Source: Candidatus Jettenia sp. (lineage in GTDB: Bacteria; Planctomycetota; Brocadiia; Brocadiales; Brocadiaceae). From it: a stretch of DNA of 64,000 nucleotides. Numbering within the stretch: position 1 is the first letter of the stretch; the number at the start of each line of letters is the position of its first letter. Below are positions 1 to 64,000 of the stretch, piece by piece. The stretch is taken from NCBI GenBank assembly GCA_021650895.1, contig CP091278.1:1083659-1147658 (forward strand), given 5' to 3'. The notes beneath the pieces are model-generated. The model had not been told where the DNA came from, ran no database searches, and saw only the letters and a list, made by a program, of their open reading frames with translations. The position numbers and the translations under genes were made by a program.

Positions 1-1165
1 AAATATCTTCTATCTCTTTATCCGATGGGATGTGCCCCTTTTCATCAAAAAATCCCCAAAGAGCAACAATCGGAGAAACAGTAATGTCAAAAGCACCTTC
101 ACTCAGTTCACTATAGTATTGCGATATCTTAATCACATCGAGAAGTTCTTTATCGCAGGGTACAGATGATTTTGCTGCCTTTTTATTGAGCAGGGAAAGC
201 TCACTATCATCTTTGTAATTGCTCATAATGCGATCCATACGTTCCATCTCATCTAGAGCAGCATCAATTGCCTTGCCGGCAATTTTTTCATCGTTGGAAT
301 AAACAGATATCTCTGCAAAAGTACCCATAATCATACGGGTCTGTTTCAGGAGTTTCCTCTCGGAAGATACATCTTTTCCATCATCATGAGCTAGTGTACT
401 TTTTTCAAGACCTTGTCTCTTCTTCTCATTGGCATTTCTTTTCTTCTTTGCATGTTGTGATCTGCTTGATTCTTCAGAGGATCTCTCTTTTTCTGATGTT
501 ACCACACCAATATTTTTAGGCCTTATATGACTCACATCTCTTTTACCATTGAGATAATATTCATGAATGACAACGAGTACCTTTCTTACACCTGCACACA
601 TACACTGCACAGACATGGTAGCGCCAGTAATATTGATGATATCCTTATTTAACCGGATCGGATTCTTGATTGATTTTCCAATAAATTGATAAAGGAACCG
701 TTTTCTGGCAACATCTCCACCACGGCTCTCACGGTAAACAAGAACGGCTACATTATTAATCTTCCCATTTGGTTTTACACCGACAATAAAGGTAAAAGGA
801 TGAAATTTCCCAACCTCTTCGGTAATAATTGCATATCCCTGGATAACACCTTTACTCTTACCAATATAAACTTTAAATCCACCTTCATAAAGCCTTCTTG
901 CAAGTTGTTTTTCAAGACCGCGTTTTTCTTCAGGTGTCATGATAAATTCATCAGTTACAATCTCATCACACTCAGAAAAAACAAGGGCAAGCGCCTGTTC
1001 TTCTGTAAGATACGTCTGAAGTTGAAAACTCTCTTCAGACTCTGTGCTTGCATGTACTTTCTGAACATCAAAAAACAGAGAGACGATTGGTAATAATAAC
1101 AATAGAAATATAAAAACAGAAGGTTTTATTCTCTTATCTATGAGTTTCATTGATTGATCTAACAT
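1..1165 (-). CDS. FMN-binding domain / ApbE flavin transferase fusion, C-terminus cut by window edge
   Basis: The frame is open from an ATG at 1163-1165 to the window edge, about 388 codons. An N-terminal hydrophobic segment (FIFLLLLLPIVSLFF) is a signal peptide or anchor. An FMN-binding domain ending near residue 190 contains NITGATMS, which matches the [S/T]GAT motif to which FMN is attached covalently in NqrC/RnfG-like proteins. A charged Lys/Glu/Ser-rich linker follows. The segment beginning MGTFAEISVY with GAFDITVSP is the start of an ApbE (FAD:protein FMN transferase) domain. The protein may therefore flavinylate itself or a partner outside the cytoplasm and act in electron transfer; that role is inferred. 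A second ATG at 1148-1150 is an alternative start. No strong ribosome site is visible. Confidence 0.8.
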   Translation of the reverse strand, partial: MLDQSMKLIDKRIKPSVFIFLLLLLPIVSLFFDVQKVHASTESEESFQLQTYLTEEQALALVFSECDEIVTDEFIMTPEEKRGLEKQLARRLYEGGFKVYIGKSKGVIQGYAIITEEVGKFHPFTFIVGVKPNGKINNVAVLVYRESRGGDVARKRFLYQFIGKSIKNPIRLNKDIINITGATMSVQCMCAGVRKVLVVIHEYYLNGKRDVSHIRPKNIGVVTSEKERSSEESSRSQHAKKKRNANEKKRQGLEKSTLAHDDGKDVSSERKLLKQTRMIMGTFAEISVYSNDEKIAGKAIDAALDEMERMDRIMSNYKDDSELSLLNKKAAKSSVPCDKELLDVIKISQYYSELSEGAFDITVSPIVALWGFFDEKGHIPSDKEIEDI

Positions 1166-1320
1166 TTTTCTTTATACAAAAAATTCCATTGTATATAACT
1201 TTTGTAAGCCCGAAGTTTTCCCGGAAAAAATCACTTTTTTCATGAATTTCTTTATCCTCTTATCTGAAGGAAAGCACAATAATGAAAGGTATTGACTTGC
1301 TGAATGAAACGGTGTAGTGC

Positions 1321-1806
1321 TTACTGGTTAGCAAGAATATTTTCCAGTTTCTTCAAGAATTCTTGTTCAATGACACCATCAGATGGAATGCGGCTCCATC
1401 GATATGCACCACTGCCACCCGGTGGTTTCTCTTCAATCTGAGTATTTACGGAAACATATGTCTTATTTTGTTCGCCACTTACTTTTATAGTCAGGCGATA
1501 GCGTTCTTGCCATTGTCCTTCCAGGAGTACCCCGGTAGTTCTTCTTCTTGACCATCCCTTCACCCATTGAGTTTTTATAATACCCTTTTCTTTGTCTACG
1601 GTTTTAACACGAATACCCTCAATCACCTGCATTGCCGCATCCCATACGGTATTTACATCCTTATCAAAATAGTGTGAGATTGCGGACATACTTCTCAACC
1701 CACCCCTCGAAGCACACCCTGTAGGAACAGTAGTCCAGAGAATCATACATAGCAATACGAAAACAAGAGATGTAGCAGATGACAATCTTTTTCGGTTTGT
1801 ATTCAT
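1321..1806 (-). CDS. BamC-like outer-membrane lipoprotein
   Basis: This 161-residue protein starts with a basic N-terminus and a hydrophobic stretch ending in TVPTGC, a lipobox with the modified cysteine near residue 31. The mature part (YFDKDVNTVWDAAMQVIEG, then KGIIKTQWVKGW) resembles the repeating domain of BamC/NlpB, which helps assemble outer-membrane beta-barrels. The resemblance comes from sequence pattern only, so general lipoprotein is the safe name. A sigma70-like promoter with an operator lies 70-110 bases upstream. The gene stands alone between the GspF gene and the flavin-transferase gene. Confidence 0.7.
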   Translation of the reverse strand: MNTNRKRLSSATSLVFVLLCMILWTTVPTGCASRGGLRSMSAISHYFDKDVNTVWDAAMQVIEGIRVKTVDKEKGIIKTQWVKGWSRRRTTGVLLEGQWQERYRLTIKVSGEQNKTYVSVNTQIEEKPPGGSGAYRWSRIPSDGVIEQEFLKKLENILANQ

Positions 1807-1873
1807 AATGGTAAGAATAGTAACAGAAATAAATTCCTTTTACAAATAATTTGTTCAATCTGTTTTAATAAAC

Positions 1874-1918
1874 TGAGACTCAAATTCAATTAATATAAAA
1901 AAACTGGAAAAATGTCAA
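1874..1918 (-). promoter_or_regulatory. Promoter with 7-1-7 operator upstream of the lipoprotein gene
   Basis: On the minus strand TTGACA lies at 1913-1918, then a 17-base spacer, TATTAA at 1890-1895 and, one base further, the operator at 1874-1888. On the plus strand the operator reads TGAGACT-C-AAATTCA. One half is perfect and the other has degenerated. This is the weakest palindrome of six similar promoters in the window. Confidence 0.6.
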
Positions 1919-1998
1919 CATAAAATTAAAAAATCACCATAATCAGGATATAATTCTCTAAATCTTACTATCTCCACGGATTGATTGAACGATCCTTC

Positions 1999-3265
1999 TT
2001 ATCTCATATTTCCAAGCGTTTGTGTTAATTTAACCATAGGCATATAAAGAGCGATGATCACAGTTCCCACGATACTGGCAAGGAGAATTATGATAAAGGG
2101 CTCTAGCATACTTTCCAGACGTTTATACAATATATCCAGTTCCTGATCATAAACGTTTGATGTTTCTTCCAACATCTCACCAAACATACCGGATGTTTCT
2201 CCAACCTCAACCATATGGATCGCAAAGACATCGAATAACCGGCTGCGTTTCATCATATCATTCATCGCCTTTCCTTCATAAACCCCTTTCGTGATTAACT
2301 CAACCTCACGGCTGATAACAACATTTCTGACAACAGAACCGGCCACCTTAAGCGATTCCAAGATCATAATACCACTTTTCAGAAGTGTTGCATTGGTCCG
2401 GTAAAACAGAGATAGGCTTGATTTTCGAATAATATGGCCTATGAGTGGAAGAGTGAGCATCAGATGATCCGTTCCATATCTTCCATATTTCGTCATCCGT
2501 AAGACCTTAATTAAAATAAAGATTGCCAGGGGAGTAAAGATAAGTACATACCAGTGTACACTCAACCACGTGCTTGTAGAAAGCACCGTGGTTGTTATTT
2601 TTGGTAATTCCATGTGCAATGTCTGGTATGACTTTTTAAATTTAGGAATAATAAACAGGTTTAAAAGCGCTATAATCCCAAAGGTCATAATAATAACAAT
2701 ACTGGGATAGATGGCAGCAGAAATGAGTTTCGATCTCCTTTTCAAAACCGTATCAAGATAGTTTTCCAACCGTGTCAGCACTTCAATCAGGTTTCCGCTT
2801 TTCACCAGCATGAATTAAACCAAGGTAGAGTTTATTAAAATATTTCGGATACTGGGCAAGTGTTTCCGCAATGTCCTTCCCTGCTTCAACATTATCGGCC
2901 AGATTTTTGACGAACTTTACCAGGCGCTTCTTTTTTGTCTGTGCTTGCAATATCGTAAGGGATTGATACAGGGGAATACCTGCCTGGAGAAATATGCGAA
3001 GTTTTCGGGTAAACTCTACAATATCTTTTTTCTTTACACCCTGAAAAAACGAGAGAAGTGAAGAGAGTTCCCATCTCTTAAAATGCTTTTCCCCTTTTGC
3101 ATTGGTGGAATGAGGTTCCTGGGTAAGATCTGCAGACAGCAGGGAAACAGGGAGAAAACCACTTCTCTTGAGCTTGTTTACTGCCTCTTCGGCATCCCGC
3201 GCCCTGATACGTTTTACTACAAGCTCACCGTGGGAATTTATAACCTTAACATCAAAAAGTGGCAT
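1999..3265 (-). CDS. gspF: GspF/PilC inner-membrane platform protein, frameshifted
   Basis: Two overlapping frames together make one GspF family protein. The first (start ATG 3263-3265, GGAG seven bases upstream) ends soon after GLIHAGEK. The second (to 1999) continues at SGNLIEVLTRLENYLD. The family motif AGExSGNL is split exactly at the junction, in the run of four A (plus-strand T at 2799-2802). GspF organises the cytoplasmic ATPase and pseudopilins in type II secretion or type IV pilus machines. Three hydrophobic segments are visible, including SAAIYPSIVIIMTFGIIALL and the C-terminal IIILLASIVGTVIIALY. It overlaps the upstream ATPase gene by 14 bases. The break could be a sequencing error, real decay or recoding. 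Confidence 0.85.
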
Positions 3266-4515
3266 AGGTATTCTCCATAACTTCACGATATGTCGTTACA
3301 CCCTCAAGTATCTTCTTTACCCCATATTCCCTGAGACTCACCATGCCTTTCTCCTTTACCACTTTATAAAGTGATTCCGTAATATCCATAGCACTGATAA
3401 GTTTCTTTTCGTCATTAGTAATATTCATCATCTCAAAAAGTCCTACCCTTCCCCGGTAACCGGTATAGTTACATAAATGACATCCCCTGCCCCGATAGAA
3501 AACCGGTGAATGTAAGAGTCCGGCCTCAAGTGACAGGATTTCTTCTTCGCTTGGTATATATGATTCCTTACAATTTTTGCAGATCATCCGCACTAACCTT
3601 TGAGCCACGATAAGATTGATGGTATCAGCCAACAGGTAGGATTCTACTCCCATATCAACAAGTCTTGATATTGTACCCACAGTATTCCTTGTATGAACCG
3701 TGCTGAGAACGAGATGGCCGGTAAGTGACGCCTCAATAGCCATCTTTGCAGTCTCCGTATCCCGAATTTCACCGACAAGGATGATATCCGGGTCCTGCCT
3801 TAATATACTCCTCAGGGATGATGCAAAAGTTAAGCCTATTTCTGGTTTGATCTCAACCTGCATAATGCTGTTGATCTCGTATTCTATCGGGTCCTCAGTG
3901 GTAATAATCTTTGTATCTATCTGATTTAATTCATTCATGATGGCATAGAGTGTTGTTGTCTTTCCTGAGCCTGTCGGGCCAGTAACAAGGATAACGCCAC
4001 TTGACTTTCCCATATTTTCTCGTATCATCTTCAGACTCCCGTCATCAATACCCAAACTTGTCAGATCCAGTTTAACAGCAGATTTGTCAAGTATCCTTAT
4101 GACAATTCCTTCGCCATAGATCATCGGTATAACAGATACCCTCAATTCAACAACCCGCTGATCCACATTGATGGTAAACCGGCCATCCTGGGGCAGTACC
4201 TTCTCAGTTATATTTAATCTTGCCAGCACCTTAATTCTGCTTATGAGACCAACACCAAGTTGAAAAGATATCGGTTGCGTCTCGCGGAGTAAACCATCAA
4301 TCCGGAATTTAATTACATAACGGCCATAACAAGCTTCCAGGTGAATATCGCTCGATCTGCTCCTGATAGCTTCCAAAAGGATAAAATTCATTCCCCCTGA
4401 TTATTTCAGGCTGTGTGGCAAGTACCCGTAGATCCTTCTCGGCCAGATTGCCCTGAAGCTGCCGTTCAAGGCCGTAAAACACATCTTTGCTAATCTTGAG
4501 TGGACTATCTTCCAT
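3252..4515 (-). CDS. Second GspE/PilB-type assembly ATPase, short N-terminus, frameshifted
   Basis: The ATPase core is complete: GPTGSGKTTTLYA (Walker A), ITTEDPIEY (Asp box), DIILVGEIRD (Walker B), STVHT (His box) and a Cys4 zinc site (CKNC ... CHLC). The N-terminus is in another frame (MEDSPLKISKDV to PEIIRG). Removing one G from the GGGGG run (plus-strand C at 4393-4397) joins it in frame as IIRGMNFILLEAI. The joined product is about 420 residues and lacks most of the usual GspE N-terminal domain. Its ATG shares one base with the TGA of the ATPase gene upstream, so translation is probably coupled. Together the two ATPases may split extension and another motor function; this is inference, and the motif set does not mark it as PilT. 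Confidence 0.85.
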
Positions 4516-6153
4516 CAGGTAACCCTCAATACCTCGTATATCGATGTTATCCCCTTCATGGCCTTCCTGATCCCATCTACTCTTATAGCCCGCATACCCT
4601 GTTCTAATGCTGCCTTCCTGATCGCCATCGATGATGCCCCTTTCTTTGTTAACTCCTTTATCTCTTCGTTCAGGGTCATAATCTCAAAGAGAGCGGTTCT
4701 TCCCTTATAACCACTAAAATTACATTCCTTGCATCCCGCCGGACTGAACCACATCGCGTCCTTTTCAACATACCAGCTTCCATTGAACTCCTCTTCTCCT
4801 TCCTTTCTCATCCAGGATACAACTTCATCCACTGCAGGCTTGAAAGGAATTCTGCATTTTTTTACACAACGTCCTTACTAACCGTTGATAGATAACTGCC
4901 TGTACTGAAGCATTGATCATAAATGGCGGAAGCCCTATATTGATTAACCGGGTAATAACCGATGGGGCGTCATTGGTATGAAGGGTGCTCATAACCTTAT
5001 GACCGGTCAGCGAAGAGCGCATGGCAATCTCAACCGATTCCAGATCACGCATCTCTCCTACCATAATAACGTTCGGATCGTGCCGTAAAATATGTTTCAG
5101 GATTCTGCTGAACCCACGGCCATGTTCAGCACTTACCTGGATTTGATTCACTCCGTCAAGGGTATATTCCACAGGATCCTCAATAGTAATAATTTTTACC
5201 TCGGGGCTCATCAATTCATTCAGCATGGCATACAACGTTGTTGTTTTCCCGCTCCCTGTTGGCCCTGAAATAATCATCATCCCGTCGGGTATGGCAACGA
5301 TGGAACTGAGTTGGTTGTAATCTTCTTCAAGGAGTCCTAATGTTCTCAGTCCCCTGAGTACGTTTGCATTGTCCAGTATTCGTAATACAATACTCTCACC
5401 ATGAACAATGGGCAGGGTTGAGACCCTTATGCTGATGTCTATCCCTGACTGCTGTATTTTAGCCCTGCCGTCTTGTGGCAATCTCTTTTCCGCAAGGTCG
5501 AGCCCTGCCATTACCTTAATACGAGAGATAATCGTAGGTTGTAATCTTTTCTCAAAGGAATTGACCTCATAACAAAAATCATCAACCCGGTAACGAACCC
5601 TGAGCCGTGTCTCCAGTGGCTCAATATGTATATCACTGGCATTCATAGAAATGGCGTCTGATATGATGGTATTCACTAATTCAACAATGGTATCGTCATC
5701 ATAGGACAGAACGGGTTCCGTGGAACGGCGCACTGTTTGTTGTAACCCTGCAGGCATAAGGCCCATGCTGTTTGAATAATATCTCTGAATCAGTCCTTCT
5801 ATATGATCCTTCTCTGCTATAACGAATTTTACTTTTTGACCTATGAAGAATCGTACGTCATCAAGAACGGTCGAATTTGGTGGATTTGATAAAGCAATAG
5901 TTACCATCCCATCCTCGTTATTAACAGGTACAAGCAAATGCCTTCTTACCATATCTTCCGGAACAGACCGAAGTATTTCCGGAGTTAAGTCTACATTGGT
6001 TAATTCAATAGATGGTAACCCTGTTGGTGAATCGAGTATCTTTGCTGTTTCATCTTGAACGGTATAGCCAAGATTGATAAAGATATCTTCTCCACCCAAT
6101 GTCTTGCTACTCCTTATGAATTGCACTGCATCATCAACTTCTTCTTGCCGCAT
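4515..6153 (-). CDS. gspE: GspE-type secretion/pilus assembly ATPase, frameshifted near the C-terminus
   Basis: The N-terminal GspE domain (about residues 30-130) is followed by the ATPase core: NASDIHIEP, GPTGSGKTTTLYA, ITIEDPVEY, NVIMVGEMRD and STLHT. The frame breaks after RTLCKK at a run of seven A (plus-strand T at 4857-4863). Removing one A gives CKKCRIPFKPAVDEVV and restores the first half of the Cys4 zinc site, whose second half GCKECNFSGYKGR is in the next frame. The corrected protein is about 546 residues, normal for the family. It powers pseudopilin assembly from the cytoplasm. It lies 60 bases downstream of a pseudopilin gene and is coupled to the second ATPase. Confidence 0.88.
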
Positions 6154-6213
6154 ACTCCTTTAATCTCCTATAATTCGTCTTTTTTTCATGAGAGGCAGGT
6201 TTGAAATCTGTCT

Positions 6214-7878
6214 CTACTCATACAACTCAATCGTACTACGCAACGATATACAAGACGGCTCGCCACGATTTTTAGATAACTGGTCAGTTCGCCATCTCAA
6301 ATCAATCTTGATTCCTGGAGGTAGATAAGCAGCCCGAAAACATACGGTATTTGTACCGAATACTGGATCCTGATCCTTTAAATCAAGAAGCAACTTTCCC
6401 CCACGTTTGTCTGTGATAGTATAGAAACCGGGTTGTATCGCAAAATTGGTTGCACCCGTATTCCATTGCTGCAGAAAAACCTGGTCTCCCGTCTTGAGAT
6501 TTACAAAACCATCTTTTACCTGGGAACACGAAAGTAACCCGTCCGCATCAAACCTCCCTGCAGGGAGAAATTGAATAGCAGTACTTGGCCCAGGAGGGGA
6601 TGCGATTCCACTAAAAAGCACTTTTTTCTGCACGGTATCTACACCAGAAATAGGGTAAACAGTAAACAGAATCCCTTTCCCCCAGAGAAATATAGAATCC
6701 CCTATTGATATACTACTGGATGTTTGTGCACCCTCATCGACAAAAAGCTCTGTTGACATACCACCAAAAGAGAACCAGGCTGGTGTTTCAGTACCGAACC
6801 TTCCGACCAGACCAATATCGGGAGGGTATGAAAATCTTTTGATAGTGGATCTTGACTCTCCATACTGCTTTGTGTGCCTGTCATAGTAGAAGATATTAAA
6901 TGCGGTTACTAAATTGGATAGAACCTCTACTCGTGTTACCGGTATTTTGTCTATTTGCCCGTTTCCCTCAGTCCCTCCCGGATTCGTAACAGAAAAATTA
7001 TCCCCGTTCGGATCCGGATTCGTTATGGGATCGTATCCTGGCTCCATGCCGTTTGGAACCCCATCTACACCAATATCCCCCTCTTCATCTTCCTTGATCG
7101 TTATGATCCTTTGCAGTTCAAAGGTATAAGCTCTGTCGATAAGCCCGTTTCCATCCCTGTCCACTTCACCCTGATCAAAAAAATTATTTCCTTCTGTGCC
7201 CGTACCATAAAAGATTGGATCAAAATTATCATATGCAGGATCGGGATTTACAACCGGATGGAATCCAGTCTCTTCTTCATCAGCCTTTCCATCAACACCA
7301 ATATCCTCTTCAGTGCCGGATATCCTCTTTTTGAATAAGCGGTAGCATATATTTGCAGGCACCCATTTGTCATCCTTCATAACACTCCCCCGAAAATACA
7401 TAGCATCCGTATTCCCACGGTTCGTTACGCCAAAGACGTAATCATAGGTTATCCCATAGGGAAGATTTTCATAATTGAGGAGAGATTCCTGAAAAAGGGT
7501 AGAAGCATCGTCCTGTGGTGGATAAAAATCCTCTTTGAGAGAAAATGTCGATGGATCGTCTACCGGTATTATCATATCCTCTTTCTCTGCCGTACTGGTA
7601 CCAGGTTTACGGAGGTTATTAAAATAACCATCATCGTTCAGATTATTAAAATATTCCATATCTGTTACAGCCCTGATGGTTGAAAGGTCAGAACGTATCA
7701 TATCCATAATGCGGCTGGCCTCTTTATAAATAGACGATCGCTCCTGCAAGAGAATTGTATGGTTCATTCCTATTCTGAGAAAGAGAAGCAATCCCATAGT
7801 AATAATCGCCATTATGGCAATGGTTATCACTGTTTCTATTAAGGTAATACCATATACATTTTTCATGTATTCATTCAA
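6214..7878 (-). CDS. Large GspJ-like pseudopilin with calcium-binding-type repeats
   Basis: The N-terminus has the type III prepilin signal: a short leader, G-ITLIETV with Glu at +5, then a hydrophobic helix. At 554 residues it is far longer than a typical GspJ (about 200). The extra part has Asp/Asn/Gly-rich loops such as GVDGKADEEETG and the sentence-like motif EPGYDPITNPDPNGDNF, also present in the two pseudopilins upstream. These loops look like EF-hand or thrombospondin-type calcium sites. It is predicted to be processed by a prepilin peptidase and built into the pseudopilus tip. Its ATG overlaps the preceding stop by four bases (ATGA). No prepilin peptidase is encoded in the window. Confidence 0.8.
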   Translation of the reverse strand: MNEYMKNVYGITLIETVITIAIMAIITMGLLLFLRIGMNHTILLQERSSIYKEASRIMDMIRSDLSTIRAVTDMEYFNNLNDDGYFNNLRKPGTSTAEKEDMIIPVDDPSTFSLKEDFYPPQDDASTLFQESLLNYENLPYGITYDYVFGVTNRGNTDAMYFRGSVMKDDKWVPANICYRLFKKRISGTEEDIGVDGKADEEETGFHPVVNPDPAYDNFDPIFYGTGTEGNNFFDQGEVDRDGNGLIDRAYTFELQRIITIKEDEEGDIGVDGVPNGMEPGYDPITNPDPNGDNFSVTNPGGTEGNGQIDKIPVTRVEVLSNLVTAFNIFYYDRHTKQYGESRSTIKRFSYPPDIGLVGRFGTETPAWFSFGGMSTELFVDEGAQTSSSISIGDSIFLWGKGILFTVYPISGVDTVQKKVLFSGIASPPGPSTAIQFLPAGRFDADGLLSCSQVKDGFVNLKTGDQVFLQQWNTGATNFAIQPGFYTITDKRGGKLLLDLKDQDPVFGTNTVCFRAAYLPPGIKIDLRWRTDQLSKNRGEPSCISLRSTIELYE

Positions 7879-9164
7879 AATGGAATTTGAAACCGTTCTA
7901 CAAAATCTGGCTTAACCAGGCCATCATCAACAACAGCATCATTATCATCATCGTCGCCGTTCAGGACAATCTCAGGGAGTGCAGCGCCACTGGTAAGGCC
8001 TCTGTCAATCTTGTTATTCATATCGGTAATCACTTTATCATCTATCACGCCATCACGATCGTCATCCACGGTATTCCCGGTATTTACCTCAGGCAATGAT
8101 GCTACGTTCAAGGTATCCTGTCGGGCAGACTGGAGCGCAGGCATGACTTTAAAGAAATCCTTATAGATAGCAACTTCAAAGGTAAAGATGTTACTGTTGG
8201 AATTACCATTCGGATCAATTATCCTTTGATGAAATACCCGGATCGTATACCCATAGTTTGTAATACGTAAAGAGGGGTTTTGAAGATAGGTTTTTATTAT
8301 CAGGGGTAAACCATCTTGCCCTACTTTCCTGTCCGGAACATCAAGATATCCATTTTTATTGAAATCCGTCTCTCCATCAAATCTTCCATCCCCATCTTCA
8401 TCAACAAATGTCTCACCAAAATCCCTTATACCATTCCCGTTCGTATCTGAGAATGGTTCTTTGGCATCGAATCGGCCATTCCGCTCCGTCCCGTTTGGGT
8501 TTCTCACCGGATCGAAATTATCTCCAGAAGGGTCAGGATTATGCACAGGAACATAACCCGGTTCCCGTTCATCACGTAAACCATCAATACCCACGTCTTC
8601 AAAGGTATCAAAGAGGCCATTTCTATTAACATCCTCATCACTATTCATTGTCCCGTTAAGGTTAAAATCTTCCTCTAAAGGCGGGCCAATAAAATCATGA
8701 AAAACCGGATTATTATTTTCATCGGTTACATATTTGATTTCAAGTAATCCGGTATTTAGCCGATACATAAGCATAACTTCACCCTTGTAAAGAAGCCCAT
8801 CGGGATAGAGACCCCTGGCAATACTATTGGGCTTCCCTTCACTTCTCAATATATCATCCCTATCCCCGGGAAAGTTTGTCACTTCACCTATTGGTGGAAG
8901 ATTAACTGATACAGCGACTCCCTCATGAATAAAAAAAAAGGAATTATCCTGTACAGAGAAGTTCTCTCTTGCCCCTGTGATGACAGCGCTTTTAATTGAT
9001 TGGGCTACCAGAGAGATTTCAATCCCTGCTGTTTCCTTCTCCATAACCTTAATGTCCAGTGGATATAAGGTCGCTATACTACCGGCAATAACAGCAAGAA
9101 TGGCAATTCCGATAATAGCCTCAAGGAGTGAAAAACCATGTATATCATATGTATTCATATTCAT
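7875..9164 (-). CDS. Large GspI-like pseudopilin with calcium-binding-type repeats
   Basis: MNMNTYDIHG-FSLLEAIIGI is a prepilin cleavage site with Glu at +5 and a following transmembrane helix, as in GspI. The 429-residue length is about three times that of ordinary GspI. The middle third is a run of DxDxDG-like loops (DTNGNGIRD, DEDGDGRFDGETD, DFNKNGYLD) plus the shared EPGYVPVHNPDPSGDNFDP motif. The C-terminus has more Asp-rich loops (DDDRDGVIDD). It is translationally coupled to the GspJ-like gene. Identification as GspI rather than GspG/H rests on gene order and the FSLLEA variant. Confidence 0.78.
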   Translation of the reverse strand: MNMNTYDIHGFSLLEAIIGIAILAVIAGSIATLYPLDIKVMEKETAGIEISLVAQSIKSAVITGARENFSVQDNSFFFIHEGVAVSVNLPPIGEVTNFPGDRDDILRSEGKPNSIARGLYPDGLLYKGEVMLMYRLNTGLLEIKYVTDENNNPVFHDFIGPPLEEDFNLNGTMNSDEDVNRNGLFDTFEDVGIDGLRDEREPGYVPVHNPDPSGDNFDPVRNPNGTERNGRFDAKEPFSDTNGNGIRDFGETFVDEDGDGRFDGETDFNKNGYLDVPDRKVGQDGLPLIIKTYLQNPSLRITNYGYTIRVFHQRIIDPNGNSNSNIFTFEVAIYKDFFKVMPALQSARQDTLNVASLPEVNTGNTVDDDRDGVIDDKVITDMNNKIDRGLTSGAALPEIVLNGDDDDNDAVVDDGLVKPDFVERFQIPF

Positions 9165-9302
9165 CAGTTAATAAGGGTTTAAAATAGGCTTTCGGCGACT
9201 TTAGCGACAGTGTAGTGGCAAGGCGCCTTGCCACTACAGAATCGCTTTGAAATTCCTATACATTAAATTAGGTTGGGTTTAAAAGGCAAAACCCAACGAC
9301 TT

Positions 9303-9368
9303 TTTACCCACCCCTAAATCCCCTCCCGAGAGGGGACTTTTTATTCCCCTCTTGGGAGGGGTTAGGGG
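9303..9368. repeat. C-rich palindromic repeat, copy 1
   Basis: Inverted blocks CCCCTCCCGAGAGGGG and CCCCTCTTGGGAGGGG flank ACTTTTTATT. An almost identical unit occurs at 41737-41803. It abuts the MITE at 9369. Confidence 0.7.
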
Positions 9369-9582
9369 CATATGCATCAAGCGAAAATAGGTAAACGGTA
9401 GAGAATAACAAACCACCCATAATCCCCCTTCGTCCCCCTTTAGAAAAGGGAGAAATCCCTTGTTCCCCCCTTTTTTAAAGGGGGGTTAGGGGGGATTAGA
9501 GGGGAACATGGGAACACATTGCTCTTTCTCCAGGGGGATACCTCCTTTTCCATGAAACACTATTCTTAGCTTGATGCATATG
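9369..9582. mobile_element. CATATG-ended MITE, copy 1
   Basis: The ends are CATATGCATCAAGC and the reverse complement GCTTGATGCATATG. The interior is C-run/A-run palindromes (CCCCCTTTAGAAAAGGG). It is the same family as 21984-22166, 24862-25108 and 55468-55901. No clean target duplication is left around this copy. It carries no coding sequence. Confidence 0.75.
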
Positions 9583-9773
9583 GGGTTCATTCCCCTGGAG
9601 AGATGCAAAATCTTGCGTCTCTACAATTGGAGTTAGGGATACGTAATGGCATCATGAAAAACTTTGAGTTTCCTATACACCGACTTAGTCCTTGCGACAA
9701 CTCTATAAATGAGGTTCCCTTTTAAAAACCACGAAAGAAATAATCCGGTGGATTCGTTATGTCTTAATCCACC

Positions 9774-12700
9774 CTACTCAATTAAAGAAAGAATCTCTGG
9801 CATCTTTTTTATAACCGTTACTGTTATATCATCTAGTACCGGCGATTCCGTTTGTGCCCCTACAGCAAAGAGATTTGCCTGGTATTCCAAAACAGCATCT
9901 TCTGGTACGGGAAGGTCTATCCTGGTACCTGTACTTGCCCCATCCCCTCCAAACCAACGCCACAGGATCTTCCCATCCAGGGCCTTTAAGGTTAATTCAA
10001 GGGATACATCGGTTTTCTCTGGCAAATATTCTGTCCACGCAATCGTGCCAATCCGGTTTCCCACAGGCACTATCTTGGTGAAATTACGAACGATATAGCC
10101 ACTATCATCGAGACGGCCATCGTTATTACTATCTCTGATACCAGGAGATACTCCCTGATTATGGTTTTGGTCCATATCCAGATCAAGATAAAGCTCTCCT
10201 GAATCCCATTTCCTATTCCGGTTATAATCGATATACAGTTCACCATTTTCATACGCATTTGCAAGGGTGCTTGTCCCTGCATCGATAAACCGTTCGCCAT
10301 AGAACGAATAAAACTCTCCACTGCTGTCATAAAACGTTAACCCACCCATATCAAATGCCTCTCCTGCATCATATACCCCATTACCGTTCTTATCCTCAAA
10401 CCTACGGCCTGAAGTATCTCTTCTAAAATTGAGGTTATAGTCCTGATACGGCTCACCTCTTTCAAAAACTGAGGTTCCAAAAGAAGAAGCAAATCTTTTT
10501 GGATTACCGGTAACACTCGACGTTCCGTTATAGACAACCAGGTCATCAATGGTTGCCATAAAGGAAGCCCTATCCGTTACTGGCTCAAATATCTTTGTAC
10601 CAATATGAAAAATCGGTGTTGAAGTACCAGAATTCAGGTCACTCAGTCTTGCAGATATCGTTCCCAGGAGGAAGGAGGTATCGGTGCCCAGATCCACAGG
10701 ATTGCCATGTATTATTATGCCATCAATACATAGATTTTGTTCTACATCCTCTTTATTGTCAGATCCATCCGTCTCTACCCACCAACTGTATGCAATATTT
10801 TTCCACACACCTGGCTTTAAAGAAAATGTAGTAGTTCCGACGGTGTTATACGTGGCTGAACCAGGATATATTGGCTCATTCGTAAATGGGACATCATTTA
10901 CAAATAGCCCTGTTACGGTTATGGTACCCGGAAAAGAAAGTCTCTCCAGTTCAAGCCTTGCATTATCTATGAGCCCGTCATTATTAGTATCCCCGAAATC
11001 CTTAAGAGAGAGTTTGAAAAAAACTGTGTACGTACCTGCCAGGCTGTCAAAAGTAAAAGGTGGGCTATCTTTTATCGCAGTGGATGTACCCATAATCATT
11101 CTCAACTGTTCCTCACGAGTAGGCACACCATTATTTTTTGTGACAAAAATTTCATTTTCTATAGGAATTTCATAAAACAATCTTGAAAGGACTATCTCAT
11201 CGGGTTTACTAGCAGCAGTTGTACCGATACCAACGACATCATCCACATAACCGTCTTTATATGGATAAAATGCTGAATCATCATCAATTCCATTTTTCAT
11301 ATCTACTTCAGGGTTTGCCGCAGGATGGCTCCCCGTATCATAACTATCAATAAAGCCATCTCCATCATTATCTTTATTATCCGTTGTTTGCGTACCCACT
11401 TCAGGCACTGCCCATGGATTGGTTATCCGAGAAGATTTTATCCAGAACTCCAGAGCTCCATGCCTGATACCCCGTCCATCTAAGTTAGCGGTAATTGTTC
11501 CTTTACCCAATAAGGCATTCAGATCATATGCAACAACACCTCCACTCACATTCCCTGAATCCGACAATGTCTGGGTAATAACACCATCCGGCGCAAGCCT
11601 GACTGTTATTGTCCCGGCACCCGGTACAAATAAGCTGTCACCCGTATTAGCCGCTTGTGTTACTCCATTGACAATGAGGAGTGGCTTACCTGTCCCAACA
11701 AGTACCGGCGTACCAGTTCCAAACTGATTCACAGTATCGGTGCCCATAAGGTTATAATCACCTTGAAAGTTTGAGGAATAAAGCATTTGAGTGATAGTAC
11801 CAAGGGGAACGGCATTGTAACTGAGTTGTATCAATCCATCTGCCCACGTTTGTTTCCTCGTTGCTGGGGTATCCACACGATACTCAAACACCTTTAACTC
11901 AGGAGTGCTGGTACCTGCGATGTATACCCTGTCCCTCCTGGAATCGATCCCAATAGCCACAGCATTATTGGTCTCCATCCCTATTTCCGATGCTGGCAAA
12001 ATCTGTAATCTCTCATTCCTTGCATTAATTGCGGTAACCGTACCAACGGCACCTTCACTCAGAACAAAAATCAGGTCATCACCCTCATCCATAACCATCT
12101 GTTTTGTATTTGTGGTAACGCTACCAAGCGGTAAGCTATCTAATTCATAAAATGCGGTAGGCATTCCTGTAGTAGTGAGCTTAAGGAGTTCATCGCCTGT
12201 GCCTGCCCCGAGGATATAAAGGAGGCCTTCGTTGGTATCAACAGTTATTGCAGTCGCCTCAAAAGGAGAAGGTAACGCTACCCGTGTTATTTCCTCAAGG
12301 AGATGTGAATCAACATTATCCCGATAATTAATTACTGTATCTGTATCTGTGACGAAAAATTGTTCCAGTTTGTCATCAAAAGCAATATCTACGGGAGAGC
12401 TGGAGAATCCTGTGCTGATACTCAATGGTGTTTTTAAAAGGCTGGACGGATGCTTTGGTTGCGTCGGTTTTGGTCTCACGGCATCATCGATCTCTCCATC
12501 GACGTCACTATCATCGTTATCGATTAAGGTCTCTGACCTTCCCTTTGTAGATGCCCCGATATCATCAGGAGTACCGTCATTATCATCATCAATACCATTG
12601 TTACTTTCATCTGTCAAAGAAGATAAATCATCTACTTCTGGAACTGCACTTACGTCTGCCGGTGGATAACGCCATTCGAGTACATTTGTCGAATTTGATG

Positions 12701-15308
12701 TTATAGCAGTTATTACCTTGTGTCCTGCGTCAAGTGTAATCTTTTTTGGTATCACACCCGAAACCCCTTCTACGTCTTTTCTTCGTCTTGGAATTACTCT
12801 ATTAGGGGTTGTTGTACCGGTAATATCAAATACCCTGATCGTATTACTATTTGATATCCCTGCATACAAACGTCCAAAGTCCGTTGAAGTGAAGAGCGGG
12901 TCTATTGATAGAAACGTTATACCTGCTATTGGTTCAGTACCTATCTGAGAAAGTGCAGGTACATCTGCTTTGTTATATTTCCATATCCCTATATGACTGT
13001 CTCCTCCCACATATACATTCCCGGTAATCTCATCCACCGCAATTGCCGTTGGTTGAAAACTTAATGAGGTACTGGTAGATGAACCCATTTTGATATCATC
13101 TGCATCTTTCATATTTTCAGGATATGAACTTGCCTGGAAAAGGGATTTGGTGTTCAATGCCTTCGATACCGAGTTTGTCCCATAACCTTCAAAGTCTTTT
13201 TGCGTTGTATGTCTGAGGATATCCATTATTTTAGCAACAGCACGTATCCTTTTTCTTCCTAATTCTCCACCAGTTATAGTATCTCCGGATGAGCCCGAGT
13301 ACAAAACGGTGAGTAGTTCATCATCTATACCTTTCAATACCGTACCCGTTGTAATCCCCAGGGAATCTATCTCATAATATCCGGAATGACTAAGGCTTAA
13401 TTCAGTTGTAGGCGTACCAAGGTGTGCCTTATCAAGTGAACGGATGAGTATTCTGTTCGGATTAAACCTTTGCAGCCGTGTGTTTGGTTCTAACTGGGCA
13501 ATCAGACTCTTTTTCTCCTGAAAAAGAACAATATCAATGGGAGAAAGAGATTTTGCAGTATCCGTACCGATAGTATTGTCCATAAACATCTCAAATTCAT
13601 TCCAGCTCATAAAGGGTTTTTGCAACCGGTCTGCAATTATATTAGTCGCAAGCTTATTTGCTGCACCATACGTCGCTGTATCCACAATCCTTATTCCGGT
13701 AGCTATTACTGTATGGAGTACCTCTTTCGTTGCTGTGTTGAGATTAACCGGGTATCTGGGTTCTGCCATAAGGCTTATCGGATTGAATGGATCGGATTTT
13801 ATCGTGGTTGTATCCTCCCATCCCTCTACCGTAACAAAATCCTTTAACCTTTCAAATTCATCTAAATTATCAAAATAGATTGCCTGATCCTCTGTTTGCG
13901 CAGGGTCTCTGTTAATGTTCTCACGGTCGAATATGCGGCCTGCCTTCCGTGCCAATAACGGCCGTTGATCTGGAGGCGCGCAAACGGCTGGAATTGATGG
14001 ACCGGAACGAATTACCTCCAAAAGCTGGTCGATAGACCGAAAGCGTTTGCCAGGCAATGAATTCCTATATTTGATAATAAGTACAGCATCTGCATCATCC
14101 GCCCTCGCTGTGGTTGTTCCAACATTATTTTTTTGATTTATTGAAGGATCACTGGTAATCGTGGTGTAGAGCTCGCAATCGTATTCTATACCGCGGGAGT
14201 TAAATCCAAGATAGGTACCATCGTCTGTAATACTATCACCGTCACGATCCCTGCCATCCCCCCGTTCGTCGATATAAGAGGTCATCAGATCATCATACTC
14301 AGGCAGGCTCTCATTTACAGGGGTCAGAGGTGTATTGAAAGCACTGGGAACAAGTTCTACGACTTTTAAAAGGTAGTTCAAGAGCAGTGCCGTGAGTACA
14401 CCAGGACCGTTCAGGTTTATTTTACCATTTGCATCTATTACCTTTATATGTATATTCCCCAAAAAATCCCTTGATCTTTCTCCATATCCCGGTGTTGAAG
14501 TACCCATGGAGATACGTTTAGAATACCGCAACCATTTTTGCAAACTATTTTCAACCGTATCAAGTCTTCCATTATTATTAAAGTCAGGCTCACCGGCGTC
14601 GTATTTCCCATTCCCCTCGGTCCCTGTTGGATTAAATATTGGGTGATAGTCATCCCCTTCGGGATCTGGATTGTTTATAGGGTCGTAACCGGCCTCATAA
14701 AGACCATAGAGAGGATGGCCCATTGACACACTATAGGGATAACTAGGAATGCGATCGATGCCAATATCTTCATTAACAATTTGACCGTAACTATCTATCA
14801 GGATAATGCCAAAGGCATCTTCAAGTATCCCGTCAGGGGCGTCCTGCTGTCTGTTGCCGTTGGTATCTTCCGAGGTAGGTACAATTTCAGGGTCTCCCGA
14901 TACACCAGGGAGGTCATCAATAATCCCATCCCCATCATCATCTATCCCATTTCGGCCAATAATTGATACATTTTTACTTACGGCACTGATATCAAATTTT
15001 CCATCCCAATTGTTATCCACCTCTCCATCCCTGGCAATAATGCCGTCTTTATTCATATCGGTATCCTGAAAAAAAGCTGCCCACATCGGATCGCTGCAGG
15101 TTTCACTCCCGATCTTATTCTGCATCCCTTCGATTGCTATTGATAAACCCATTCTGGCCGCAGACCTCGATAATTCGCTCGTCTTGCCATCCAACATTTT
15201 ATGATCTAAAAAGTTCAGACCTGATCCTGCTAAAGCAAGGATAAACACAATGGCAATAATTACTACCGTTAATCCAAAAGCCTCTTCTCTTTTAAAATCC
15301 ATATACAA
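9774..15308 (-). CDS. Giant GspK-like pseudopilin fused to beta-propeller and laminin-G-like regions
   Basis: This is one open frame of 1844 residues. The N-terminal helix (FGLTVVIIAIVFILALAGSGL) and the PVNLNTATKEVL motif with a following hairpin region match GspK, which is normally about 320 residues. Calcium-type loops (DTDMNKDG, DDDGDGIIDD, EAGYDPINNPDPEGDDYHP) occur early. Residues of about 750-1130 read like NHL/beta-propeller repeats (AVDEITGNVYVGGDSHIGIW; GIDSRRDRVYIAGT). Later segments (LEFWIKS, YSWWVETDG, ATIDDLVVYNGTS) look like a concanavalin/LamG domain. A second Asp-rich stretch lies near the end (DYNRNRKWDSGELYLD). The protein would sit at the pseudopilus tip with a very large exposed ectodomain. 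The start is ATG 15308 or the in-frame ATG at 15302. Confidence 0.78.
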   Translation of the reverse strand: MYMDFKREEAFGLTVVIIAIVFILALAGSGLNFLDHKMLDGKTSELSRSAARMGLSIAIEGMQNKIGSETCSDPMWAAFFQDTDMNKDGIIARDGEVDNNWDGKFDISAVSKNVSIIGRNGIDDDGDGIIDDLPGVSGDPEIVPTSEDTNGNRQQDAPDGILEDAFGIILIDSYGQIVNEDIGIDRIPSYPYSVSMGHPLYGLYEAGYDPINNPDPEGDDYHPIFNPTGTEGNGKYDAGEPDFNNNGRLDTVENSLQKWLRYSKRISMGTSTPGYGERSRDFLGNIHIKVIDANGKINLNGPGVLTALLLNYLLKVVELVPSAFNTPLTPVNESLPEYDDLMTSYIDERGDGRDRDGDSITDDGTYLGFNSRGIEYDCELYTTITSDPSINQKNNVGTTTARADDADAVLIIKYRNSLPGKRFRSIDQLLEVIRSGPSIPAVCAPPDQRPLLARKAGRIFDRENINRDPAQTEDQAIYFDNLDEFERLKDFVTVEGWEDTTTIKSDPFNPISLMAEPRYPVNLNTATKEVLHTVIATGIRIVDTATYGAANKLATNIIADRLQKPFMSWNEFEMFMDNTIGTDTAKSLSPIDIVLFQEKKSLIAQLEPNTRLQRFNPNRILIRSLDKAHLGTPTTELSLSHSGYYEIDSLGITTGTVLKGIDDELLTVLYSGSSGDTITGGELGRKRIRAVAKIMDILRHTTQKDFEGYGTNSVSKALNTKSLFQASSYPENMKDADDIKMGSSTSTSLSFQPTAIAVDEITGNVYVGGDSHIGIWKYNKADVPALSQIGTEPIAGITFLSIDPLFTSTDFGRLYAGISNSNTIRVFDITGTTTPNRVIPRRRKDVEGVSGVIPKKITLDAGHKVITAITSNSTNVLEWRYPPADVSAVPEVDDLSSLTDESNNGIDDDNDGTPDDIGASTKGRSETLIDNDDSDVDGEIDDAVRPKPTQPKHPSSLLKTPLSISTGFSSSPVDIAFDDKLEQFFVTDTDTVINYRDNVDSHLLEEITRVALPSPFEATAITVDTNEGLLYILGAGTGDELLKLTTTGMPTAFYELDSLPLGSVTTNTKQMVMDEGDDLIFVLSEGAVGTVTAINARNERLQILPASEIGMETNNAVAIGIDSRRDRVYIAGTSTPELKVFEYRVDTPATRKQTWADGLIQLSYNAVPLGTITQMLYSSNFQGDYNLMGTDTVNQFGTGTPVLVGTGKPLLIVNGVTQAANTGDSLFVPGAGTITVRLAPDGVITQTLSDSGNVSGGVVAYDLNALLGKGTITANLDGRGIRHGALEFWIKSSRITNPWAVPEVGTQTTDNKDNDGDGFIDSYDTGSHPAANPEVDMKNGIDDDSAFYPYKDGYVDDVVGIGTTAASKPDEIVLSRLFYEIPIENEIFVTKNNGVPTREEQLRMIMGTSTAIKDSPPFTFDSLAGTYTVFFKLSLKDFGDTNNDGLIDNARLELERLSFPGTITVTGLFVNDVPFTNEPIYPGSATYNTVGTTTFSLKPGVWKNIAYSWWVETDGSDNKEDVEQNLCIDGIIIHGNPVDLGTDTSFLLGTISARLSDLNSGTSTPIFHIGTKIFEPVTDRASFMATIDDLVVYNGTSSVTGNPKRFASSFGTSVFERGEPYQDYNLNFRRDTSGRRFEDKNGNGVYDAGEAFDMGGLTFYDSSGEFYSFYGERFIDAGTSTLANAYENGELYIDYNRNRKWDSGELYLDLDMDQNHNQGVSPGIRDSNNDGRLDDSGYIVRNFTKIVPVGNRIGTIAWTEYLPEKTDVSLELTLKALDGKILWRWFGGDGASTGTRIDLPVPEDAVLEYQANLFAVGAQTESPVLDDITVTVIKKMPEILSLIE

Positions 15309-15498
15309 GGAAATGATTGATTAAGAATTTAACTACAAAGGCGCTACCAATACTGAAACCACAGATTGCACAGATTACACAGATAAAAAACTAAAGTTAA
15401 TAAGTGAGTAAATGAGTATTTAACTTATCTATTCATCTACTTATTTACTCATATACCAAAATCAATGTAATCGGTAATGTCTATTTATCATCCTACTG

Positions 15499-16266
15499 CT
15501 AGTATATCTCCTTCCTCTCGAGAATTATGGTAGCAATGAAAAGGACCACTCCTATATACATCAAACCGTAAAACGAGGTAATGGCTATGTATCCACTTGT
15601 AATAGGGATGCCGGCGGCAAGGGCAGAACTCACATTGAAATCCTCCAGGTTCGGGAGAATAGAATATATGACATTCCCTATAAACTGACTTACACCACCT
15701 TTTTCAATTAATCTGCCACATATGTAGGGTGAGAGGTGTCCTGCAGCATAAATAAAAAAACAAACAACGGCATTCAATGCTATGGGTAAGAAAATTGAGA
15801 GTGTAAGCGAAATAGCGGTAATTATGGCCACCAGTTCGTAAGAGAGAATAATAGATTTCGTAATATTCCCGTAGTGAAGAATATCTCCCTTCCACAAGAG
15901 GGTAAGACCAAGGACCACGGTAAGAAAGAAAAAGGCGCATAATATCGTGAGCATAATACCAATATATTTCCCCAAGATAAACTCCCCCTTACTTATCGGT
16001 TTTGCAAATACTACAAGAATCGCCCTGTTCCTGATATCCTCGGATATAATACCAGGTGAGGCAAGGATGGAGATTAAGAGACCGCACAAAACAATAGAAC
16101 TTATTCCCATTTCACGGATCATATTAATCTCAAGACCGAACCCGAATGTTGTAATAATCCTTGTGATCAATAGTAAAAGCGAAAAAAAGATCACGAGAAA
16201 ATACGAGACAGGCTGGCGGATGGAATCCTTAAAAATACCCATGGTAATAATGAGCGTCTTGTTCAT
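15499..16266 (-). CDS. ABC-2 type transporter permease
   Basis: This 255-residue membrane protein has about six hydrophobic segments and the typical ABC-2 signature: an early TM helix, then ISEDIRNRAILVVFAKPISKGEFILGKYIG, where the permease contacts its ATPase (written here in part of the family pattern ISEDI...RNR..V..KPISR). AAGGAGCATAACT precedes the ATG. No ATPase gene is adjacent; the nearest one is at 26717-27595, so the two may share it. The substrate is unknown. It lies inside the secretion cluster, between the PilP-like and GspK-like genes. Confidence 0.8.
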   Translation of the reverse strand: MNKTLIITMGIFKDSIRQPVSYFLVIFFSLLLLITRIITTFGFGLEINMIREMGISSIVLCGLLISILASPGIISEDIRNRAILVVFAKPISKGEFILGKYIGIMLTILCAFFFLTVVLGLTLLWKGDILHYGNITKSIILSYELVAIITAISLTLSIFLPIALNAVVCFFIYAAGHLSPYICGRLIEKGGVSQFIGNVIYSILPNLEDFNVSSALAAGIPITSGYIAITSFYGLMYIGVVLFIATIILERKEIY

Positions 16267-16337
16267 AGTTATGCTCCTTGAAATATCACATTAAATTAGG
16301 CTGCCTTTGGCAGCGAATCATGAAAAAACAGTGCGAC

Positions 16338-16412
16338 GTAGGGCGAGGCTTTAGCCTTGCCGCTCCGCCTGAATACCTACACGAGGATAGCAACCCTAAA
16401 GGGTTGCTCTAC
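16338..16412. repeat. GTAGGGC palindromic repeat
   Basis: The repeat has GTAGGGCGAGGCTTTAGCC at one end and GGGTTGCTCTAC at the other, with a short Pro/Cys-codon-like centre. The same family occurs at 21965-22205 (interrupted), 26663-26711, 29510-29583, 51398-51471 and 57787-57861, usually beside the phrase AAATTCCTATACAT. Confidence 0.75.
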
Positions 16413-16465
16413 AAAATTGAAATTCCTATACATTTAAAATAGGCCTTCGGCTACTTTAGCGATGT

Positions 16466-16493
16466 GTAGTGGCAAGGCGCGCCTTGCCACTAC
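16466..16493. repeat. GTAGTGGCAAGGC hairpin repeat
   Basis: This near-perfect palindrome (GTAGTGGCAAGGCGC / GCCTTGCCACTAC) is also found at 9212-9237 and 53810-53837, each time followed by AATTTCCTATACAT-like sequence. The region 16267-16585 has no gene. Confidence 0.7.
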
Positions 16494-16585
16494 GTAGTTT
16501 ATTTGAATTTCCTATACATCAAGATATATCCCACAATATCTCATAAAAGAGGCGTTCCACCGAAACATCTCTGTAATCTCAATTG

Positions 16586-17212
16586 TCATTTAATCGTAAA
16601 TTTGTTCGGTGTCGTAGTGTAATCCTGAATTATCCCTTTTCGGTTCATGATCCGGGCAATGGTTGTATCGATAGAGATCACCTTTATCCCATCCCACTCA
16701 TCACCCTCTAAAAGAGTTCTATACCGCCCTGATCTTGCACCCTTCAATACAACACTCAGTCTTTTACTCCTTTCCTTGAGATTCATAATTCCAATAAACA
16801 GATATTCTTCTTTTTCAATTACTGCTTCAGTGGACTTTTCTCCTAATAGGGCATTCACAGCTTCTGAAAAAAACGGGTTACGGTTTAAGGTTACCGGTTC
16901 ATTTTCCTGTACTATGGCTTCTCTCATAAAAATTGCCTGCGGTTCCGTGAGGATAATATCGCTGATTTTTTGCTTTGGTATCTGAATCTCATCGGGTAAT
17001 CCCAGATAACCCTTTACTCTCTCCAGAATCCCTTCCTTTGCTTTATTTTTTTTCGATACAGGGATATCCTGCAGCAGTTTTCCCCGCAAGGAAAAGAAGA
17101 TTGAACAGAACGTCATCACAGATATTATCAGTAATACCTTTTCTATGTTCAGTTCTTTTATCCATTTTTTAAGAATGGAAACGAAATATGTTTGCCCTTT
17201 AGTCATTTGCAT
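16586..17212 (-). CDS. PilP/GspC-like inner-membrane assembly protein
   Basis: The protein has a single N-terminal membrane helix (VLLIISVMTFCSIFF), a linker, and a C-terminal domain EEYLFIGIMNLKERSKRLSV...LLEGDEWDGIKVISIDTTIARI. This follows the pattern of the GspC homology-region / PilP fold that contacts the secretin. It overlaps the PilO-like gene by 14 bases, and an inner ATG at 17206 is an alternative start. Membership is inferred from gene order (M-N-O-P) and the Gly/Asp pattern. Confidence 0.7.
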   Translation of the reverse strand: MQMTKGQTYFVSILKKWIKELNIEKVLLIISVMTFCSIFFSLRGKLLQDIPVSKKNKAKEGILERVKGYLGLPDEIQIPKQKISDIILTEPQAIFMREAIVQENEPVTLNRNPFFSEAVNALLGEKSTEAVIEKEEYLFIGIMNLKERSKRLSVVLKGARSGRYRTLLEGDEWDGIKVISIDTTIARIMNRKGIIQDYTTTPNKFTIK

Positions 17213-18059
17213 GTAATCGCCATGTCGGGGTCATTGGGGCATAGGTAATGGAATCTTTGATTACAAGCTCAAGATACAAGAGTTTAAATCTGACGTTGAG
17301 TTTACCCTTACCTACAACCTGATGCCCATCGGGTACCTGGATTTGTATATCTTCGACGAAAAAGTATCCTTCCGACTTTCTCAATACCTGAAAGGCCTTC
17401 AATACTTCGTCTAAACTGAGTTTGCAGTGTGCTTCTATCATTACCAGATCTATATTCTGGAAAACCATAAGATCCTGTAATGAGCTAGACGCACCGGGGT
17501 CTCCTACTATAATACTTACAAAATGGTTCTTATCGAATCCGCCGTCCAGCATTCGTTCCAGAAACATCTTCAATAGCCACATCCTTCTGAGGTGTTTATT
17601 CATTTCATGTATATCGGTATGAATTGATTTTACCTCAAAAAATTTTCCATATACATTAACACCGGGTATTTTCTCAGAAAGCATATCCCTGAAACGGTCG
17701 ATACATTGTTTATCCTTAATATGAGCAAATCGCTCATCTGGTGATATTACGAACTCGCTTTCCACCTCTGAAAACGAAATGACATCCCTGATATTCTTAG
17801 CCTCGGTTCTATAGTAATCATCAAAATATTGAGCTCTCGTAATAAGCTCATCATAGGTAGGGACACCGCGGATATCATATCGTTTCAGCTCCCGGCTGGA
17901 TGCCTTAAATTTTGCCAGATGTTTTTCTGCAGGGACAATAAAATGTTTATGTGCGTACCCCCTTGCAACAAGAGCGATAATTACCCCTGCAATAAGGAAA
18001 CACATAGCCCGCTTGTTAATACCCAACGTATTATAGACACGGTAAAAAATCGATTTCAT
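17199..18059 (-). CDS. PilO-like inner-membrane assembly protein
   Basis: This 286-residue protein has one N-terminal membrane helix (AMCFLIAGVIIALVARGYA), a helical region of about 60-130, and a C-terminal mixed fold in the place where PilO/GspM normally lies. It sits between the PilM-PilN fusion and the PilP-like gene, with TAGGAAT before the ATG. PilO and PilN form the periplasmic ring connecting the ATPase to the secretin. Sequence similarity is weak by eye and the assignment leans on synteny. Confidence 0.65.
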   Translation of the reverse strand: MKSIFYRVYNTLGINKRAMCFLIAGVIIALVARGYAHKHFIVPAEKHLAKFKASSRELKRYDIRGVPTYDELITRAQYFDDYYRTEAKNIRDVISFSEVESEFVISPDERFAHIKDKQCIDRFRDMLSEKIPGVNVYGKFFEVKSIHTDIHEMNKHLRRMWLLKMFLERMLDGGFDKNHFVSIIVGDPGASSSLQDLMVFQNIDLVMIEAHCKLSLDEVLKAFQVLRKSEGYFFVEDIQIQVPDGHQVVGKGKLNVRFKLLYLELVIKDSITYAPMTPTWRLHAND

Positions 18060-18116
18060 AGTATTCCTATCTTAATATAGTGGATTCGCTTAACCCACCC
18101 GACACCTAATAAATGC

Positions 18117-19673
18117 TCAATCAGTTACACATTCTATGTGAAAAGCAACCGTTCGATTGCCAAGTTCCTTAATTTCTCTAAAACTGACTCCTTTGAATCC
18201 CTTTACCCCTTCCAGATTTGTTACATAACTTTTGAGTATTTCCAGCGGGTTATCTCCTCCCTCCGTTGCCTTAACTTCCCCCTCCAGCCTGAGCCATCGG
18301 GAAGAACCGAGGGACTGGAATCCCCCTACGGTCATGATATCAACATTCTTCAGCGTAATATCTGTGGGAATTTTTATATCAAGAAGTTTCACCAGTGCTG
18401 CATAAGAAAAATCCTTATCACAAATATCCTTCAGTTTTTTGAGCTGTCCCCCAAGCTTCCTTTGTCCTTCTGCAATACCAACGAGCCTGCCCTCATTATG
18501 TATATAAGCTGACAAAGCATTTTCAGCCTTTACTGCATTATTCCTGTATACCTTCATACCACTGTAGCTGTAGTACAAGGTCATACCTGCCGTGGCTAAT
18601 ACAAAAAACATGGCAATCTTGAGGTATCTCAAGTTCCTTTTAGCCCGGTCTTTGATTTCAGTGAGCCTGGACACTAATCTCATATAAACAGGCATCCTGT
18701 TCAGCGCTCCAAGTGCTAACCCCGTGGCTACCGCCATACTGCGCGGGTCATAGTCCATACCACGAGATCTCTTTTTATCGGAGACCTTTATTCCAACTGT
18801 TTCAATAGTATCAAGGGCCCTGACATCTTTATTCAGACGTTCGCCCAGATACCCTGTTAACCCTTTATCGGAGCATCTTTCACCTGATACCCAAAAATGA
18901 GAGATGTCGAATACCGAGAGTTTCAGTTCGCGCCGGCAGGCCATGAGTGTTTGCTGAATCTCGTCATGAATGGCATGGTATGTACCTTGTGTAGTATTAT
19001 CTTCTATTATTTTCCGTCGAACGCTTCGGAAAAAAACAAGCCTGCTTGCAGGTTTCTCTGCATTGACTTTCGCTACAATTGCCATATCGAGACCATCATT
19101 ACTGATGTCAGCACAGAAATGCAGCTCCCCTTCTGTACCTTCTTTCATAAAGGTAATAAGGTTATACAGTGCAAGAGGTCTCGGAACCGAATGATTCATT
19201 CCCTGCACCAGCCCCTCATGAAACTTATGAATAAACTCCAGGGTATCATTTCTGACCAGGGCAACCATCACTAATTCATTCTTTTCCCTGCGGGAAACCC
19301 CCTCGATCCTTGAAAACCCAAAATTAATATCGTTGATATTCTGGGAAGAGAGTATTAAATTAAGAAATGATACCATCCTCTCTTTTACGCTTTTCGGAAC
19401 AAAAAAATATTTATAGAGCACATCTTCAGCCGATGTGGTTATAGCAGGATTCTGCACCCTGAGTTTAGACCTGGAAAGGTCAGCCTTAACCATGCGGGCC
19501 AGGAATTTCGGCGGCTGATGGATCAGCTTGCCTTCTTTCAGGTACTCCTTTATCGGTATAAGGGTGCAGTTTGATACCGTAAAGGACTTACCATGCTTTA
19601 CAACCTGTACAACCTTTATCGTATCGATTCCGATATCTATCCCTGTAGCAGTAATCTTCCTTTTCCGCATCAT
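18117..19673 (-). CDS. PilM-PilN fusion protein
   Basis: The start is placed at the first of two tandem ATGs (19671-19673), preceded by GAGGG; the frame is open further upstream to 19769 without a better site. Residues of about 1-340 are PilM-like, an actin-fold ATPase (TGIDIGIDTIKVVQVVKHG; MAVATGLALGAL). A membrane helix follows (LKIAMFFVLATAGMTLYY), then a coiled-coil and a periplasmic domain with LLDIKIPTDITLKNVDIM, typical of PilN. In most bacteria PilM and PilN are separate, and PilM binds the cytoplasmic tail of PilN; here the contact is made covalent. It lies between the secretin and PilO-like genes. Confidence 0.8.
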   Translation of the reverse strand: MMRKRKITATGIDIGIDTIKVVQVVKHGKSFTVSNCTLIPIKEYLKEGKLIHQPPKFLARMVKADLSRSKLRVQNPAITTSAEDVLYKYFFVPKSVKERMVSFLNLILSSQNINDINFGFSRIEGVSRREKNELVMVALVRNDTLEFIHKFHEGLVQGMNHSVPRPLALYNLITFMKEGTEGELHFCADISNDGLDMAIVAKVNAEKPASRLVFFRSVRRKIIEDNTTQGTYHAIHDEIQQTLMACRRELKLSVFDISHFWVSGERCSDKGLTGYLGERLNKDVRALDTIETVGIKVSDKKRSRGMDYDPRSMAVATGLALGALNRMPVYMRLVSRLTEIKDRAKRNLRYLKIAMFFVLATAGMTLYYSYSGMKVYRNNAVKAENALSAYIHNEGRLVGIAEGQRKLGGQLKKLKDICDKDFSYAALVKLLDIKIPTDITLKNVDIMTVGGFQSLGSSRWLRLEGEVKATEGGDNPLEILKSYVTNLEGVKGFKGVSFREIKELGNRTVAFHIECVTD

Positions 19674-19867
19674 ATGATGACCCTCTGCCCGCAGCAGAAA
19701 AAAACATCTTTTTGACCAATTACAAATACCATGATATTTCTTGCCTCTCTTCTTTCCGTAACAGCTCAAAATGATATTGGATTTGTAGGGGCGAAGTATT
19801 TGCTACCTACAAAACGAACGTATATTTGTCTGTTTTTACAAATACTTCGCTCCTACTTTACCTGAAT

Positions 19868-21850
19868 CTACAAATACTTTTGTCCGGTGGGGCTTAAAAT
19901 ACGGACTGTTACAAAGATCAACAAGTGTGTCTTTTCATTCCTTGTCGTCCTTCTCTTAAAAAGATTACCGAGAATGGGAATATCACCCAGGAATGGAGTC
20001 TGCTGTTTTGTAAAGTTTTTTCTTCCCGTAATTTGACCTCCAAGTACGACCGTATTTCCGTCTTCAATTGTTAATTGGGTATTCACTATCCTTGACTCAA
20101 TAATTGGCCGCACAATATCCGGAACGGTAATATCTCTTATAATCGCAGCATTCTGAATCACTTCCTCATCGACAACACTTCTTACAACGGGCTGGATTAC
20201 CAGACTGATGGTTTTTGCATCAGCACCAATACTGGGAGTCACATTGAGTGCAATACCCTCAAAATTCTGATCATTAATATTAGCCTTTAAGGCAGGCTCA
20301 CTAACAATCACATTTCCGCCAGCCGAAGGCTCGACATCGCTTACACCTGAAGTAACAACCTCGTAATCTTCTACAAAAGGAACGTTCCTGGCAACGGCAA
20401 TAGTAGCCTGGCTATTATTGGTAGTTGTAACCTTTGGAGAGGAGATGGTTGTTACATTCTCTGATCGATCTAAAAGAAATAAGACTGCTTGAAAATCAAA
20501 CTGATCGATGACACCACTCAAAACTACAGTGGAACCTCCCGTGGTTACCGGCGGCGCACTAAAGGGGATGTTAAAGAATGTGCCTGAATTGTCCTTTACC
20601 TTAAAGTTGATGCCGAAGTCAAAATCCTCGACATGTGATACCTCAAGAAACCGGGATTCGATAACAACCTGAATTGGATCTTTATCTAATTCTTTTATAA
20701 GTACCGCTATCTCTTTATGAACCTTGGATGTCGTTCGTAGAAAGACCAGATTCTTCTTCCTGTCCAGAAGTATCTTGCTCCCTTCAGGCCACTCTACCAA
20801 ATCCTTAATATTCTCAAGGATAACTTCAATGGACGACTTCTTTCCCAGGTTACCGCTTACTTCACTCACCTTTCCCCCACCGGGACCCATTCCGGCGCCC
20901 GCCATACCCATGTCCATACTCATACTCATACCCATGCCCATACCCATACCTCCGCCCATACCCCCACTCATGCCTCCACCCATACTACCTCCCCCAATAC
21001 CACCATTTAACGAACTCAGACTCTGAACAAAACTCAGATCTGAGAGGGCGACAAAATCCTTGACCAATTTCGACTCGTTCAGTCCTTTATTGAGATGATA
21101 GACCCGTGTTTCAAACTCCCGCGCAATCTTCTTTTTCGATGCCTCACGTGATGTCAGGTAGACAGTATTACCTTTTGTTTTCATCTCAAGGTCATACTGA
21201 TCGGAGAGATAATTAAGAATGTCCTCTACGGTCTCATCCCTAACCCTGATATTTATTTTCCTCTCATTGAGGATTGTGGTATCTGCCAGGATATTAACGC
21301 CGGTATTTCTAAATATCTCGGAGATAAGAAAGTCCAGATCGACGTTGTTAAGATCGATAATCCCTACTTTTTGCATCAACTTCTTTTTTATTTCCGGTGA
21401 TAGTTCTTTGACCTGTGATATCGATTCGCCTAAACCAGGTGCTCCCTCGATCTCTTCACGATCTTTCTCTGGCTTTTCTTCAGGTAAATGCGCCTCTTTT
21501 TCAACATCAAGCAGCATCTTTTCATTGTCAAGGCTGCTCTGCTTCTCCATAAGTTCTTTTCTCTCCTGGAGCTGAGCACGTCTTGCATTGTAAAGATAAA
21601 AATTTGCCTTCCTTCGTGTTTCCGGATCTTTGCTCTTGTTGAGTTTTTCGGCCCTCGCTATCACCTCATCATAGAGACCTTTTTTATATAAGCTCTTCAA
21701 TTCACGTATTTTTTTATCGCTCTCTTCTACGATATCAACCTCATCATTCGTAGTAACCCTCTTGGTCTGTTGTGCACAATTCACGAAAAAAACGAGAGCA
21801 CTGAAACAAATAATGGTTACCTTAACTTTTCTCAAAAATCCGAATACCAT
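19868..21850 (-). CDS. Secretin (GspD/PilQ family) with Gly/Met-rich insertion
   Basis: The start is placed at ATG 21848-21850, with AAAGAGGT upstream, instead of the frame limit at 21907. The leader ends VFFVNC, a lipobox. A helical TPR-like region follows, then an STN/N0 domain (INLNNVDLDFLISEIFRNTGVN) and a secretin core: VVIESRFLEVSHVEDFDFGINF, TISSPKVTTTNNSQATI, GVDAKTISLV-like and GNTVVLGGQI...TPFLGDIPILGNLFKRR. This forms the outer-membrane gate for the secretion or pilus machine. The N-domain contains an unusual run of Gly and Met with little else, about 45 residues (20890-21000). It lies upstream of PilM-N, as in type IV pilus operons although the gene order is reversed. Confidence 0.9.
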   Translation of the reverse strand: MVFGFLRKVKVTIICFSALVFFVNCAQQTKRVTTNDEVDIVEESDKKIRELKSLYKKGLYDEVIARAEKLNKSKDPETRRKANFYLYNARRAQLQERKELMEKQSSLDNEKMLLDVEKEAHLPEEKPEKDREEIEGAPGLGESISQVKELSPEIKKKLMQKVGIIDLNNVDLDFLISEIFRNTGVNILADTTILNERKINIRVRDETVEDILNYLSDQYDLEMKTKGNTVYLTSREASKKKIAREFETRVYHLNKGLNESKLVKDFVALSDLSFVQSLSSLNGGIGGGSMGGGMSGGMGGGMGMGMGMSMSMDMGMAGAGMGPGGGKVSEVSGNLGKKSSIEVILENIKDLVEWPEGSKILLDRKKNLVFLRTTSKVHKEIAVLIKELDKDPIQVVIESRFLEVSHVEDFDFGINFKVKDNSGTFFNIPFSAPPVTTGGSTVVLSGVIDQFDFQAVLFLLDRSENVTTISSPKVTTTNNSQATIAVARNVPFVEDYEVVTSGVSDVEPSAGGNVIVSEPALKANINDQNFEGIALNVTPSIGADAKTISLVIQPVVRSVVDEEVIQNAAIIRDITVPDIVRPIIESRIVNTQLTIEDGNTVVLGGQITGRKNFTKQQTPFLGDIPILGNLFKRRTTRNEKTHLLIFVTVRILSPTGQKYL

Positions 21851-21964
21851 AATATTGAACTTACCTCTTTCATGTAAAATTTCCCCTTTATATTCGTCAA
21901 ATTCCATGAGATAATTCTTTCGTGTGATTCATGGTTTATCCTGGTAACGCTGCTACTTTTCATT

Positions 21965-22205
21965 ATAGGGCGAGGCTTTAGCCCCATATGCATCAAGCTA
22001 AAATAGGGAAACGGTGGAGAATAATAAACCACCCGTAATCCCCCTTGTTCCCCCTTTTCTAAAGGGGGGTTAGGGGGATTAGAGGGGAACATGGACACAC
22101 ATTGCTCTTTCTCCAGGGGGATACCTCCTTTTCCATGGAACACTATTCTTAGCCTGATGCATATGGGCTTTAGCCTTGCCAGGCAACTCTGAAGGGTTGC
22201 CTTAC
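21965..22205. repeat. GTAGGGC repeat split by a MITE
   Basis: TAGGGCGAGGCTTTAGCC at the left and GCTTTAGCCTTGCCAGGC at the right are the two halves of one GTAGGGC-family repeat. The 183-base element at 21984-22166 separates them. Confidence 0.8.
21984..22166. mobile_element. CATATG-ended MITE, copy 2, with 9-bp target duplication
   Basis: The element runs from CCATATGCATCAAGCTAA to its near-inverse. It is flanked by the direct repeat GCTTTAGCC at 21975-21983 and 22167-22175. The target is a GTAGGGC-family repeat, and the undisturbed sequence in other copies reads GGCTTTAGCCTTGCC. This shows recent transposition. Confidence 0.85.
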
Positions 22206-22236
22206 GTAATTGAAATTCCTATTCAGTAATAGGTTT

Positions 22237-22751
22237 TTACAGCAACATATCCAGTATCGTATCAAACAATATTTCATTATCACTCCCCAGAATCTTTGTA
22301 TAGGCGGCCTTAACACGGATCGTATAGTTGACGATGTCATATTCAACACCCGTAATCCTGCCTGTCGCTCTTACAAACTCACTTCGGAAAGGAATCTGGA
22401 GTTTCAGGGTAATATTCTTGCCTTCCTCAAAAACCGGGTCCACTACCGATGATGATTCTGTTTCTGAATTATTCTGAACCTCTTTTTGAGCCTCAGCCGC
22501 CGTGATATCGTTACTTATCTCAAACATAAGTTCCCTCTTATTTATATAGAGAACCCGGGCCCTTAATGCCACAGTATCCTTCAGAGAATCCTGGAGGTAG
22601 TAGAGAAATAGTCCTCAATTTCAATACCTGGATACCCCTGTACATCAGGAACTACCTTTGTATCCTGGTTACGGGTGATCGTGTTCCCCTGTATATGAGG
22701 CGAATGTTTGTCTGCTTTTTTTAATCGGGATAGCCTTGAAAAGATACCCAT
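22237..22751 (-). CDS. Possible PilZ-like protein, probably frameshifted
   Basis: Two frames join. An ATG at 22749-22751 with GGTGAG upstream opens MGIFSRLSRLKKADKH and continues to EIEDYFSTTSRIL. A second frame with only a GTG start (22570-22572) gives the C-terminal 111 residues. Adding one T to the TTT run (plus-strand A at 22606-22608) makes EDYFLYYLQDSLKDTVALRARV continuous (given here as the joined reading). The C-terminal part (GKNITLKLQIPF...ATGRITGVEYDIVNYTIRV) has the strand pattern of a PilZ barrel, but the RxxxR and D/NxSxxG c-di-GMP residues are not evident. It lies upstream of the secretin. Its function is uncertain. Confidence 0.5.
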
Positions 22752-22844
22752 ATCTCACCATAATGAAATACTCATTTTTCGAATCGGTAATAGAAATTCA
22801 TAGCACTGCCACTGATATTTACCCTTTTATCACGTTCTCTCAAT

Positions 22845-23687
22845 TTAACCTCTCTTGTCAGCCTGCATAGACGATCCACACATCTTTTCCAGCAGTACCT
22901 TCCGTTCGTCCAGCTCTTTTAACCTCATCTTTATTCCATCTTCAAACTGTTGAAAGTCAGGATGTTTCGGAACACTTTTCTCAGCAAGCCGCAGCGCAGT
23001 AATAGAATCGTTTATCAAGGTAAACGCCTCAGATATGTTCCCCTCCGATTCTTCAATAAGTGCCCTTTCCCTCAGCATAAAAGAATACCAATAGTTATAG
23101 AAATAATAAGTAGGGGGAGCAAACTCAGCAGCCTTTCCGATATAATAGCAGGCTTCTTTTACCGGATGCTCTCCGCGCTTAAGGAAATATTCACGATAGA
23201 TACTATTTTTTCCTTTGTCGTAATAAACCCAACCCAGATAAAAGTGCAGTTCCGGACTCTTCGGGTTTCGGTTTATCCCTTCTTTCAAAAAATCTACCCC
23301 TTCCTTTATCCATTCCCACGACAGTTCTTGTTGCTCTTTATGGTTAAAGTCTACTGATATGTTGTAGATCATATTCCAGGCATTGATAATCCAGATATTT
23401 GCGAGCCTTGGCTGCAGCTTCGAGATAAGCCGGTACAACGTCAGTGCTTCATACCATATCTTTTTCTCCCATGCATCCATAGCCCTTACCCAGAAAAAAT
23501 TGACAGCAGCAGCCCGGAACCCTCCGAGTGCAACCGTTCCAACAAACTCACTGGGCAAAAGAGCATCATATGCAGATCCTTCAGAAAGGCCGCTTGATAC
23601 CCGGTAGGTGTCGATCTCCTTGAGAAGAAAATGAAAACTGGTAAACGTTAGTATGAGAACTCCAATTATTATGGTTATTTTTTTCAT
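22845..23687 (-). CDS. Membrane-anchored TPR-like protein
   Basis: This 280-residue protein has an N-terminal anchor (ITIIIGVLILTFTSFHFLL). The conserved-looking ALGGFRAAAVNFFWVRAMDAW is followed by helix pairs with TPR spacing (WYEALTLYRLISKLQPRLANIW; PELHFYLGWVYYDKGKNS). RBS AAGGAC precedes the ATG. The HEAT-repeat gene ends 12 bases upstream, so the two are cotranscribed. It is likely a scaffold protein facing the periplasm. The specific partner is unknown. Confidence 0.7.
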   Translation of the reverse strand: MKKITIIIGVLILTFTSFHFLLKEIDTYRVSSGLSEGSAYDALLPSEFVGTVALGGFRAAAVNFFWVRAMDAWEKKIWYEALTLYRLISKLQPRLANIWIINAWNMIYNISVDFNHKEQQELSWEWIKEGVDFLKEGINRNPKSPELHFYLGWVYYDKGKNSIYREYFLKRGEHPVKEACYYIGKAAEFAPPTYYFYNYWYSFMLRERALIEESEGNISEAFTLINDSITALRLAEKSVPKHPDFQQFEDGIKMRLKELDERKVLLEKMCGSSMQADKRG

Positions 23688-23699
23688 AAGTAAAAGTCC

Positions 23700-24792
23700 T
23701 TACCGATGCTTTGTTAATTTCCAGAGTGCTGCAACACTCATCAACTTGACTGCAAGATCATCTTCCCCACTCTTCAGCAATAATTCCTCAAGAGATTGCA
23801 TCCCTCTCGCATCACCAAGCTTCCCTATTGCTAACGCAGCAGATGCCCTGACAGAAGTCTCTTCATCCCCGGTCAGTTTTTCTAATGCCGGTAACGTTTT
23901 CTTGCCTCCCAGTTTACCCAGAAATAGCGCTACAACACCGCGAACAATGGGATCCTCATCATCTCTTAATACCTCTATTACCTCAAGGCTATCCTTGTCT
24001 CCTAATCTTCCCAGAACAATCACTGCAAGCGCCCGAACCATCGGTTCCTCATCCTCAAGGCTTTTCCGAAGCTTTACTACAGCCTGCTTATTTATCTTTC
24101 CAATCTTCCCAAAGGCAAGGACTGCAACAACACGGGCATAGATATCCGATCTGTCTTTCAGCTTCCGTTCATAATCATCGATATCCCTTTCGCTCAGATT
24201 ACTCATATCGCCAAGCAGATAAGCAGCGATGCGGGGATTTACCTCTTCTTTCTATGGCATCTTTGAGACCAGGTATTTCTCCTTCGTAATCTAAAGCACC
24301 GAGGGCAAGGGACGCAGACTCCCGGACACGCACATCCCGGTGGTCGAGTAATTGAATGAGTTCAGGGATAACGTCCTTATCACCAATGTCACCAAGTGCA
24401 GTAGCAGCAGCAAGCCTTACCCACAACTCTTCATCCTGAAGAGAGGACAACAGATCAGGGACAACTTCTTTATCTCCGAGAGAGCCAAGCGAAGATACGA
24501 CAGCGGCTCGTATTTCCATATCATCATCCCTGAGTGCATGACTTAATATGCCATATAACTGCTTGCGATCATGTTTCCCGGTATTCTTTACTATAGCTAT
24601 GTATTGCTCAATAGCTTTCAGGGTCTCAAAACTCTTTCTTGGTTGCACCGCCCCGGCAGTGTTGGTATCAATTCTTTCTGTCTGTTGCATCGTTTCTGAA
24701 CATGCTTTACTTCCCGTGTAAATATCTCTGGCCAGTGCCGCTCCTATAAATAATGCGTAACACAAATACATTCCGTGCCCTCTCATCTTCAT
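23700..24792 (-). CDS. HEAT-repeat protein, frameshifted
   Basis: Two frames encode one array of HEAT/PBS-lyase repeats. The upstream frame (RAAVVSSLGSLGDKEVVPDLL, VRLAAATALGDIGDKDVIPEL) ends shortly after AIERRGK. The downstream frame reads NPRIAAYLLGDMSNLSERD, then more repeats to 23700. Deleting one A (plus-strand T at 24238-24240) or one C (24232-24235) restores continuity. The array has about eight repeats, an N-terminal signal-like segment and a start at 24790-24792 behind GAAGGGG; an ATG at 24807 is possible. HEAT arrays bind other proteins; here it heads the secretion cluster. Confidence 0.75.
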
Positions 24793-24861
24793 AGATTCCC
24801 CTTCCATATTCTTATAACCAATGTATTTTTGTATCCAGGGACTTCATCCCCGGCTATACCC

Positions 24862-25108
24862 CCATATGCATCAAGCTAAGAATAGTGTTCCATAAGAAAG
24901 GAGGTATCCCCCAGGAGAAAGAGCAATGTGTTCCCATGTTCCCCTCTAATCCCCTCTAACCCCCCTTTAAAAAAGGGGGGAACAAGGGATTTCCCCCTTT
25001 TCTAAAGGAAGATTTCCTTTTTTCCCCCTTTTTTAAAGGGGGATCAAGGGGGATTACGGGTGGTTTGTTATTCTCCACCGTTTCCCCATTTTAGCTTGAT
25101 ACATATGG
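24862..25108. mobile_element. CATATG-ended MITE, copy 3, with 9-bp target duplication
   Basis: The ends are CCATATGCATCAAGCTAA and an inverted partner with one substitution. Direct repeats GCTATACCC at 24853-24861 and 25109-25117 flank it. The interior consists of C-run/G-run palindromes. It fills most of the 24808-25175 gap, which has no gene. Confidence 0.85.
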
Positions 25109-25175
25109 GCTATACCCCTGCCCTTCAGGGCCTGAGATAGTCCAGAACGAAAAATACAAACCTTTACGATTTCTC

Positions 25176-26513
25176 TTACCTGCTTACCAATTCTCTTTTC
25201 CAGAAACACAACCACGCAAACAATAGGAATGGTATGCCGTAGAATGCCGTATAAGCAATAATTTTCAAAAATATCATGTTATCTATATAGGTACCCTGAA
25301 GGAAATATCCTGTAGGATCAAACCTCTTGAAATCCGGAAATACACTGCTGAAATAAAGAATAATTTTCTTCAAGGTAGTAATATGTACTCCATCGGTAAG
25401 ATATTTCGGCAATTTTGAATAGGTCTCGGCCTGGTGGAGATGGCCATGTCCGGGAATAAATGCCTGCATCTCTTCGATGCTCTTCATGCCGATCAGGTTA
25501 CCGAAGCTCTTTAAATATGGCAGGGTATTCCCTGTTATATATGCAAAGAATGAAATCACAAGTGCCATCTTTTGTCCAAAATAGGATGCAGCCGATAACG
25601 TGATTACGGAAAGCAATGAGACGAGAAAGAATACAAATCCAAAGGAACGGAAGTAGTTGCTGTAGAAGCTGCATTGATTCCGCAGGAGAAATGCGACATC
25701 ATCCTTTTGCGGCGCAATATAGTAGCTCTTCCCTGAGGGAAATACCTTCACCTTTATCCTCTTGTTCTGTTCAACAAGAGTCCTGTCTAGTGAAATCCGC
25801 GTCTCCGGGTTCATATTCCCTACATATGCATATTGTGTCGTTTGAAGGGACCTGTCTTCAGCATCCAGGACATCCACACCGACAAAAGCCGACCCTGCAT
25901 TGGTGCCCGCATTTATCCCCCCGATCTTCAAACTAATGTCTACTTTTTCCCCTTGAAAGGGAGCCCGGTCAAGGTCATGGAATGCCCAGACGGCATAGCT
26001 TCCATCCCCAATGAGTCTGCCACCGGTTGAGACTAATTCAAGATTAGCCACCTCGCCCACAATAACAGGTCCTTTACCTTTCAGGTATTTTACCGGCCTG
26101 AAGATATTCGTTCCCGCAAGACTCTTCCCATGAATCGTCATCAGATAGGCCAGCGTGATACCGGAAAGCATAAACACGATAATAAATCCTATCGCAAAGA
26201 ACCCGATAGCCTTTCCCGATAGATAAACAAAACGGCTGGTAGGCCGGGAAAATACTGTATAGATGGTCTTTTCCTCAATATCCTTGTAAATGGATGTGGC
26301 GATAAAGTAGATAATTAGCAGGGTACTGAATAACCCTATCATGGTAATTGTTGCCCTGAGGATAAGTTTTATCTTATCCTCGGATGTCATCGCAGGTAAT
26401 GCAGAGGATACCCCTCCAATAATAAGTCCAAAAATAACCAGGAAGAAAAAAATCCTGTTCCTGATAAACTCCGTCAGTGTTCCGTGAGCGATTGTCACTA
26501 TCTTTTTTATCAT
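25176..26513 (-). CDS. ABC-2 type transporter permease with extracytoplasmic insert
   Basis: This 445-residue membrane protein has an ABC-2 type N-terminal half (NRIFFFLVIFGLIIGGVSSA; DIEEKTIYTVFSRPTSRFVYLSGKAIG, a match to the family's cytosolic coupling segment). About 150 polar residues separate the third helix from the second membrane half and probably fold outside the cytoplasm. The ATPase gene ends 200 bases upstream, so the pair forms an exporter. The substrate is not indicated. The region between them contains a GTAGGGC repeat. Confidence 0.8.
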   Translation of the reverse strand: MIKKIVTIAHGTLTEFIRNRIFFFLVIFGLIIGGVSSALPAMTSEDKIKLILRATITMIGLFSTLLIIYFIATSIYKDIEEKTIYTVFSRPTSRFVYLSGKAIGFFAIGFIIVFMLSGITLAYLMTIHGKSLAGTNIFRPVKYLKGKGPVIVGEVANLELVSTGGRLIGDGSYAVWAFHDLDRAPFQGEKVDISLKIGGINAGTNAGSAFVGVDVLDAEDRSLQTTQYAYVGNMNPETRISLDRTLVEQNKRIKVKVFPSGKSYYIAPQKDDVAFLLRNQCSFYSNYFRSFGFVFFLVSLLSVITLSAASYFGQKMALVISFFAYITGNTLPYLKSFGNLIGMKSIEEMQAFIPGHGHLHQAETYSKLPKYLTDGVHITTLKKIILYFSSVFPDFKRFDPTGYFLQGTYIDNMIFLKIIAYTAFYGIPFLLFAWLCFWKRELVSR

Positions 26514-26662
26514 GTGGTCAACCTTTTTTAAATGACAGAGAGACAGGATAAACAGAATGTAATATCTATTTGTTTGTTCTCTCTATCCCTATGAAAAATA
26601 TAAGCTCTCTGCGATTCAATGAGATTATCTTTGGCAGCAACTCATAAAAAAACAGAGTCCAT

Positions 26663-26711
26663 GTAGGGCGAGGCTTTAGCCTTGCCAGGCAACTCTAAAG
26701 GGTTGCCTTAC
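26663..26711. repeat. GTAGGGC palindromic repeat, short form
   Basis: GTAGGGCGAGGCTTTAGCC joined to GGGTTGCCTTAC with the centre deleted. It lies between the ABC permease and ATPase genes. Confidence 0.65.
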
Positions 26712-26716
26712 ATATC

Positions 26717-27595
26717 TTATTCACAATACGTATCATAACCATCTCCCGCCGTCTTGATACTCTTCACAAAGAACTCTTCAAGGGTAATATTCGATATTCC
26801 TACGGACGTTATCTTTAAGCCATTCCGTTCTGCAAATTCGAGAATTTGTTCCCGGGCCCTTCCATTGATATCCTGTACCTCAATCCTTATACAACCTTTT
26901 TTTGATAATATCTCCTGAGTCGGGCCCTCAACGATCAGCTTTCCCTGATGGAGCAATATGATCCGGTCGCAGACACCCTGCACATCCGCAAGCAAATGGG
27001 AAGACATAAGGATCGTCTTTCCTGCCTGTTTAAGGTTTTTAATAAGGTCCTTAACCTGCCGTGTTCCTATGGGATCCAATCCACTGGTAGGTTCATCAAG
27101 GATAATGAATTCCGGATCGTTAATAAGCGCCTGCGCAATACCGATCCGGCGCTGCATCCCTTTCGAATATTCCCTGATACGCCTCTTTCTCGCCTCTTTC
27201 AGGCCGACAATCTCTATCAGCTCATCAATACGCCTCCTCTTTACCTTCGCATCCATTCTAAAAAGGCTGCCATAATAATCTAAGATCTCATCAGCATTAA
27301 AAAACTTGTAAAAATAAGACTCTTCCGGCAGGAAACCAATCCGTTCCTTTACCCCAACATTGGTTGGTTTTTGACCTAACAAGGAGATTGTTCCTGACGT
27401 GGGCTTCAGGAATCCCATAAGGAGCATAATCGTGGTTGTCTTTCCCGCACCGTTAGGACCGAGAAATCCACACACCTCACCTCGCCGTATATAAAAACTC
27501 AGATTATCTACTGCCTTAATCTCCTGTGTGGAAAACATTTTCCGGTAAACCTTTGTCAGGTTATTGATCTCAACAACGTAATTATTTGCTATCAT
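26717..27595 (-). CDS. ABC transporter ATP-binding protein
   Basis: The start is set at ATG 27593-27595 (MIANNYVVEINNLTKVYRK), with GAGAGG upstream; the longer frame to 27724 has no homology-like sequence. Motifs: LGPNGAGKTTTIMLLMG (Walker A), YSKGMQRRIGIAQAL (signature), FIILDEPTSGLDP (Walker B), MSSHLLADVQGVCDRI (switch His). The closest pattern is the DrrA/NatA/GldA exporter type. It forms an exporter with the permease at 25176-26513. Confidence 0.92.
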   Translation of the reverse strand: MIANNYVVEINNLTKVYRKMFSTQEIKAVDNLSFYIRRGEVCGFLGPNGAGKTTTIMLLMGFLKPTSGTISLLGQKPTNVGVKERIGFLPEESYFYKFFNADEILDYYGSLFRMDAKVKRRRIDELIEIVGLKEARKRRIREYSKGMQRRIGIAQALINDPEFIILDEPTSGLDPIGTRQVKDLIKNLKQAGKTILMSSHLLADVQGVCDRIILLHQGKLIVEGPTQEILSKKGCIRIEVQDINGRAREQILEFAERNGLKITSVGISNITLEEFFVKSIKTAGDGYDTYCE

Positions 27596-27685
27596 GTATA
27601 TTCCTCTCTCAACAACAAACACTAAATCCCGAATATGGCTAAAAATATCTATTTTTTCTAGAAAGCTATGAACTTGGTTTATTTT

Positions 27686-27764
27686 AAGTGTCAGTATCAG
27701 TGATAGTGGCAAAGTAGTGATCACTTGAGCACTTTGCTGACACTACCACTGCCACTGACACTAA
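27686..27764. repeat. Inverted repeat of AGTGTCAGT type
   Basis: Imperfect inverted copies of AAGTGTCAGTATCAG and CACTGACACTAAG flank TGATCACTTGAGC. It lies in the spacer upstream of the ABC ATPase gene, and a related sequence occurs near 40410-40440. Confidence 0.45.
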
Positions 27765-27900
27765 GTAGGTGCTCGTTAACTTAGAAAATAATTCCCTGCG
27801 CTTATCTGCAGAAATCTACGTCCTTTTATGTAATTACTATCTTCTCCTTTGTGTTCTTCGTGGCTGAAATCCCTTTTCTCTCCACTCTCTGTCGCTTCTC

Positions 27901-28605
27901 CTAATCCCAAAACCCATACCGCAAAATCGTATAAATAGCCAGCATCCCATCCTTCCACCCAATCTTTTTCCCCTCTGCATACGTTCGTCCATAATACGAG
28001 ATGGGGACCTCGTATATCCTGAACCCTTTCCGTGCCACCTTTGCCGTTAGTTCAGGTTCTATACCGAAACGGTTCGATTTGAGGTCAAGGCATTTTATAA
28101 CCTCACGTCTGAAAACCTTATACCCTGTTTCCATATCGGAAAGGTTTAAATTGGTAAACATGTTTGATAGTGTGGTAAGAAATTTGTTTCCAACGTAATG
28201 CCAGAAAAAGAGCACTCGCTGTGTTTCTCCACGGAATCTTGAACCGTAAACGACATCGGCCTTGGATTCCAGTATTGGTTTCACTACCAGGGGATATTCT
28301 CTTGGGTCATACTCCAAATCAGCATCCTGAATAATCACAATATCGCCTGTCGAAAATTTAAATCCTTTCCTGATCGCTGCCCCCTTGCCGCAATTGCGTT
28401 CACTATACACCACTATTACTTCTTGTCTGGCTCGTGCTATCTGCTTCAGGACGTCAGCAGTCCCATCTGTAGAACCATCGTCAACGATAATAATCTCCTT
28501 ATTGAAGGGGGTGTCTAATACATTGCTTACCACTTCAGCTATTGTATGAACCTCATTGTAGACAGGGATAACGATAGACAACTTTACCTGCGTCAGCTCC
28601 ATCAT
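27901..28605 (-). CDS. Family 2 glycosyltransferase, DPM1-like
   Basis: The GT-A core is [17 protein letters not shown], then [28 protein letters not shown] (DxD metal site) and [10 protein letters not shown]. It resembles dolichol/polyprenol-phosphate mannosyltransferases of about 230 residues, without a membrane tail. The start is placed at the tandem ATGs (28600-28605) because homology begins right after; the frame stays open to an ATG at 28722. It probably supplies a lipid-linked sugar for the glycan genes upstream, including the GT39-like protein. Confidence 0.85.
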
Positions 28606-28925
28606 TCGGTATTTCTGCTGCCCGTCATTCATTCTGTCATTCTCTAGCAATACCGGAGATAGAAGAACTACATTCGTAATATCTTTTTGTGTCATAATCA
28701 TAATTCTATAATCCTTATACATTAATAAAAGAGATTGGAACCACAGATTACACAGATTTCACAAATAATAGAAAAACCTGTTCACGGCAGAGAACGCTGA
28801 GATCGCAGAGGTAAAACGGTTTGAACCAAAAGCCCTCCTCCGCATCCTCTGCGCCCTTTGCGGTGGTCTTTTTTCTATCTGTGTAATCTGCGAAATCTGT
28901 GGTTTCAGGCATTCTAAAACCTGGC

Positions 28926-29462
28926 TCATCCCAAATCTTGAGCAGTTGATTTCAGAACACACCACACGAACACCACAAGTACTGCAATCGTCCCTGAAAG
29001 AAACATCCCGCCGGAAGGAATAGCCAACCATGCTAATGCTTCTTTCGCAAGACCTGTGCTTCCAAGCCTTGGGGCCATTATCCCTGCAAACAGCCAGAAT
29101 AGCGAATACCCTAATGCACCGGCGCCCAGTCCTATAGCAGTTATCATCCTCATTACACTTTGTCCCTTCAAAAAGGAGAGCAGGATGATCATCCCAAGAG
29201 ATGCAGCGCCCATTCCATTGGCATGAAGATAGGCCCGTTTGAAATATGTCCATGATTTATCCGTCACCTTTGACATCTCTGTCTTATCACCTTTATACAC
29301 GGTCTCATATACCTCCTGGGCTGATGTCTTAAGGGATCCCTTCATCCCATCTTCTGCTGTCCCAAATGCCGCCCCCAGGCCAAATCCATAAAGGAGTGTC
29401 AAAAGCGCCAATATCATTCCTACCCGGAGCTGCCTCAATTGATAAAAATAGTTCTGTACCAC
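28926..29462 (-). CDS. Four-helix membrane protein of unknown function
   Basis: This 178-residue protein has four hydrophobic segments (MILALLTLLYGFGLGAAFG; MGAASLGMIILLSFL; MITAIGLGAGALGYSLFWLF; GGMFLSGTIAVLVVFVWCV). A soluble loop of about 50 residues lies between the first two. It has no recognised catalytic motif. It stands between glycosyltransferase genes, with spacers of more than 200 bases on each side. Confidence 0.7.
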   Translation of the reverse strand: MVQNYFYQLRQLRVGMILALLTLLYGFGLGAAFGTAEDGMKGSLKTSAQEVYETVYKGDKTEMSKVTDKSWTYFKRAYLHANGMGAASLGMIILLSFLKGQSVMRMITAIGLGAGALGYSLFWLFAGIMAPRLGSTGLAKEALAWLAIPSGGMFLSGTIAVLVVFVWCVLKSTAQDLG

Positions 29463-29509
29463 TGCATTTCCTTTCTATAAATTTCGATCTATATATTTAC
29501 TTATAAGAT

Positions 29510-29583
29510 GTAGGGCAAGGCTTTAGCCTTGCTTCCCCGCCTGAACGTGCACGGGAGAGAGCAACCCTAAAGGGTTGCCCTAC
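29510..29583. repeat. GTAGGGC palindromic repeat
   Basis: GTAGGGCAAGGCTTTAGCC at the left, GCAACCCTAAAGGGTTGCCC and TAC at the right, followed by GGAATTGAAATTCCTATA. Confidence 0.75.
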
Positions 29584-29690
29584 GGAATTGAAATTCCTAT
29601 ATATTAAGTTAATCTTCCTTAGTACAGATGATTTAGGCAGTTGTGTTTTTCCTAAGTCATTTTATAACCCCCTTAGTTTAAATCTCATTT

Positions 29691-30944
29691 CTACACACAT
29701 GTCACCCCGTTGGGGCTATGTATCGCTGCTTGTACCCCCTTACCCTCCACACTGTTCTCTAAACTATCCATTTTTCCCTCCTTCCCCTTCACCTTTTCAT
29801 AACTACTAGACTGTCGATAAAACGGGAAGGTAACTGCACCTGCAATTTGTATTACATTTGAAATGAAAAAGGTAACACCGGCAACTATGAAACCACCGGG
29901 TTTTGGAATACCATGAGGAACACGGACGGACCGCATCATACAACTCGCAATGACAAGCGAGATACCGCCTATTCCATACAAGTAGTAGAGAGGCTCGTAA
30001 TTTTTGAGAATAATAAATGAGGTCGTCATCAGGAAAAAGAGTACGAGAAACCATGGCAAAAAGAGGAGCTGTAAGAGCTTCGTGTAATAGATCATCTTCC
30101 AGCGCAGAGGCATATAGGCAGACTTATGTAAAAACCGCAGAAGCTCAATGATATAGGCATTACATTTCCTGAATTTATGCTGTAATAATTCCCAAATATT
30201 CTCAGGACAACGGGTCTCATAAGCCACGGCCTTTTGACTATAAATGGTCTTGTATCCGTTCATATTTGCAAAGAAGGGGAGAAAGATGTCATCAGCAATT
30301 ACATCATCAGGGAACTCCCTGATAATAGATCGTCTGAAGGCATAACAAACAGCAATCACGATGGATGAAGAGAACACCTCCGTTTCGAGGAGCCGGCTTT
30401 TGTTCTGCATCATCCAGAACTGACGCTCGATGGGAATGGTATTTTCAGGAAAAACAAATGCGCCCACCACGCCAACCTCTTTATCGTGCATAAATTCTTG
30501 TGCAATATTCATTATGGCGTCTTTTTCCAGAATTCCATCTACATCGCTATTCATTATGATTTCGCCCTTACTACATAAAAGGGTATGGTTCAATTGTTGT
30601 ATTTTTCCTTTCCGTGGTGATATAAGTAACCGCATCCACGGCAATTCCTTTATCCTGTCCGTTATCAATTGAACGGTTGCATCAGTAGATCCTCCATCGA
30701 CAAAGATCACCTGGAGACGGTCGTGCGGATAGCTAAGTAATCTTGTATTTTCTATCTTTGCTTGTATCAACGATGCCTCATTAAAGCAGGGTATCACAAG
30801 GGTAACGATTGGAAAATCATCGTTTACGGTAACGGTCTTCTGTTTTTTCAGTCTTGCCGTTAAAAAATATACCATGATCGATCCACAGTAACCCCACCAG
30901 ATAAAGAAAAAGCAGATAAAATAGATGGCAATAAAGATAATCAT
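29691..30944 (-). CDS. Membrane-bound family 2 glycosyltransferase, processive type
   Basis: An N-terminal membrane helix precedes a GT2 domain: TLVIPCFNEASLIQAKI, VIFVDGGSTDATVQLI, IIMNSDVDGIL (DxD), and a later ADDIFLPFFANMNGYKT. Three to four C-terminal helices follow (LFLPWFLVLFFLMTTSFIIL; GGISLVIASCMM). The layout resembles PgaC/NodC/hyaluronan synthases, except that a QxxRW motif is not clear; FRKCNAYIIELL stands in its place. AGGAAA precedes the ATG. It likely makes or exports a surface polysaccharide. Confidence 0.82.
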   Translation of the reverse strand: MIIFIAIYFICFFFIWWGYCGSIMVYFLTARLKKQKTVTVNDDFPIVTLVIPCFNEASLIQAKIENTRLLSYPHDRLQVIFVDGGSTDATVQLITDRIKELPWMRLLISPRKGKIQQLNHTLLCSKGEIIMNSDVDGILEKDAIMNIAQEFMHDKEVGVVGAFVFPENTIPIERQFWMMQNKSRLLETEVFSSSIVIAVCYAFRRSIIREFPDDVIADDIFLPFFANMNGYKTIYSQKAVAYETRCPENIWELLQHKFRKCNAYIIELLRFLHKSAYMPLRWKMIYYTKLLQLLFLPWFLVLFFLMTTSFIILKNYEPLYYLYGIGGISLVIASCMMRSVRVPHGIPKPGGFIVAGVTFFISNVIQIAGAVTFPFYRQSSSYEKVKGKEGKMDSLENSVEGKGVQAAIHSPNGVTCV

Positions 30945-31084
30945 TGTTAGGATTTCCTATTTCAGACTATAATCCAACGTAATATGCATAGAAATTGTTA
31001 TTATCGAATCGCTACAGACTTTAGCGTAAAACGCCCAACTTTTCTCGTAGCTGCATAGGGCGTGGAAACGAGAAAAAGTTTTTA

Positions 31085-32479
31085 TTATCGGATATATCTC
31101 TTCCAGAAAACAGCAGGTATTGCCCTACAATAAGTTTCAATTCGGGAAAAGAGCATCTCGTATGGATTCCTGAGAACCTGCTTAGCAAAAGGAAGACTTA
31201 TATAGAACCTTCTATAAGCCCTCTTTGCCAAACTTTCCAATTCTTTCATAGATAATTCCGGGTAATTCGGAGCGCCATTTTTAATCCATCCTTTTTCCTT
31301 CAGCTCAGCATAAAAAGGTGTGCCCGGGAAAGGAATCATTAATTGAAACTGGACAGTATGAGGTCTTATCTCGCATGCCCAATCTACAGTCTCATGTATT
31401 GATTCCCTTGTTTCATCAGGAAACCCAATACCAAAATCACCGTGAATCCTTAACCCAACCCTTTTTGCATCCAAGGCAAACCTCGTCATTCTGTCTTTTG
31501 TAACACCTTTCTTAATTGTGCTTAAAATACTTTTATCGGCTGATTCAAATCCAACATGCAAATTAAGGCAGTTTGCCTTTTTCATTAACTTTAGTACGTC
31601 ATAAGCTATATCACCCCGGGCATAACACGACCAGGAAAGTTTTATACCAGTCTTAAGCTTTGCTTCACAAAATTCTATAATCCTTTCTTCTGTAAAAGTA
31701 TCATCCTGTAACATCAGAGACCTGATCTCTGGCATCTCTTTAGATATAAACCACAGCTCTTCAATAACATTATCAATACTTCTACAGTTGTACGTAGATC
31801 CCTTGATGTAAGAATTTACCCATAAGCAATAGGTACAATGCCCCCATTTACAACCTCTTCCAGTCATAATATCCATAAAAGGATAAGGTTCAGAAATAGT
31901 TTTATATCGATAGATATGTAAATGCCTTTTAAAGAATCGCGATAAAAAAGGTATTTGATTCAACTGTTCTGTATTGAGGTAAGGCCTCTCAGGATTCTGA
32001 ATAACATCATCCCCCTCTTTATATACCAGGTTAGGAATATCCTTGTCGGCTTTCCCTCCGATGACATCCTGTACAGGCAACTCAAATTCACCAGTAATCA
32101 AACGCCGTATACTACGTGTCTTTCTCAATGTTTCTTTTGGGAAGATAGAGGCATAAGGGCCTACAAGAATAGTCTCACAACCAATCTTTTCTGTTAGTCT
32201 ATCTGCTAGCGCTATATCATTGTCCTCACTTATTCTTCCCGTATAGACAATAAGCCAATCTGGTTTATAATCCGTAACCATTTTTTCAGTTGCTTTATGA
32301 TCCAGGTTGTATGCAGGGGCGTCGATAAGTTTAACCTGATACCCACATTTCTCAAGCCATGCACCGCAATAACCCAGCAAAATTGGATACCACTGTGTAC
32401 CGGATAATGATACAAAATCGCAGCGAGCGTTACGCATATATCCGGAAATATAGGGAGAAGACAGCAACAAAACCTTCAT
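31085..32479 (-). CDS. B12-binding radical SAM protein with CX4CX2C cluster motif
   Basis: The N-terminal half (residues 1-140) is a cobalamin-binding-like Rossmann domain (MKVLLLSSPY; PDWLIVYTGRISED). The radical SAM half begins near residue 205: MTGRGCKWGHCTYCLW holds three cysteines spaced CX4CX2C. LHVGFESADKSILSTIKKG and HGDFGIGFPDETRESI follow in the usual order. AAAGGAG precedes the ATG. Family members methylate or rearrange unreactive carbon. Because its neighbours are an SDR, a methyltransferase and glycosyltransferases, lipid or glycan tailoring is likely; no substrate can be named. Confidence 0.85.
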   Translation of the reverse strand: MKVLLLSSPYISGYMRNARCDFVSLSGTQWYPILLGYCGAWLEKCGYQVKLIDAPAYNLDHKATEKMVTDYKPDWLIVYTGRISEDNDIALADRLTEKIGCETILVGPYASIFPKETLRKTRSIRRLITGEFELPVQDVIGGKADKDIPNLVYKEGDDVIQNPERPYLNTEQLNQIPFLSRFFKRHLHIYRYKTISEPYPFMDIMTGRGCKWGHCTYCLWVNSYIKGSTYNCRSIDNVIEELWFISKEMPEIRSLMLQDDTFTEERIIEFCEAKLKTGIKLSWSCYARGDIAYDVLKLMKKANCLNLHVGFESADKSILSTIKKGVTKDRMTRFALDAKRVGLRIHGDFGIGFPDETRESIHETVDWACEIRPHTVQFQLMIPFPGTPFYAELKEKGWIKNGAPNYPELSMKELESLAKRAYRRFYISLPFAKQVLRNPYEMLFSRIETYCRAIPAVFWKRYIR

Positions 32480-32490
32480 AATAAACTCCT

Positions 32491-33237
32491 TTATTTTACC
32501 GCAATAATCCTGACAAGCGGGGCATATCCCTTGTTGTAAGACCTTTTGCCAAACATTTTATTTGTCAGCGGAGATAATCCAAACCAGTGATAATCGAACT
32601 TAATATCTTTAAAACCAATACTTTTGAGTTTTGCTTTAATTGTTTGAGATGGAATTCCATCACTGTGGAACTCAGAACAATGGTGTATCCTTTTTAATGC
32701 CTGATCAAATCCCAATACATGGTGATTACTTATAGCATTGACCTTACGATACATTTTTAGTAATAGCCCAAAGCGCTTGAAAAAATGGGAATCCATATCA
32801 TGATCGGAATAATAGATACCTCCGGCAGTTAAAACCCGGTAGATCTCAGATAAAATTTTTTCATAAGAATAACAGTGATGAAGAACAGCAAAAGTGACAA
32901 CACAATTTATTTGAGCATCCTTGATAGGAATTAAATCACTATCGGCAGCTATTCTACAGAGATTTTTATCATCGATATCTTTCATGACCCCATACGATAT
33001 ATCTAAAGCATATCTTCGCTTAAAATAACTATTAGAAACCCTTGAAATAAATCCATTTCCACATCCTAAATCCAAAATAGAATCAGCCTTTATATTTCTG
33101 GAGATCATCCGAACTTGATCGTCAACATAACAAATCAATTCCTCTGATCTTCTCCCATCAATACTCTCGTAAGAAGATCCAACAATATCGTAAAAATCTC
33201 TATTTGCTTTTTTTACCTTACGCGCTAAGTCATCCAT
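32491..33237 (-). CDS. Class I SAM-dependent methyltransferase
   Basis: The SAM site is ILDLGCGNGFISRV (motif I). RRYALDISYGVM, then CVVTFAVLHHCYSYEKILSEIYRVLTAGG (motifs II-III in part) complete a Methyltransf_11-type domain in 248 residues. The C-terminal 60 residues are basic and unassigned. It lies 5 bases after the SDR gene and 11 before the B12-radical SAM gene, so the three form one operon. Confidence 0.87.
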   Translation of the reverse strand: MDDLARKVKKANRDFYDIVGSSYESIDGRRSEELICYVDDQVRMISRNIKADSILDLGCGNGFISRVSNSYFKRRYALDISYGVMKDIDDKNLCRIAADSDLIPIKDAQINCVVTFAVLHHCYSYEKILSEIYRVLTAGGIYYSDHDMDSHFFKRFGLLLKMYRKVNAISNHHVLGFDQALKRIHHCSEFHSDGIPSQTIKAKLKSIGFKDIKFDYHWFGLSPLTNKMFGKRSYNKGYAPLVRIIAVK

Positions 33238-33242
33238 AATCT

Positions 33243-34241
33243 TTATATAAGAGCATTTTCCTTGTAATAGATAAGCGCCTTCTCCACTGCTTCTTCAAGA
33301 CTTTGTAATGGTTTCCATCCTAGTTCCTCTTTTGCCTTTTTAGAACTAAAGTATTTGTACCGGTACGATTCTTTTAAGATCTGTGTTGTCATCAAATCAA
33401 TTCTTTTTCTTGCGAGAGATGAAAACGATTCAATCCCCTTCGTCGCTAATAATGCAGGATAATAGGAGAAGCATGGTAATATCAATTTTGGTTCTTTCAA
33501 TTTTAGAGTCTTTGCAATTCTTTGAGCTAACATGCTATATTTCATGTTTTCTGTACAAAATATGTATCTTTCCCCAGATTTGCCCTTTCGGGCTAATAGT
33601 AATAACCCTTCTATCAAATCATCTATTGAAACGTAACTTGTACCTCCCGGTGGGACAAACCTCATTTTTCCTTTATAAATAGATGTGATAATCGCTCCGG
33701 AATTTAACTTCCTATCTCCCTGACCATAGACGGTAGCTATATTAGCAATTGATGCATTTAATCCCTTTTGTATATATCGTTGAACCTCTTCTTCTGCTAA
33801 TTTCTTTGTGTAAGCATATACATTATCTTTTCCAATTTCATGACTGGAGGTTTCATCGAGGACTACATCCTTATCGAGAGAATACCCCAGAACAGCACAA
33901 GCGCTTAAATGCACTACTTTGTTTACTCCTGCTTTGAAACATGCCTCTAATACATTTCGAGTCCCGATAACATTAATCTGGTATGCCTTTTCAAAATCGG
34001 ATTTTTTGAAAGAAATATAAGCAGCGGCATGAAAAACCGTATCCGTTCCTTTAACTAACTCTTTTAACAGTGATATATTCTCTATAGAACCATATGCTTT
34101 TAAGCACGGTATCTCATTTGGAAAAGAATTCATGGATGAGTCCCTCAGCAAGAGAATAACCTGATACTTTTCCCTTACTAATGCATAAACAAGATTTGAA
34201 CCAACAAAACCCGAAGCTCCGGTAATTAGAATGCGTTTCAT
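33243..34241 (-). CDS. NAD-dependent epimerase/dehydratase (extended SDR)
   Basis: The protein has ITGASGFVGSNL (Gly motif), GTDTVFHAAAYIS and a catalytic YAYTKKLAEE (YxxxK) with an upstream Ser at HLSACAVLG. Its 332 residues are normal for the family. The layout resembles HpnA-like and 3-beta-HSD-like sugar or sterol dehydrogenases. It is first of a three-gene operon with the methyltransferase and radical SAM genes. The substrate is unknown. Confidence 0.87.
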   Translation of the reverse strand: MKRILITGASGFVGSNLVYALVREKYQVILLLRDSSMNSFPNEIPCLKAYGSIENISLLKELVKGTDTVFHAAAYISFKKSDFEKAYQINVIGTRNVLEACFKAGVNKVVHLSACAVLGYSLDKDVVLDETSSHEIGKDNVYAYTKKLAEEEVQRYIQKGLNASIANIATVYGQGDRKLNSGAIITSIYKGKMRFVPPGGTSYVSIDDLIEGLLLLARKGKSGERYIFCTENMKYSMLAQRIAKTLKLKEPKLILPCFSYYPALLATKGIESFSSLARKRIDLMTTQILKESYRYKYFSSKKAKEELGWKPLQSLEEAVEKALIYYKENALI

Positions 34242-34274
34242 ATCATAATATAAGATTAATTTTTCAAGTTACGA

Positions 34275-34364
34275 GTAGGGTGGATTACGGCGTTGGTTTT
34301 TACGCCGAATCCACCAATGCTATTTCCAGAAAAGGTGGATTCGCTACCGCTTAATCCACCCTAC
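34275..34364. repeat. GTAGGGTGGATTA palindromic repeat
   Basis: GTAGGGTGGATTACGGCG and CCGCTTAATCCACCCTAC form long inverted arms with an internal GGTGGATTCG. Related fragments lie at 9747-9777 and 18079-18106. Confidence 0.7.
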
Positions 34365-34485
34365 CACAATCTGCTTAAATAAAATAAAAATTCCTATACA
34401 ATTTAATTAATTAGACCTTCAACAATTTTTTCTGAAGCACAGAAAATACTATATAAGATAAAGGTTTCAGCCGTGTCCTGCAACC

Positions 34486-35595
34486 CTAGGGTTGCCCTAC
34501 AACCACGTCGCTTTGTGAAGCAACTTTATTAAATACCAGTTCGCTGTGCATTGGGAGATCTTCGTGTGTAAAAGTCTTAGACAAATATCTATCTATAAAT
34601 TCTCTATCCTCTGCGACCAGACATTTGCTATGATAATCTTTCAAATACCTATTTTTTAATGCCCTGGATCGTATTACAGCTATAGATTCATCCAATGCAT
34701 TCCCAAAACTTATATGCATAAATGGACATGCCAACACATCGCCATACGGTGTCAAATAGATTATCTCTTTCATTGCCCCGCAACCCCAACGAACAAAATT
34801 TGCCTCAAAATCCGTCCTTATATATGGGGATTTAGCTGTTAACTCTCTTATATAATTCACGTCTTCATCAGTAATCAAGACGTCGTAATTTTCTTGCCAT
34901 TTACCTGCTGGAACGGCAAGTATCAAATTGAGAATAAACTTTCTCTCTACTGCCATCTCTACAATCTTTTGAATCCCTTCAGTTTTCAGATTCGTATGGG
35001 ACACCGTAGTCCCTATTGTGATATTGAATCCCTTTTTCAATGCAGATTCTATTCCCTGTATCACCTTCCCGTAAGTCCCCTTTACACCTCTAAAGCGGTC
35101 ATGTTCTTCAGGTATTCCGCTATCGAGACTTACCGTCAAAATATCTACCCCAACCTTCTTTAAACGATCTAAATTCCCTTCTGTAAGCATGGTTCCGTTT
35201 GTGGTAACTGATATGACATTTTTCCACGGCTTACATGCTTCTATAATCTTCTCCCAGTCCTTACATAAAAAAAGCTCTCCTCCCTGGAAAGAGAAATTTA
35301 CCACGCCAAGCGCCATACAATCATTCGCTATTCTCCTATAGTCTTCTATTGTAAGTCTCCTCATTCCCCGCCTTGCCCCGTCTTTTTCGAGACTTGTCTT
35401 GAAGCAATGATCACACTTAAGGTTACAATGGTAATCAATTGCAAAATCGACATATCTCAGAGGTCTCAGTTTAAGAAGCATAATCCCTAAAAAAGTAGTT
35501 ATTAATCTTAAAATCAGGATATGCTTCCTTGGGTTAACGGCATACCTTAAATTAATCATGCTCCTTCTCATATACATCTTAAAATTTTGAATCAT
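34486..35595 (-). CDS. Radical SAM protein with SPASM-like tail
   Basis: The cluster motif is CNLKCDHCF (CX3CX2C) near residue 58. FSFQGGELFL, SVTTNGTML and LDSGIPEEHDRFRG follow. Later cysteines (WGCGAMKEIIYLTPYGDVLACPFMHISFGN) give the GD-C-P SPASM/twitch pattern for an auxiliary cluster. An amphipathic or hydrophobic N-terminus (LRLITTFLGIMLL) suggests membrane contact. It is next to the glycosyltransferase-39 gene. The radical target could be a lipid or peptide, and nothing here decides between them. Confidence 0.85.
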   Translation of the reverse strand: MIQNFKMYMRRSMINLRYAVNPRKHILILRLITTFLGIMLLKLRPLRYVDFAIDYHCNLKCDHCFKTSLEKDGARRGMRRLTIEDYRRIANDCMALGVVNFSFQGGELFLCKDWEKIIEACKPWKNVISVTTNGTMLTEGNLDRLKKVGVDILTVSLDSGIPEEHDRFRGVKGTYGKVIQGIESALKKGFNITIGTTVSHTNLKTEGIQKIVEMAVERKFILNLILAVPAGKWQENYDVLITDEDVNYIRELTAKSPYIRTDFEANFVRWGCGAMKEIIYLTPYGDVLACPFMHISFGNALDESIAVIRSRALKNRYLKDYHSKCLVAEDREFIDRYLSKTFTHEDLPMHSELVFNKVASQSDVVVGQP

Positions 35596-35661
35596 ACTAT
35601 AGACATCTCATTACTTCGTTAAAAACGTATCGTGATAAAAATCGTTCATCAAATCGAAAAT

Positions 35662-37347
35662 TTACTTTATTATTTTATAAATTGCGTATTTCATACTTTT
35701 ACCTGTATACATAAGCAGTACATGATCGGGGTATTTTATTGCCAGCCGGTCAATCATGTGCTCAAACGCAGGAGAGAAATAAGCTATCTTGACCAGATAC
35801 ACATTCTTATTGTTCGCATACTCAAGCAAATTTTTGAAATTTTTTGTAACTATATCTGAAGAAAATTTTGATAAATCATTCAAATCCATACCTACGATAG
35901 AGGGGATCGATTTCCGACCGGTATAGAGATACAAGGCAGGACTTACTGAGGTAGCTACAATGTCATCACTGCCCGTATTTTCTTTTATCCACTGGAATAT
36001 CTTCTTCTTTTCAACCCATTCTGAAGATCTCCCGGAACGTACAATATGAGTACATTCCTGTGCTAAAGCAAGGCCGCAATTTAGCGTAAAAAAAGATAGA
36101 GGTATAAGCCACGGCAATTTTGAAATTACTAAGGGAACCTTATCCCGATAAAAATATTTAAACTTTTCCATAAGATAAGAAAATCCATTGATAAAATATA
36201 AAAGAATAAATGGTAGTACGGGTATCAAAAAACGGTCAGGTTCAAAAGGCCAGAAGAGAATGATCATCATAAGAAAAAGAATATGCATAGTAACAAGAGA
36301 ATATTTCCTCAGTATAAAATCTCTGGCTAGTGGAATCATAAATGAAAGAGATAAAGCAGCACAAAGGATGACTATGCAAAAAAGATGGATATAATCTGTA
36401 AGAAAATTAAGATGTTCGATCTTGCCAATATCTACTCCTGGTAATAGCAAGTTTGGTACAGCTCCTAAAAAGCATCGATAGATATTTATGAAAAATATCT
36501 TAAAGAAGAATATAATTCCGAACTCCTGCGATAACGAATTAACTGCACTGCCATAGCTGCGGAAAGCAATACTGTAGGGAAGCACCTCACGGTGGGAATG
36601 ATGTACATATTGTAATACTGTCCAGATTATCCACGGTGAGAGAAAGAGGAGAACGACAAGCAGCAACTGTAGCGCAGGCAACAATATCTCCTTTATGGAT
36701 CTTTTCCTATGAAAAAAGAGATAAAGAAATGCAGCACCCAGGATGCTAATACCAATGGAACGGGTCATGATGGAAATAGCTATGGATACTCCAGCAAGGG
36801 TAAGATAAAGAAGATGTTTATAACCCCGGGTATTTGACACAAATAATTCAATTGCCCATAAAGAAAGGAGAGAGACCAGACAATACAATGCCTCAGACAT
36901 TACCATGGTTGCAGCCCAGACCATCCATGGGTTAAAAGCGGTCATTATAACTATTAATAATGCCATACTGGGCGATGCATAGTTCTTTCGAACCAGATAG
37001 AAATACACTAAAAAGAGGAAGAGTAATGTAAAGATTATTGAAGGCGCCTTTAAGACAATGATATTTTCAGGAAACCGGGGAAAGACGTGCCAAACCAGGG
37101 AAAGTACGGCCGGATAGAAGATAGGATAGGATATTTGAACGGGGGATTCCGGCAGGCTGATAATCCGGTAACCCTTTCCCTCAGCCAATGCCTTTGCCGT
37201 TACGGCATATATTGCATCGTCATGGTAAAGGCCCAGGATATCTGGAAAAAGCGCTACGGAATAGAATATAGCTGCAAGAGATAAAACAATTCCAAGCTTT
37301 AACTTCATCCTATTGGATGAAAACAAGAAACGTAAACAGCCCCTCAT
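35662..37347 (-). CDS. Membrane glycosyltransferase, GT39/ArnT-like
   Basis: The 561-residue protein has about ten hydrophobic helices. After the first it carries LGLYHDDAIYAVTAKALAEG, the first-loop acidic motif of the PMT/ArnT family, which transfers sugars from polyprenyl phosphate to lipid or protein outside the membrane. A soluble C-terminal domain follows (IKENTGSDDIVATS; YLYTGRKSIPSI). An ATG at 37308 (MKLKLGIVL) is a plausible alternative start. The DPM1-like enzyme at 27901 could supply its donor. Confidence 0.8.
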   Translation of the reverse strand: MRGCLRFLFSSNRMKLKLGIVLSLAAIFYSVALFPDILGLYHDDAIYAVTAKALAEGKGYRIISLPESPVQISYPIFYPAVLSLVWHVFPRFPENIIVLKAPSIIFTLLFLFLVYFYLVRKNYASPSMALLIVIMTAFNPWMVWAATMVMSEALYCLVSLLSLWAIELFVSNTRGYKHLLYLTLAGVSIAISIMTRSIGISILGAAFLYLFFHRKRSIKEILLPALQLLLVVLLFLSPWIIWTVLQYVHHSHREVLPYSIAFRSYGSAVNSLSQEFGIIFFFKIFFINIYRCFLGAVPNLLLPGVDIGKIEHLNFLTDYIHLFCIVILCAALSLSFMIPLARDFILRKYSLVTMHILFLMMIILFWPFEPDRFLIPVLPFILLYFINGFSYLMEKFKYFYRDKVPLVISKLPWLIPLSFFTLNCGLALAQECTHIVRSGRSSEWVEKKKIFQWIKENTGSDDIVATSVSPALYLYTGRKSIPSIVGMDLNDLSKFSSDIVTKNFKNLLEYANNKNVYLVKIAYFSPAFEHMIDRLAIKYPDHVLLMYTGKSMKYAIYKIIK

Positions 37348-37717
37348 CTGTTAAGTATTTCTCTCTTATAAATAGTCTAATTATTTAGATACAAAAGGTA
37401 CTAAGGAATACATTGCAGAAAATTATCATGGTGAACAAAGTAAAATAATCTTTATAATCTCCTTTAACAAAGGAGGCACCGGGAAGTTATTAATCCCCCT
37501 TGATTCCCCTTTAAAAAAGGGGGAAGTGTAAATATTTTAGAAAAGGGGGAGAATAGTTCAGGCTATTGCCCCACATAGTAACATTTTAAGATCCTTCTTC
37601 ATGTTTTTTTACCTTTGTGGTTCATTATTTCATTTCAACTCCCTGTCCTTCCTGTCATACTCAGTGATTATTTTCATCTAAGGAAGGCAGGAAAATCAGG
37701 AAAAAAGCCTTTCATGC
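37348..37717. other. Intergenic region without a gene
   Basis: The stretch contains C-run/A-run palindromes near 37493-37552 like those inside the MITE family, but without its ends. No coding frame or RNA gene was seen. Confidence 0.6.
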
Positions 37718-37759
37718 GGTATACTGCCTGCGCCCATTACGGGCGCAGGCGGATATACC
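37718..37759 (-). terminator. Strong GC hairpin after the prepilin gene
   Basis: GGTATAC-GCCTGCGCCC and GGGCGCAGGC-TATACC form a long stem around ATTAC, 10 bases after the prepilin stop. On the minus strand a TTTTTT run appears about 15 bases further on. It may be a terminator or an mRNA 3'-end stabiliser. Confidence 0.5.
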
Positions 37760-37769
37760 ATTGAGATGT

Positions 37770-39143
37770 TTAACTGCTCTGCTCCAATATTGTAGCGATA
37801 AGCGGGAATGGGGCCCGTTTAGGAATTGTCGGACCATTTCTACTCAGCAACAAAGCTTCCTCTGTCAGATTTCCGCGGGCGTTTACGATATCAGTAGCTG
37901 AATCGAGTTTATTGCTGCCCATCAGGAAGCCAGAATTGTTCTCTCCATTATATCCTAAGATAACGGTATTCTCTTCACCACTATCTACGACACCATTTCC
38001 ATTTATATCGCAAATCCACTCATTGCTATCATAGATTGGATTACCAACACTTACGATTCCATTGCCATCTTCATCGTTATCCCTTCCAAATCCATTCCAC
38101 AGTCTATTTGAAGGCCTTCCCGTGGTTGGATGTACATACACAGCCTCACGGATGAAGAACTCCACATGGCCGTCAGCAAAACATACATTAGCGCCGCCAT
38201 CATGACGGTTACTTACAACACCTCTGGCTGCAATGCTCTGACGATTGCTGCCACCTGCTGCTCCACAAATATCATTCAACTGGATATTTGAGTTTGCGAT
38301 ATTTGTAGCAGTATCAAGATTTCGGCATGGGAGGAATGTCCCATCAATTTGGTAACCTTCGTTTCCAAGTGTTGTAGTCCTGCAAAACGTAAGAGAACCA
38401 CCAGTTCCCCAGCCAGTTGCTGCCGCAGCGCCACCTGCAGCGAATGATATATTACCTTCTGCTGTTTCTGCGGTAATCATTTCTGTTGGCGCCCGGTATG
38501 AATCAAGGTGTCCTGTACCATCCGTATCCGCTATAGCTATAGTCCTTGTAGGGTCTTTTATTTCAGCAAGTGTTACCGGGTAATTGACATAACCATTCTT
38601 CTTTCTCCCTGAGGTTCTCATAGCCGGAGGTGTTACAGTTTCATATGTTGGCCTTGCATTGCCGAGATAATTGTGGTTGTATCCGTAGGAGTTATTCCTT
38701 CCGATCTTCCACTCACCATCAACCTCCGGGCATATGAAGGCACGCGTAAAGACAGATTGATCTAAGTCACCCATTTCATTCGTTGTACCAGTATTACCCT
38801 GGGCATTGGTACGAGCGCGTTCATCGGCGCCCATGTAAGGTGAAAGGGTATTGAACCATCTCTGTCGTACCTGTGTAGCGCCGCTACCTACATCTATTGC
38901 AGAGGCTGGATACATCCCGGTATCAGTTACATACTGCACCAGGGCATTCCCCCACTGTCTGAGATTTTCGGCGCACTTGGCCTGCCTTGATTTTGCTAAA
39001 GAATTAATTGCTGCCGGGGTGATGATGCCTCCGAGGATGCCGGCCACGCCGATGGCAGCCAACATCTCGATAAGCGTAAAACCGGAGACAGATTTACGCC
39101 CCTTCTTTATCTTTTCTCTTATATTCTTCAATATCTTTTTCAT
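37770..39143 (-). CDS. Planctomycete-type prepilin-like protein (DUF1559 / H-X9-DG)
   Basis: The leader is long and basic, followed by SG-FTLIEMLAAIGVAGIL, a prepilin peptidase site with Glu at +5. Mid-protein motifs GYNHNYLG and the tail RHDGGANVCFADGHVEFF (H-X9-DG) mark the DUF1559 family, expanded in Planctomycetes. A C-terminal 70-residue extension holds calcium-type loops (DEDGNGIVS; DINGNGVVDSGEE). AAAGGAG precedes the ATG. It could be a substrate of the secretion/pilus cluster at 2-24 kb. A regulated promoter lies 800 bases upstream, and two conserved RNA-like elements lie between. Confidence 0.85.
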   Translation of the reverse strand: MKKILKNIREKIKKGRKSVSGFTLIEMLAAIGVAGILGGIITPAAINSLAKSRQAKCAENLRQWGNALVQYVTDTGMYPASAIDVGSGATQVRQRWFNTLSPYMGADERARTNAQGNTGTTNEMGDLDQSVFTRAFICPEVDGEWKIGRNNSYGYNHNYLGNARPTYETVTPPAMRTSGRKKNGYVNYPVTLAEIKDPTRTIAIADTDGTGHLDSYRAPTEMITAETAEGNISFAAGGAAAATGWGTGGSLTFCRTTTLGNEGYQIDGTFLPCRNLDTATNIANSNIQLNDICGAAGGSNRQSIAARGVVSNRHDGGANVCFADGHVEFFIREAVYVHPTTGRPSNRLWNGFGRDNDEDGNGIVSVGNPIYDSNEWICDINGNGVVDSGEENTVILGYNGENNSGFLMGSNKLDSATDIVNARGNLTEEALLLSRNGPTIPKRAPFPLIATILEQSS

Positions 39144-39443
39144 TGTGTCTTATTTACTCCTTTTCTTACCTTGAGATTATTAATATTTCTCCACCTGTTA
39201 CAATACGGGTTTACCCACCAAAACTGATTTCTATGGGCTTGCACTCCTTTAACACCTTTTTAAGCCAGAGATCTGCCCTGCTTCCGTTCTGCCGTCATCA
39301 CCTCCTTTTTTCATGCTGGCGGAACCGGCAAAACCACCCTGTGTTCTTGAAAATAGTATATTCTGTTTTCTTTTCTGCACTTTTGTGGATCACCCCCTTC
39401 TCTCAATATACCAGGCATACTTTGTCAGTAAGCCCGATACAAC

Positions 39444-39538
39444 AAAAAAGGCCTAGCAAGGAGGGCTGATGATATACCCTCCTTACCTCGTCCCGGAGAT
39501 TGTCAGCTATACTTATTTGCCGGTCTGCTGGCAACCTC
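39444..39538 (-). ncRNA. Structured leader element, copy A
   Basis: Read on the minus strand, stem GAGGTTGCCAGC/GCTGACAATCTC closes a loop AGACCGGCAAATAAGTATA. A second stem AAGGAGGG/CCCTCCTT follows, then GCTAGGCCTTTTTT. The stem bases differ from those of copies B and C yet still pair, while the loop is nearly constant, which argues for RNA function. Strand is inferred from the T-run and from flanking transcription. It lies 300 bases upstream of the prepilin gene. It matches no riboswitch consensus I can recall. Confidence 0.45.
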
Positions 39539-39841
39539 ATCCCTTACTGCCTAACCACAGAGGACACAGAGAATACAGAGAAAAAATCTCCTTTATCTCT
39601 ATGCACTTTGTAGCTATCAGCTATCTCAAAATTTCACTATTACATTATCGAACTATACATAACGACATAAGTTCTCAGCACTCTATTATTCCTGGCCTAA
39701 CCTGGAATCCATTGTTTTTCTGGATTCCCGTTTTCATGGGAATGACATTTACGTCTCTGATAAATGACGCTATGTATAAAACAGGATATGATGTTTTCTG
39801 TATCCTGCTCATCCTGTCTATCTCCAGCAAAAAATTTCAAC

Positions 39842-39931
39842 AAAAAAAGCCCAACAAGAGAGGTACCTTCTTTCCTTATCATTGTCCCATTGATTAACAG
39901 TTATACATATTAGCCGGTCTGCCGTTAATCA
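39842..39931 (-). ncRNA. Structured leader element, copy C
   Basis: On the minus strand, stem TGATTAAC/GTTAATCA closes a loop holding AGACCGGCTAATATGTATA. GGGAC, a weaker second stem and GTTGGGCTTTTTTT follow. The element begins about 9 bases after the operator at 39940-39954, so it would be at the 5' end of that transcript. Confidence 0.45.
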
Positions 39932-39939
39932 CAATACGA

Positions 39940-39994
39940 TGAAACTGAGTCTCAGTTTCGACAAACACTATATCAGAATAAAAATCATTGTCAA
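39940..39994 (-). promoter_or_regulatory. Promoter with 7-1-7 operator ahead of the prepilin leader
   Basis: On the minus strand: TTGACA at 39989-39994, 16-base spacer, TATAGT at 39967-39972, then the operator at 39940-39954 (plus-strand TGAAACT-G-AGTCTCA). The operator extends into a larger perfect palindrome, GAAACTGAG-T-CTCAGTTTC (39941-39959). The operator starts 12 bases after the -10 box. Confidence 0.65.
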
Positions 39995-40140
39995 TAAAAA
40001 AATTAGAAATAGTATATTGTTATTAATAATTTTTTGTTCATGAGCATTCAATAAAAATTCCTGTAGTATCAACCTGTTATTGAAAAGCATGTTTACGGTT
40101 TTTATTGACATTACCCTCTCAAGTATTTATAATTTTTACT

Positions 40141-40223
40141 AAGGCCTAGCAAAGAGGCAAAAAACCTCCTTGTCCTGGTCCGGGGATTAATAATTGTACT
40201 TTAGCCGGTCGGTTATTAATCCC
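40141..40223 (-). ncRNA. Structured leader element, copy B
   Basis: The minus strand has a perfect stem GGGATTAATAA/TTATTAATCCC, the loop CGACCGGCTAAAGTACAA, the second stem AAGGAGG/CCTCTTT and GCTAGGCCTT. The T-run of copies A and C is absent. It lies upstream of the regulated promoter at 39994, so it is not part of that transcript. Confidence 0.4.
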
Positions 40224-40320
40224 TTTTCTTAAATACCATACCAAAACTCTACAGAAAACAAGCCTAATACAGTGTTAACATACATTGCAGCCTCCGTAAA
40301 ATTCCCTTACCAATATTTCT

Positions 40321-40379
40321 AAAAACAAAAAAGCCTTACCGCAAAGATACTCATGGAAAATATCTTCGGCAGTAAGGCT
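40321..40379 (-). terminator. Intrinsic terminator downstream of DUF2325
   Basis: On the minus strand AGCCTTAC...GTAAGGCT forms the base of a long hairpin extended by GAAGATA/TATCTTT, followed at once by TTTTTTG. It is 620 bases after the DUF2325 stop. Confidence 0.7.
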
Positions 40380-40440
40380 ATCTTATTTCAACGTGTCGGT
40401 TATGAGTGTAAGTGTCTGTTATTTATACTGACACTGCCTA

Positions 40441-40632
40441 CTAGTACACTGTCAACTTAATTTATTATAATAGACTCTCTCGTATGTGTCATTGCGAGGG
40501 GTATTTTCCCGAAGCAATCTCTTTTGAAATATCCAGGGGATTGCTTCGGACAATACCCTCGCAATGACACAGCCACATGCAGTTAAACCGATACAAATCG
40601 TATTATCATGAATTATATTGACAGTGTACTAG
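40441..40632. mobile_element. 192-bp inverted-repeat element carrying a TCATTGCGAGG palindrome
   Basis: Perfect 15-base ends CTAGTACACTGTCAA and TTGACAGTGTACTAG delimit it. Inside, at 40487-40569, lies the palindromic TGTCATTGCGAGG...CCTCGCAATGACA repeat with internal GAAGCAATC arms. There is no coding sequence. It is probably a non-autonomous transposable element. Confidence 0.65.
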
Positions 40633-40811
40633 CACTGTCCACTGTTACAAGACCCTTTACTTTGCGCCCCCCGATCACTCGAGGTTTACCTTTATCGAAT
40701 ATTTTACCGCTTTAGTTCTCTGTTAAAGAGAAATTTTCATTTTACCTATACAGCCTAAGGTGTATTATAGCCGAAATCATCTGTTTTACGAGAGATGGGT
40801 CAAGGCTTTAG

Positions 40812-40918
40812 AGTTTGTGCAAAAATTTCTAAATGGAACCATAGAGAATAAGGGTTTTTATCGAAAAATATCGTATAAAGTAGTATGGGTAAAAATAATC
40901 ATACTCTTTGCACGAACT
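40812..40918. mobile_element. 107-bp mini-element with 6-bp target duplication
   Basis: Ends AGTTTGTGCAAA and TTTGCACGAACT are inverted with one mismatch. CTTTAG is duplicated at 40806-40811 and 40919-40924. The host sequence is again an AAGGCTTTAGCC-like repeat. Confidence 0.6.
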
Positions 40919-40996
40919 CTTTAGCCCCGAGTACGCCTGACTCAAAAATTCAAACTGAAAGGTTTGAATTATAATCATGGCTTGATGATTGACCTG

Positions 40997-41311
40997 TTAC
41001 ACCAGAGCTTGTAACCCTATCTTTTTTAATTGTCTCTGGTTTTCCTTCATTTTCTGATGTACAGATGACCATGATCTTTTTGCATAGACAATGGGGATGC
41101 CTTTACTTTCAGCGATCTTTTTTATCTTATGTGATAGATTGTGATTGACAAAGTCGTACAGTACTATGATAAAGTCCATAGTTTCCGGAATCCCGCCATG
41201 TACCTTTTGTCCACTCCGCCCAGTTATGTGCCGAACATCATTTACCCCCATTCTATCAAGTTCTTTTGGAATACTACCTAAATGATCACCACCAACAATA
41301 AGTACAGACAT
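40997..41311 (-). CDS. DUF2325 family protein
   Basis: The start is placed at ATG 41309-41311, with GAGGAGGAG eight bases upstream. The longer frame to 41371 runs into the promoter and operator. The 104-residue product MSVLIVGGDHLGSIPKELDRMG is Rossmann-like; DFIIVLYDFVNHNLSHKIKKIAESKGIPIVYAKRS completes a DUF2325 fold, shown here as the family pattern. The biochemical role of the family is not established. The gene is controlled by the best palindromic operator in the window and is monocistronic, which would suit a stress or redox response. Confidence 0.82.
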   Translation of the reverse strand: MSVLIVGGDHLGSIPKELDRMGVNDVRHITGRSGQKVHGGIPETMDFIIVLYDFVNHNLSHKIKKIAESKGIPIVYAKRSWSSVHQKMKENQRQLKKIGLQALV

Positions 41312-41345
41312 TTTTCTCTCCTCCTCTTCAAAGTTATTAATAGAT

Positions 41346-41394
41346 ATATTGAGACTCAGTCTCAATATCATATAAAAAAAATTTTAGATGTCAA
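41346..41394 (-). promoter_or_regulatory. Promoter with perfect palindromic operator of DUF2325
   Basis: On the minus strand: TTGACA at 41389-41394, 16-base spacer, TATGAT at 41367-41372, operator TGAGACT-C-AGTCTCA at 41350-41364. Arms extend to 11 bases each side of the centre (41346-41368), overlapping the -10 box. This is the strongest copy of the motif. Confidence 0.8.
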
Positions 41395-41947
41395 TACAAA
41401 ATAAAAAATTTATCTTAAGTTTCGTATAGTTAACAAACTCTAAAACATTCATAATGGTGGAAGAACAGGGACTATGCAGGTAAGTACCTGATCACAAGTT
41501 TTTGTACATTCTCTTCATCAAGAGAATATAGAAGACAGAATCCAGAAGACAGGATACCCCTTGCGGGTTCAATTTTGTAAATTGAACCCCTATATTTTGC
41601 GTGGTCGATAGCTCATAGCGTTTTCATGGTTAAACACAGAGGGAAATATTCCAAATTGAGGGTTCAGGTTATAAACCTGAACCCGCGCCCAGATATTGCT
41701 ATCAGATATATAGATAACTTATGGAGAAATGCTCCATTTACCCACCCCTAAATCCCCTCCCAAGAGGGGACTTTTTACTCCCCTCTTGAGAGGGGCGAGG
41801 GGTGTGTTCATGGCATAACGAAAAACTTTGAAATTTCTATACATTCCATGAGATTGTAAACCGGATATACCATAATTCTGATGAATTTATCTATAGATAT
41901 CCCGAAAAACGGCACGTTTTATTCCCCAATCTTCAGTCAAAATGCTA
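41395..41947. other. Intergenic region with C-rich palindrome
   Basis: The only recognisable feature is the C-rich palindromic repeat at 41737-41803 (second copy of the 9303-9368 unit). A short inverted GGTTCA/TGAACC pair lies near 41575-41690. No gene was seen. Confidence 0.6.
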
Positions 41948-44458
41948 TCACTTATTTTTCACGGCATCCTCAAGTGCCTTCAATCGCTTTAGCTTCATTG
42001 CCTCGTCCTGAATATGTGTGAGTTTGCCCATAGTTTGCGAACTGCCCAACCACCAACTTATATCCTGCTGGGCATGGGCTACCCCTTTGTACCCCTGCAA
42101 ATGTTTCCAAAACCACATCTCTACATATTCCCTTTCCACACCGCTTGGATTTCCATCCTTTTCAGTGAATATAGCATAGGCGCCAAGAATTGGTCCTACA
42201 ACTGGCAAGTGACCATTGGTTTTTTTCAAGAGATTATAAACTTCCGATCCTAATTTTTCAGGACCGAGTATCTTGACCATTAAGTCACTCAAGGGAAAGG
42301 GAGGTCTTTCTTCCGGCGATGGCTTAACCATATCCCCGGCAAAAAGCTCTTCTACGATGAACTGTGCCTCATCTATCCGTTTCCATGACTCAAACATATA
42401 TTGATCCATAGAATCCAGCCACATCTTTGAAAATCGGCTGCCATGACATTTTGCACAAAGTTCTATCCAATAGCGCCGTTTCTCAAGGCTTTCCGGGGAA
42501 TAAATTTCAAGCTTCTTATCCATCGGCGGTATTTTTACACCATAGGGAAAATCCTTTAGACTTGATTTAAACTCCACTTCTTTTGGTGGAGTGACCCCCA
42601 TACGCCATATACCTTTGGTCTCCACGTTCATTTCCCATCGGCCGTTACCTACATACATATGACAGTATTGACATGTCGGGGTAGGATAATCTTTGCCGGG
42701 AATCACCTCAGAGAGTTTCTTTTCCCAGTTCCACTTCTCCCCGGAAATCTCATAAGCAATTCCCCATCTGGAATGTATATAACTCTCCCAGTCAGGATGA
42801 TCAGGTCCTAAATGACAGCCTGAACATACCTCCGGACGGCGCGCTTCGGCAGCCGAAAAGAGATGACGACCATGACAGTCATCACATGATGACATATTCT
42901 GATGACACTGATCGCATCCAATCATAGAAAAACCCTGATTGCGCCGGTAATTCTCGACATACCACGGCGTTGACAAACCTCCTTCCCAACTATGAGGATG
43001 ACTTGGCTTACCGTAATCTCTGCCTCTGGCAAACTCCTTTGCCTGGTTTGGATGACATATACCACATGAGTTATCTGCTGTAGGCATAAACAAGCTTTCA
43101 TGATCTTTGCCGTGACAATAGGAACAATAAACGCCATCTTTGGTCCCTGGTTTCCAGTTGTTTAACTCCTTACCAATAAGCTCCTCAATCTCCTGTGTCT
43201 CTGCAGCAACCTCTGCATTCTTCTTAGGATTTGCATGATTGGACATCTTCCATTGCGCTACAATACCGGGAGTAGCTTCTTCATGACATTCCACGCACTC
43301 ATCGTACCGGTATTTCTCTAAAAGCTTTTTATAATCATTACTGTCAGTTGGGAAATAATGCCTTGCTGGATTAAAGTAGATATAAAAGGGAATCGGTTTA
43401 TAAAATTCTCCCCATGGACCATCGCCCTGAGACAAACCTACAAAATCCTCAAACATCTTCTTAAGCTCCGGATCCGGATACGTAAAAGAGCCTGGAGGGC
43501 CTTTAAGCACAGGGGGAACTATTTCCGTTTTAGGTCTTTTTGTTTCATCTTCCACCACAAAAATTCCAAACATCCCATTCATCATATGCTCATTATCATG
43601 GCAGTGGAACGCCCAGTTACCGGGTCCGACACCCTCTCCGGCAACAAAATCCAGGACATACGAAGTAAAAGGCGCTAATGATATGTTATCAACAAGCTGT
43701 CCACTCGCTTTATCCATCCAGCGATGACCATGAGTATGAAAGGTGTGCATCTCTCCGGAAGAATTTATGAGATGAAATCTTACCTTTTCACCCATCTTTG
43801 CCTGCCATACCAATCCGGGAAAGGCAGAACGGTCTCCGTTCATAAATTCCACATCTCCGGACTTATCGTTAAAGGCCTCATATTCCTTTCCCTGTAAAAG
43901 AAACGTATGCATGAAGACTACAAACTCTTTATCAGGGGGGTCTGGATCGCCATCCTCTGGTTCCACAATGAGAGATCCCCATAATCCTCTGGATACCCCC
44001 TCTTCGCCTCCCATCTCAAAGACATGAGGGTGATAAAACCAGGTTCCCGGCGTACCAGAGGTATCCCACTCAAACGTCCCTGAATATCCGGGATCTACGA
44101 TACTAGCCAGATTTCCTGCTATATGAGCGCCATCACTGGCAACCGTGTACTTTACCCCATGAGGATGGATAGATGAAGGGACGGTAAGTTTATTCGTGAA
44201 GTGGATTCTGACCTTCGTTCCTTCTTTCACTTTGATGGTGGGACCAGGCACGGTCGGTTTTTCTCCTTTTATACAGTACCCCCATGCACCAAAGAATACC
44301 CCCGGCCTGAGTTCCAGATCAACAGACCTCGCCTCCATCTCAAGATTAAGAACTCCATCTTTCCCTACAAGACAGGAAATTTCAGCGTATCCATACCGAA
44401 ACCAGAAAAGAAGACATACAAGAACTGTTGTCGGGTAAGCCCATAATTTACGAGACAT
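41948..44458 (-). CDS. Multicopper oxidase / octaheme hydroxylamine-oxidoreductase-like fusion, probable encapsulin cargo
   Basis: A signal peptide (to about residue 25) precedes two cupredoxin domains: IHPHGVKY, WFYHPH, HTFHTHGH and AFHCHDNEHMMNGM, a full set of type 1 and trinuclear copper ligands. From about residue 385 there are eight CXXCH hemes (CVECH, CSYCH, CGICH, CDQCH, CDDCH, CSGCH, CQYCH, CAKCH). CSGCHLGPDHPDWESY is the region conserved in HAO. The fusion of 836 residues could pass electrons between an octaheme N-oxide site and a copper site. It starts 3 bases after the encapsulin stop, so it is cotranslated with it. I recall similar NIR-HAO fusions named as encapsulin cargo in anammox bacteria. 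The complete HCH/HPH set looks more like a two-domain laccase than NirK. Confidence 0.9.
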   Translation of the reverse strand: MSRKLWAYPTTVLVCLLFWFRYGYAEISCLVGKDGVLNLEMEARSVDLELRPGVFFGAWGYCIKGEKPTVPGPTIKVKEGTKVRIHFTNKLTVPSSIHPHGVKYTVASDGAHIAGNLASIVDPGYSGTFEWDTSGTPGTWFYHPHVFEMGGEEGVSRGLWGSLIVEPEDGDPDPPDKEFVVFMHTFLLQGKEYEAFNDKSGDVEFMNGDRSAFPGLVWQAKMGEKVRFHLINSSGEMHTFHTHGHRWMDKASGQLVDNISLAPFTSYVLDFVAGEGVGPGNWAFHCHDNEHMMNGMFGIFVVEDETKRPKTEIVPPVLKGPPGSFTYPDPELKKMFEDFVGLSQGDGPWGEFYKPIPFYIYFNPARHYFPTDSNDYKKLLEKYRYDECVECHEEATPGIVAQWKMSNHANPKKNAEVAAETQEIEELIGKELNNWKPGTKDGVYCSYCHGKDHESLFMPTADNSCGICHPNQAKEFARGRDYGKPSHPHSWEGGLSTPWYVENYRRNQGFSMIGCDQCHQNMSSCDDCHGRHLFSAAEARRPEVCSGCHLGPDHPDWESYIHSRWGIAYEISGEKWNWEKKLSEVIPGKDYPTPTCQYCHMYVGNGRWEMNVETKGIWRMGVTPPKEVEFKSSLKDFPYGVKIPPMDKKLEIYSPESLEKRRYWIELCAKCHGSRFSKMWLDSMDQYMFESWKRIDEAQFIVEELFAGDMVKPSPEERPPFPLSDLMVKILGPEKLGSEVYNLLKKTNGHLPVVGPILGAYAIFTEKDGNPSGVEREYVEMWFWKHLQGYKGVAHAQQDISWWLGSSQTMGKLTHIQDEAMKLKRLKALEDAVKNK

Positions 44459-44461
44459 ACC

Positions 44462-45595
44462 TTACTCCAGTGTGCAAATGGCTTGAGGGCATTTAATTCT
44501 CAGCACTGAACTCCCAACAACCCTGAACCGGTGATTCAAATCCTGAGAGCCCCAGTACTCTACCTTAAAATTAATCCCTACCGCCAAATCCAGGTTTTGT
44601 CTGCCAGTCGCTACAACAAGGGCAACATCCTTTTTGAATACCGGACTTTGATATACGCCCCCTTTTACCAACTCCTTTACCCCTTCTATTTCTAATTTCC
44701 CTGTACGCTCATAAACCTTATGGAGGAGGGCGTAAAGTTTTGGACTCACAACGAGGGCATAAGGAGGGGAAAAACCCGAACTCCTTAGTTTTTCCACAGC
44801 CGATACAATATCCTGAAAACCATTCCCTATTACCGACCAGTCACTAAGCTTCAGGATATTCCTTCCGTTAGCATTTAAAAGTCCCGACATACCCATTTCC
44901 GGCAGGCCATGAAATATAAGATCGTCTTCCCTGGCGGCAGCAGCTATTGCGGCGCCCACCGCAGCGCTTACATCCAATGGAGTCTCACACTTTTTCCTTG
45001 CCTCTATATCCCTCCAGAAGAGCCAAAAATCTTTGTAAATAAGAGGTATGTGTGCAATTTCTCTTTTCAGGGAATGTATGGCTTCGTTTCCCTCGCCCAA
45101 CATATCAACATTTGCCCAGGAGGGTATTGCATAGGTATCAAGAGGTACACATTGAGCGCCTGTTCCTAATGGACCGTAAACCTCGATAAACTTTCTTCCC
45201 ACACGATGCCCTTCAACCGTCTCGTGGACTGTACGCTGCAATTTTGCCCAGTCTTCGGTACCAAGATGCACTTCAGATGTAATTTCTGCACATCTTGCCT
45301 CTTTCATCCCCGGGGATGTCTCCCCTTGTGAACAACCATAAGGCGCTCCCCCTTCCTTTGCTAAATCAGATGAAACAACTGGCGCTTTATGGCATGCAAG
45401 ACAGCCCTGCTCCAGGTATTGACAATTTTTATGGACCTTTCTTAATTCCTGTGCTGTGTGACACGAAAAGCAGTCATTTTCTTTCGTACACGCAGCAAAA
45501 ACAGATGAACCCCATGGTGAAAAACAGAATGTTACGAGTAAGGCAATAACCCCTGCCAAACCATGCAACGTTTTATATTTACTTAGCATACTCAT
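44462..45595 (-). CDS. Secreted diheme cytochrome c - encapsulin shell protein fusion
   Basis: A signal peptide (residues 1 to about 34, ending SVFA) is followed by two heme motifs CFSCH and CLACH within 45 residues. A family 1 encapsulin domain of HK97 fold follows: TVHETVEGHRVGRKFIEVYGPLG, PLIYKDFWLFWRDIE, YALVVSPKLYALLHKVYERTG and GINFKVEYWGSQ. Encapsulins form protein shells that hold redox enzymes; a heme module on each subunit could let electrons cross the shell. Export would put the compartment outside the cytoplasm, probably in the anammoxosome or paryphoplasm. AGGAGGAAGGG precedes the ATG. The MCO-octaheme gene follows directly. Confidence 0.9.
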   Translation of the reverse strand: MSMLSKYKTLHGLAGVIALLVTFCFSPWGSSVFAACTKENDCFSCHTAQELRKVHKNCQYLEQGCLACHKAPVVSSDLAKEGGAPYGCSQGETSPGMKEARCAEITSEVHLGTEDWAKLQRTVHETVEGHRVGRKFIEVYGPLGTGAQCVPLDTYAIPSWANVDMLGEGNEAIHSLKREIAHIPLIYKDFWLFWRDIEARKKCETPLDVSAAVGAAIAAAAREDDLIFHGLPEMGMSGLLNANGRNILKLSDWSVIGNGFQDIVSAVEKLRSSGFSPPYALVVSPKLYALLHKVYERTGKLEIEGVKELVKGGVYQSPVFKKDVALVVATGRQNLDLAVGINFKVEYWGSQDLNHRFRVVGSSVLRIKCPQAICTLE

Positions 45596-45639
45596 AACCC
45601 TTCCTCCTTTTCTTAGTTAAGTTACCTTTTGAAGTTGAT

Positions 45640-46131
45640 TTAGCTCTTTCCCAGTAATTTATGTATATCTTTATCTATATGATCCGGTTCGGCATATCCC
45701 TCTTCTTTATGATATTCGAGTTCTCCGTTTTTATAGTAATATATCGTGGGAATCTTTCTGATTTTATAAATATAGCTCATCTCTTCTTTATCTCCAGCTT
45801 TAAAAATGGGGAATGCAACCCCTTTTGCTTCAATAAGATCCTTTGTCTCTTTTCCTGCCTCATCAAGTACAACACCTAGTATTTCTAAATTCTCCTTTTT
45901 GTGTTCCTTATAAATATCATTCAGTGCAGAGAGGTGCTCCTGGCAAACCTTGCATTGTGTTTCCCAGAAAATTACCGCCACGACCTTATCGCTTTTTGAT
46001 TTAATAATCTCTTTCAATTGTGTAGAGGTTATACCCTTGATATCACGTGCATAGGAAACCGTTGGTAAAAATAAGACCATAAATAAAATAAGAAGTACTG
46101 ATGCTCTTTTTAGATGGGAAATACTAGACAT
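45640..46131 (-). CDS. Exported TlpA-like thioredoxin
   Basis: A signal peptide (LILFMVLFLPTVSYA) precedes a thioredoxin fold with WETQCKVC as active site (CXXC), cis-Pro region KIPTIYYYKNG and a TlpA-type strand VVAVIFW. In 163 residues it is a single-domain disulfide reductase. Located 44 bases upstream of the encapsulin, it could keep CXXCH cysteines reduced for heme attachment, as CcmG/ResA do. AAAGGAG precedes the ATG. Confidence 0.85.
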   Translation of the reverse strand: MSSISHLKRASVLLILFMVLFLPTVSYARDIKGITSTQLKEIIKSKSDKVVAVIFWETQCKVCQEHLSALNDIYKEHKKENLEILGVVLDEAGKETKDLIEAKGVAFPIFKAGDKEEMSYIYKIRKIPTIYYYKNGELEYHKEEGYAEPDHIDKDIHKLLGKS

Positions 46132-46415
46132 GGTAAAGCTCCTTTCACTGTAAGGATTAGGGGAGTAACTGGCAAACCGCCAATGCGACTTTCAATAACA
46201 GATGCTCATAGTGTAATGCCTAATACATCAGGTCATAGGTAGTGCAATCTTGCAGATTGAATTATTCATTTTCGAGGTTAAACCAACATATCCGCATTTT
46301 ACATCAAATTTCTTAAAAAACCATAGGTAACTTTACAATACAAAAACTTGTAAAATATTTGCCAGTACACATAGTTATCGCTTTTCATTCTGCCTGAGCA
46401 AACTCCATTTCCATT
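46132..46415. other. Intergenic spacer
   Basis: No gene. An imperfect AT-rich palindrome at about 46331-46355 (TTTACAATAC...CTTGTAAAA) could be an operator for the thioredoxin gene, but nothing supports it further. Confidence 0.4.
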
Positions 46416-47477
46416 CTATTTGGATATTGAGTCTGTATCTCTTGAAAGTGCCCTGGGACCTTCCAGACAACTCTGAATATCTTCTTCAACCTGCTTTTCT
46501 ATCCATCTCGTTATATTTTCATGAGGCAGCAAGGTTTTACCATTGAAGATATAGGTAAGCCCTTTTAGTGCTTCAACAATCTCATTTTCTACACCGCCGG
46601 AGGAAAGTAAATGTGGGATAATAATAACTCTTCCATCCTCCCCGCTTGCTTTTACCATTGTTCTCAGCTCATAAATTGCCTTGTCTTTAATCTCTTTCGG
46701 GGCATCGCTTCTCCACGTGGCAACCTTCACTTCCTTAAATCCTCCTTTTTCGCAGACATATGCGGCAAGTTTCCGCATATCATGTAGCCAAAGTTTATTC
46801 TCATTCTCATCATTAGGCCCATGTCCAACCAAGATAACGGTTTCTTCCGCCGGATTCGTACTTAACTCGCGAGACCTTTCCAAAAGGATCTCTGCCACAA
46901 GAGGACTATCGTTAAGAGCCTCTGTCATAGAGAACCTTAGCTTACTCTCTAAACGGGGTAAGGATTTAACATCTGTCGTATAGGGTAATTCTTTTTGCAG
47001 ACCAAGGATGTAGCGGGAATTGCCTATAATTGGACTGTGAGAAGAGATGAACAATGGTACTACTATTACCCCGGAAACACCCTTTTCTTCTAATTTATGG
47101 ACGGCTTCCTTTATAGTCTCCGGATCAGCCATACCAAAGGCGACTTCTAACGGATACGTATCTTTGAGTGGCTTGACGGCTTCTAAAACAGAGGCATTCC
47201 ACGATGGGATTTCTTCCGGGGGCCGTTCTCCATGAACGTGACCTGCTCCTTTTTCTCCATGCCCGTGATGTGCCCCATGTGCAAGAACCAACACCCCTAT
47301 GGTTTTTGGCTGTGCCATTGCTGATAGTGTTTTTTCTTCTGTACAGGTGGTTTGACCAGGATTTTGCGCATCATGGAATCTTCCCTTTTCTTCCTGACTA
47401 TAGGTTGGTGGAATGTGTAAAAAACCCATAACGAGTACCATGAAAGAGATACTGTTCCAAAAAGCAAATCTTTCCAT
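46416..47477 (-). CDS. Exported CbiX-like chelatase with His-rich loop
   Basis: A signal peptide (FMVLVMGFLHIPPTYS) is followed by a doubled CbiX/SirB-type fold. The first half has IGVLVLAHGAHHGHGEKG, with a His-rich metal loop of seven histidines in 20 residues. The second half has VILVGHGPNDENENKLWL and IIIPHLLSSGGVENEI. Cytoplasmic CbiX inserts cobalt or iron into sirohydrochlorin; a secreted form would act outside the cytoplasm, for instance in handling heme iron or metal. AAGGAGGAATAAGG precedes the ATG. It lies upstream of the thioredoxin-encapsulin operon and may feed multiheme protein maturation; this is inference. Confidence 0.8.
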   Translation of the reverse strand: MERFAFWNSISFMVLVMGFLHIPPTYSQEEKGRFHDAQNPGQTTCTEEKTLSAMAQPKTIGVLVLAHGAHHGHGEKGAGHVHGERPPEEIPSWNASVLEAVKPLKDTYPLEVAFGMADPETIKEAVHKLEEKGVSGVIVVPLFISSHSPIIGNSRYILGLQKELPYTTDVKSLPRLESKLRFSMTEALNDSPLVAEILLERSRELSTNPAEETVILVGHGPNDENENKLWLHDMRKLAAYVCEKGGFKEVKVATWRSDAPKEIKDKAIYELRTMVKASGEDGRVIIIPHLLSSGGVENEIVEALKGLTYIFNGKTLLPHENITRWIEKQVEEDIQSCLEGPRALSRDTDSISK

Positions 47478-47651
47478 TCCTTATTCCTCCTTGTCAAAAA
47501 TCTTTAAAAGGGATTCATTTTTCTCCTGTATACATCAGGTGTTCAGCTATAGTAATCAAAAAATGAAATCAAACACAATAAACCAGGATTTGATTCCATG
47601 AGCACAGACAAGCCATCCCTGTTCAAGACATACAGGGGCAGGGTTTGTCCG

Positions 47652-47760
47652 CATATGTATCGAGCTAAAATATGGAAACGGTGAAGAATAACATAATCCC
47701 CCTTAATCCCCCTTTAGAAAAGGGGGAGATGCATAGTCCCCCTTTAAAAAAGCTTGCAAT
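47652..47760. mobile_element. Truncated CATATG-ended MITE
   Basis: The left end CATATGTATCGAGCTAAAATA and the GAAACGGTGAAGAATAA segment match the MITE family. The right end is missing after CCCCCTTTAAAAAAGC. Confidence 0.6.
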
Positions 47761-47817
47761 AGTATTTCAAGGATGAAACCGAACATATCTTCAACAGAGG
47801 AGAGACTATCCCACTGG

Positions 47818-47894
47818 TCATTGCGAGGGTCTTGTCCGAAGCAATCCTTTGCATGTTTCAGAAGAGATTGCTTCGGAAAAAACCCTCGCAATGA
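47818..47894. repeat. TCATTGCGAGG palindromic repeat, second copy
   Basis: TCATTGCGAGGGTC and AACCCTCGCAATGACA flank GAAGCAATC arms. The same unit lies inside the element at 40441-40632. Confidence 0.7.
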
Positions 47895-48008
47895 CATGTT
47901 GAGAGATTCCGTAACGTCCCTATACCAGCATACAATCAAAGACTCAACTTGCACCATATTTTGTTCGGTTTCATCTCTTGGATGCTATAAATACACCTAA
48001 TTCCTGGA

Positions 48009-48044
48009 TAACATGCCGTGTTCTGTGACACACACGGCATGTTA
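48009..48044 (+). terminator. Perfect 12-bp hairpin followed by T-run
   Basis: TAACATGCCGTG and CACGGCATGTTA are perfect inverted arms. The plus strand continues TGATTTTTTT. No plus-strand gene precedes it, so its role is unclear. Confidence 0.5.
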
Positions 48045-48104
48045 TGATTTTTTTGACAACTCCACAATTACTGAGAAACTTTGTTTCGGGAGGCTATACA
48101 ATTA

Positions 48105-48172
48105 AGAGCCTATCCGAAGACCTCTTGTGAAGTTATTCTTTCTGTAGCTTATAGGGGTTTCGGACAGGCTCT
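48105..48172. repeat. Mini-element with AGAGCCTRTCCGAA ends
   Basis: AGAGCCTATCCGAAGACC and GGTTTCGGACAGGCTCT are inverted ends around 33 unrelated bases. It looks like a solo palindromic mobile repeat. The remaining gap 47478-48203 has no gene. Confidence 0.6.
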
Positions 48173-48203
48173 AGGTACTCTTTGATTTGTAAGAATGCAG
48201 CTT

Positions 48204-48488
48204 TTATACCAAATAACCTTTCTCTCTTACAGCTTCAATACGTTCTTCGGATAGAACGGGTATGCGCCTTGTTTGTGCTTCCTTAATTATTTGGTTGAGG
48301 GATAACGAGTAAGGAGCATCTTTTCCCAATATCACAAAGTCTACAAACGGCACAAAGGCAATTGTTGCCACATCTAAATCTCCACTATTTTTTGCAGAGT
48401 AGAAATGGATAGTTGTTATTCCAAAATTCTCAAGTTTTTGTGCCATACCGATGAATCTCTCAAGACTGCTGATTATCATTGCTGACAT
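48204..48488 (-). CDS. Small protein, BRCT-like C-terminus, linked to the metal ATPase
   Basis: This 94-residue protein lies 38 bases downstream of the P-type ATPase gene with GGGG before its ATG. The segment DFVILGKDAPYSLSLNQIIKEA then RRIPVLSEERIEAV looks like the second half of a BRCT fold, but the key Trp is missing. It has no metal-binding cysteines or signal peptide. Function unknown; it is probably accessory to the ATPase. Confidence 0.6.
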   Translation of the reverse strand: MSAMIISSLERFIGMAQKLENFGITTIHFYSAKNSGDLDVATIAFVPFVDFVILGKDAPYSLSLNQIIKEAQTRRIPVLSEERIEAVREKGYLV

Positions 48489-48526
48489 AATTTACCCCTT
48501 TTCATCCTGTTCTTCTTATTTATGTG

Positions 48527-50596
48527 TCACTTATATGTATAGGGTCTCAGTGTACGAGCAGCTACAATAACTGTTGTGGCGTTATGGGCAAGGGCTGAAA
48601 AGACAGGGCTTATCATTCCTCCTATGCCAAGCCCTATCAGGGCCGTATTGATTCCTATAATATATCGAAAATTCCTTTGAATACGAGACATGGCATCCTG
48701 AGCGACCTTCCTTGCCTCGATAATTCCATCAAGTCCCCTCTCCAGGAGCAAGATATCGCATGTCGCCTTTGCAATATCTGCACCATGCTTCATAGATATA
48801 CCAACATCTGCAAGGGAAATAGCGGGGGAGTCATTGATGCCGTCTCCAACCATTGCAACTACATAACCTTTACTTTTTAGGTCTCTCACTACTGTTGTCT
48901 TTCCTTCAGGAAGGACTTGTGCATAGTATTCATCTATTCCAAGTTTTTCTGCCACATTTCGTGCAGCAGCCTCATGGTCACCGGTAAGCATAATGATCCG
49001 TTCTATCCCCAAATCCTTGAGCATATTGAGAAACATGTGCGAGTCTGCTCGTATACGGTCTTCAATAGCTATGATACCTGCAAGCTCATTTTCCATAGCT
49101 ACATAAAGCAATGAATATCCCTTATCCACAAAATCTTTTATTACAGGTTCTTCACATTCCACATGAATCCTATTGTCTTCGTGTATAAAGTGTTTACTTC
49201 CTACCAGTATCCTTTGTCCTTTAATCTTCGATGCAATACCATGAGCAAGGATATACTCTACTTCCGCATGTTTCTCCTCATGGACAATACCTTCTTCTTC
49301 TGCCTTTTTAACCACAGCAGTAGCTACCGGATGGGGAAAATGTTCTTCCACGCATGCTACGTTTTTTAATAGATATTCCCGGCTGAAACCGTGAAAGGGG
49401 AGAAGATCAAAAACCTTTGGTTTTGCCTCGGTAAGGGTTCCTGTTTTATCAAAAACAAAGACATTTGCATCTGCTAGTTTTTCTACAAATTTACCGCCTT
49501 TTATGAGAATACCTCGCCTCGATGCAGCTATCATTGCGGACATAATCGTTAACGGCGTTGATAATTTCAGGGCGCATGAGTAATCTATCAGCAGTACTGA
49601 AATCGCCTTTAATGGGTTCGTGGTAAGGAGATAGGTTACTCCACTCAGTAGGAAACTATAAGGAACTATCCTGTTTGCAAGCCTTTCTGCATAGTTTTGC
49701 ACATCCGCTTTTAGACCCTCTGATTCCTCAATCACCTTAATTACTTTAGAAACCCTTGTTTCATCACCAACTCGTATGGCTTGTATTATCAAAGAACCTT
49801 CTTCCAGTACAGTACCTGCGTAAACCATCAATCCTGCATTTTTAGGGACAGGAAATGGCTCACCGGTGATCGATGATTGATTTACCAGCGCCACACCCTC
49901 CGCAACCATGCCATCCACAGGAATATTACTCCCTGCCCTTACAACGACAAGATCGCCTGCCATTACCTCTTTTACATGAATCCTTATTTCCCAGCCGTTC
50001 CTCTTTACCCATGCCCAATCGTCCCGCCATCTGAACATGCTTGCAAGGCTCTCCCTTGATTTTTGCCGTATCCGTTCTTCAAGATAATCGCCAACCTTCA
50101 AAAAGAAGGTGATAATACTTGCAGCAAGATAATCCCTTCGGATTAATGATATGCCAATAGCTGTAGAATCAAGGGCATCTACATTTAAGCGCCTGTTCAT
50201 GACTGCTTTGAGGCCTTTTTTCAAGATAGGCATGGCACCATACAAAGTGATTAACGGCGCTAGTACGGGCGGTATAACAGGCCTCATGATGAAGAGAGCC
50301 CCCGCCAATACTACAATCTTTTTTTTCCGTTCAAGCATAGCATGCTTTGCCTTCTCTTTTCTCTCAAAGGGTATAGGTGTTTCATGTATTGTCTTCAACA
50401 CGGTATCCCTTACATTCCTGCCGCCATTGTGATGTATAAGCAGACTTCCCGTTCGGTAATGAAAGGATACCTTATGAACTCCCTCAATATGTGAAAATAG
50501 TCCCTCTATTCGGGAATTATCGGGAATATGCCTTTTAGGCAGAGAGAGGCATATCTTTACCCTTTGAGGGAGTTCATGGATAACTCTATAACGCAT
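48527..50596 (-). CDS. P1B-type heavy-metal ATPase with altered CPx motif
   Basis: The protein has 689 residues. The N-terminal 70 residues have an HMA-like fold without CXXC. TGEPFPV (actuator), DKTGTLTE (phosphorylation Asp), GDGINDSPA (hinge) and HP in EEHFPHPVA define the family. The transport motif, normally CPC or SPC, reads DYSCALKLSTP, so the usual first residue and Pro are replaced. The last helix has ALAHNATTVIVAARTL. Such changes usually alter metal choice, so the cargo cannot be named. Its ATG overlaps the stop of the 61-residue gene (TAATG). Confidence 0.88.
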   Translation of the reverse strand: MRYRVIHELPQRVKICLSLPKRHIPDNSRIEGLFSHIEGVHKVSFHYRTGSLLIHHNGGRNVRDTVLKTIHETPIPFERKEKAKHAMLERKKKIVVLAGALFIMRPVIPPVLAPLITLYGAMPILKKGLKAVMNRRLNVDALDSTAIGISLIRRDYLAASIITFFLKVGDYLEERIRQKSRESLASMFRWRDDWAWVKRNGWEIRIHVKEVMAGDLVVVRAGSNIPVDGMVAEGVALVNQSSITGEPFPVPKNAGLMVYAGTVLEEGSLIIQAIRVGDETRVSKVIKVIEESEGLKADVQNYAERLANRIVPYSFLLSGVTYLLTTNPLKAISVLLIDYSCALKLSTPLTIMSAMIAASRRGILIKGGKFVEKLADANVFVFDKTGTLTEAKPKVFDLLPFHGFSREYLLKNVACVEEHFPHPVATAVVKKAEEEGIVHEEKHAEVEYILAHGIASKIKGQRILVGSKHFIHEDNRIHVECEEPVIKDFVDKGYSLLYVAMENELAGIIAIEDRIRADSHMFLNMLKDLGIERIIMLTGDHEAAARNVAEKLGIDEYYAQVLPEGKTTVVRDLKSKGYVVAMVGDGINDSPAISLADVGISMKHGADIAKATCDILLLERGLDGIIEARKVAQDAMSRIQRNFRYIIGINTALIGLGIGGMISPVFSALAHNATTVIVAARTLRPYTYK

Positions 50597-50781
50597 TACT
50601 TCTTTTCTTTCTCCTCTGAGAGTCTTTGAAGTATGTGTTCTATTCTTTCGAGCCGGGTTTCCGTTTCTTGTTTCTCCTTAATTCTTGAAAAAAAATACGT
50701 TCCGAGGAACACAGCTGTAGCTCCACTCAAGATGTTTAAAACCGAACCAAAATACATTCCTGTTCTACCAATAATATGCAT
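50596..50781 (-). CDS. Small single-helix membrane protein
   Basis: The 61-residue product has one hydrophobic helix (FGSVLNILSGATAVFLGTYFF), a basic loop and a coiled-coil-like tail (RLERIEHILQRL). It lies between DUF5132 and ATPase genes with 1-base contacts. It is probably a small subunit or regulator of the ATPase; function unknown. Confidence 0.7.
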   Translation of the reverse strand: MHIIGRTGMYFGSVLNILSGATAVFLGTYFFSRIKEKQETETRLERIEHILQRLSEEKEKK

Positions 50782-50782
50782 A

Positions 50783-51217
50783 TTATACCTCCTCTTTTTT
50801 AAGCTTTTGTCTTAAAACCTCTTCTACTTTTTGTTCTACTCTTCTCAGTATATCTTCCTCCTTTTTCGCTATATGTGCTGTTAATTCAGCATCTTTTTGA
50901 TATTCATGTTTTGCTTCTGCTACGATATCTTCTATATCCTCTTTCACCTTTTCATATTTTGTTGCCAGCCACTCACTAAACGTAAAGCCTTCCTTTACAG
51001 CTCCAACTGCTACGGGTCTTATTTTCTTTGAAAACTTACCGAACCCAACAACTGCAAGGGCGCCAAGCGCGCCGCTTCCCAATAACCAAAGACTTCGCTT
51101 GCTTATAAAATAGCCGTCCCTATGTTTTCCTCCTTCATTATACTTCCTCTCGTTATACGCCCCTTCTTCATTTTTGTTATCTTTATCTCTTCCCTTTCCT
51201 TCAACCTTTTCTTCCAT
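50783..51217 (-). CDS. DUF5132-like membrane protein
   Basis: The start is placed at ATG 51215-51217 with AAGGAGATCTTT upstream rather than the frame limit at 51331. A charged N-terminus precedes one helix (LWLLGSGALGALAVVGFG), then VGAVKEGFTFSEWLATKYEKVKEDIEDIVAEA, the DUF5132 pattern in part, and a long coiled coil to the end. Such proteins are seen beside P1B ATPases. It may scaffold the pump. Confidence 0.72.
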   Translation of the reverse strand: MEEKVEGKGRDKDNKNEEGAYNERKYNEGGKHRDGYFISKRSLWLLGSGALGALAVVGFGKFSKKIRPVAVGAVKEGFTFSEWLATKYEKVKEDIEDIVAEAKHEYQKDAELTAHIAKKEEDILRRVEQKVEEVLRQKLKKEEV

Positions 51218-51397
51218 AAAGATCTCCTTGTACAGAACCAACCTGATATTACGCCTGTCATTTTGATCCAAAGCAAAGAATCTCACTTGGCGTGTAGAAA
51301 TTTGGACATCGCAGATTTGCGTATTTTGCAAACCGTGGTAGATTGTCAGTCGCCATCAGAAGACAGTCTCTGCCCAGATGTATAGAGATTTCATCCT

Positions 51398-51471
51398 GTA
51401 GGGCAAACCTTTAGGGCCGCTATCCTGAGTAAGAATTCAGGCGGGAAAGCAAGGCTAAAGCATCGCCCTAC
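51398..51471. repeat. GTAGGGC palindromic repeat
   Basis: GTAGGGCAAACCTTTAGGG at the left and GGCTAAAGCATCGCCCTAC at the right, with an AATTCAGGCGGG centre. It separates two genes of the metal ATPase operon. Confidence 0.7.
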
Positions 51472-51521
51472 ATCAACTTTTTTCTAAAAACCAAATTATT
51501 ACGAAATCTTCAATGTAATTT

Positions 51522-51959
51522 TCAGTAATTACATGAATTCCTTCCTATAATTCCCTTTATTGCTATTGGGACCAGAATATTTAATGGCTTTGGTAAAAAC
51601 GCATGTGCAACGGCCTCTACTAACGGATGCCTTGCAACGTTTGCAATATTTATCAATGGCACCCTTGAATCCTTTTTCTCCGCAAATAACGAACCTTTGG
51701 TTACCCTGTTCTCAGAATCCTCACAATCCTTACACTCCTGTATGGTACGATCAATGTATTGTATTAAGGTCTGTCGGTCAATTTGTTTTTCATCAAACCT
51801 GACCAGAATTCTTCCTGTTCTGTGATTAACAATTACCTCTACTGATCCTTTTAAATAATTTATAATGCATTCCTGCAAATATCTGCAGGCATACATCTTT
51901 CCCATGAGATAGGTATTCTCATATCTTATCCTCCCTGGTAGAATACTTAAGGGCGACAT
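51522..51959 (-). CDS. HMA-domain-like protein of the metal ATPase operon
   Basis: The start is placed at ATG 51957-51959 behind AAGGAGAGTAAA. Residues 1-75 (LPGRIRYENTYL; VEVIVNHRTGRILVRFDEKQ) resemble the HMA-like N-terminus of the ATPase at 48527, likewise without CXXC. A central Cys pair (CKDCEDSE) and a C-terminal hydrophobic segment (LNILVPIAIKGIIG) follow. A promoter with a 7-1-7 operator lies about 230 bases upstream. It may capture metal or guide it to the ATPase. Confidence 0.7.
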   Translation of the reverse strand: MSPLSILPGRIRYENTYLMGKMYACRYLQECIINYLKGSVEVIVNHRTGRILVRFDEKQIDRQTLIQYIDRTIQECKDCEDSENRVTKGSLFAEKKDSRVPLINIANVARHPLVEAVAHAFLPKPLNILVPIAIKGIIGRNSCNY

Positions 51960-52187
51960 TTTACTCTCCTTATACAAGCAAAAATTCCTTTAATTATCGC
52001 AAATATTGCGCCGCGATAACCTCAAAATAGAAAAAAAGCAACTTTCCTATAAACATTTTATGAATTTCCTATACATTCAATCAATGAGTCCCCTCAGTCT
52101 GCTTAAAGAAATTTAAGGGGGTCCGTAAAGCAACTGGGGTAACTTAAGAAATTAAGTTTTGAACTAATCAATCCAATAATATTTTAT

Positions 52188-52233
52188 TAAGACTCAGTCT
52201 CAATAAGATAAATAAAAAAAGACCATATGTCAA
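52188..52233 (-). promoter_or_regulatory. Promoter with 7-1-7 operator of the metal ATPase operon
   Basis: On the minus strand: TTGACA at 52228-52233, 17-base spacer, TATCTT at 52205-52210, then operator at 52188-52202 (TAAGACT-C-AGTCTCA on the plus strand, one base off consensus). It lies directly after the stop of the truncated cytochrome gene. Confidence 0.7.
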
Positions 52234-52249
52234 TATAAAATAAAAAATC

Positions 52250-52624
52250 TCACATAAAAGAGGTCTCGCCGCTGGAGACTTGTGGCGTAAAAGTAAAATC
52301 AGAAGTCACTAATAAGCTTATAGGAGGCAAGTAAGGTATATCGGATGGCCAGAGGGCCTTGGGAAAAAGCTTCTTCCAATGTTCTCCACCCATGGCCATA
52401 GGCGTATCTTTTACATATACCTCATCATCCTCAGGAAATCTATAACCATTATTTTTAAAGGCCTTATCAAAGGGATTGAGGGCAGGAAAAGTTGCCCAGT
52501 GGCAGGTTGTACAAGATGTCCGGTATTTCCGGGCAAAGACCGGAACGGCATCGGCTCTCTTCGAGAGAAATATCGCTGGCACAAGCATTAAACACAAAAG
52601 TACAAACCGTAAAAAAACCTTCAC
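52250..52624 (-). CDS. Monoheme cytochrome c-like protein, C-terminally truncated
   Basis: The start is set at GTG 52622-52624 with AAAGGAGAAAAA upstream. A signal peptide (VLLCLMLVPAIFLSKRADA) is followed by VFARKYRTSCTTCHWATFPALNPFDKAF (one CXXCH). Related proteins I know continue for another 300 or more residues as a beta-barrel-like domain. This one stops after SDFTFTPQVSSGETSFM, just before the ATPase promoter. It may be the remnant of a longer gene or a short electron carrier for NirK, which ends 64 bases upstream. Confidence 0.72.
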   Translation of the reverse strand: MKVFLRFVLLCLMLVPAIFLSKRADAVPVFARKYRTSCTTCHWATFPALNPFDKAFKNNGYRFPEDDEVYVKDTPMAMGGEHWKKLFPKALWPSDIPYLPPISLLVTSDFTFTPQVSSGETSFM

Positions 52625-52688
52625 TTTTTCTCCTTTCTGATATTTTAGCGGTCTACTATTTACCTGTATACTGAATGAATCGGACAAC

Positions 52689-53702
52689 TTATTTTACGTG
52701 GAGCAAACCTCCAGCCCCCTTTGGTACCCTGAACAGGGCATGGTCAACAATAGAAAAATCGCCAGTCGCTAATGCCTTAAACTCAAATACTGCGGCAGAT
52801 CCGGGAGGAACGTAAGCCGTTTCCTCATTTCTTATAAAATCGAGGTGGTGGCCAGAATAAAACTTATCGAAGATCTGACCAATAATATGGAAATTTGATC
52901 CAATATTTGGACCGCCAGCGACAAAAAAGAGGCGAACTTTATCACCCTGATTCACGGTTATTGCGTTGCCGTATATTGATGGATCCATAAGCGCCTGTGT
53001 ATGACCATTAAAGGTAAAATAATCGGGATGCTCAGCCAGCGCCTTCTTCTCATTAAGAGAATAACCAGGGATGTTTGGATGATCTTCGATGCCTTGCTTG
53101 AGATACCATTCACCCTGCCCGATATAGAATTCCTTATCGACCTTTGGGAGACCTCCCCTTGGTTCGACAACAATCAGGCCGTACATCCCATAGGCTACAT
53201 GCTCCCATGGCATTCCCTCAGCACCGCAATGGTAGATATATGCCCCTTTTCGCATCGCCTTGAACGTTAAGGTATCAGTCTCCCCAGGCTCAATATCCAT
53301 TAACATGGCGCCAAAACCGGCATGGAAATCAAGATTATGTGGTTCTTCGTTATGTAAGTCATTCGTTAGATTAATGACTACCGTATCGCCTTCCATAACT
53401 CGTATCATAGGACCCGGAACAGTTGCTGGTCCTACGGTATCTCCTTTTTTTTGTGCAAAAGTCCAGAACCAGAATTTCTTTCCGGGGGCAAGATCAGCAA
53501 CAACCTCCTTGGCAATCAAATTTACCGTTACAGTCTTCGGGCAGAACCTCGATATACGGACTGGAATATCAGTAGGGTCCTTGGCAACGTTGCTAATAAT
53601 ATCCACGGCATGTGCTACAACGGTATGGGTAAAGAATACCAATCCATTGAGAAGAGCAATAGCTCCCATTCCCCATACAATTTTCTTATATCGCCGTTCC
53701 AT
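52689..53702 (-). CDS. nirK: Copper-containing nitrite reductase (NirK-type)
   Basis: The signal peptide ends near VVAHA. The first cupredoxin domain has PGPMIRVMEGDTV, EPHNLDFHAGFGA (Asp and His of the type 2 site) and GAYIYHCGAEGMPWEHVAYGMYG (type 1 Cys, His, Met and the intervening type 2 His). The second domain has GSNFHIIGQIFDKFY and SIVDHALFRVPKGAGG (remaining type 2 His). At 337 residues it matches NirK, which reduces nitrite to NO. NO is the anammox intermediate for hydrazine synthesis. AAAGGAGG precedes the ATG. A regulated promoter lies about 180 bases upstream. Confidence 0.9.
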   Translation of the reverse strand: MERRYKKIVWGMGAIALLNGLVFFTHTVVAHAVDIISNVAKDPTDIPVRISRFCPKTVTVNLIAKEVVADLAPGKKFWFWTFAQKKGDTVGPATVPGPMIRVMEGDTVVINLTNDLHNEEPHNLDFHAGFGAMLMDIEPGETDTLTFKAMRKGAYIYHCGAEGMPWEHVAYGMYGLIVVEPRGGLPKVDKEFYIGQGEWYLKQGIEDHPNIPGYSLNEKKALAEHPDYFTFNGHTQALMDPSIYGNAITVNQGDKVRLFFVAGGPNIGSNFHIIGQIFDKFYSGHHLDFIRNEETAYVPPGSAAVFEFKALATGDFSIVDHALFRVPKGAGGLLHVK

Positions 53703-53809
53703 TTTTTCAATTCCTCCTTTTCCTGAAATTTTAAAAATATTCCTTTAAAAGAAATAAACCACATAGCAACTTAACTAAACCTTTGGCGACTTTCAAATCG
53801 TAAAGGCAT

Positions 53810-53837
53810 GTAGTGGCAAGGCACGCCTTGCCACTAC
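53810..53837. repeat. GTAGTGGCAAGGC hairpin repeat
   Basis: GTAGTGGCAAGGCACGCCTTG plus CCACTAC forms a near-perfect hairpin in the nirK leader. Same family as 9212-9237 and 16466-16493. Confidence 0.65.
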
Positions 53838-53873
53838 AGAATCGCTTTGAAATTTCCATGCATTAGATTATTT

Positions 53874-53917
53874 TGAGTCTTAGTCTCAACAAATATATAA
53901 AATTTTTTACATTTCAA
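53874..53917 (-). promoter_or_regulatory. Promoter with 7-1-7 operator of nirK
   Basis: On the minus strand: TTGAAA at 53912-53917, 16-base spacer, TATTTG at 53890-53895, operator at 53874-53888 (TGAGTCT-T-AGTCTCA on the plus strand, one mismatch). It lies between the oxidoreductase stop and nirK. Confidence 0.6.
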
Positions 53918-53920
53918 TAT

Positions 53921-55348
53921 CTATGTTGTTATAGAACTTACCTCAATCAGTTCATCCCCAGAACGCATGAATTGCACTTTCTCTCTTTCGTCTACGTTAT
54001 CGAGCATAAGATTCTGGGCAGCGGCGATACCCATCTCCATCGCTGTATCCATAAAAAGATACCGAAATGTGCCTTGTCTACCGCATGTAACTATATTTTC
54101 ATAGGCATCGAGAAAGCTAAAAATCTCCAGCCGGTGTATTCCATAATCGTGACTATAAACAGGATAGCCATGAGTTACCCTTGTTGTAAAATAATCTATA
54201 ATCTTATCTTGTATATCAATACCTAGCTCGTTTAAATCTCTTATACAGCGTTGTAATAAATCTTCTTTTGAACAATTCCATATTTCATCATGCTCATTAC
54301 AGGGAATTTCCAAAAGAACGGAAGTCTTTCCTTCCGGTGCGTTAAAGATACTTCTCCGTTTTGGCTCCTGGATACGCGTCATGATATATTTACCCTCAGA
54401 AACATACATCCAGGTATTTTCACTAATATTGGGGAGATCCACTAAGATATTTACAAAACGAACTGCACGGAACTTTAAGGCATCTGCATGACACAAAACA
54501 TCTTTCGCAAGATGGCGAGGAAAAGCATGGATAAGATCTGGCAGGGGTATGGTCGAAATAATAGAGTCACAATTAATCGTCTTCATACTCCCATGCTGCA
54601 GGTAATGTATACCTTCGATATGATTATTATGCACTCTTATATGAGAAACCTTTGCGCTCAGAACAATTTTTCCACTTTTTTTCTTAATCTCTTCGCTCAT
54701 CATATCAAATATCTGACCTATACCCTTTTTAGGATAAAAATAGGTTTGGGCAAAGGTCCGGGGTGTGTCCTTTTTTAACCTAAGGAGACGAAAAAATACA
54801 TCTTTGAGATCCAGAAGTGAAATTCTTTGAGATGCCCAATCTGATGAAATACGTTTTGGTGAGGTACCCCATAACTTTTCGGTATAAGGGCCAAAAAACA
54901 GAGTATACAGAGTTCTTCCAAAGCGGTTGACAATCCAATCCTCAAAAGAGGCATCTTTTTTCCGGAAAACAATCTTTAAAAAGGCCGCCATGATATACGT
55001 TGTAAGTACCTTAAGGTTCGTCCAGACATCCATCTTGAGAAAAATATCTTTTATTGATAATGGATAATGAAAAGCCTTTTCTTTTAGTAAGATTACACTT
55101 TTTCTATTCGATACCAGGAGTTCATCACCCATCATCTTACGAATATCATGAACAAGCTCTTCATTCCGGGAAATAAAACGATGACCGCCAAGATCAAATC
55201 GGTAACCCTTGTATTCATTCGTGATACATAGCCCTCCTACCATTGGTTCTTTTTCAACTACGGTGACGTCGTGTCCGTATTTAGATAATTCCCATGCAGC
55301 GGATAGGCCACAAGATCCACCACCAAGCACCAATATTTTTCTTTTCAA
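53921..55348 (-). CDS. FAD-dependent amine-oxidase-like oxidoreductase
   Basis: The start codon is TTG (55346-55348) with GGAGG six bases upstream. ILVLGGGSCGLSAAWELSKYGHDVTVVEKE is a dinucleotide-binding site (GxGxxG with distal Glu), followed by MVGGLCITN and DLGGHRFI, as in protoporphyrinogen oxidase, UDP-galactopyranose mutase and phytoene desaturase relatives. The C-terminus YENIVTCGRQGTFRYLFMDTAMEMGIAAA is the second FAD contact. The substrate is unclear; the central LWGTSPKRIS pattern favours the NAD(P)-binding_8 sugar/lipid-linked group over true HemY. Confidence 0.82.
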   Translation of the reverse strand: MKRKILVLGGGSCGLSAAWELSKYGHDVTVVEKEPMVGGLCITNEYKGYRFDLGGHRFISRNEELVHDIRKMMGDELLVSNRKSVILLKEKAFHYPLSIKDIFLKMDVWTNLKVLTTYIMAAFLKIVFRKKDASFEDWIVNRFGRTLYTLFFGPYTEKLWGTSPKRISSDWASQRISLLDLKDVFFRLLRLKKDTPRTFAQTYFYPKKGIGQIFDMMSEEIKKKSGKIVLSAKVSHIRVHNNHIEGIHYLQHGSMKTINCDSIISTIPLPDLIHAFPRHLAKDVLCHADALKFRAVRFVNILVDLPNISENTWMYVSEGKYIMTRIQEPKRRSIFNAPEGKTSVLLEIPCNEHDEIWNCSKEDLLQRCIRDLNELGIDIQDKIIDYFTTRVTHGYPVYSHDYGIHRLEIFSFLDAYENIVTCGRQGTFRYLFMDTAMEMGIAAAQNLMLDNVDEREKVQFMRSGDELIEVSSITT

Positions 55349-55467
55349 CCTTAACCCTCCAAGTAGTTACTCAATACCAAACGGAATCCTATAGAATTTT
55401 ATAACCTATTAAATAAAACCTATTTATATAGCTAAGGTATACACATTCCATTACCCTCCCCATCCCT

Positions 55468-55901
55468 CATATGCATCAAGCTAAGAATAGTGTTCCATGA
55501 GAAAGGAGGTATCCCCTTGGAGAAAGAGCACGATGTGTTCATGTTCCTCTCTAATCCCCCTTTAGAAAACTTATCCTTACCCACATCTTTAAATACCACA
55601 AAGAACACGAAGTACACGAAGAATAAGAGAGTTCCAAATCTCAATAAATTCTTTTTATGATCGATTCCTTCTTGAGGCGAAGCAACACACCCCTACCTCA
55701 ATTGTAAAGGCGCAAAATCTTGCTTCTCTACGTTCTTCTTTCTTCGTGGTTTACCTTGCTTCTACCTTCGCTCCCTCCCTAACTTGTGGGTAAGGATAAG
55801 TTTAAAAAAGGGGGAACGAGGGATTTCCCCCTTTTCTAAAGGGGGACTAAGGGGGATTATGTTATTCTTCACCGTTTCCACATTTTAGCTTGATGCATAT
55901 G
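55468..55901. mobile_element. CATATG-ended MITE, copy 4, with target duplication
   Basis: Ends CATATGCATCAAGCTAAG and TTAGCTTGATGCATATG. CCCCATCCCT is duplicated on both sides (55458-55467 and 55902-55911). It is longer than the other copies because another element sits in its palindromic core. Confidence 0.82.
55567..55803. mobile_element. 237-bp element nested in MITE copy 4
   Basis: Perfect 19-base inverted ends AAACTTATCCTTACCCACA and TGTGGGTAAGGATAAGTTT. The content is unrelated to the MITE and has no gene. The host MITE resumes with AAAAAAGGGGGAAC on the right. Confidence 0.75.
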
Positions 55902-55988
55902 CCCCATCCCTCCCATGAGGAAAGCAAGAAACTAATCAGTAAGGGGCATGTGGAAACATACCCCTTACTTTAGGAAGACTTCTAAACA

Positions 55989-57464
55989 TTAAAAATACGT
56001 TGCAACAGAGAATACAAAGGCATTGTTACCTACATCAGCCAGATCTTTTTGTTCAACATTAATCTGGTAGTCGAATTTAAACACCGTATCCTCCGTGTAG
56101 CGATAGTTGAGGCCGGGTGTAATACGAGTCCTTAAATGATTAATCCTTTCGCCGCCGGCTAGTGCAGATGTTTGCACCTGATCCCATCTTACAACACCGG
56201 TGAATGTTGAATTTTCTGTAAAGATTTGCGGCGCCCATGTTCTTAACATAGAAGGCATAAAATGATAACGACCTTCCACATAATATCCCCACATGGAATC
56301 AGCAATACCGGCAGTTTCAGCAGCAGTATTTGTTTCTATGAAGGCATAAGCCCCCTCACCTACCAGTTCAAAGGCTCCTCTTTGGTATGCAAAATCTATT
56401 GCTGAAATGGTTATTTGATTCTCGTTAGCATCGTCATATCGCTGCGTATAAGCAGAACCACCCAACTCCAGGCCTATAAACGGGCTATATGCAACACGCC
56501 CTACAACACCGGGACTTTGGTTCTCATTATCAAACTCAAATCCGCCCCGGGAACCTCTCAAACCATTGCTTAATGCAAAATGCGGCGTGCCATCATCATC
56601 TAAACCATGAAATACACCGTTTGTAACATAGATTTCATAATCCAATTTGCTTAACTCTGATGGATAAAGGCTACCAAAAAAACCCATACCTGCATCAGTA
56701 AGGGTTGTTGGAATAATAAATTGATTTACCAATGGCCGATCGGTAAGATCCTGCAAAGGAGAATCATGAACTAGATTAAACTTTCCCAGGGGAGTAAGAA
56801 GGAAACCGCCTCTCCAATTAATCCAATCTGTTATCAGGAAATCTACGGTTGCAAACTCCAGAATGACCTCTCCATCCCTGCCGCCTCCTACACCACCATG
56901 CTCGAATTCTAATTCTGCTGCAAGCTTTACACGATCGGAGATGTCTGAGTATATAAATGGTATAAATCTGTGCTGGTCAAAGCCATGCTTTCCATTACTA
57001 TTATTTTCTGATTGCCAGAACTCAAAATCCATATAACCGCCAAGATAGGTATTTCTACCAAACCTTCTCAAAAATGGCTTTGTATATGGCCCACTAAAGG
57101 CTGGACCTAATTTCTTTTTCTCGAGTTCGGCAGTCTTTTCAGCAAAATATGATCTCTCAGCAGGCTCTTCTGCATAAGGAACTTCCGGATACGTAGTTCC
57201 TCTCTGGACGTCTTCTTTTAATGAAGCAATCTCCTGATCTTTTTGGGTATCTTTTGCTTTTAATGATTCAATCTCTTTTTCTTTTTGAGCATCTCTTTCA
57301 ACTTGTTGCTTGAGCAAGTCTTTTAATTCTGCCAATTCCCTTTCCAGTTTATCAACTTTGTCACTTAAAGCCTCTGTTTCTGCAGATTCTGCAAAGACAT
57401 CCGCAATAGATAAAGTTACAAACAAAGGTACTGCCATGAACATCAAATAACGAATATACCGCAC
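55989..57464 (-). CDS. Outer-membrane porin with N-terminal coiled coil
   Basis: The start is placed at GTG 57462-57464 with AAGGAGG six bases upstream; the ATG at 57563 lies beyond the operator and promoter. A signal peptide (MFMAVPLFVTLSIADVFA) precedes a heptad-rich coiled coil (KVDKLERELAELKDLLKQ), about residues 30-95. A beta-barrel of alternating aromatic residues ends in FVFSVATYF, with a terminal Phe as BAM signal. It resembles the OprP/phosphate-type porins. The promoter is very strong and carries an operator, so expression is high and regulated. Confidence 0.83.
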   Translation of the reverse strand: MRYIRYLMFMAVPLFVTLSIADVFAESAETEALSDKVDKLERELAELKDLLKQQVERDAQKEKEIESLKAKDTQKDQEIASLKEDVQRGTTYPEVPYAEEPAERSYFAEKTAELEKKKLGPAFSGPYTKPFLRRFGRNTYLGGYMDFEFWQSENNSNGKHGFDQHRFIPFIYSDISDRVKLAAELEFEHGGVGGGRDGEVILEFATVDFLITDWINWRGGFLLTPLGKFNLVHDSPLQDLTDRPLVNQFIIPTTLTDAGMGFFGSLYPSELSKLDYEIYVTNGVFHGLDDDGTPHFALSNGLRGSRGGFEFDNENQSPGVVGRVAYSPFIGLELGGSAYTQRYDDANENQITISAIDFAYQRGAFELVGEGAYAFIETNTAAETAGIADSMWGYYVEGRYHFMPSMLRTWAPQIFTENSTFTGVVRWDQVQTSALAGGERINHLRTRITPGLNYRYTEDTVFKFDYQINVEQKDLADVGNNAFVFSVATYF

Positions 57465-57489
57465 AACTGCCCTCCTTATAGAAAGTAAA

Positions 57490-57548
57490 TGAGACTCATT
57501 CTCAAAACGAGAGGTGGCATTATATAAAATATAAAAAGATATTGTCAA
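57490..57548 (-). promoter_or_regulatory. Strong promoter with 7-1-7 operator of the porin gene
   Basis: On the minus strand: TTGACA at 57543-57548, 18-base spacer, TATAAT at 57519-57524, then operator at 57490-57504 (TGAGACT-C-ATTCTCA on the plus strand). The operator lies 14 bases after the -10 box and 25 bases before the GTG start. Confidence 0.75.
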
Positions 57549-57786
57549 GAAATATTTTAACAAGAGGCTTTTTACAGGAAATTCGCTCTTTGATTCTTCT
57601 GACTTCTCATTCAGAAGAAATAAGCTTTAAATACCATATCCCCAAGCAGATCCCTTCACTTAATCCAGCCAAAACACACATAGGCTTGAACTTGCTCAAT
57701 GGGCGGGCACACACAAGCAGACCGGGTCAAATTTGTAAAACATTTACAGTTTTTTACCTTATTGAATATATAGGAATTTCAATTCC

Positions 57787-57861
57787 GTAGGGCAAACCTT
57801 TAGGTTTGCTATCCCTGTGCACAATTCAGGCAGGGAAAGCAAGGCTAAAGCCTTGCCCTAC
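57787..57861. repeat. GTAGGGC palindromic repeat
   Basis: GTAGGGCAAACCTTTAGG at the left and GGCTAAAGCCTTGCCCTAC at the right with AATTCAGGCAGGG centre. Upstream phrase AGGAATTTCAATTCC as in the other copies. The spacer 57549-57962 holds no gene. Confidence 0.75.
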
Positions 57862-57962
57862 GTTTGATAAAAGATAAAAGTCGCCGAAGGCCTATTTTAA
57901 ATTGCTTGCCGAGTCCTTCAGTATGAATTGCAATATCACTCATAAAATTTACTTGTACCTGA

Positions 57963-58904
57963 TTAGATAAAACTTTTGACAAGATAATGTACAAACAATG
58001 CCTTCAATAATTTTACCGGAGTAACAGGAAACCCGATTTCTTCTAGCCCAACCTTATAATATAATTCTAAAATTCTTTTCTTTCTCTTAGAAAAAAAACT
58101 TTTAATAAAAAATCTATAATACTTCATTCTCCACTTCCTAAGTGTTTTTTTGTATTCTTCTTCATTTAAGTAGAGAGAACCATATTTTTTCAGGATAATA
58201 AGGTTTCCTAAAAAGGATGTGTTAAATTTCCCTGCAAACGAAGTTATCGTCCTATTATGTCTCCTCGTAAACGAAAGGACTTGATGTACAAAGCCAAAAT
58301 CATAGTTCTGCAGAACATCAAAGCAAGCTTCTTTATCAGCATGGAAATTATTTTCATTATAAAAGAATTTACGACTTCTTATAGCATCAGACCGTATTAA
58401 TGTTGTTGTTGGTGAACCAAAAATACATTGGGCACCAAGTATGATAGACCTGCATATTTCCTGTCCTGATATAACAGTGACGGTATAGGGAATTCCATCA
58501 CAATTTACCTTAACGTTGTCGAGGCGATAAGACCCTACAACACCTATAGAAGGATGCTTCTCGGCAAGCTCTACCATTTTTGTCAAACATTCCGGAAATA
58601 TCCAATCATCAGCATGTACCACTTTGCAATATTTACTCTCATGAGATATAAGGCGAAATGCGTGGTTGTGATTCTGAAGAACATTTAAAAAGTGGTTATT
58701 ATTATAAATATGTATCCGTTTATCTTTTTTTGAATAATCATGCGCTATAGCTAAGGTATGATCTGTACTCTGATTATTTACAATGAGATATTCCCAATTC
58801 TGGTATGTTTGTGCTAATACACTTTCAATACATTCCGCTAAATACTTTTCACCGTTATGTACAGGTGTTACTACGCTGACTAAAGGTTGTACAGTTAAGT
58901 CCAT
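57963..58904 (-). CDS. Family 2 glycosyltransferase
   Basis: GT-A core: VSVVTPVHNGEKYLAECIESVL, YLIVNNQSTDHTLAIA, CKVVHADDWIFPECL (DxD as ADD). A later HADKEACFDVL is typical for a family with a His-Asp acceptor motif. The C-terminus is basic (FFSKRKKRIL). It is a soluble or peripheral enzyme of 313 residues. AGGAG precedes the ATG. No adjacent partner gene. Confidence 0.85.
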   Translation of the reverse strand: MDLTVQPLVSVVTPVHNGEKYLAECIESVLAQTYQNWEYLIVNNQSTDHTLAIAHDYSKKDKRIHIYNNNHFLNVLQNHNHAFRLISHESKYCKVVHADDWIFPECLTKMVELAEKHPSIGVVGSYRLDNVKVNCDGIPYTVTVISGQEICRSIILGAQCIFGSPTTTLIRSDAIRSRKFFYNENNFHADKEACFDVLQNYDFGFVHQVLSFTRRHNRTITSFAGKFNTSFLGNLIILKKYGSLYLNEEEYKKTLRKWRMKYYRFFIKSFFSKRKKRILELYYKVGLEEIGFPVTPVKLLKALFVHYLVKSFI

Positions 58905-59362
58905 ACATCAACTCCTACCCTGATGGCCTATTACCATTGATATTTGATGCTCCTTCTTACTCTTTCCCATGCCGATTTCAGGCCTCACGGTGACACAGTT
59001 ATGGTCAGTTACAAGCCGAAAAGTGTTTTACCGGAGATGACTTTCACTTCTCTGGCAACGCGCAATCTCAGGCACGTTAGGGATAAACATAAGTTTTCAG
59101 AAGGACAAGTTTCGCGGGAATGACAAGTAAAACATGGGAATGATTTGGCACACTATGGGTGTAAGAAAAGTATAGGTTTGAATCTACGATGACCATTTAC
59201 GTCATTCTCGAACGGCTTTATCCAGAATCCTGATATTATGGAAGAAAATCAAGAAGGGATACCGGATCCTCGCTCGTTTCCATCATAAGAAAAAGTTACA
59301 TGGAAATGACACAAAAATGACACACATGGCTTAGTTTTGTTGACACACCGATGTCACATGAG
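58905..59362. other. Intergenic region without a gene
   Basis: Nothing coding is visible. Several TGACAC/GTGTCA half-sites occur at 59303-59358, and similar ones recur at 60398-60452. No repeat element ends were found. Confidence 0.5.
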
Positions 59363-59399
59363 TAAAAGGGTTGTGTAACACAGAGACACAACCCTTTTT
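59363..59399 (-). terminator. Bidirectional intrinsic terminator
   Basis: AAAAGGGTTGTGT and ACACAACCCTTTTT pair around AACACAGAG, giving U-runs on both strands. It ends the zinc-ribbon gene at 59430. Confidence 0.75.
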
Positions 59400-59429
59400 A
59401 TATAAATATAGTATTACTGTGGATAACTA

Positions 59430-59699
59430 TTACTCAATTATAGGCACAAATTCACCTAGAACACTACCTTCGTTCGTATACACAGTTGGCATGTAAAATG
59501 TATTTTCGGCAGCCTGATCTATCCTTTGATTACATTTCTGACATCTTCTATTGTGGGGACCCCGGCTAACAAATTTTTTACCGCACATAAGGCAAGACCT
59601 TTCAGCCTTATCTGTACAAATATTTTTGAGGGAGAGGTTTTTTTCGTTATATCTTTTCATAACTTTACGTCTAGATCTTTCCTTTTGCTGTACGCTCAT
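59430..59699 (-). CDS. Small zinc-ribbon protein
   Basis: The start is placed at ATG 59697-59699 with TAGGAGG seven bases upstream; the longer frame begins at 59726. The 89-residue product has CLMCGKKFVSRGPHNRRCQKC, two CXXC-type pairs spaced for one zinc ion. A basic N-terminus (KERSRRKVMKRY) suggests nucleic-acid binding. The pattern resembles short planctomycete and alphaproteobacterial zinc-ribbon proteins of unknown role. Confidence 0.75.
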   Translation of the reverse strand: MSVQQKERSRRKVMKRYNEKNLSLKNICTDKAERSCLMCGKKFVSRGPHNRRCQKCNQRIDQAAENTFYMPTVYTNEGSVLGEFVPIIE

Positions 59700-59942
59700 C
59701 TTCTGCCTCCTAGATAAGGTTAACAAAATAAATTACTACTATCTAAAAAAACAAAACTCTATAATACTATTGTTCCAAATATTTTAATTATTCTTGACAT
59801 AAGAACTTTTATTTACCTACTCTATAAAAATGCTACAGTATTGTATAAATTAGCAATATAAGCTCTTTATAATATTATTTTTTCTTGTATTTCAATATAT
59901 ACAGCGTATAATATGAGTCTTAAGTAACTCATTCTTAAATAA

Positions 59943-60527
<585 letters not shown>

Positions 60528-60836
60528 TTATTTTGGCTTTTTAGAGGTTCCTTTCTTTTTTTTCGTTGCTTTCACTAAAGGCTTTTTTGCTGCTTTTTTC
60601 GGTTTTGTTATCGGTGATGGACTACAGAGCAGTTCCCGTTTGGGAGCAAGACGACCGCAAGAATCACAAGTATACTTTAAATTAACAAGCTTAGGCACAC
60701 ATACATGCCTTGGGTCATCTGTCAGCGTACCACAAAATTTACAAGCAATAACCTTTTTGGCAGGTATCGGCTTACATAGATGGCCCTTATCTGTTGTTAC
60801 TAAACCACACGTTCCACAACTATAAATAGTACCCAT
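60528..60836 (-). CDS. Triple Cys-cluster protein with lysine-rich tail
   Basis: The 102-residue product has three small Cys modules: CGTCGLVTTDKGHLC, CKFCGTLTDDPRHVC and CDSCGRLAPKRELLC. Each has the form CxxCG...C, with His or Glu near the last Cys. A Lys-rich tail (KKAAKKPLVKATKKKKG) follows. It may bind zinc and nucleic acid. AGGAAAGG lies 12 bases before the ATG. I do not recognise the family. Confidence 0.75.
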   Translation of the reverse strand: MGTIYSCGTCGLVTTDKGHLCKPIPAKKVIACKFCGTLTDDPRHVCVPKLVNLKYTCDSCGRLAPKRELLCSPSPITKPKKAAKKPLVKATKKKKGTSKKPK

Positions 60837-61008
60837 AATATAATTTACCTTTCCTTTCTATCCAACATTCCTGATATAGAATATAAAGTTACTTTAAAAT
60901 ACCTCTTCGAAAAGATTCTGAAAATAGGTGCTTTGAGGAAGTATACGCAGATATCTTGTGGTGCTTGATGAAATGTGCTTATTGGCATTCTATTCATCCT
61001 TCATAATG

Positions 61009-61081
61009 TACCCCCAAGGGGATTTGAACCCCTGTCTCCAGGCTGAGAACCTGGCATCCTGGGCCACTAGACGATGGGGGC
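61009..61081 (-). tRNA. tRNA-Glu (CUC)
   Basis: On the minus strand, acceptor GCCCCCA pairs with TGGGGGT (first pair G-T). The anticodon stem CCAGG-CCTGG holds TTCTCAG with anticodon CTC. T-arm AGGGGTTCAAATCCCCT. The CCA end is not encoded. The G-T at 1-72 is unusual. Confidence 0.92.
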
Positions 61082-61147
61082 CTTAAAGATGTAACAAAAA
61101 TAGCTAATAAAGGTTACTATATTTATTTTATAATGTCAATAAAATTT

Positions 61148-61924
61148 CTACTCTATTATTCGCTTATCAATAACAACCCTTTCTCCGGTCTTTGTTATAG
61201 TAATCTTCCCAAAATCTTCCATTTTATTTAATTCACTGGTAGTAAAGACAGGACCATCAACGCAGACTCGTTGACCACTGCAATCGCACTGGCCACATAC
61301 ACCAAAACCGCATTTCATGTATCGGTCAAGAGATACTTCGCAATTAATATCATACTTTTTGCATAATTCAACCACCTTGTACAACATCGGCTCAGGGCCA
61401 CACGCATACACCTTTCGAAAATGCTGTTTTTTTATTATTTCACCAAGAAGATCAACTGTTGTTCCCTTGAATCCCATAGTGCCATCTTCGGTACATAATC
61501 TCATATTCCTGAAGCGTTTTTGATAGAGTATCTCTGAGGAATTTCTCGCCCCCTGTATAATGGTTACATCAGGTAATGCATCAATAACAGTTGCCAAAGG
61601 TGCCATCCCTATCCCTCCCCCTACAACACACGAATTTATTTGCAAATTGAATCCTTTACCATAAGGACCGCGTATACCAATACAGTCCCCTACCTTTTTA
61701 CTATGAAACATCTTGGTAAACGGACCCTTTTTTAGCACAGAAATACCCAGAAGGTTTTCTTGAATGTAGGATATGGTAAAGGGCTTTTCATCTAAAAGAG
61801 GTATCCATACCATAACAAACTGTCCCGGATTGAAATGCATCTTTCGTTCAAAAAAGAATGTTTTAACATTCGGGGATTCTTCCCGGATATCGCAAATCTT
61901 TACCATAATTGGTTGCTCAATCAT
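61148..61924 (-). CDS. pyrK: Dihydroorotate dehydrogenase electron-transfer subunit
   Basis: The start is placed at ATG 61922-61924, overlapping pyrD by eight bases. FAD site FNPGQFVMVWIPLLDEKPFTIS, NAD-side GVVGGGIGMAPLA-like (VVGGGIGMAPLATVI), YACGPEPMLYKV and a 2Fe-2S motif CGFGVCGQCDCSGQRVC. It passes electrons from PyrD to NAD+ in pyrimidine synthesis. Confidence 0.93.
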   Translation of the reverse strand: MIEQPIMVKICDIREESPNVKTFFFERKMHFNPGQFVMVWIPLLDEKPFTISYIQENLLGISVLKKGPFTKMFHSKKVGDCIGIRGPYGKGFNLQINSCVVGGGIGMAPLATVIDALPDVTIIQGARNSSEILYQKRFRNMRLCTEDGTMGFKGTTVDLLGEIIKKQHFRKVYACGPEPMLYKVVELCKKYDINCEVSLDRYMKCGFGVCGQCDCSGQRVCVDGPVFTTSELNKMEDFGKITITKTGERVVIDKRIIE

Positions 61925-62837
61925 GTGCAGCACCCACAATCTTGTTGATATCATCGATACTGTTTTCTTGTATCCACTGAATCATCTCTTCACATACTTT
62001 CTTAAAAATATCGATACCCCGACAATAAACACCCGTGCCAATTCCTACAGCAGATGCCCCGGCCATCATCATTTCTATAGCATGCCGTCCCGTTGAAACC
62101 CCCCCTACTCCGATAATGGGAATTTTTATGGCCTTGTATAAGTCATATATGCATCTTACAGCAATAGGTCTTAAGGCATCACCGGTAACACCTCCCACTT
62201 GAAAACTTAAAATGGGCTTTTGAGCCTCTATATTAATAATCATTCCAGGCCCCATTGAATTGACCGCCGTAATAGCATTAGCTCCTGCATCTTCCGCAGC
62301 TTTTGCAACAGTACAGATTTCAGAAATATTGGGAGATAATTTAATAAATATCGGCAAGCTGGTAACCTTCCTTACCTCAGAAGTGATGTCGAAGGTGGCT
62401 TGAGGAGTTCCCTGACCTGCAAGAAGACCAAATCCCGGAGTATGCGGGCAGGAGAGTGGTATTTCTATTGCCGAAAATTCTGTACCGGAAAGACCTTCGA
62501 TAACCCGCACGAAATCATCTTTATGCGTACCGACAACACTCGCAATCACGGGTACGCCTACATCCTGAAGATTGGTAAATTCTCTGGCAGCTTTATCAAC
62601 GCCCGGATTAGAATACCCTACTGCATTCAACATTCCTGCTTCAAATGTGATAACCGTAGGGTTTTTGTGTCCCTCCCTTGGCTCTCTGCTGATAGATTTG
62701 ATAGTTACCGCTCCTGCACCATTCTCCGCTACTCTTTTTAGTAATGCCCTCGTAGTACCTAAAATTCCCGATGCCGAGATGGTAGGGTTGTTTAATTTGA
62801 TATTGCATAGAGTAACTGATACGTTTACTTTCGACAT
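61917..62837 (-). CDS. pyrD: Dihydroorotate dehydrogenase, type 1B catalytic subunit
   Basis: The start is placed at ATG 62835-62837 (MSKVNVSVTLCNIKLNNP), where homology begins; the frame is open to 62921. FMN-barrel motifs: SGILGTTRALL, EIPLSCPHTPGFG (active-site Cys; Ser in PyrD2), IFIKLSPNISEI, ANAITAVNSMGPGM, IIGVGGVSTGRHAIEMMMAGASAVGIGTG (phosphate loop region). It works with PyrK as the NAD-dependent heterotetramer typical for anaerobes. Confidence 0.93.
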   Translation of the reverse strand: MSKVNVSVTLCNIKLNNPTISASGILGTTRALLKRVAENGAGAVTIKSISREPREGHKNPTVITFEAGMLNAVGYSNPGVDKAAREFTNLQDVGVPVIASVVGTHKDDFVRVIEGLSGTEFSAIEIPLSCPHTPGFGLLAGQGTPQATFDITSEVRKVTSLPIFIKLSPNISEICTVAKAAEDAGANAITAVNSMGPGMIINIEAQKPILSFQVGGVTGDALRPIAVRCIYDLYKAIKIPIIGVGGVSTGRHAIEMMMAGASAVGIGTGVYCRGIDIFKKVCEEMIQWIQENSIDDINKIVGAAHD

Positions 62838-62990
62838 GAGATTGAGTATTATAGTAACAATAAGGAAAATGTAAAAATAATTTTTATACAAGATTTTAAA
62901 AGATTTGTCATTGACAATCAAGTAAATGAATATAAATATGATAGAAGGAATTCTTTATACAAAAAACAATGAGATGGGAATTAACCGTTT

Positions 62991-63494
62991 ATGAAAATTC
63001 TCGGAATTGATCCAGGAACACGTATTGCTGGTTATGGCTTAATAGAAAAGAAAGGCCCAGGGATAACGGTCATAGAGTACGGTTCTATTAAAACCGATAA
63101 AAGCCACAATTTCCCACAACGCCTTAAGTTCATCCATTATAAAATCATGGATATTATTTCTAAACATCAACCAGATCAAATGGCTACCGAAGAAATTTTT
63201 TACGGTAAAAATATAAAGTCTGCAATAAAGATTGGTGAAGGAAGAGGTATTGTCTTCTTATGTGCTGCATTGGCAGACATCCCTATTACAGAGTACGCAG
63301 CAACGGTTGTCAAAAAAGCGGTCGTAGGTAACGGAAATGCACACAAAGGTCAGGTGCAGGAAATGGTAAAAATCATTCTTGGCCTGTCTGAAACCCCAAA
63401 ACCTGATGATGTTTCGGATGCACTTGCTATTGCAATTTGCCATAGCCATAATGTAGCCCAAATTTTACAACAGGACACAGATGAACACAGATAA
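62991..63494 (+). CDS. ruvC: Holliday junction resolvase RuvC
   Basis: MKILGIDPGTRIAGYGLIE has the first catalytic Asp, MATEEIFYG the Glu, and KPDDVSDALAIAICH the last Asp pair. The 167-residue length is normal. It cuts Holliday junctions with RuvAB. ruvA and ruvB do not follow; a hairpin and argB do. Confidence 0.95.
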   Translation: MKILGIDPGTRIAGYGLIEKKGPGITVIEYGSIKTDKSHNFPQRLKFIHYKIMDIISKHQPDQMATEEIFYGKNIKSAIKIGEGRGIVFLCAALADIPITEYAATVVKKAVVGNGNAHKGQVQEMVKIILGLSETPKPDDVSDALAIAICHSHNVAQILQQDTDEHR

Positions 63495-63655
63495 GTACAG
63501 ATGCATACAAAAAAATTTATCAGGTAACTCACCTAATAGATGATTAACAGCATGCTTCTAAAAATCTGTGTTTTTTATCTGCGTCCTTCTGTGTCTAACT
63601 GCTCCAGCTGCAATTTTTAGCTGTAACACTTTTTGCTATGAATAAACAACAAAAA

Positions 63656-63690
63656 GCCCTGTGTTTAAGCTTGACACAAGGGCCTCTTTT
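63656..63690 (+). terminator. Terminator of ruvC
   Basis: GCCCTGTGT and ACACAAGGGC pair around TTAAGCTTG, followed by CTCTTTT. It lies 160 bases after the ruvC stop. Confidence 0.6.
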
Positions 63691-63760
63691 GCTATAATCC
63701 AATTTCTTTTTATCTTGTTTTTTTCGATATCATTCACCCTTTTTACGAGCATAATAGTAC

Positions 63761-64000
63761 ATGGAAAATGCCATACGCAAGGCAAGTATACTGATAGAAG
63801 CCACTCCGTATATACGATCTTTTAAAGATAAAGTTGTAGTCATTAAGTTTGGTGGAGGAGCAATGTCCAGCGATGAAGTGCTGACAAATGTACTCCAGGA
63901 TATTGTGTTTATGAAAACCGTTGGCATTATACCCATACTGGTTCATGGTGGTGGCCCTCATATTACCCAGGAAATGACAAGAAGGGGCTTGAGTCCAAAA
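63761..64000 (+). CDS. argB: Acetylglutamate kinase, 5' part
   Basis: MENAIRKASILIEATPYIRSF, then VVVIKFGGGAMSSDEV (nucleotide loop; commonly KFGGSAM), VGIIPILVHGGGPHIT (substrate loop) match ArgB, the second step of arginine synthesis. The frame is open to the window end. No clear ribosome site precedes the ATG. Confidence 0.92.
   Translation, partial: MENAIRKASILIEATPYIRSFKDKVVVIKFGGGAMSSDEVLTNVLQDIVFMKTVGIIPILVHGGGPHITQEMTRRGLSPK

What the first reader, a model, noticed from the sequence alone, without database searches (positions are those of the whole stretch)
41948..45595. Secreted cytochrome-encapsulin with a copper/octaheme fusion as probable cargo
The shell protein carries a signal peptide and two hemes before the encapsulin fold. 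Three bases later begins a signal-bearing multicopper oxidase fused to eight hemes in HAO order. This suggests an exported compartment with electron wiring through the shell. The pairing has, to my memory, been reported for anammox genomes (encapsulin surveys), but export, the laccase-like full copper ligand set and the substrate remain open.
Basis: partly seen in the sequence, partly recalled or inferred. Interest (0 to 1): 0.8.

Follow-up and report, generated by a model that had tools for sequence, protein, structure and literature searches.

The report
Known anammox heme-encapsulin with enzyme cargo
This is the already described protein nanocompartment of anammox bacteria (a heme-bearing encapsulin shell next to a copper-oxidase/octaheme fusion enzyme); the comparison made here shows that shell and enzyme never occur apart, but that the shell's hemes and part of the copper site come and go between species, so the octaheme half looks like the conserved working part.

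Summary
Window 44462-45595(-) encodes a family-1 encapsulin with a signal peptide and two CxxCH motifs. Three bases later, 41948-44458(-) encodes a signal-bearing two-domain laccase-type multicopper oxidase fused to an octaheme HAO domain. The system is published: cytochrome-encapsulin plus NIR-HAO cargo of anammox bacteria (PMC6934571, PMC8346489, PMC8229669), including export, the laccase idea and the missing HAO tyrosine. The window lies in a Jettenia genome.

Added here: (1) In 62 Brocadiales genomes shell and cargo occur in exactly the same 20. (2) The window's copper ligands are complete, but the type-3 copper pair is damaged in 5 of 18 cargos compared, in at least two lineages, while eight CxxCH persist in all 17 HAO-bearing cargos. 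(3) The HAO half is of the crosslink-free HAOr type. (4) Seven shells lack the hemes yet the genomes keep the cargo, and the cargo's C-terminus is the ordinary last HAO helix; so neither docking by that C-terminus nor loading only through the cytochrome domain is supported.

Both structure predictions failed (mean pLDDT about 42), so heme-domain placement and co-assembly are untested. The substrate remains open.

The parts
44462..45595 (-). cEnc shell protein: signal peptide (about residues 1-34), diheme c domain (CxxCH at 42 and 65), family-1 encapsulin fold (about 110-377)
45290..45493 (-). N-terminal diheme segment of the shell (68 aa, P0001); no Pfam family above its cut-off, weak resemblance to multiheme cytochrome units; no second copy in this genome
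41948..44458 (-). Cargo: signal peptide, two-domain laccase-type multicopper oxidase (about residues 34-305), linker, octaheme HAO domain (about 331-836)
43499..44458 (-). Copper half (residues 1-320): all T1, T2 and T3 ligands present, aligned to a small laccase
41948..43498 (-). Octaheme HAO half (residues 321-836): HAOr-like, Leu at the position of NeHAO Tyr467, active-site Asp553-His554 kept
45640..46131 (-). ResA/TlpA-like thioredoxin with signal peptide and CKVC motif, just upstream of the shell; present near the shell in most relatives; possible helper for heme attachment (inference)
40997..41371 (-). DUF2325 protein downstream of the cargo; kept near the locus in several relatives; named as possible secondary cargo in PMC6934571

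Best explanation
A family-1 encapsulin system of anammox bacteria, exported by Sec, most likely into the anammoxosome lumen. The shell subunits carry an N-terminal diheme c domain that would line the inner wall, since encapsulin N-termini face inwards. The cargo is a fusion enzyme whose conserved working part is the HAOr-type octaheme domain, reducing nitrogen oxides (nitrite to NO, or removing hydroxylamine or NO). The copper domain acts as a redox partner or, where its trinuclear site is intact as in this window, also as a scavenger of O2 or another oxidant. Both domain families are known to form trimers, so the fusion is probably a trimer. Shown here: gene order, domains, ligands, signal-like N-termini, strict co-occurrence. 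From the literature: shell assembly (T=3). Inferred: compartment, encapsulation of this cargo, direction of catalysis, electron path, trimer.
For: Domain and ligand evidence. Shell and orthologous copper domain in the same 20 of 62 Brocadiales genomes, never one without the other. Adjacent in 15 of 15 relatives first read. Hydrophobic signal-like N-termini in shell and cargo nearly throughout, heme-less shells included (the B. carolinensis and G416 shells are truncated or of uncertain start). HAO half closest to 6h5l and, within its own genome, to a 49% identical paralogue; the crosslink-Tyr position is L or W in all 16 testable cargos and Asp-His is kept in 17 of 17. Eight CxxCH in 17 of 17 HAO-bearing cargos while copper ligands are damaged in 5 of 18. 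Literature: T=3 shells, Sec signal, proposed detoxification; encapsulin in the anammoxosome proteome; Xing et al. 2020 on hydroxylamine stress, known only as cited in PMC8229669 and PMC12445922.
Against: No loading peptide found in the cargo, so encapsulation of this protein is inferred from gene pairing. The HAOr assignment gives only a likely direction of catalysis; HAO-like proteins vary. One relative (L082, matching S. rubra) has the copper protein without any HAO half, so the HAO domain is not universal either. No usable structure prediction was obtained.
Confidence: 0.6

Rival explanations
1. The copper half is the main enzyme: a laccase-type oxidase that removes trace O2 (or oxidises phenols, NO or metals), fed with electrons from the octaheme half; the shell keeps the oxidase away from the anammox enzymes.
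For: Complete T1/T2/T3 ligand set in 13 of the 18 cargos compared, the window's included, aligned to two-domain laccases. L082 (matching S. rubra) keeps only the copper protein, with a full ligand set, beside the shell. PMC6934571 raises the same idea.
Against: T3 ligands changed in 5 of 18, in at least two lineages, while the heme motifs of all HAO-bearing cargos stay complete.
Confidence: 0.22
2. The compartment mainly stores or handles iron, the hemes of shell and cargo serving as electron conduit for iron oxidation or reduction; the 25 nm iron-rich particles of anammoxosomes would be these shells.
For: Proposed in the literature from particle size and as iron storage in PMC8346489.
Against: The gene beside the shell in every relative read is the copper or copper-HAO protein; no ferritin-like partner was noticed, although neighbouring genes were not systematically annotated. 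Heme-less shells exist with the same cargo.
Confidence: 0.1
3. The fusion protein is not encapsulated but sits outside the shell and docks to it, the shell hemes passing electrons across the wall.
For: No C-terminal targeting peptide; both proteins carry their own signal-like N-terminus.
Against: Strict co-occurrence in 20 genomes and persistence of the pair with heme-less shells, where there would be no wiring to use.
Confidence: 0.08

Closest known systems
cEnc / NIR-HAO encapsulin systems of freshwater anammox bacteria (PMC6934571, PMC8346489, PMC8229669)
   Same: Signal peptide, diheme domain, family-1 encapsulin, adjacent NIR-HAO fusion, neighbouring Trx and DUF2325 genes, no detectable targeting signal on the cargo
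   Different: Nothing essential; this is such a locus in a Jettenia genome
Heme-less anammox encapsulins (S. rubra, Scalindua SCAELEC01, RIFCSPHIGHO2; PMC6934571)
   Same: Same shell family and same copper or copper-HAO cargo
   Different: No cytochrome domain on the shell; S. rubra has the copper protein without HAO
HAOr, octaheme HAO-like protein of K. stuttgartiensis (kustc0458; taken to be PDB 6h5l)
   Same: Eight hemes, no crosslink tyrosine, Asp-His kept, homologous to the last helix
   Different: Not fused to a copper domain, not linked to an encapsulin gene
Two-domain (small) laccases such as 4m3h, 3tas, 3cg8
   Same: Two cupredoxin domains, one T1 site in domain 2 and a full trinuclear ligand set
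   Different: Fused to an octaheme domain; T3 ligands lost in several relatives
Myxococcus xanthus EncA (4pt2, 7s20)
   Same: Family-1 shell, alignable over residues 110-377
   Different: No signal peptide or hemes; ferritin-like cargo with C-terminal targeting peptides

Membership tests
Family-1 encapsulin | HK97-type shell protein of the Linocin_M18 / encap_f1 family | tested here: met
   PF04454 1.7e-62; NF041155 241.9 bits, cut-off 100; EncA 1.4e-77
Family-1 encapsulin | Self-assembly into icosahedral shells | not testable with these tools
   T=3 reported for cEnc systems in PMC8346489
Family-1 encapsulin | Cargo with C-terminal targeting peptide (usual, not universal, in the family) | tested here: not met
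   C-terminus is the HAO last helix, no CLP-like motif by a simple pattern; the published cEnc systems also lack one, so this does not exclude membership of the shell
cEnc / NIR-HAO anammox system | N-terminal signal peptide plus diheme c domain on the shell | tested here: met
cEnc / NIR-HAO anammox system | Adjacent copper-oxidase/HAO fusion gene | tested here: met
   co-occurrence
cEnc / NIR-HAO anammox system | Cargo located inside the shell | not testable with these tools
   needs purification or cryo-EM
Two-domain laccase | T1 His-Cys-His-Met site plus eight His of the trinuclear site | tested here: met
   (met in the window; not met in 5 of the 18 cargos)
Two-domain laccase | O2 reduction with oxidation of a donor | not testable with these tools
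   needs purified protein
NirK copper nitrite reductase | Curated profile match (TIGR02376, cut-off 296.3 bits) | tested here: not met
   59.6 bits; best relatives are small laccases
HAOr (crosslink-free octaheme HAO) | Eight CxxCH in an HAO-type domain, no Tyr at the position of NeHAO Tyr467 | tested here: met
HAOr (crosslink-free octaheme HAO) | Reduces nitrite | not testable with these tools
   activity of kustc0458 taken from PMC12485887

The most novel reading that the evidence does not exclude
A compartment enzyme in transition: lineages that lost type-3 copper ligands but kept T1 and T2 (G267, G088, K. hertensis) have turned a laccase-type domain into a NirK-like T1+T2 site or a pure electron relay, and some genomes (G405/L068) mix heme-bearing and heme-less shell subunits to set how many hemes line the compartment.
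Probability: 0.15. Interest if true: 0.55.

Novelty: already known. Interest (0 to 1): 0.3.

Why it matters
The function of anammox encapsulins is an open question. Finding that shell and cargo are inseparable across the order, that shell hemes are optional, and that the copper site is repeatedly damaged while the HAO hemes are not, narrows the hypotheses: neither O2 reduction nor shell wiring is likely to be the shared purpose, and Jettenia/Brocadia-type cargos (copper site intact) against K. hertensis-type cargos (copper site damaged) form a natural test pair.

Tried and rejected
Structure prediction of shell (14 rows) and cargo (10 rows): mean pLDDT 42.6 and 41.3, discarded, no fold search run. 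C-terminal docking tail: rejected, homologous to a stand-alone HAO. Simple CLP-like pattern in 18 cargos: none. An internal linker motif PP-x-L ... S-[FLY]-x-Y before the HAO half is conserved, but part of it aligns to the HAOr N-terminus; kept only as a weak candidate docking segment. NirK identity of the copper half: rejected. Attempt to show that G088 is K. stuttgartiensis: failed, it lacks a close kustc0458 copy, so it is not named. The VPAGGAAV motif reported as a cargo tag in Scalindua NirK may be part of the NirK fold itself: the window's NirK-like protein about 7 kb away has VPPGSAAV.

Full report
Observation. The shell protein has a signal-like N-terminus, two CxxCH motifs (residues 42, 65) and a family-1 encapsulin fold from about residue 110. 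The next gene has a signal-like N-terminus, two cupredoxin domains of the small-laccase kind and eight CxxCH motifs in an HAO-type domain. The window lies in a 3.8 Mb single-contig genome.

Prior knowledge. The system is published. PMC6934571 describes cEnc followed by an NiR/HAO fusion in four freshwater anammox species, heme-less variants in Scalindua and others, neighbouring Trx and DUF2325 genes as possible secondary cargo, the lack of the HAO C-terminal tyrosine, and the laccase alternative. PMC8346489 counts nine cytochrome-fused shells, reports T=3 particles and proposes Sec export into the anammoxosome. PMC8229669 states that the cargo lacks a detectable targeting signal and that loading is thought to occur through the cytochrome domain; it also cites Xing et al. 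2020 on hydroxylamine stress, a paper I could not read.

Pairing. In 62 Brocadiales genomes the shell is found in 20 and the orthologous copper domain (over 350 bits) in 20, and the two sets are identical. The pair is adjacent in all 15 relatives first read. Gene order and content can differ: G407 has the cargo before the shell, and G416 has the copper protein alone, matching the published S. rubra locus in the lengths of both proteins. G070, G239, G248, G399 and others have neither, so gain or loss goes as a unit.

Copper site. Alignment to a small laccase supports every ligand in the window. Among the 18 cargos compared (the window's included) T1 is intact in 16, T2 in 17 and T3 in 13. G267, G088 and K. 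hertensis lose one ligand of each type-3 copper together (H287 to Q; H145 to M, Y or L; K. hertensis also H285 to Y). Loosdrechtia loses H287 and the T1 His291, and G407 loses most of the site. On the HAO tree this takes at least two changes, though many branches of that tree are weak. The assignment of ligands to T2 and to the two T3 coppers follows the classical multicopper oxidase scheme (established knowledge, not computed here).

Octaheme half. Its closest solved sequence is 6h5l, which I take to be K. stuttgartiensis HAOr (kustc0458) from general knowledge. The alignment places the window's Leu804 (Trp in the other genera) at NeHAO Tyr467, so the crosslink tyrosine is absent, and Asp553-His554 of the active site are kept in 17 of 17. 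HAOr reduces nitrite to NO slowly according to PMC12485887.

Shell hemes. Of the 18 shells with a full core, eleven have both CxxCH motifs and seven have none (L065, with its second motif damaged, not counted). On the shell tree the trait needs four changes, at least two of them forced by well-supported branches. G405 (L068, L085) has a heme-less shell gene directly followed by a heme-bearing one; its cargo, on another contig, follows a shell C-terminus. B. carolinensis, reported in PMC6934571 as lacking the cytochrome domain, has both motifs in frame in the assembly read here, with a damaged or mis-started signal peptide.

Mechanism. The best reading is an exported, heme-lined shell around an HAOr-type reductase with a copper side domain. 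Because hemes on the shell are optional and type-3 copper ligands are lost more than once, neither is likely to be the shared function; the octaheme domain is the most constant catalytic part, except in the S. rubra-like system. Loading cannot depend only on the cytochrome domain, if the cargo of heme-less shells is encapsulated too, and nothing points to the cargo C-terminus. Encapsulation itself, electron path and substrate are inferences.

Limits. E-values, alignments and co-occurrence are computed; the co-occurrence figure ignores shared descent. Signal peptides were judged by hydrophobicity and the A-x-A-like end, not by a dedicated predictor. Structure models were unusable. Some relatives are draft assemblies, so single ligand changes could be errors, but paired changes in three genomes are unlikely to be. 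The T3 damage was not found described in the held library (one search), which does not show that it is unpublished.

Noticed in passing
window 52689-53702 (-): NirK-like copper nitrite reductase (TIGR02376 229.9 bits, below the 296.3 cut-off), about 7 kb upstream of the shell gene; carries VPPGSAAV, like the motif proposed as a cargo tag in Scalindua NirK.
   Followed up: partly
L068 6001-7719 / L085 1-1719 (G405): Tandem shell genes: a complete heme-less encapsulin directly followed by one with the diheme domain, suggesting mixed shells; G153 has a broken extra shell copy upstream of the intact one.
   Followed up: partly
G000:C1:791564-793059 (outside the window): An HAO paralogue close to the cargo's HAO half reads in two overlapping pieces in different frames (matches to query 6-222 and 216-514), so the gene is split or frame-shifted.
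   Followed up: no
L039 / L066 (B. carolinensis): The shell has both heme motifs in frame although PMC6934571 lists this system as lacking the cytochrome domain; the start of the ORF looks damaged or mis-annotated.
   Followed up: partly
window 41747-41810: G+C-rich inverted repeat (CCCCTCTCAAGAGGGG ... CCCCTCTTGGGAGGGG) downstream of the cargo gene, terminator-like or a small repeat element.
   Followed up: no
window 46416-47477 (-): CbiX-domain protein with a signal-like N-terminus upstream of the thioredoxin, conserved in the other Jettenia genomes; possible exported metal-chelating role.
   Followed up: no
window 3252-4391 and 4825-6153 (-), 19868-21907 (-): Two GspE/PilB-type ATPase genes and a secretin in one region: type II secretion or type IV pilus machinery.
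   Followed up: no
Loosdrechtia (L043/L070): Its cargo HAO half groups with Jettenia while its shell groups with nzgw511: possible exchange of one partner, or weak branches.
   Followed up: no
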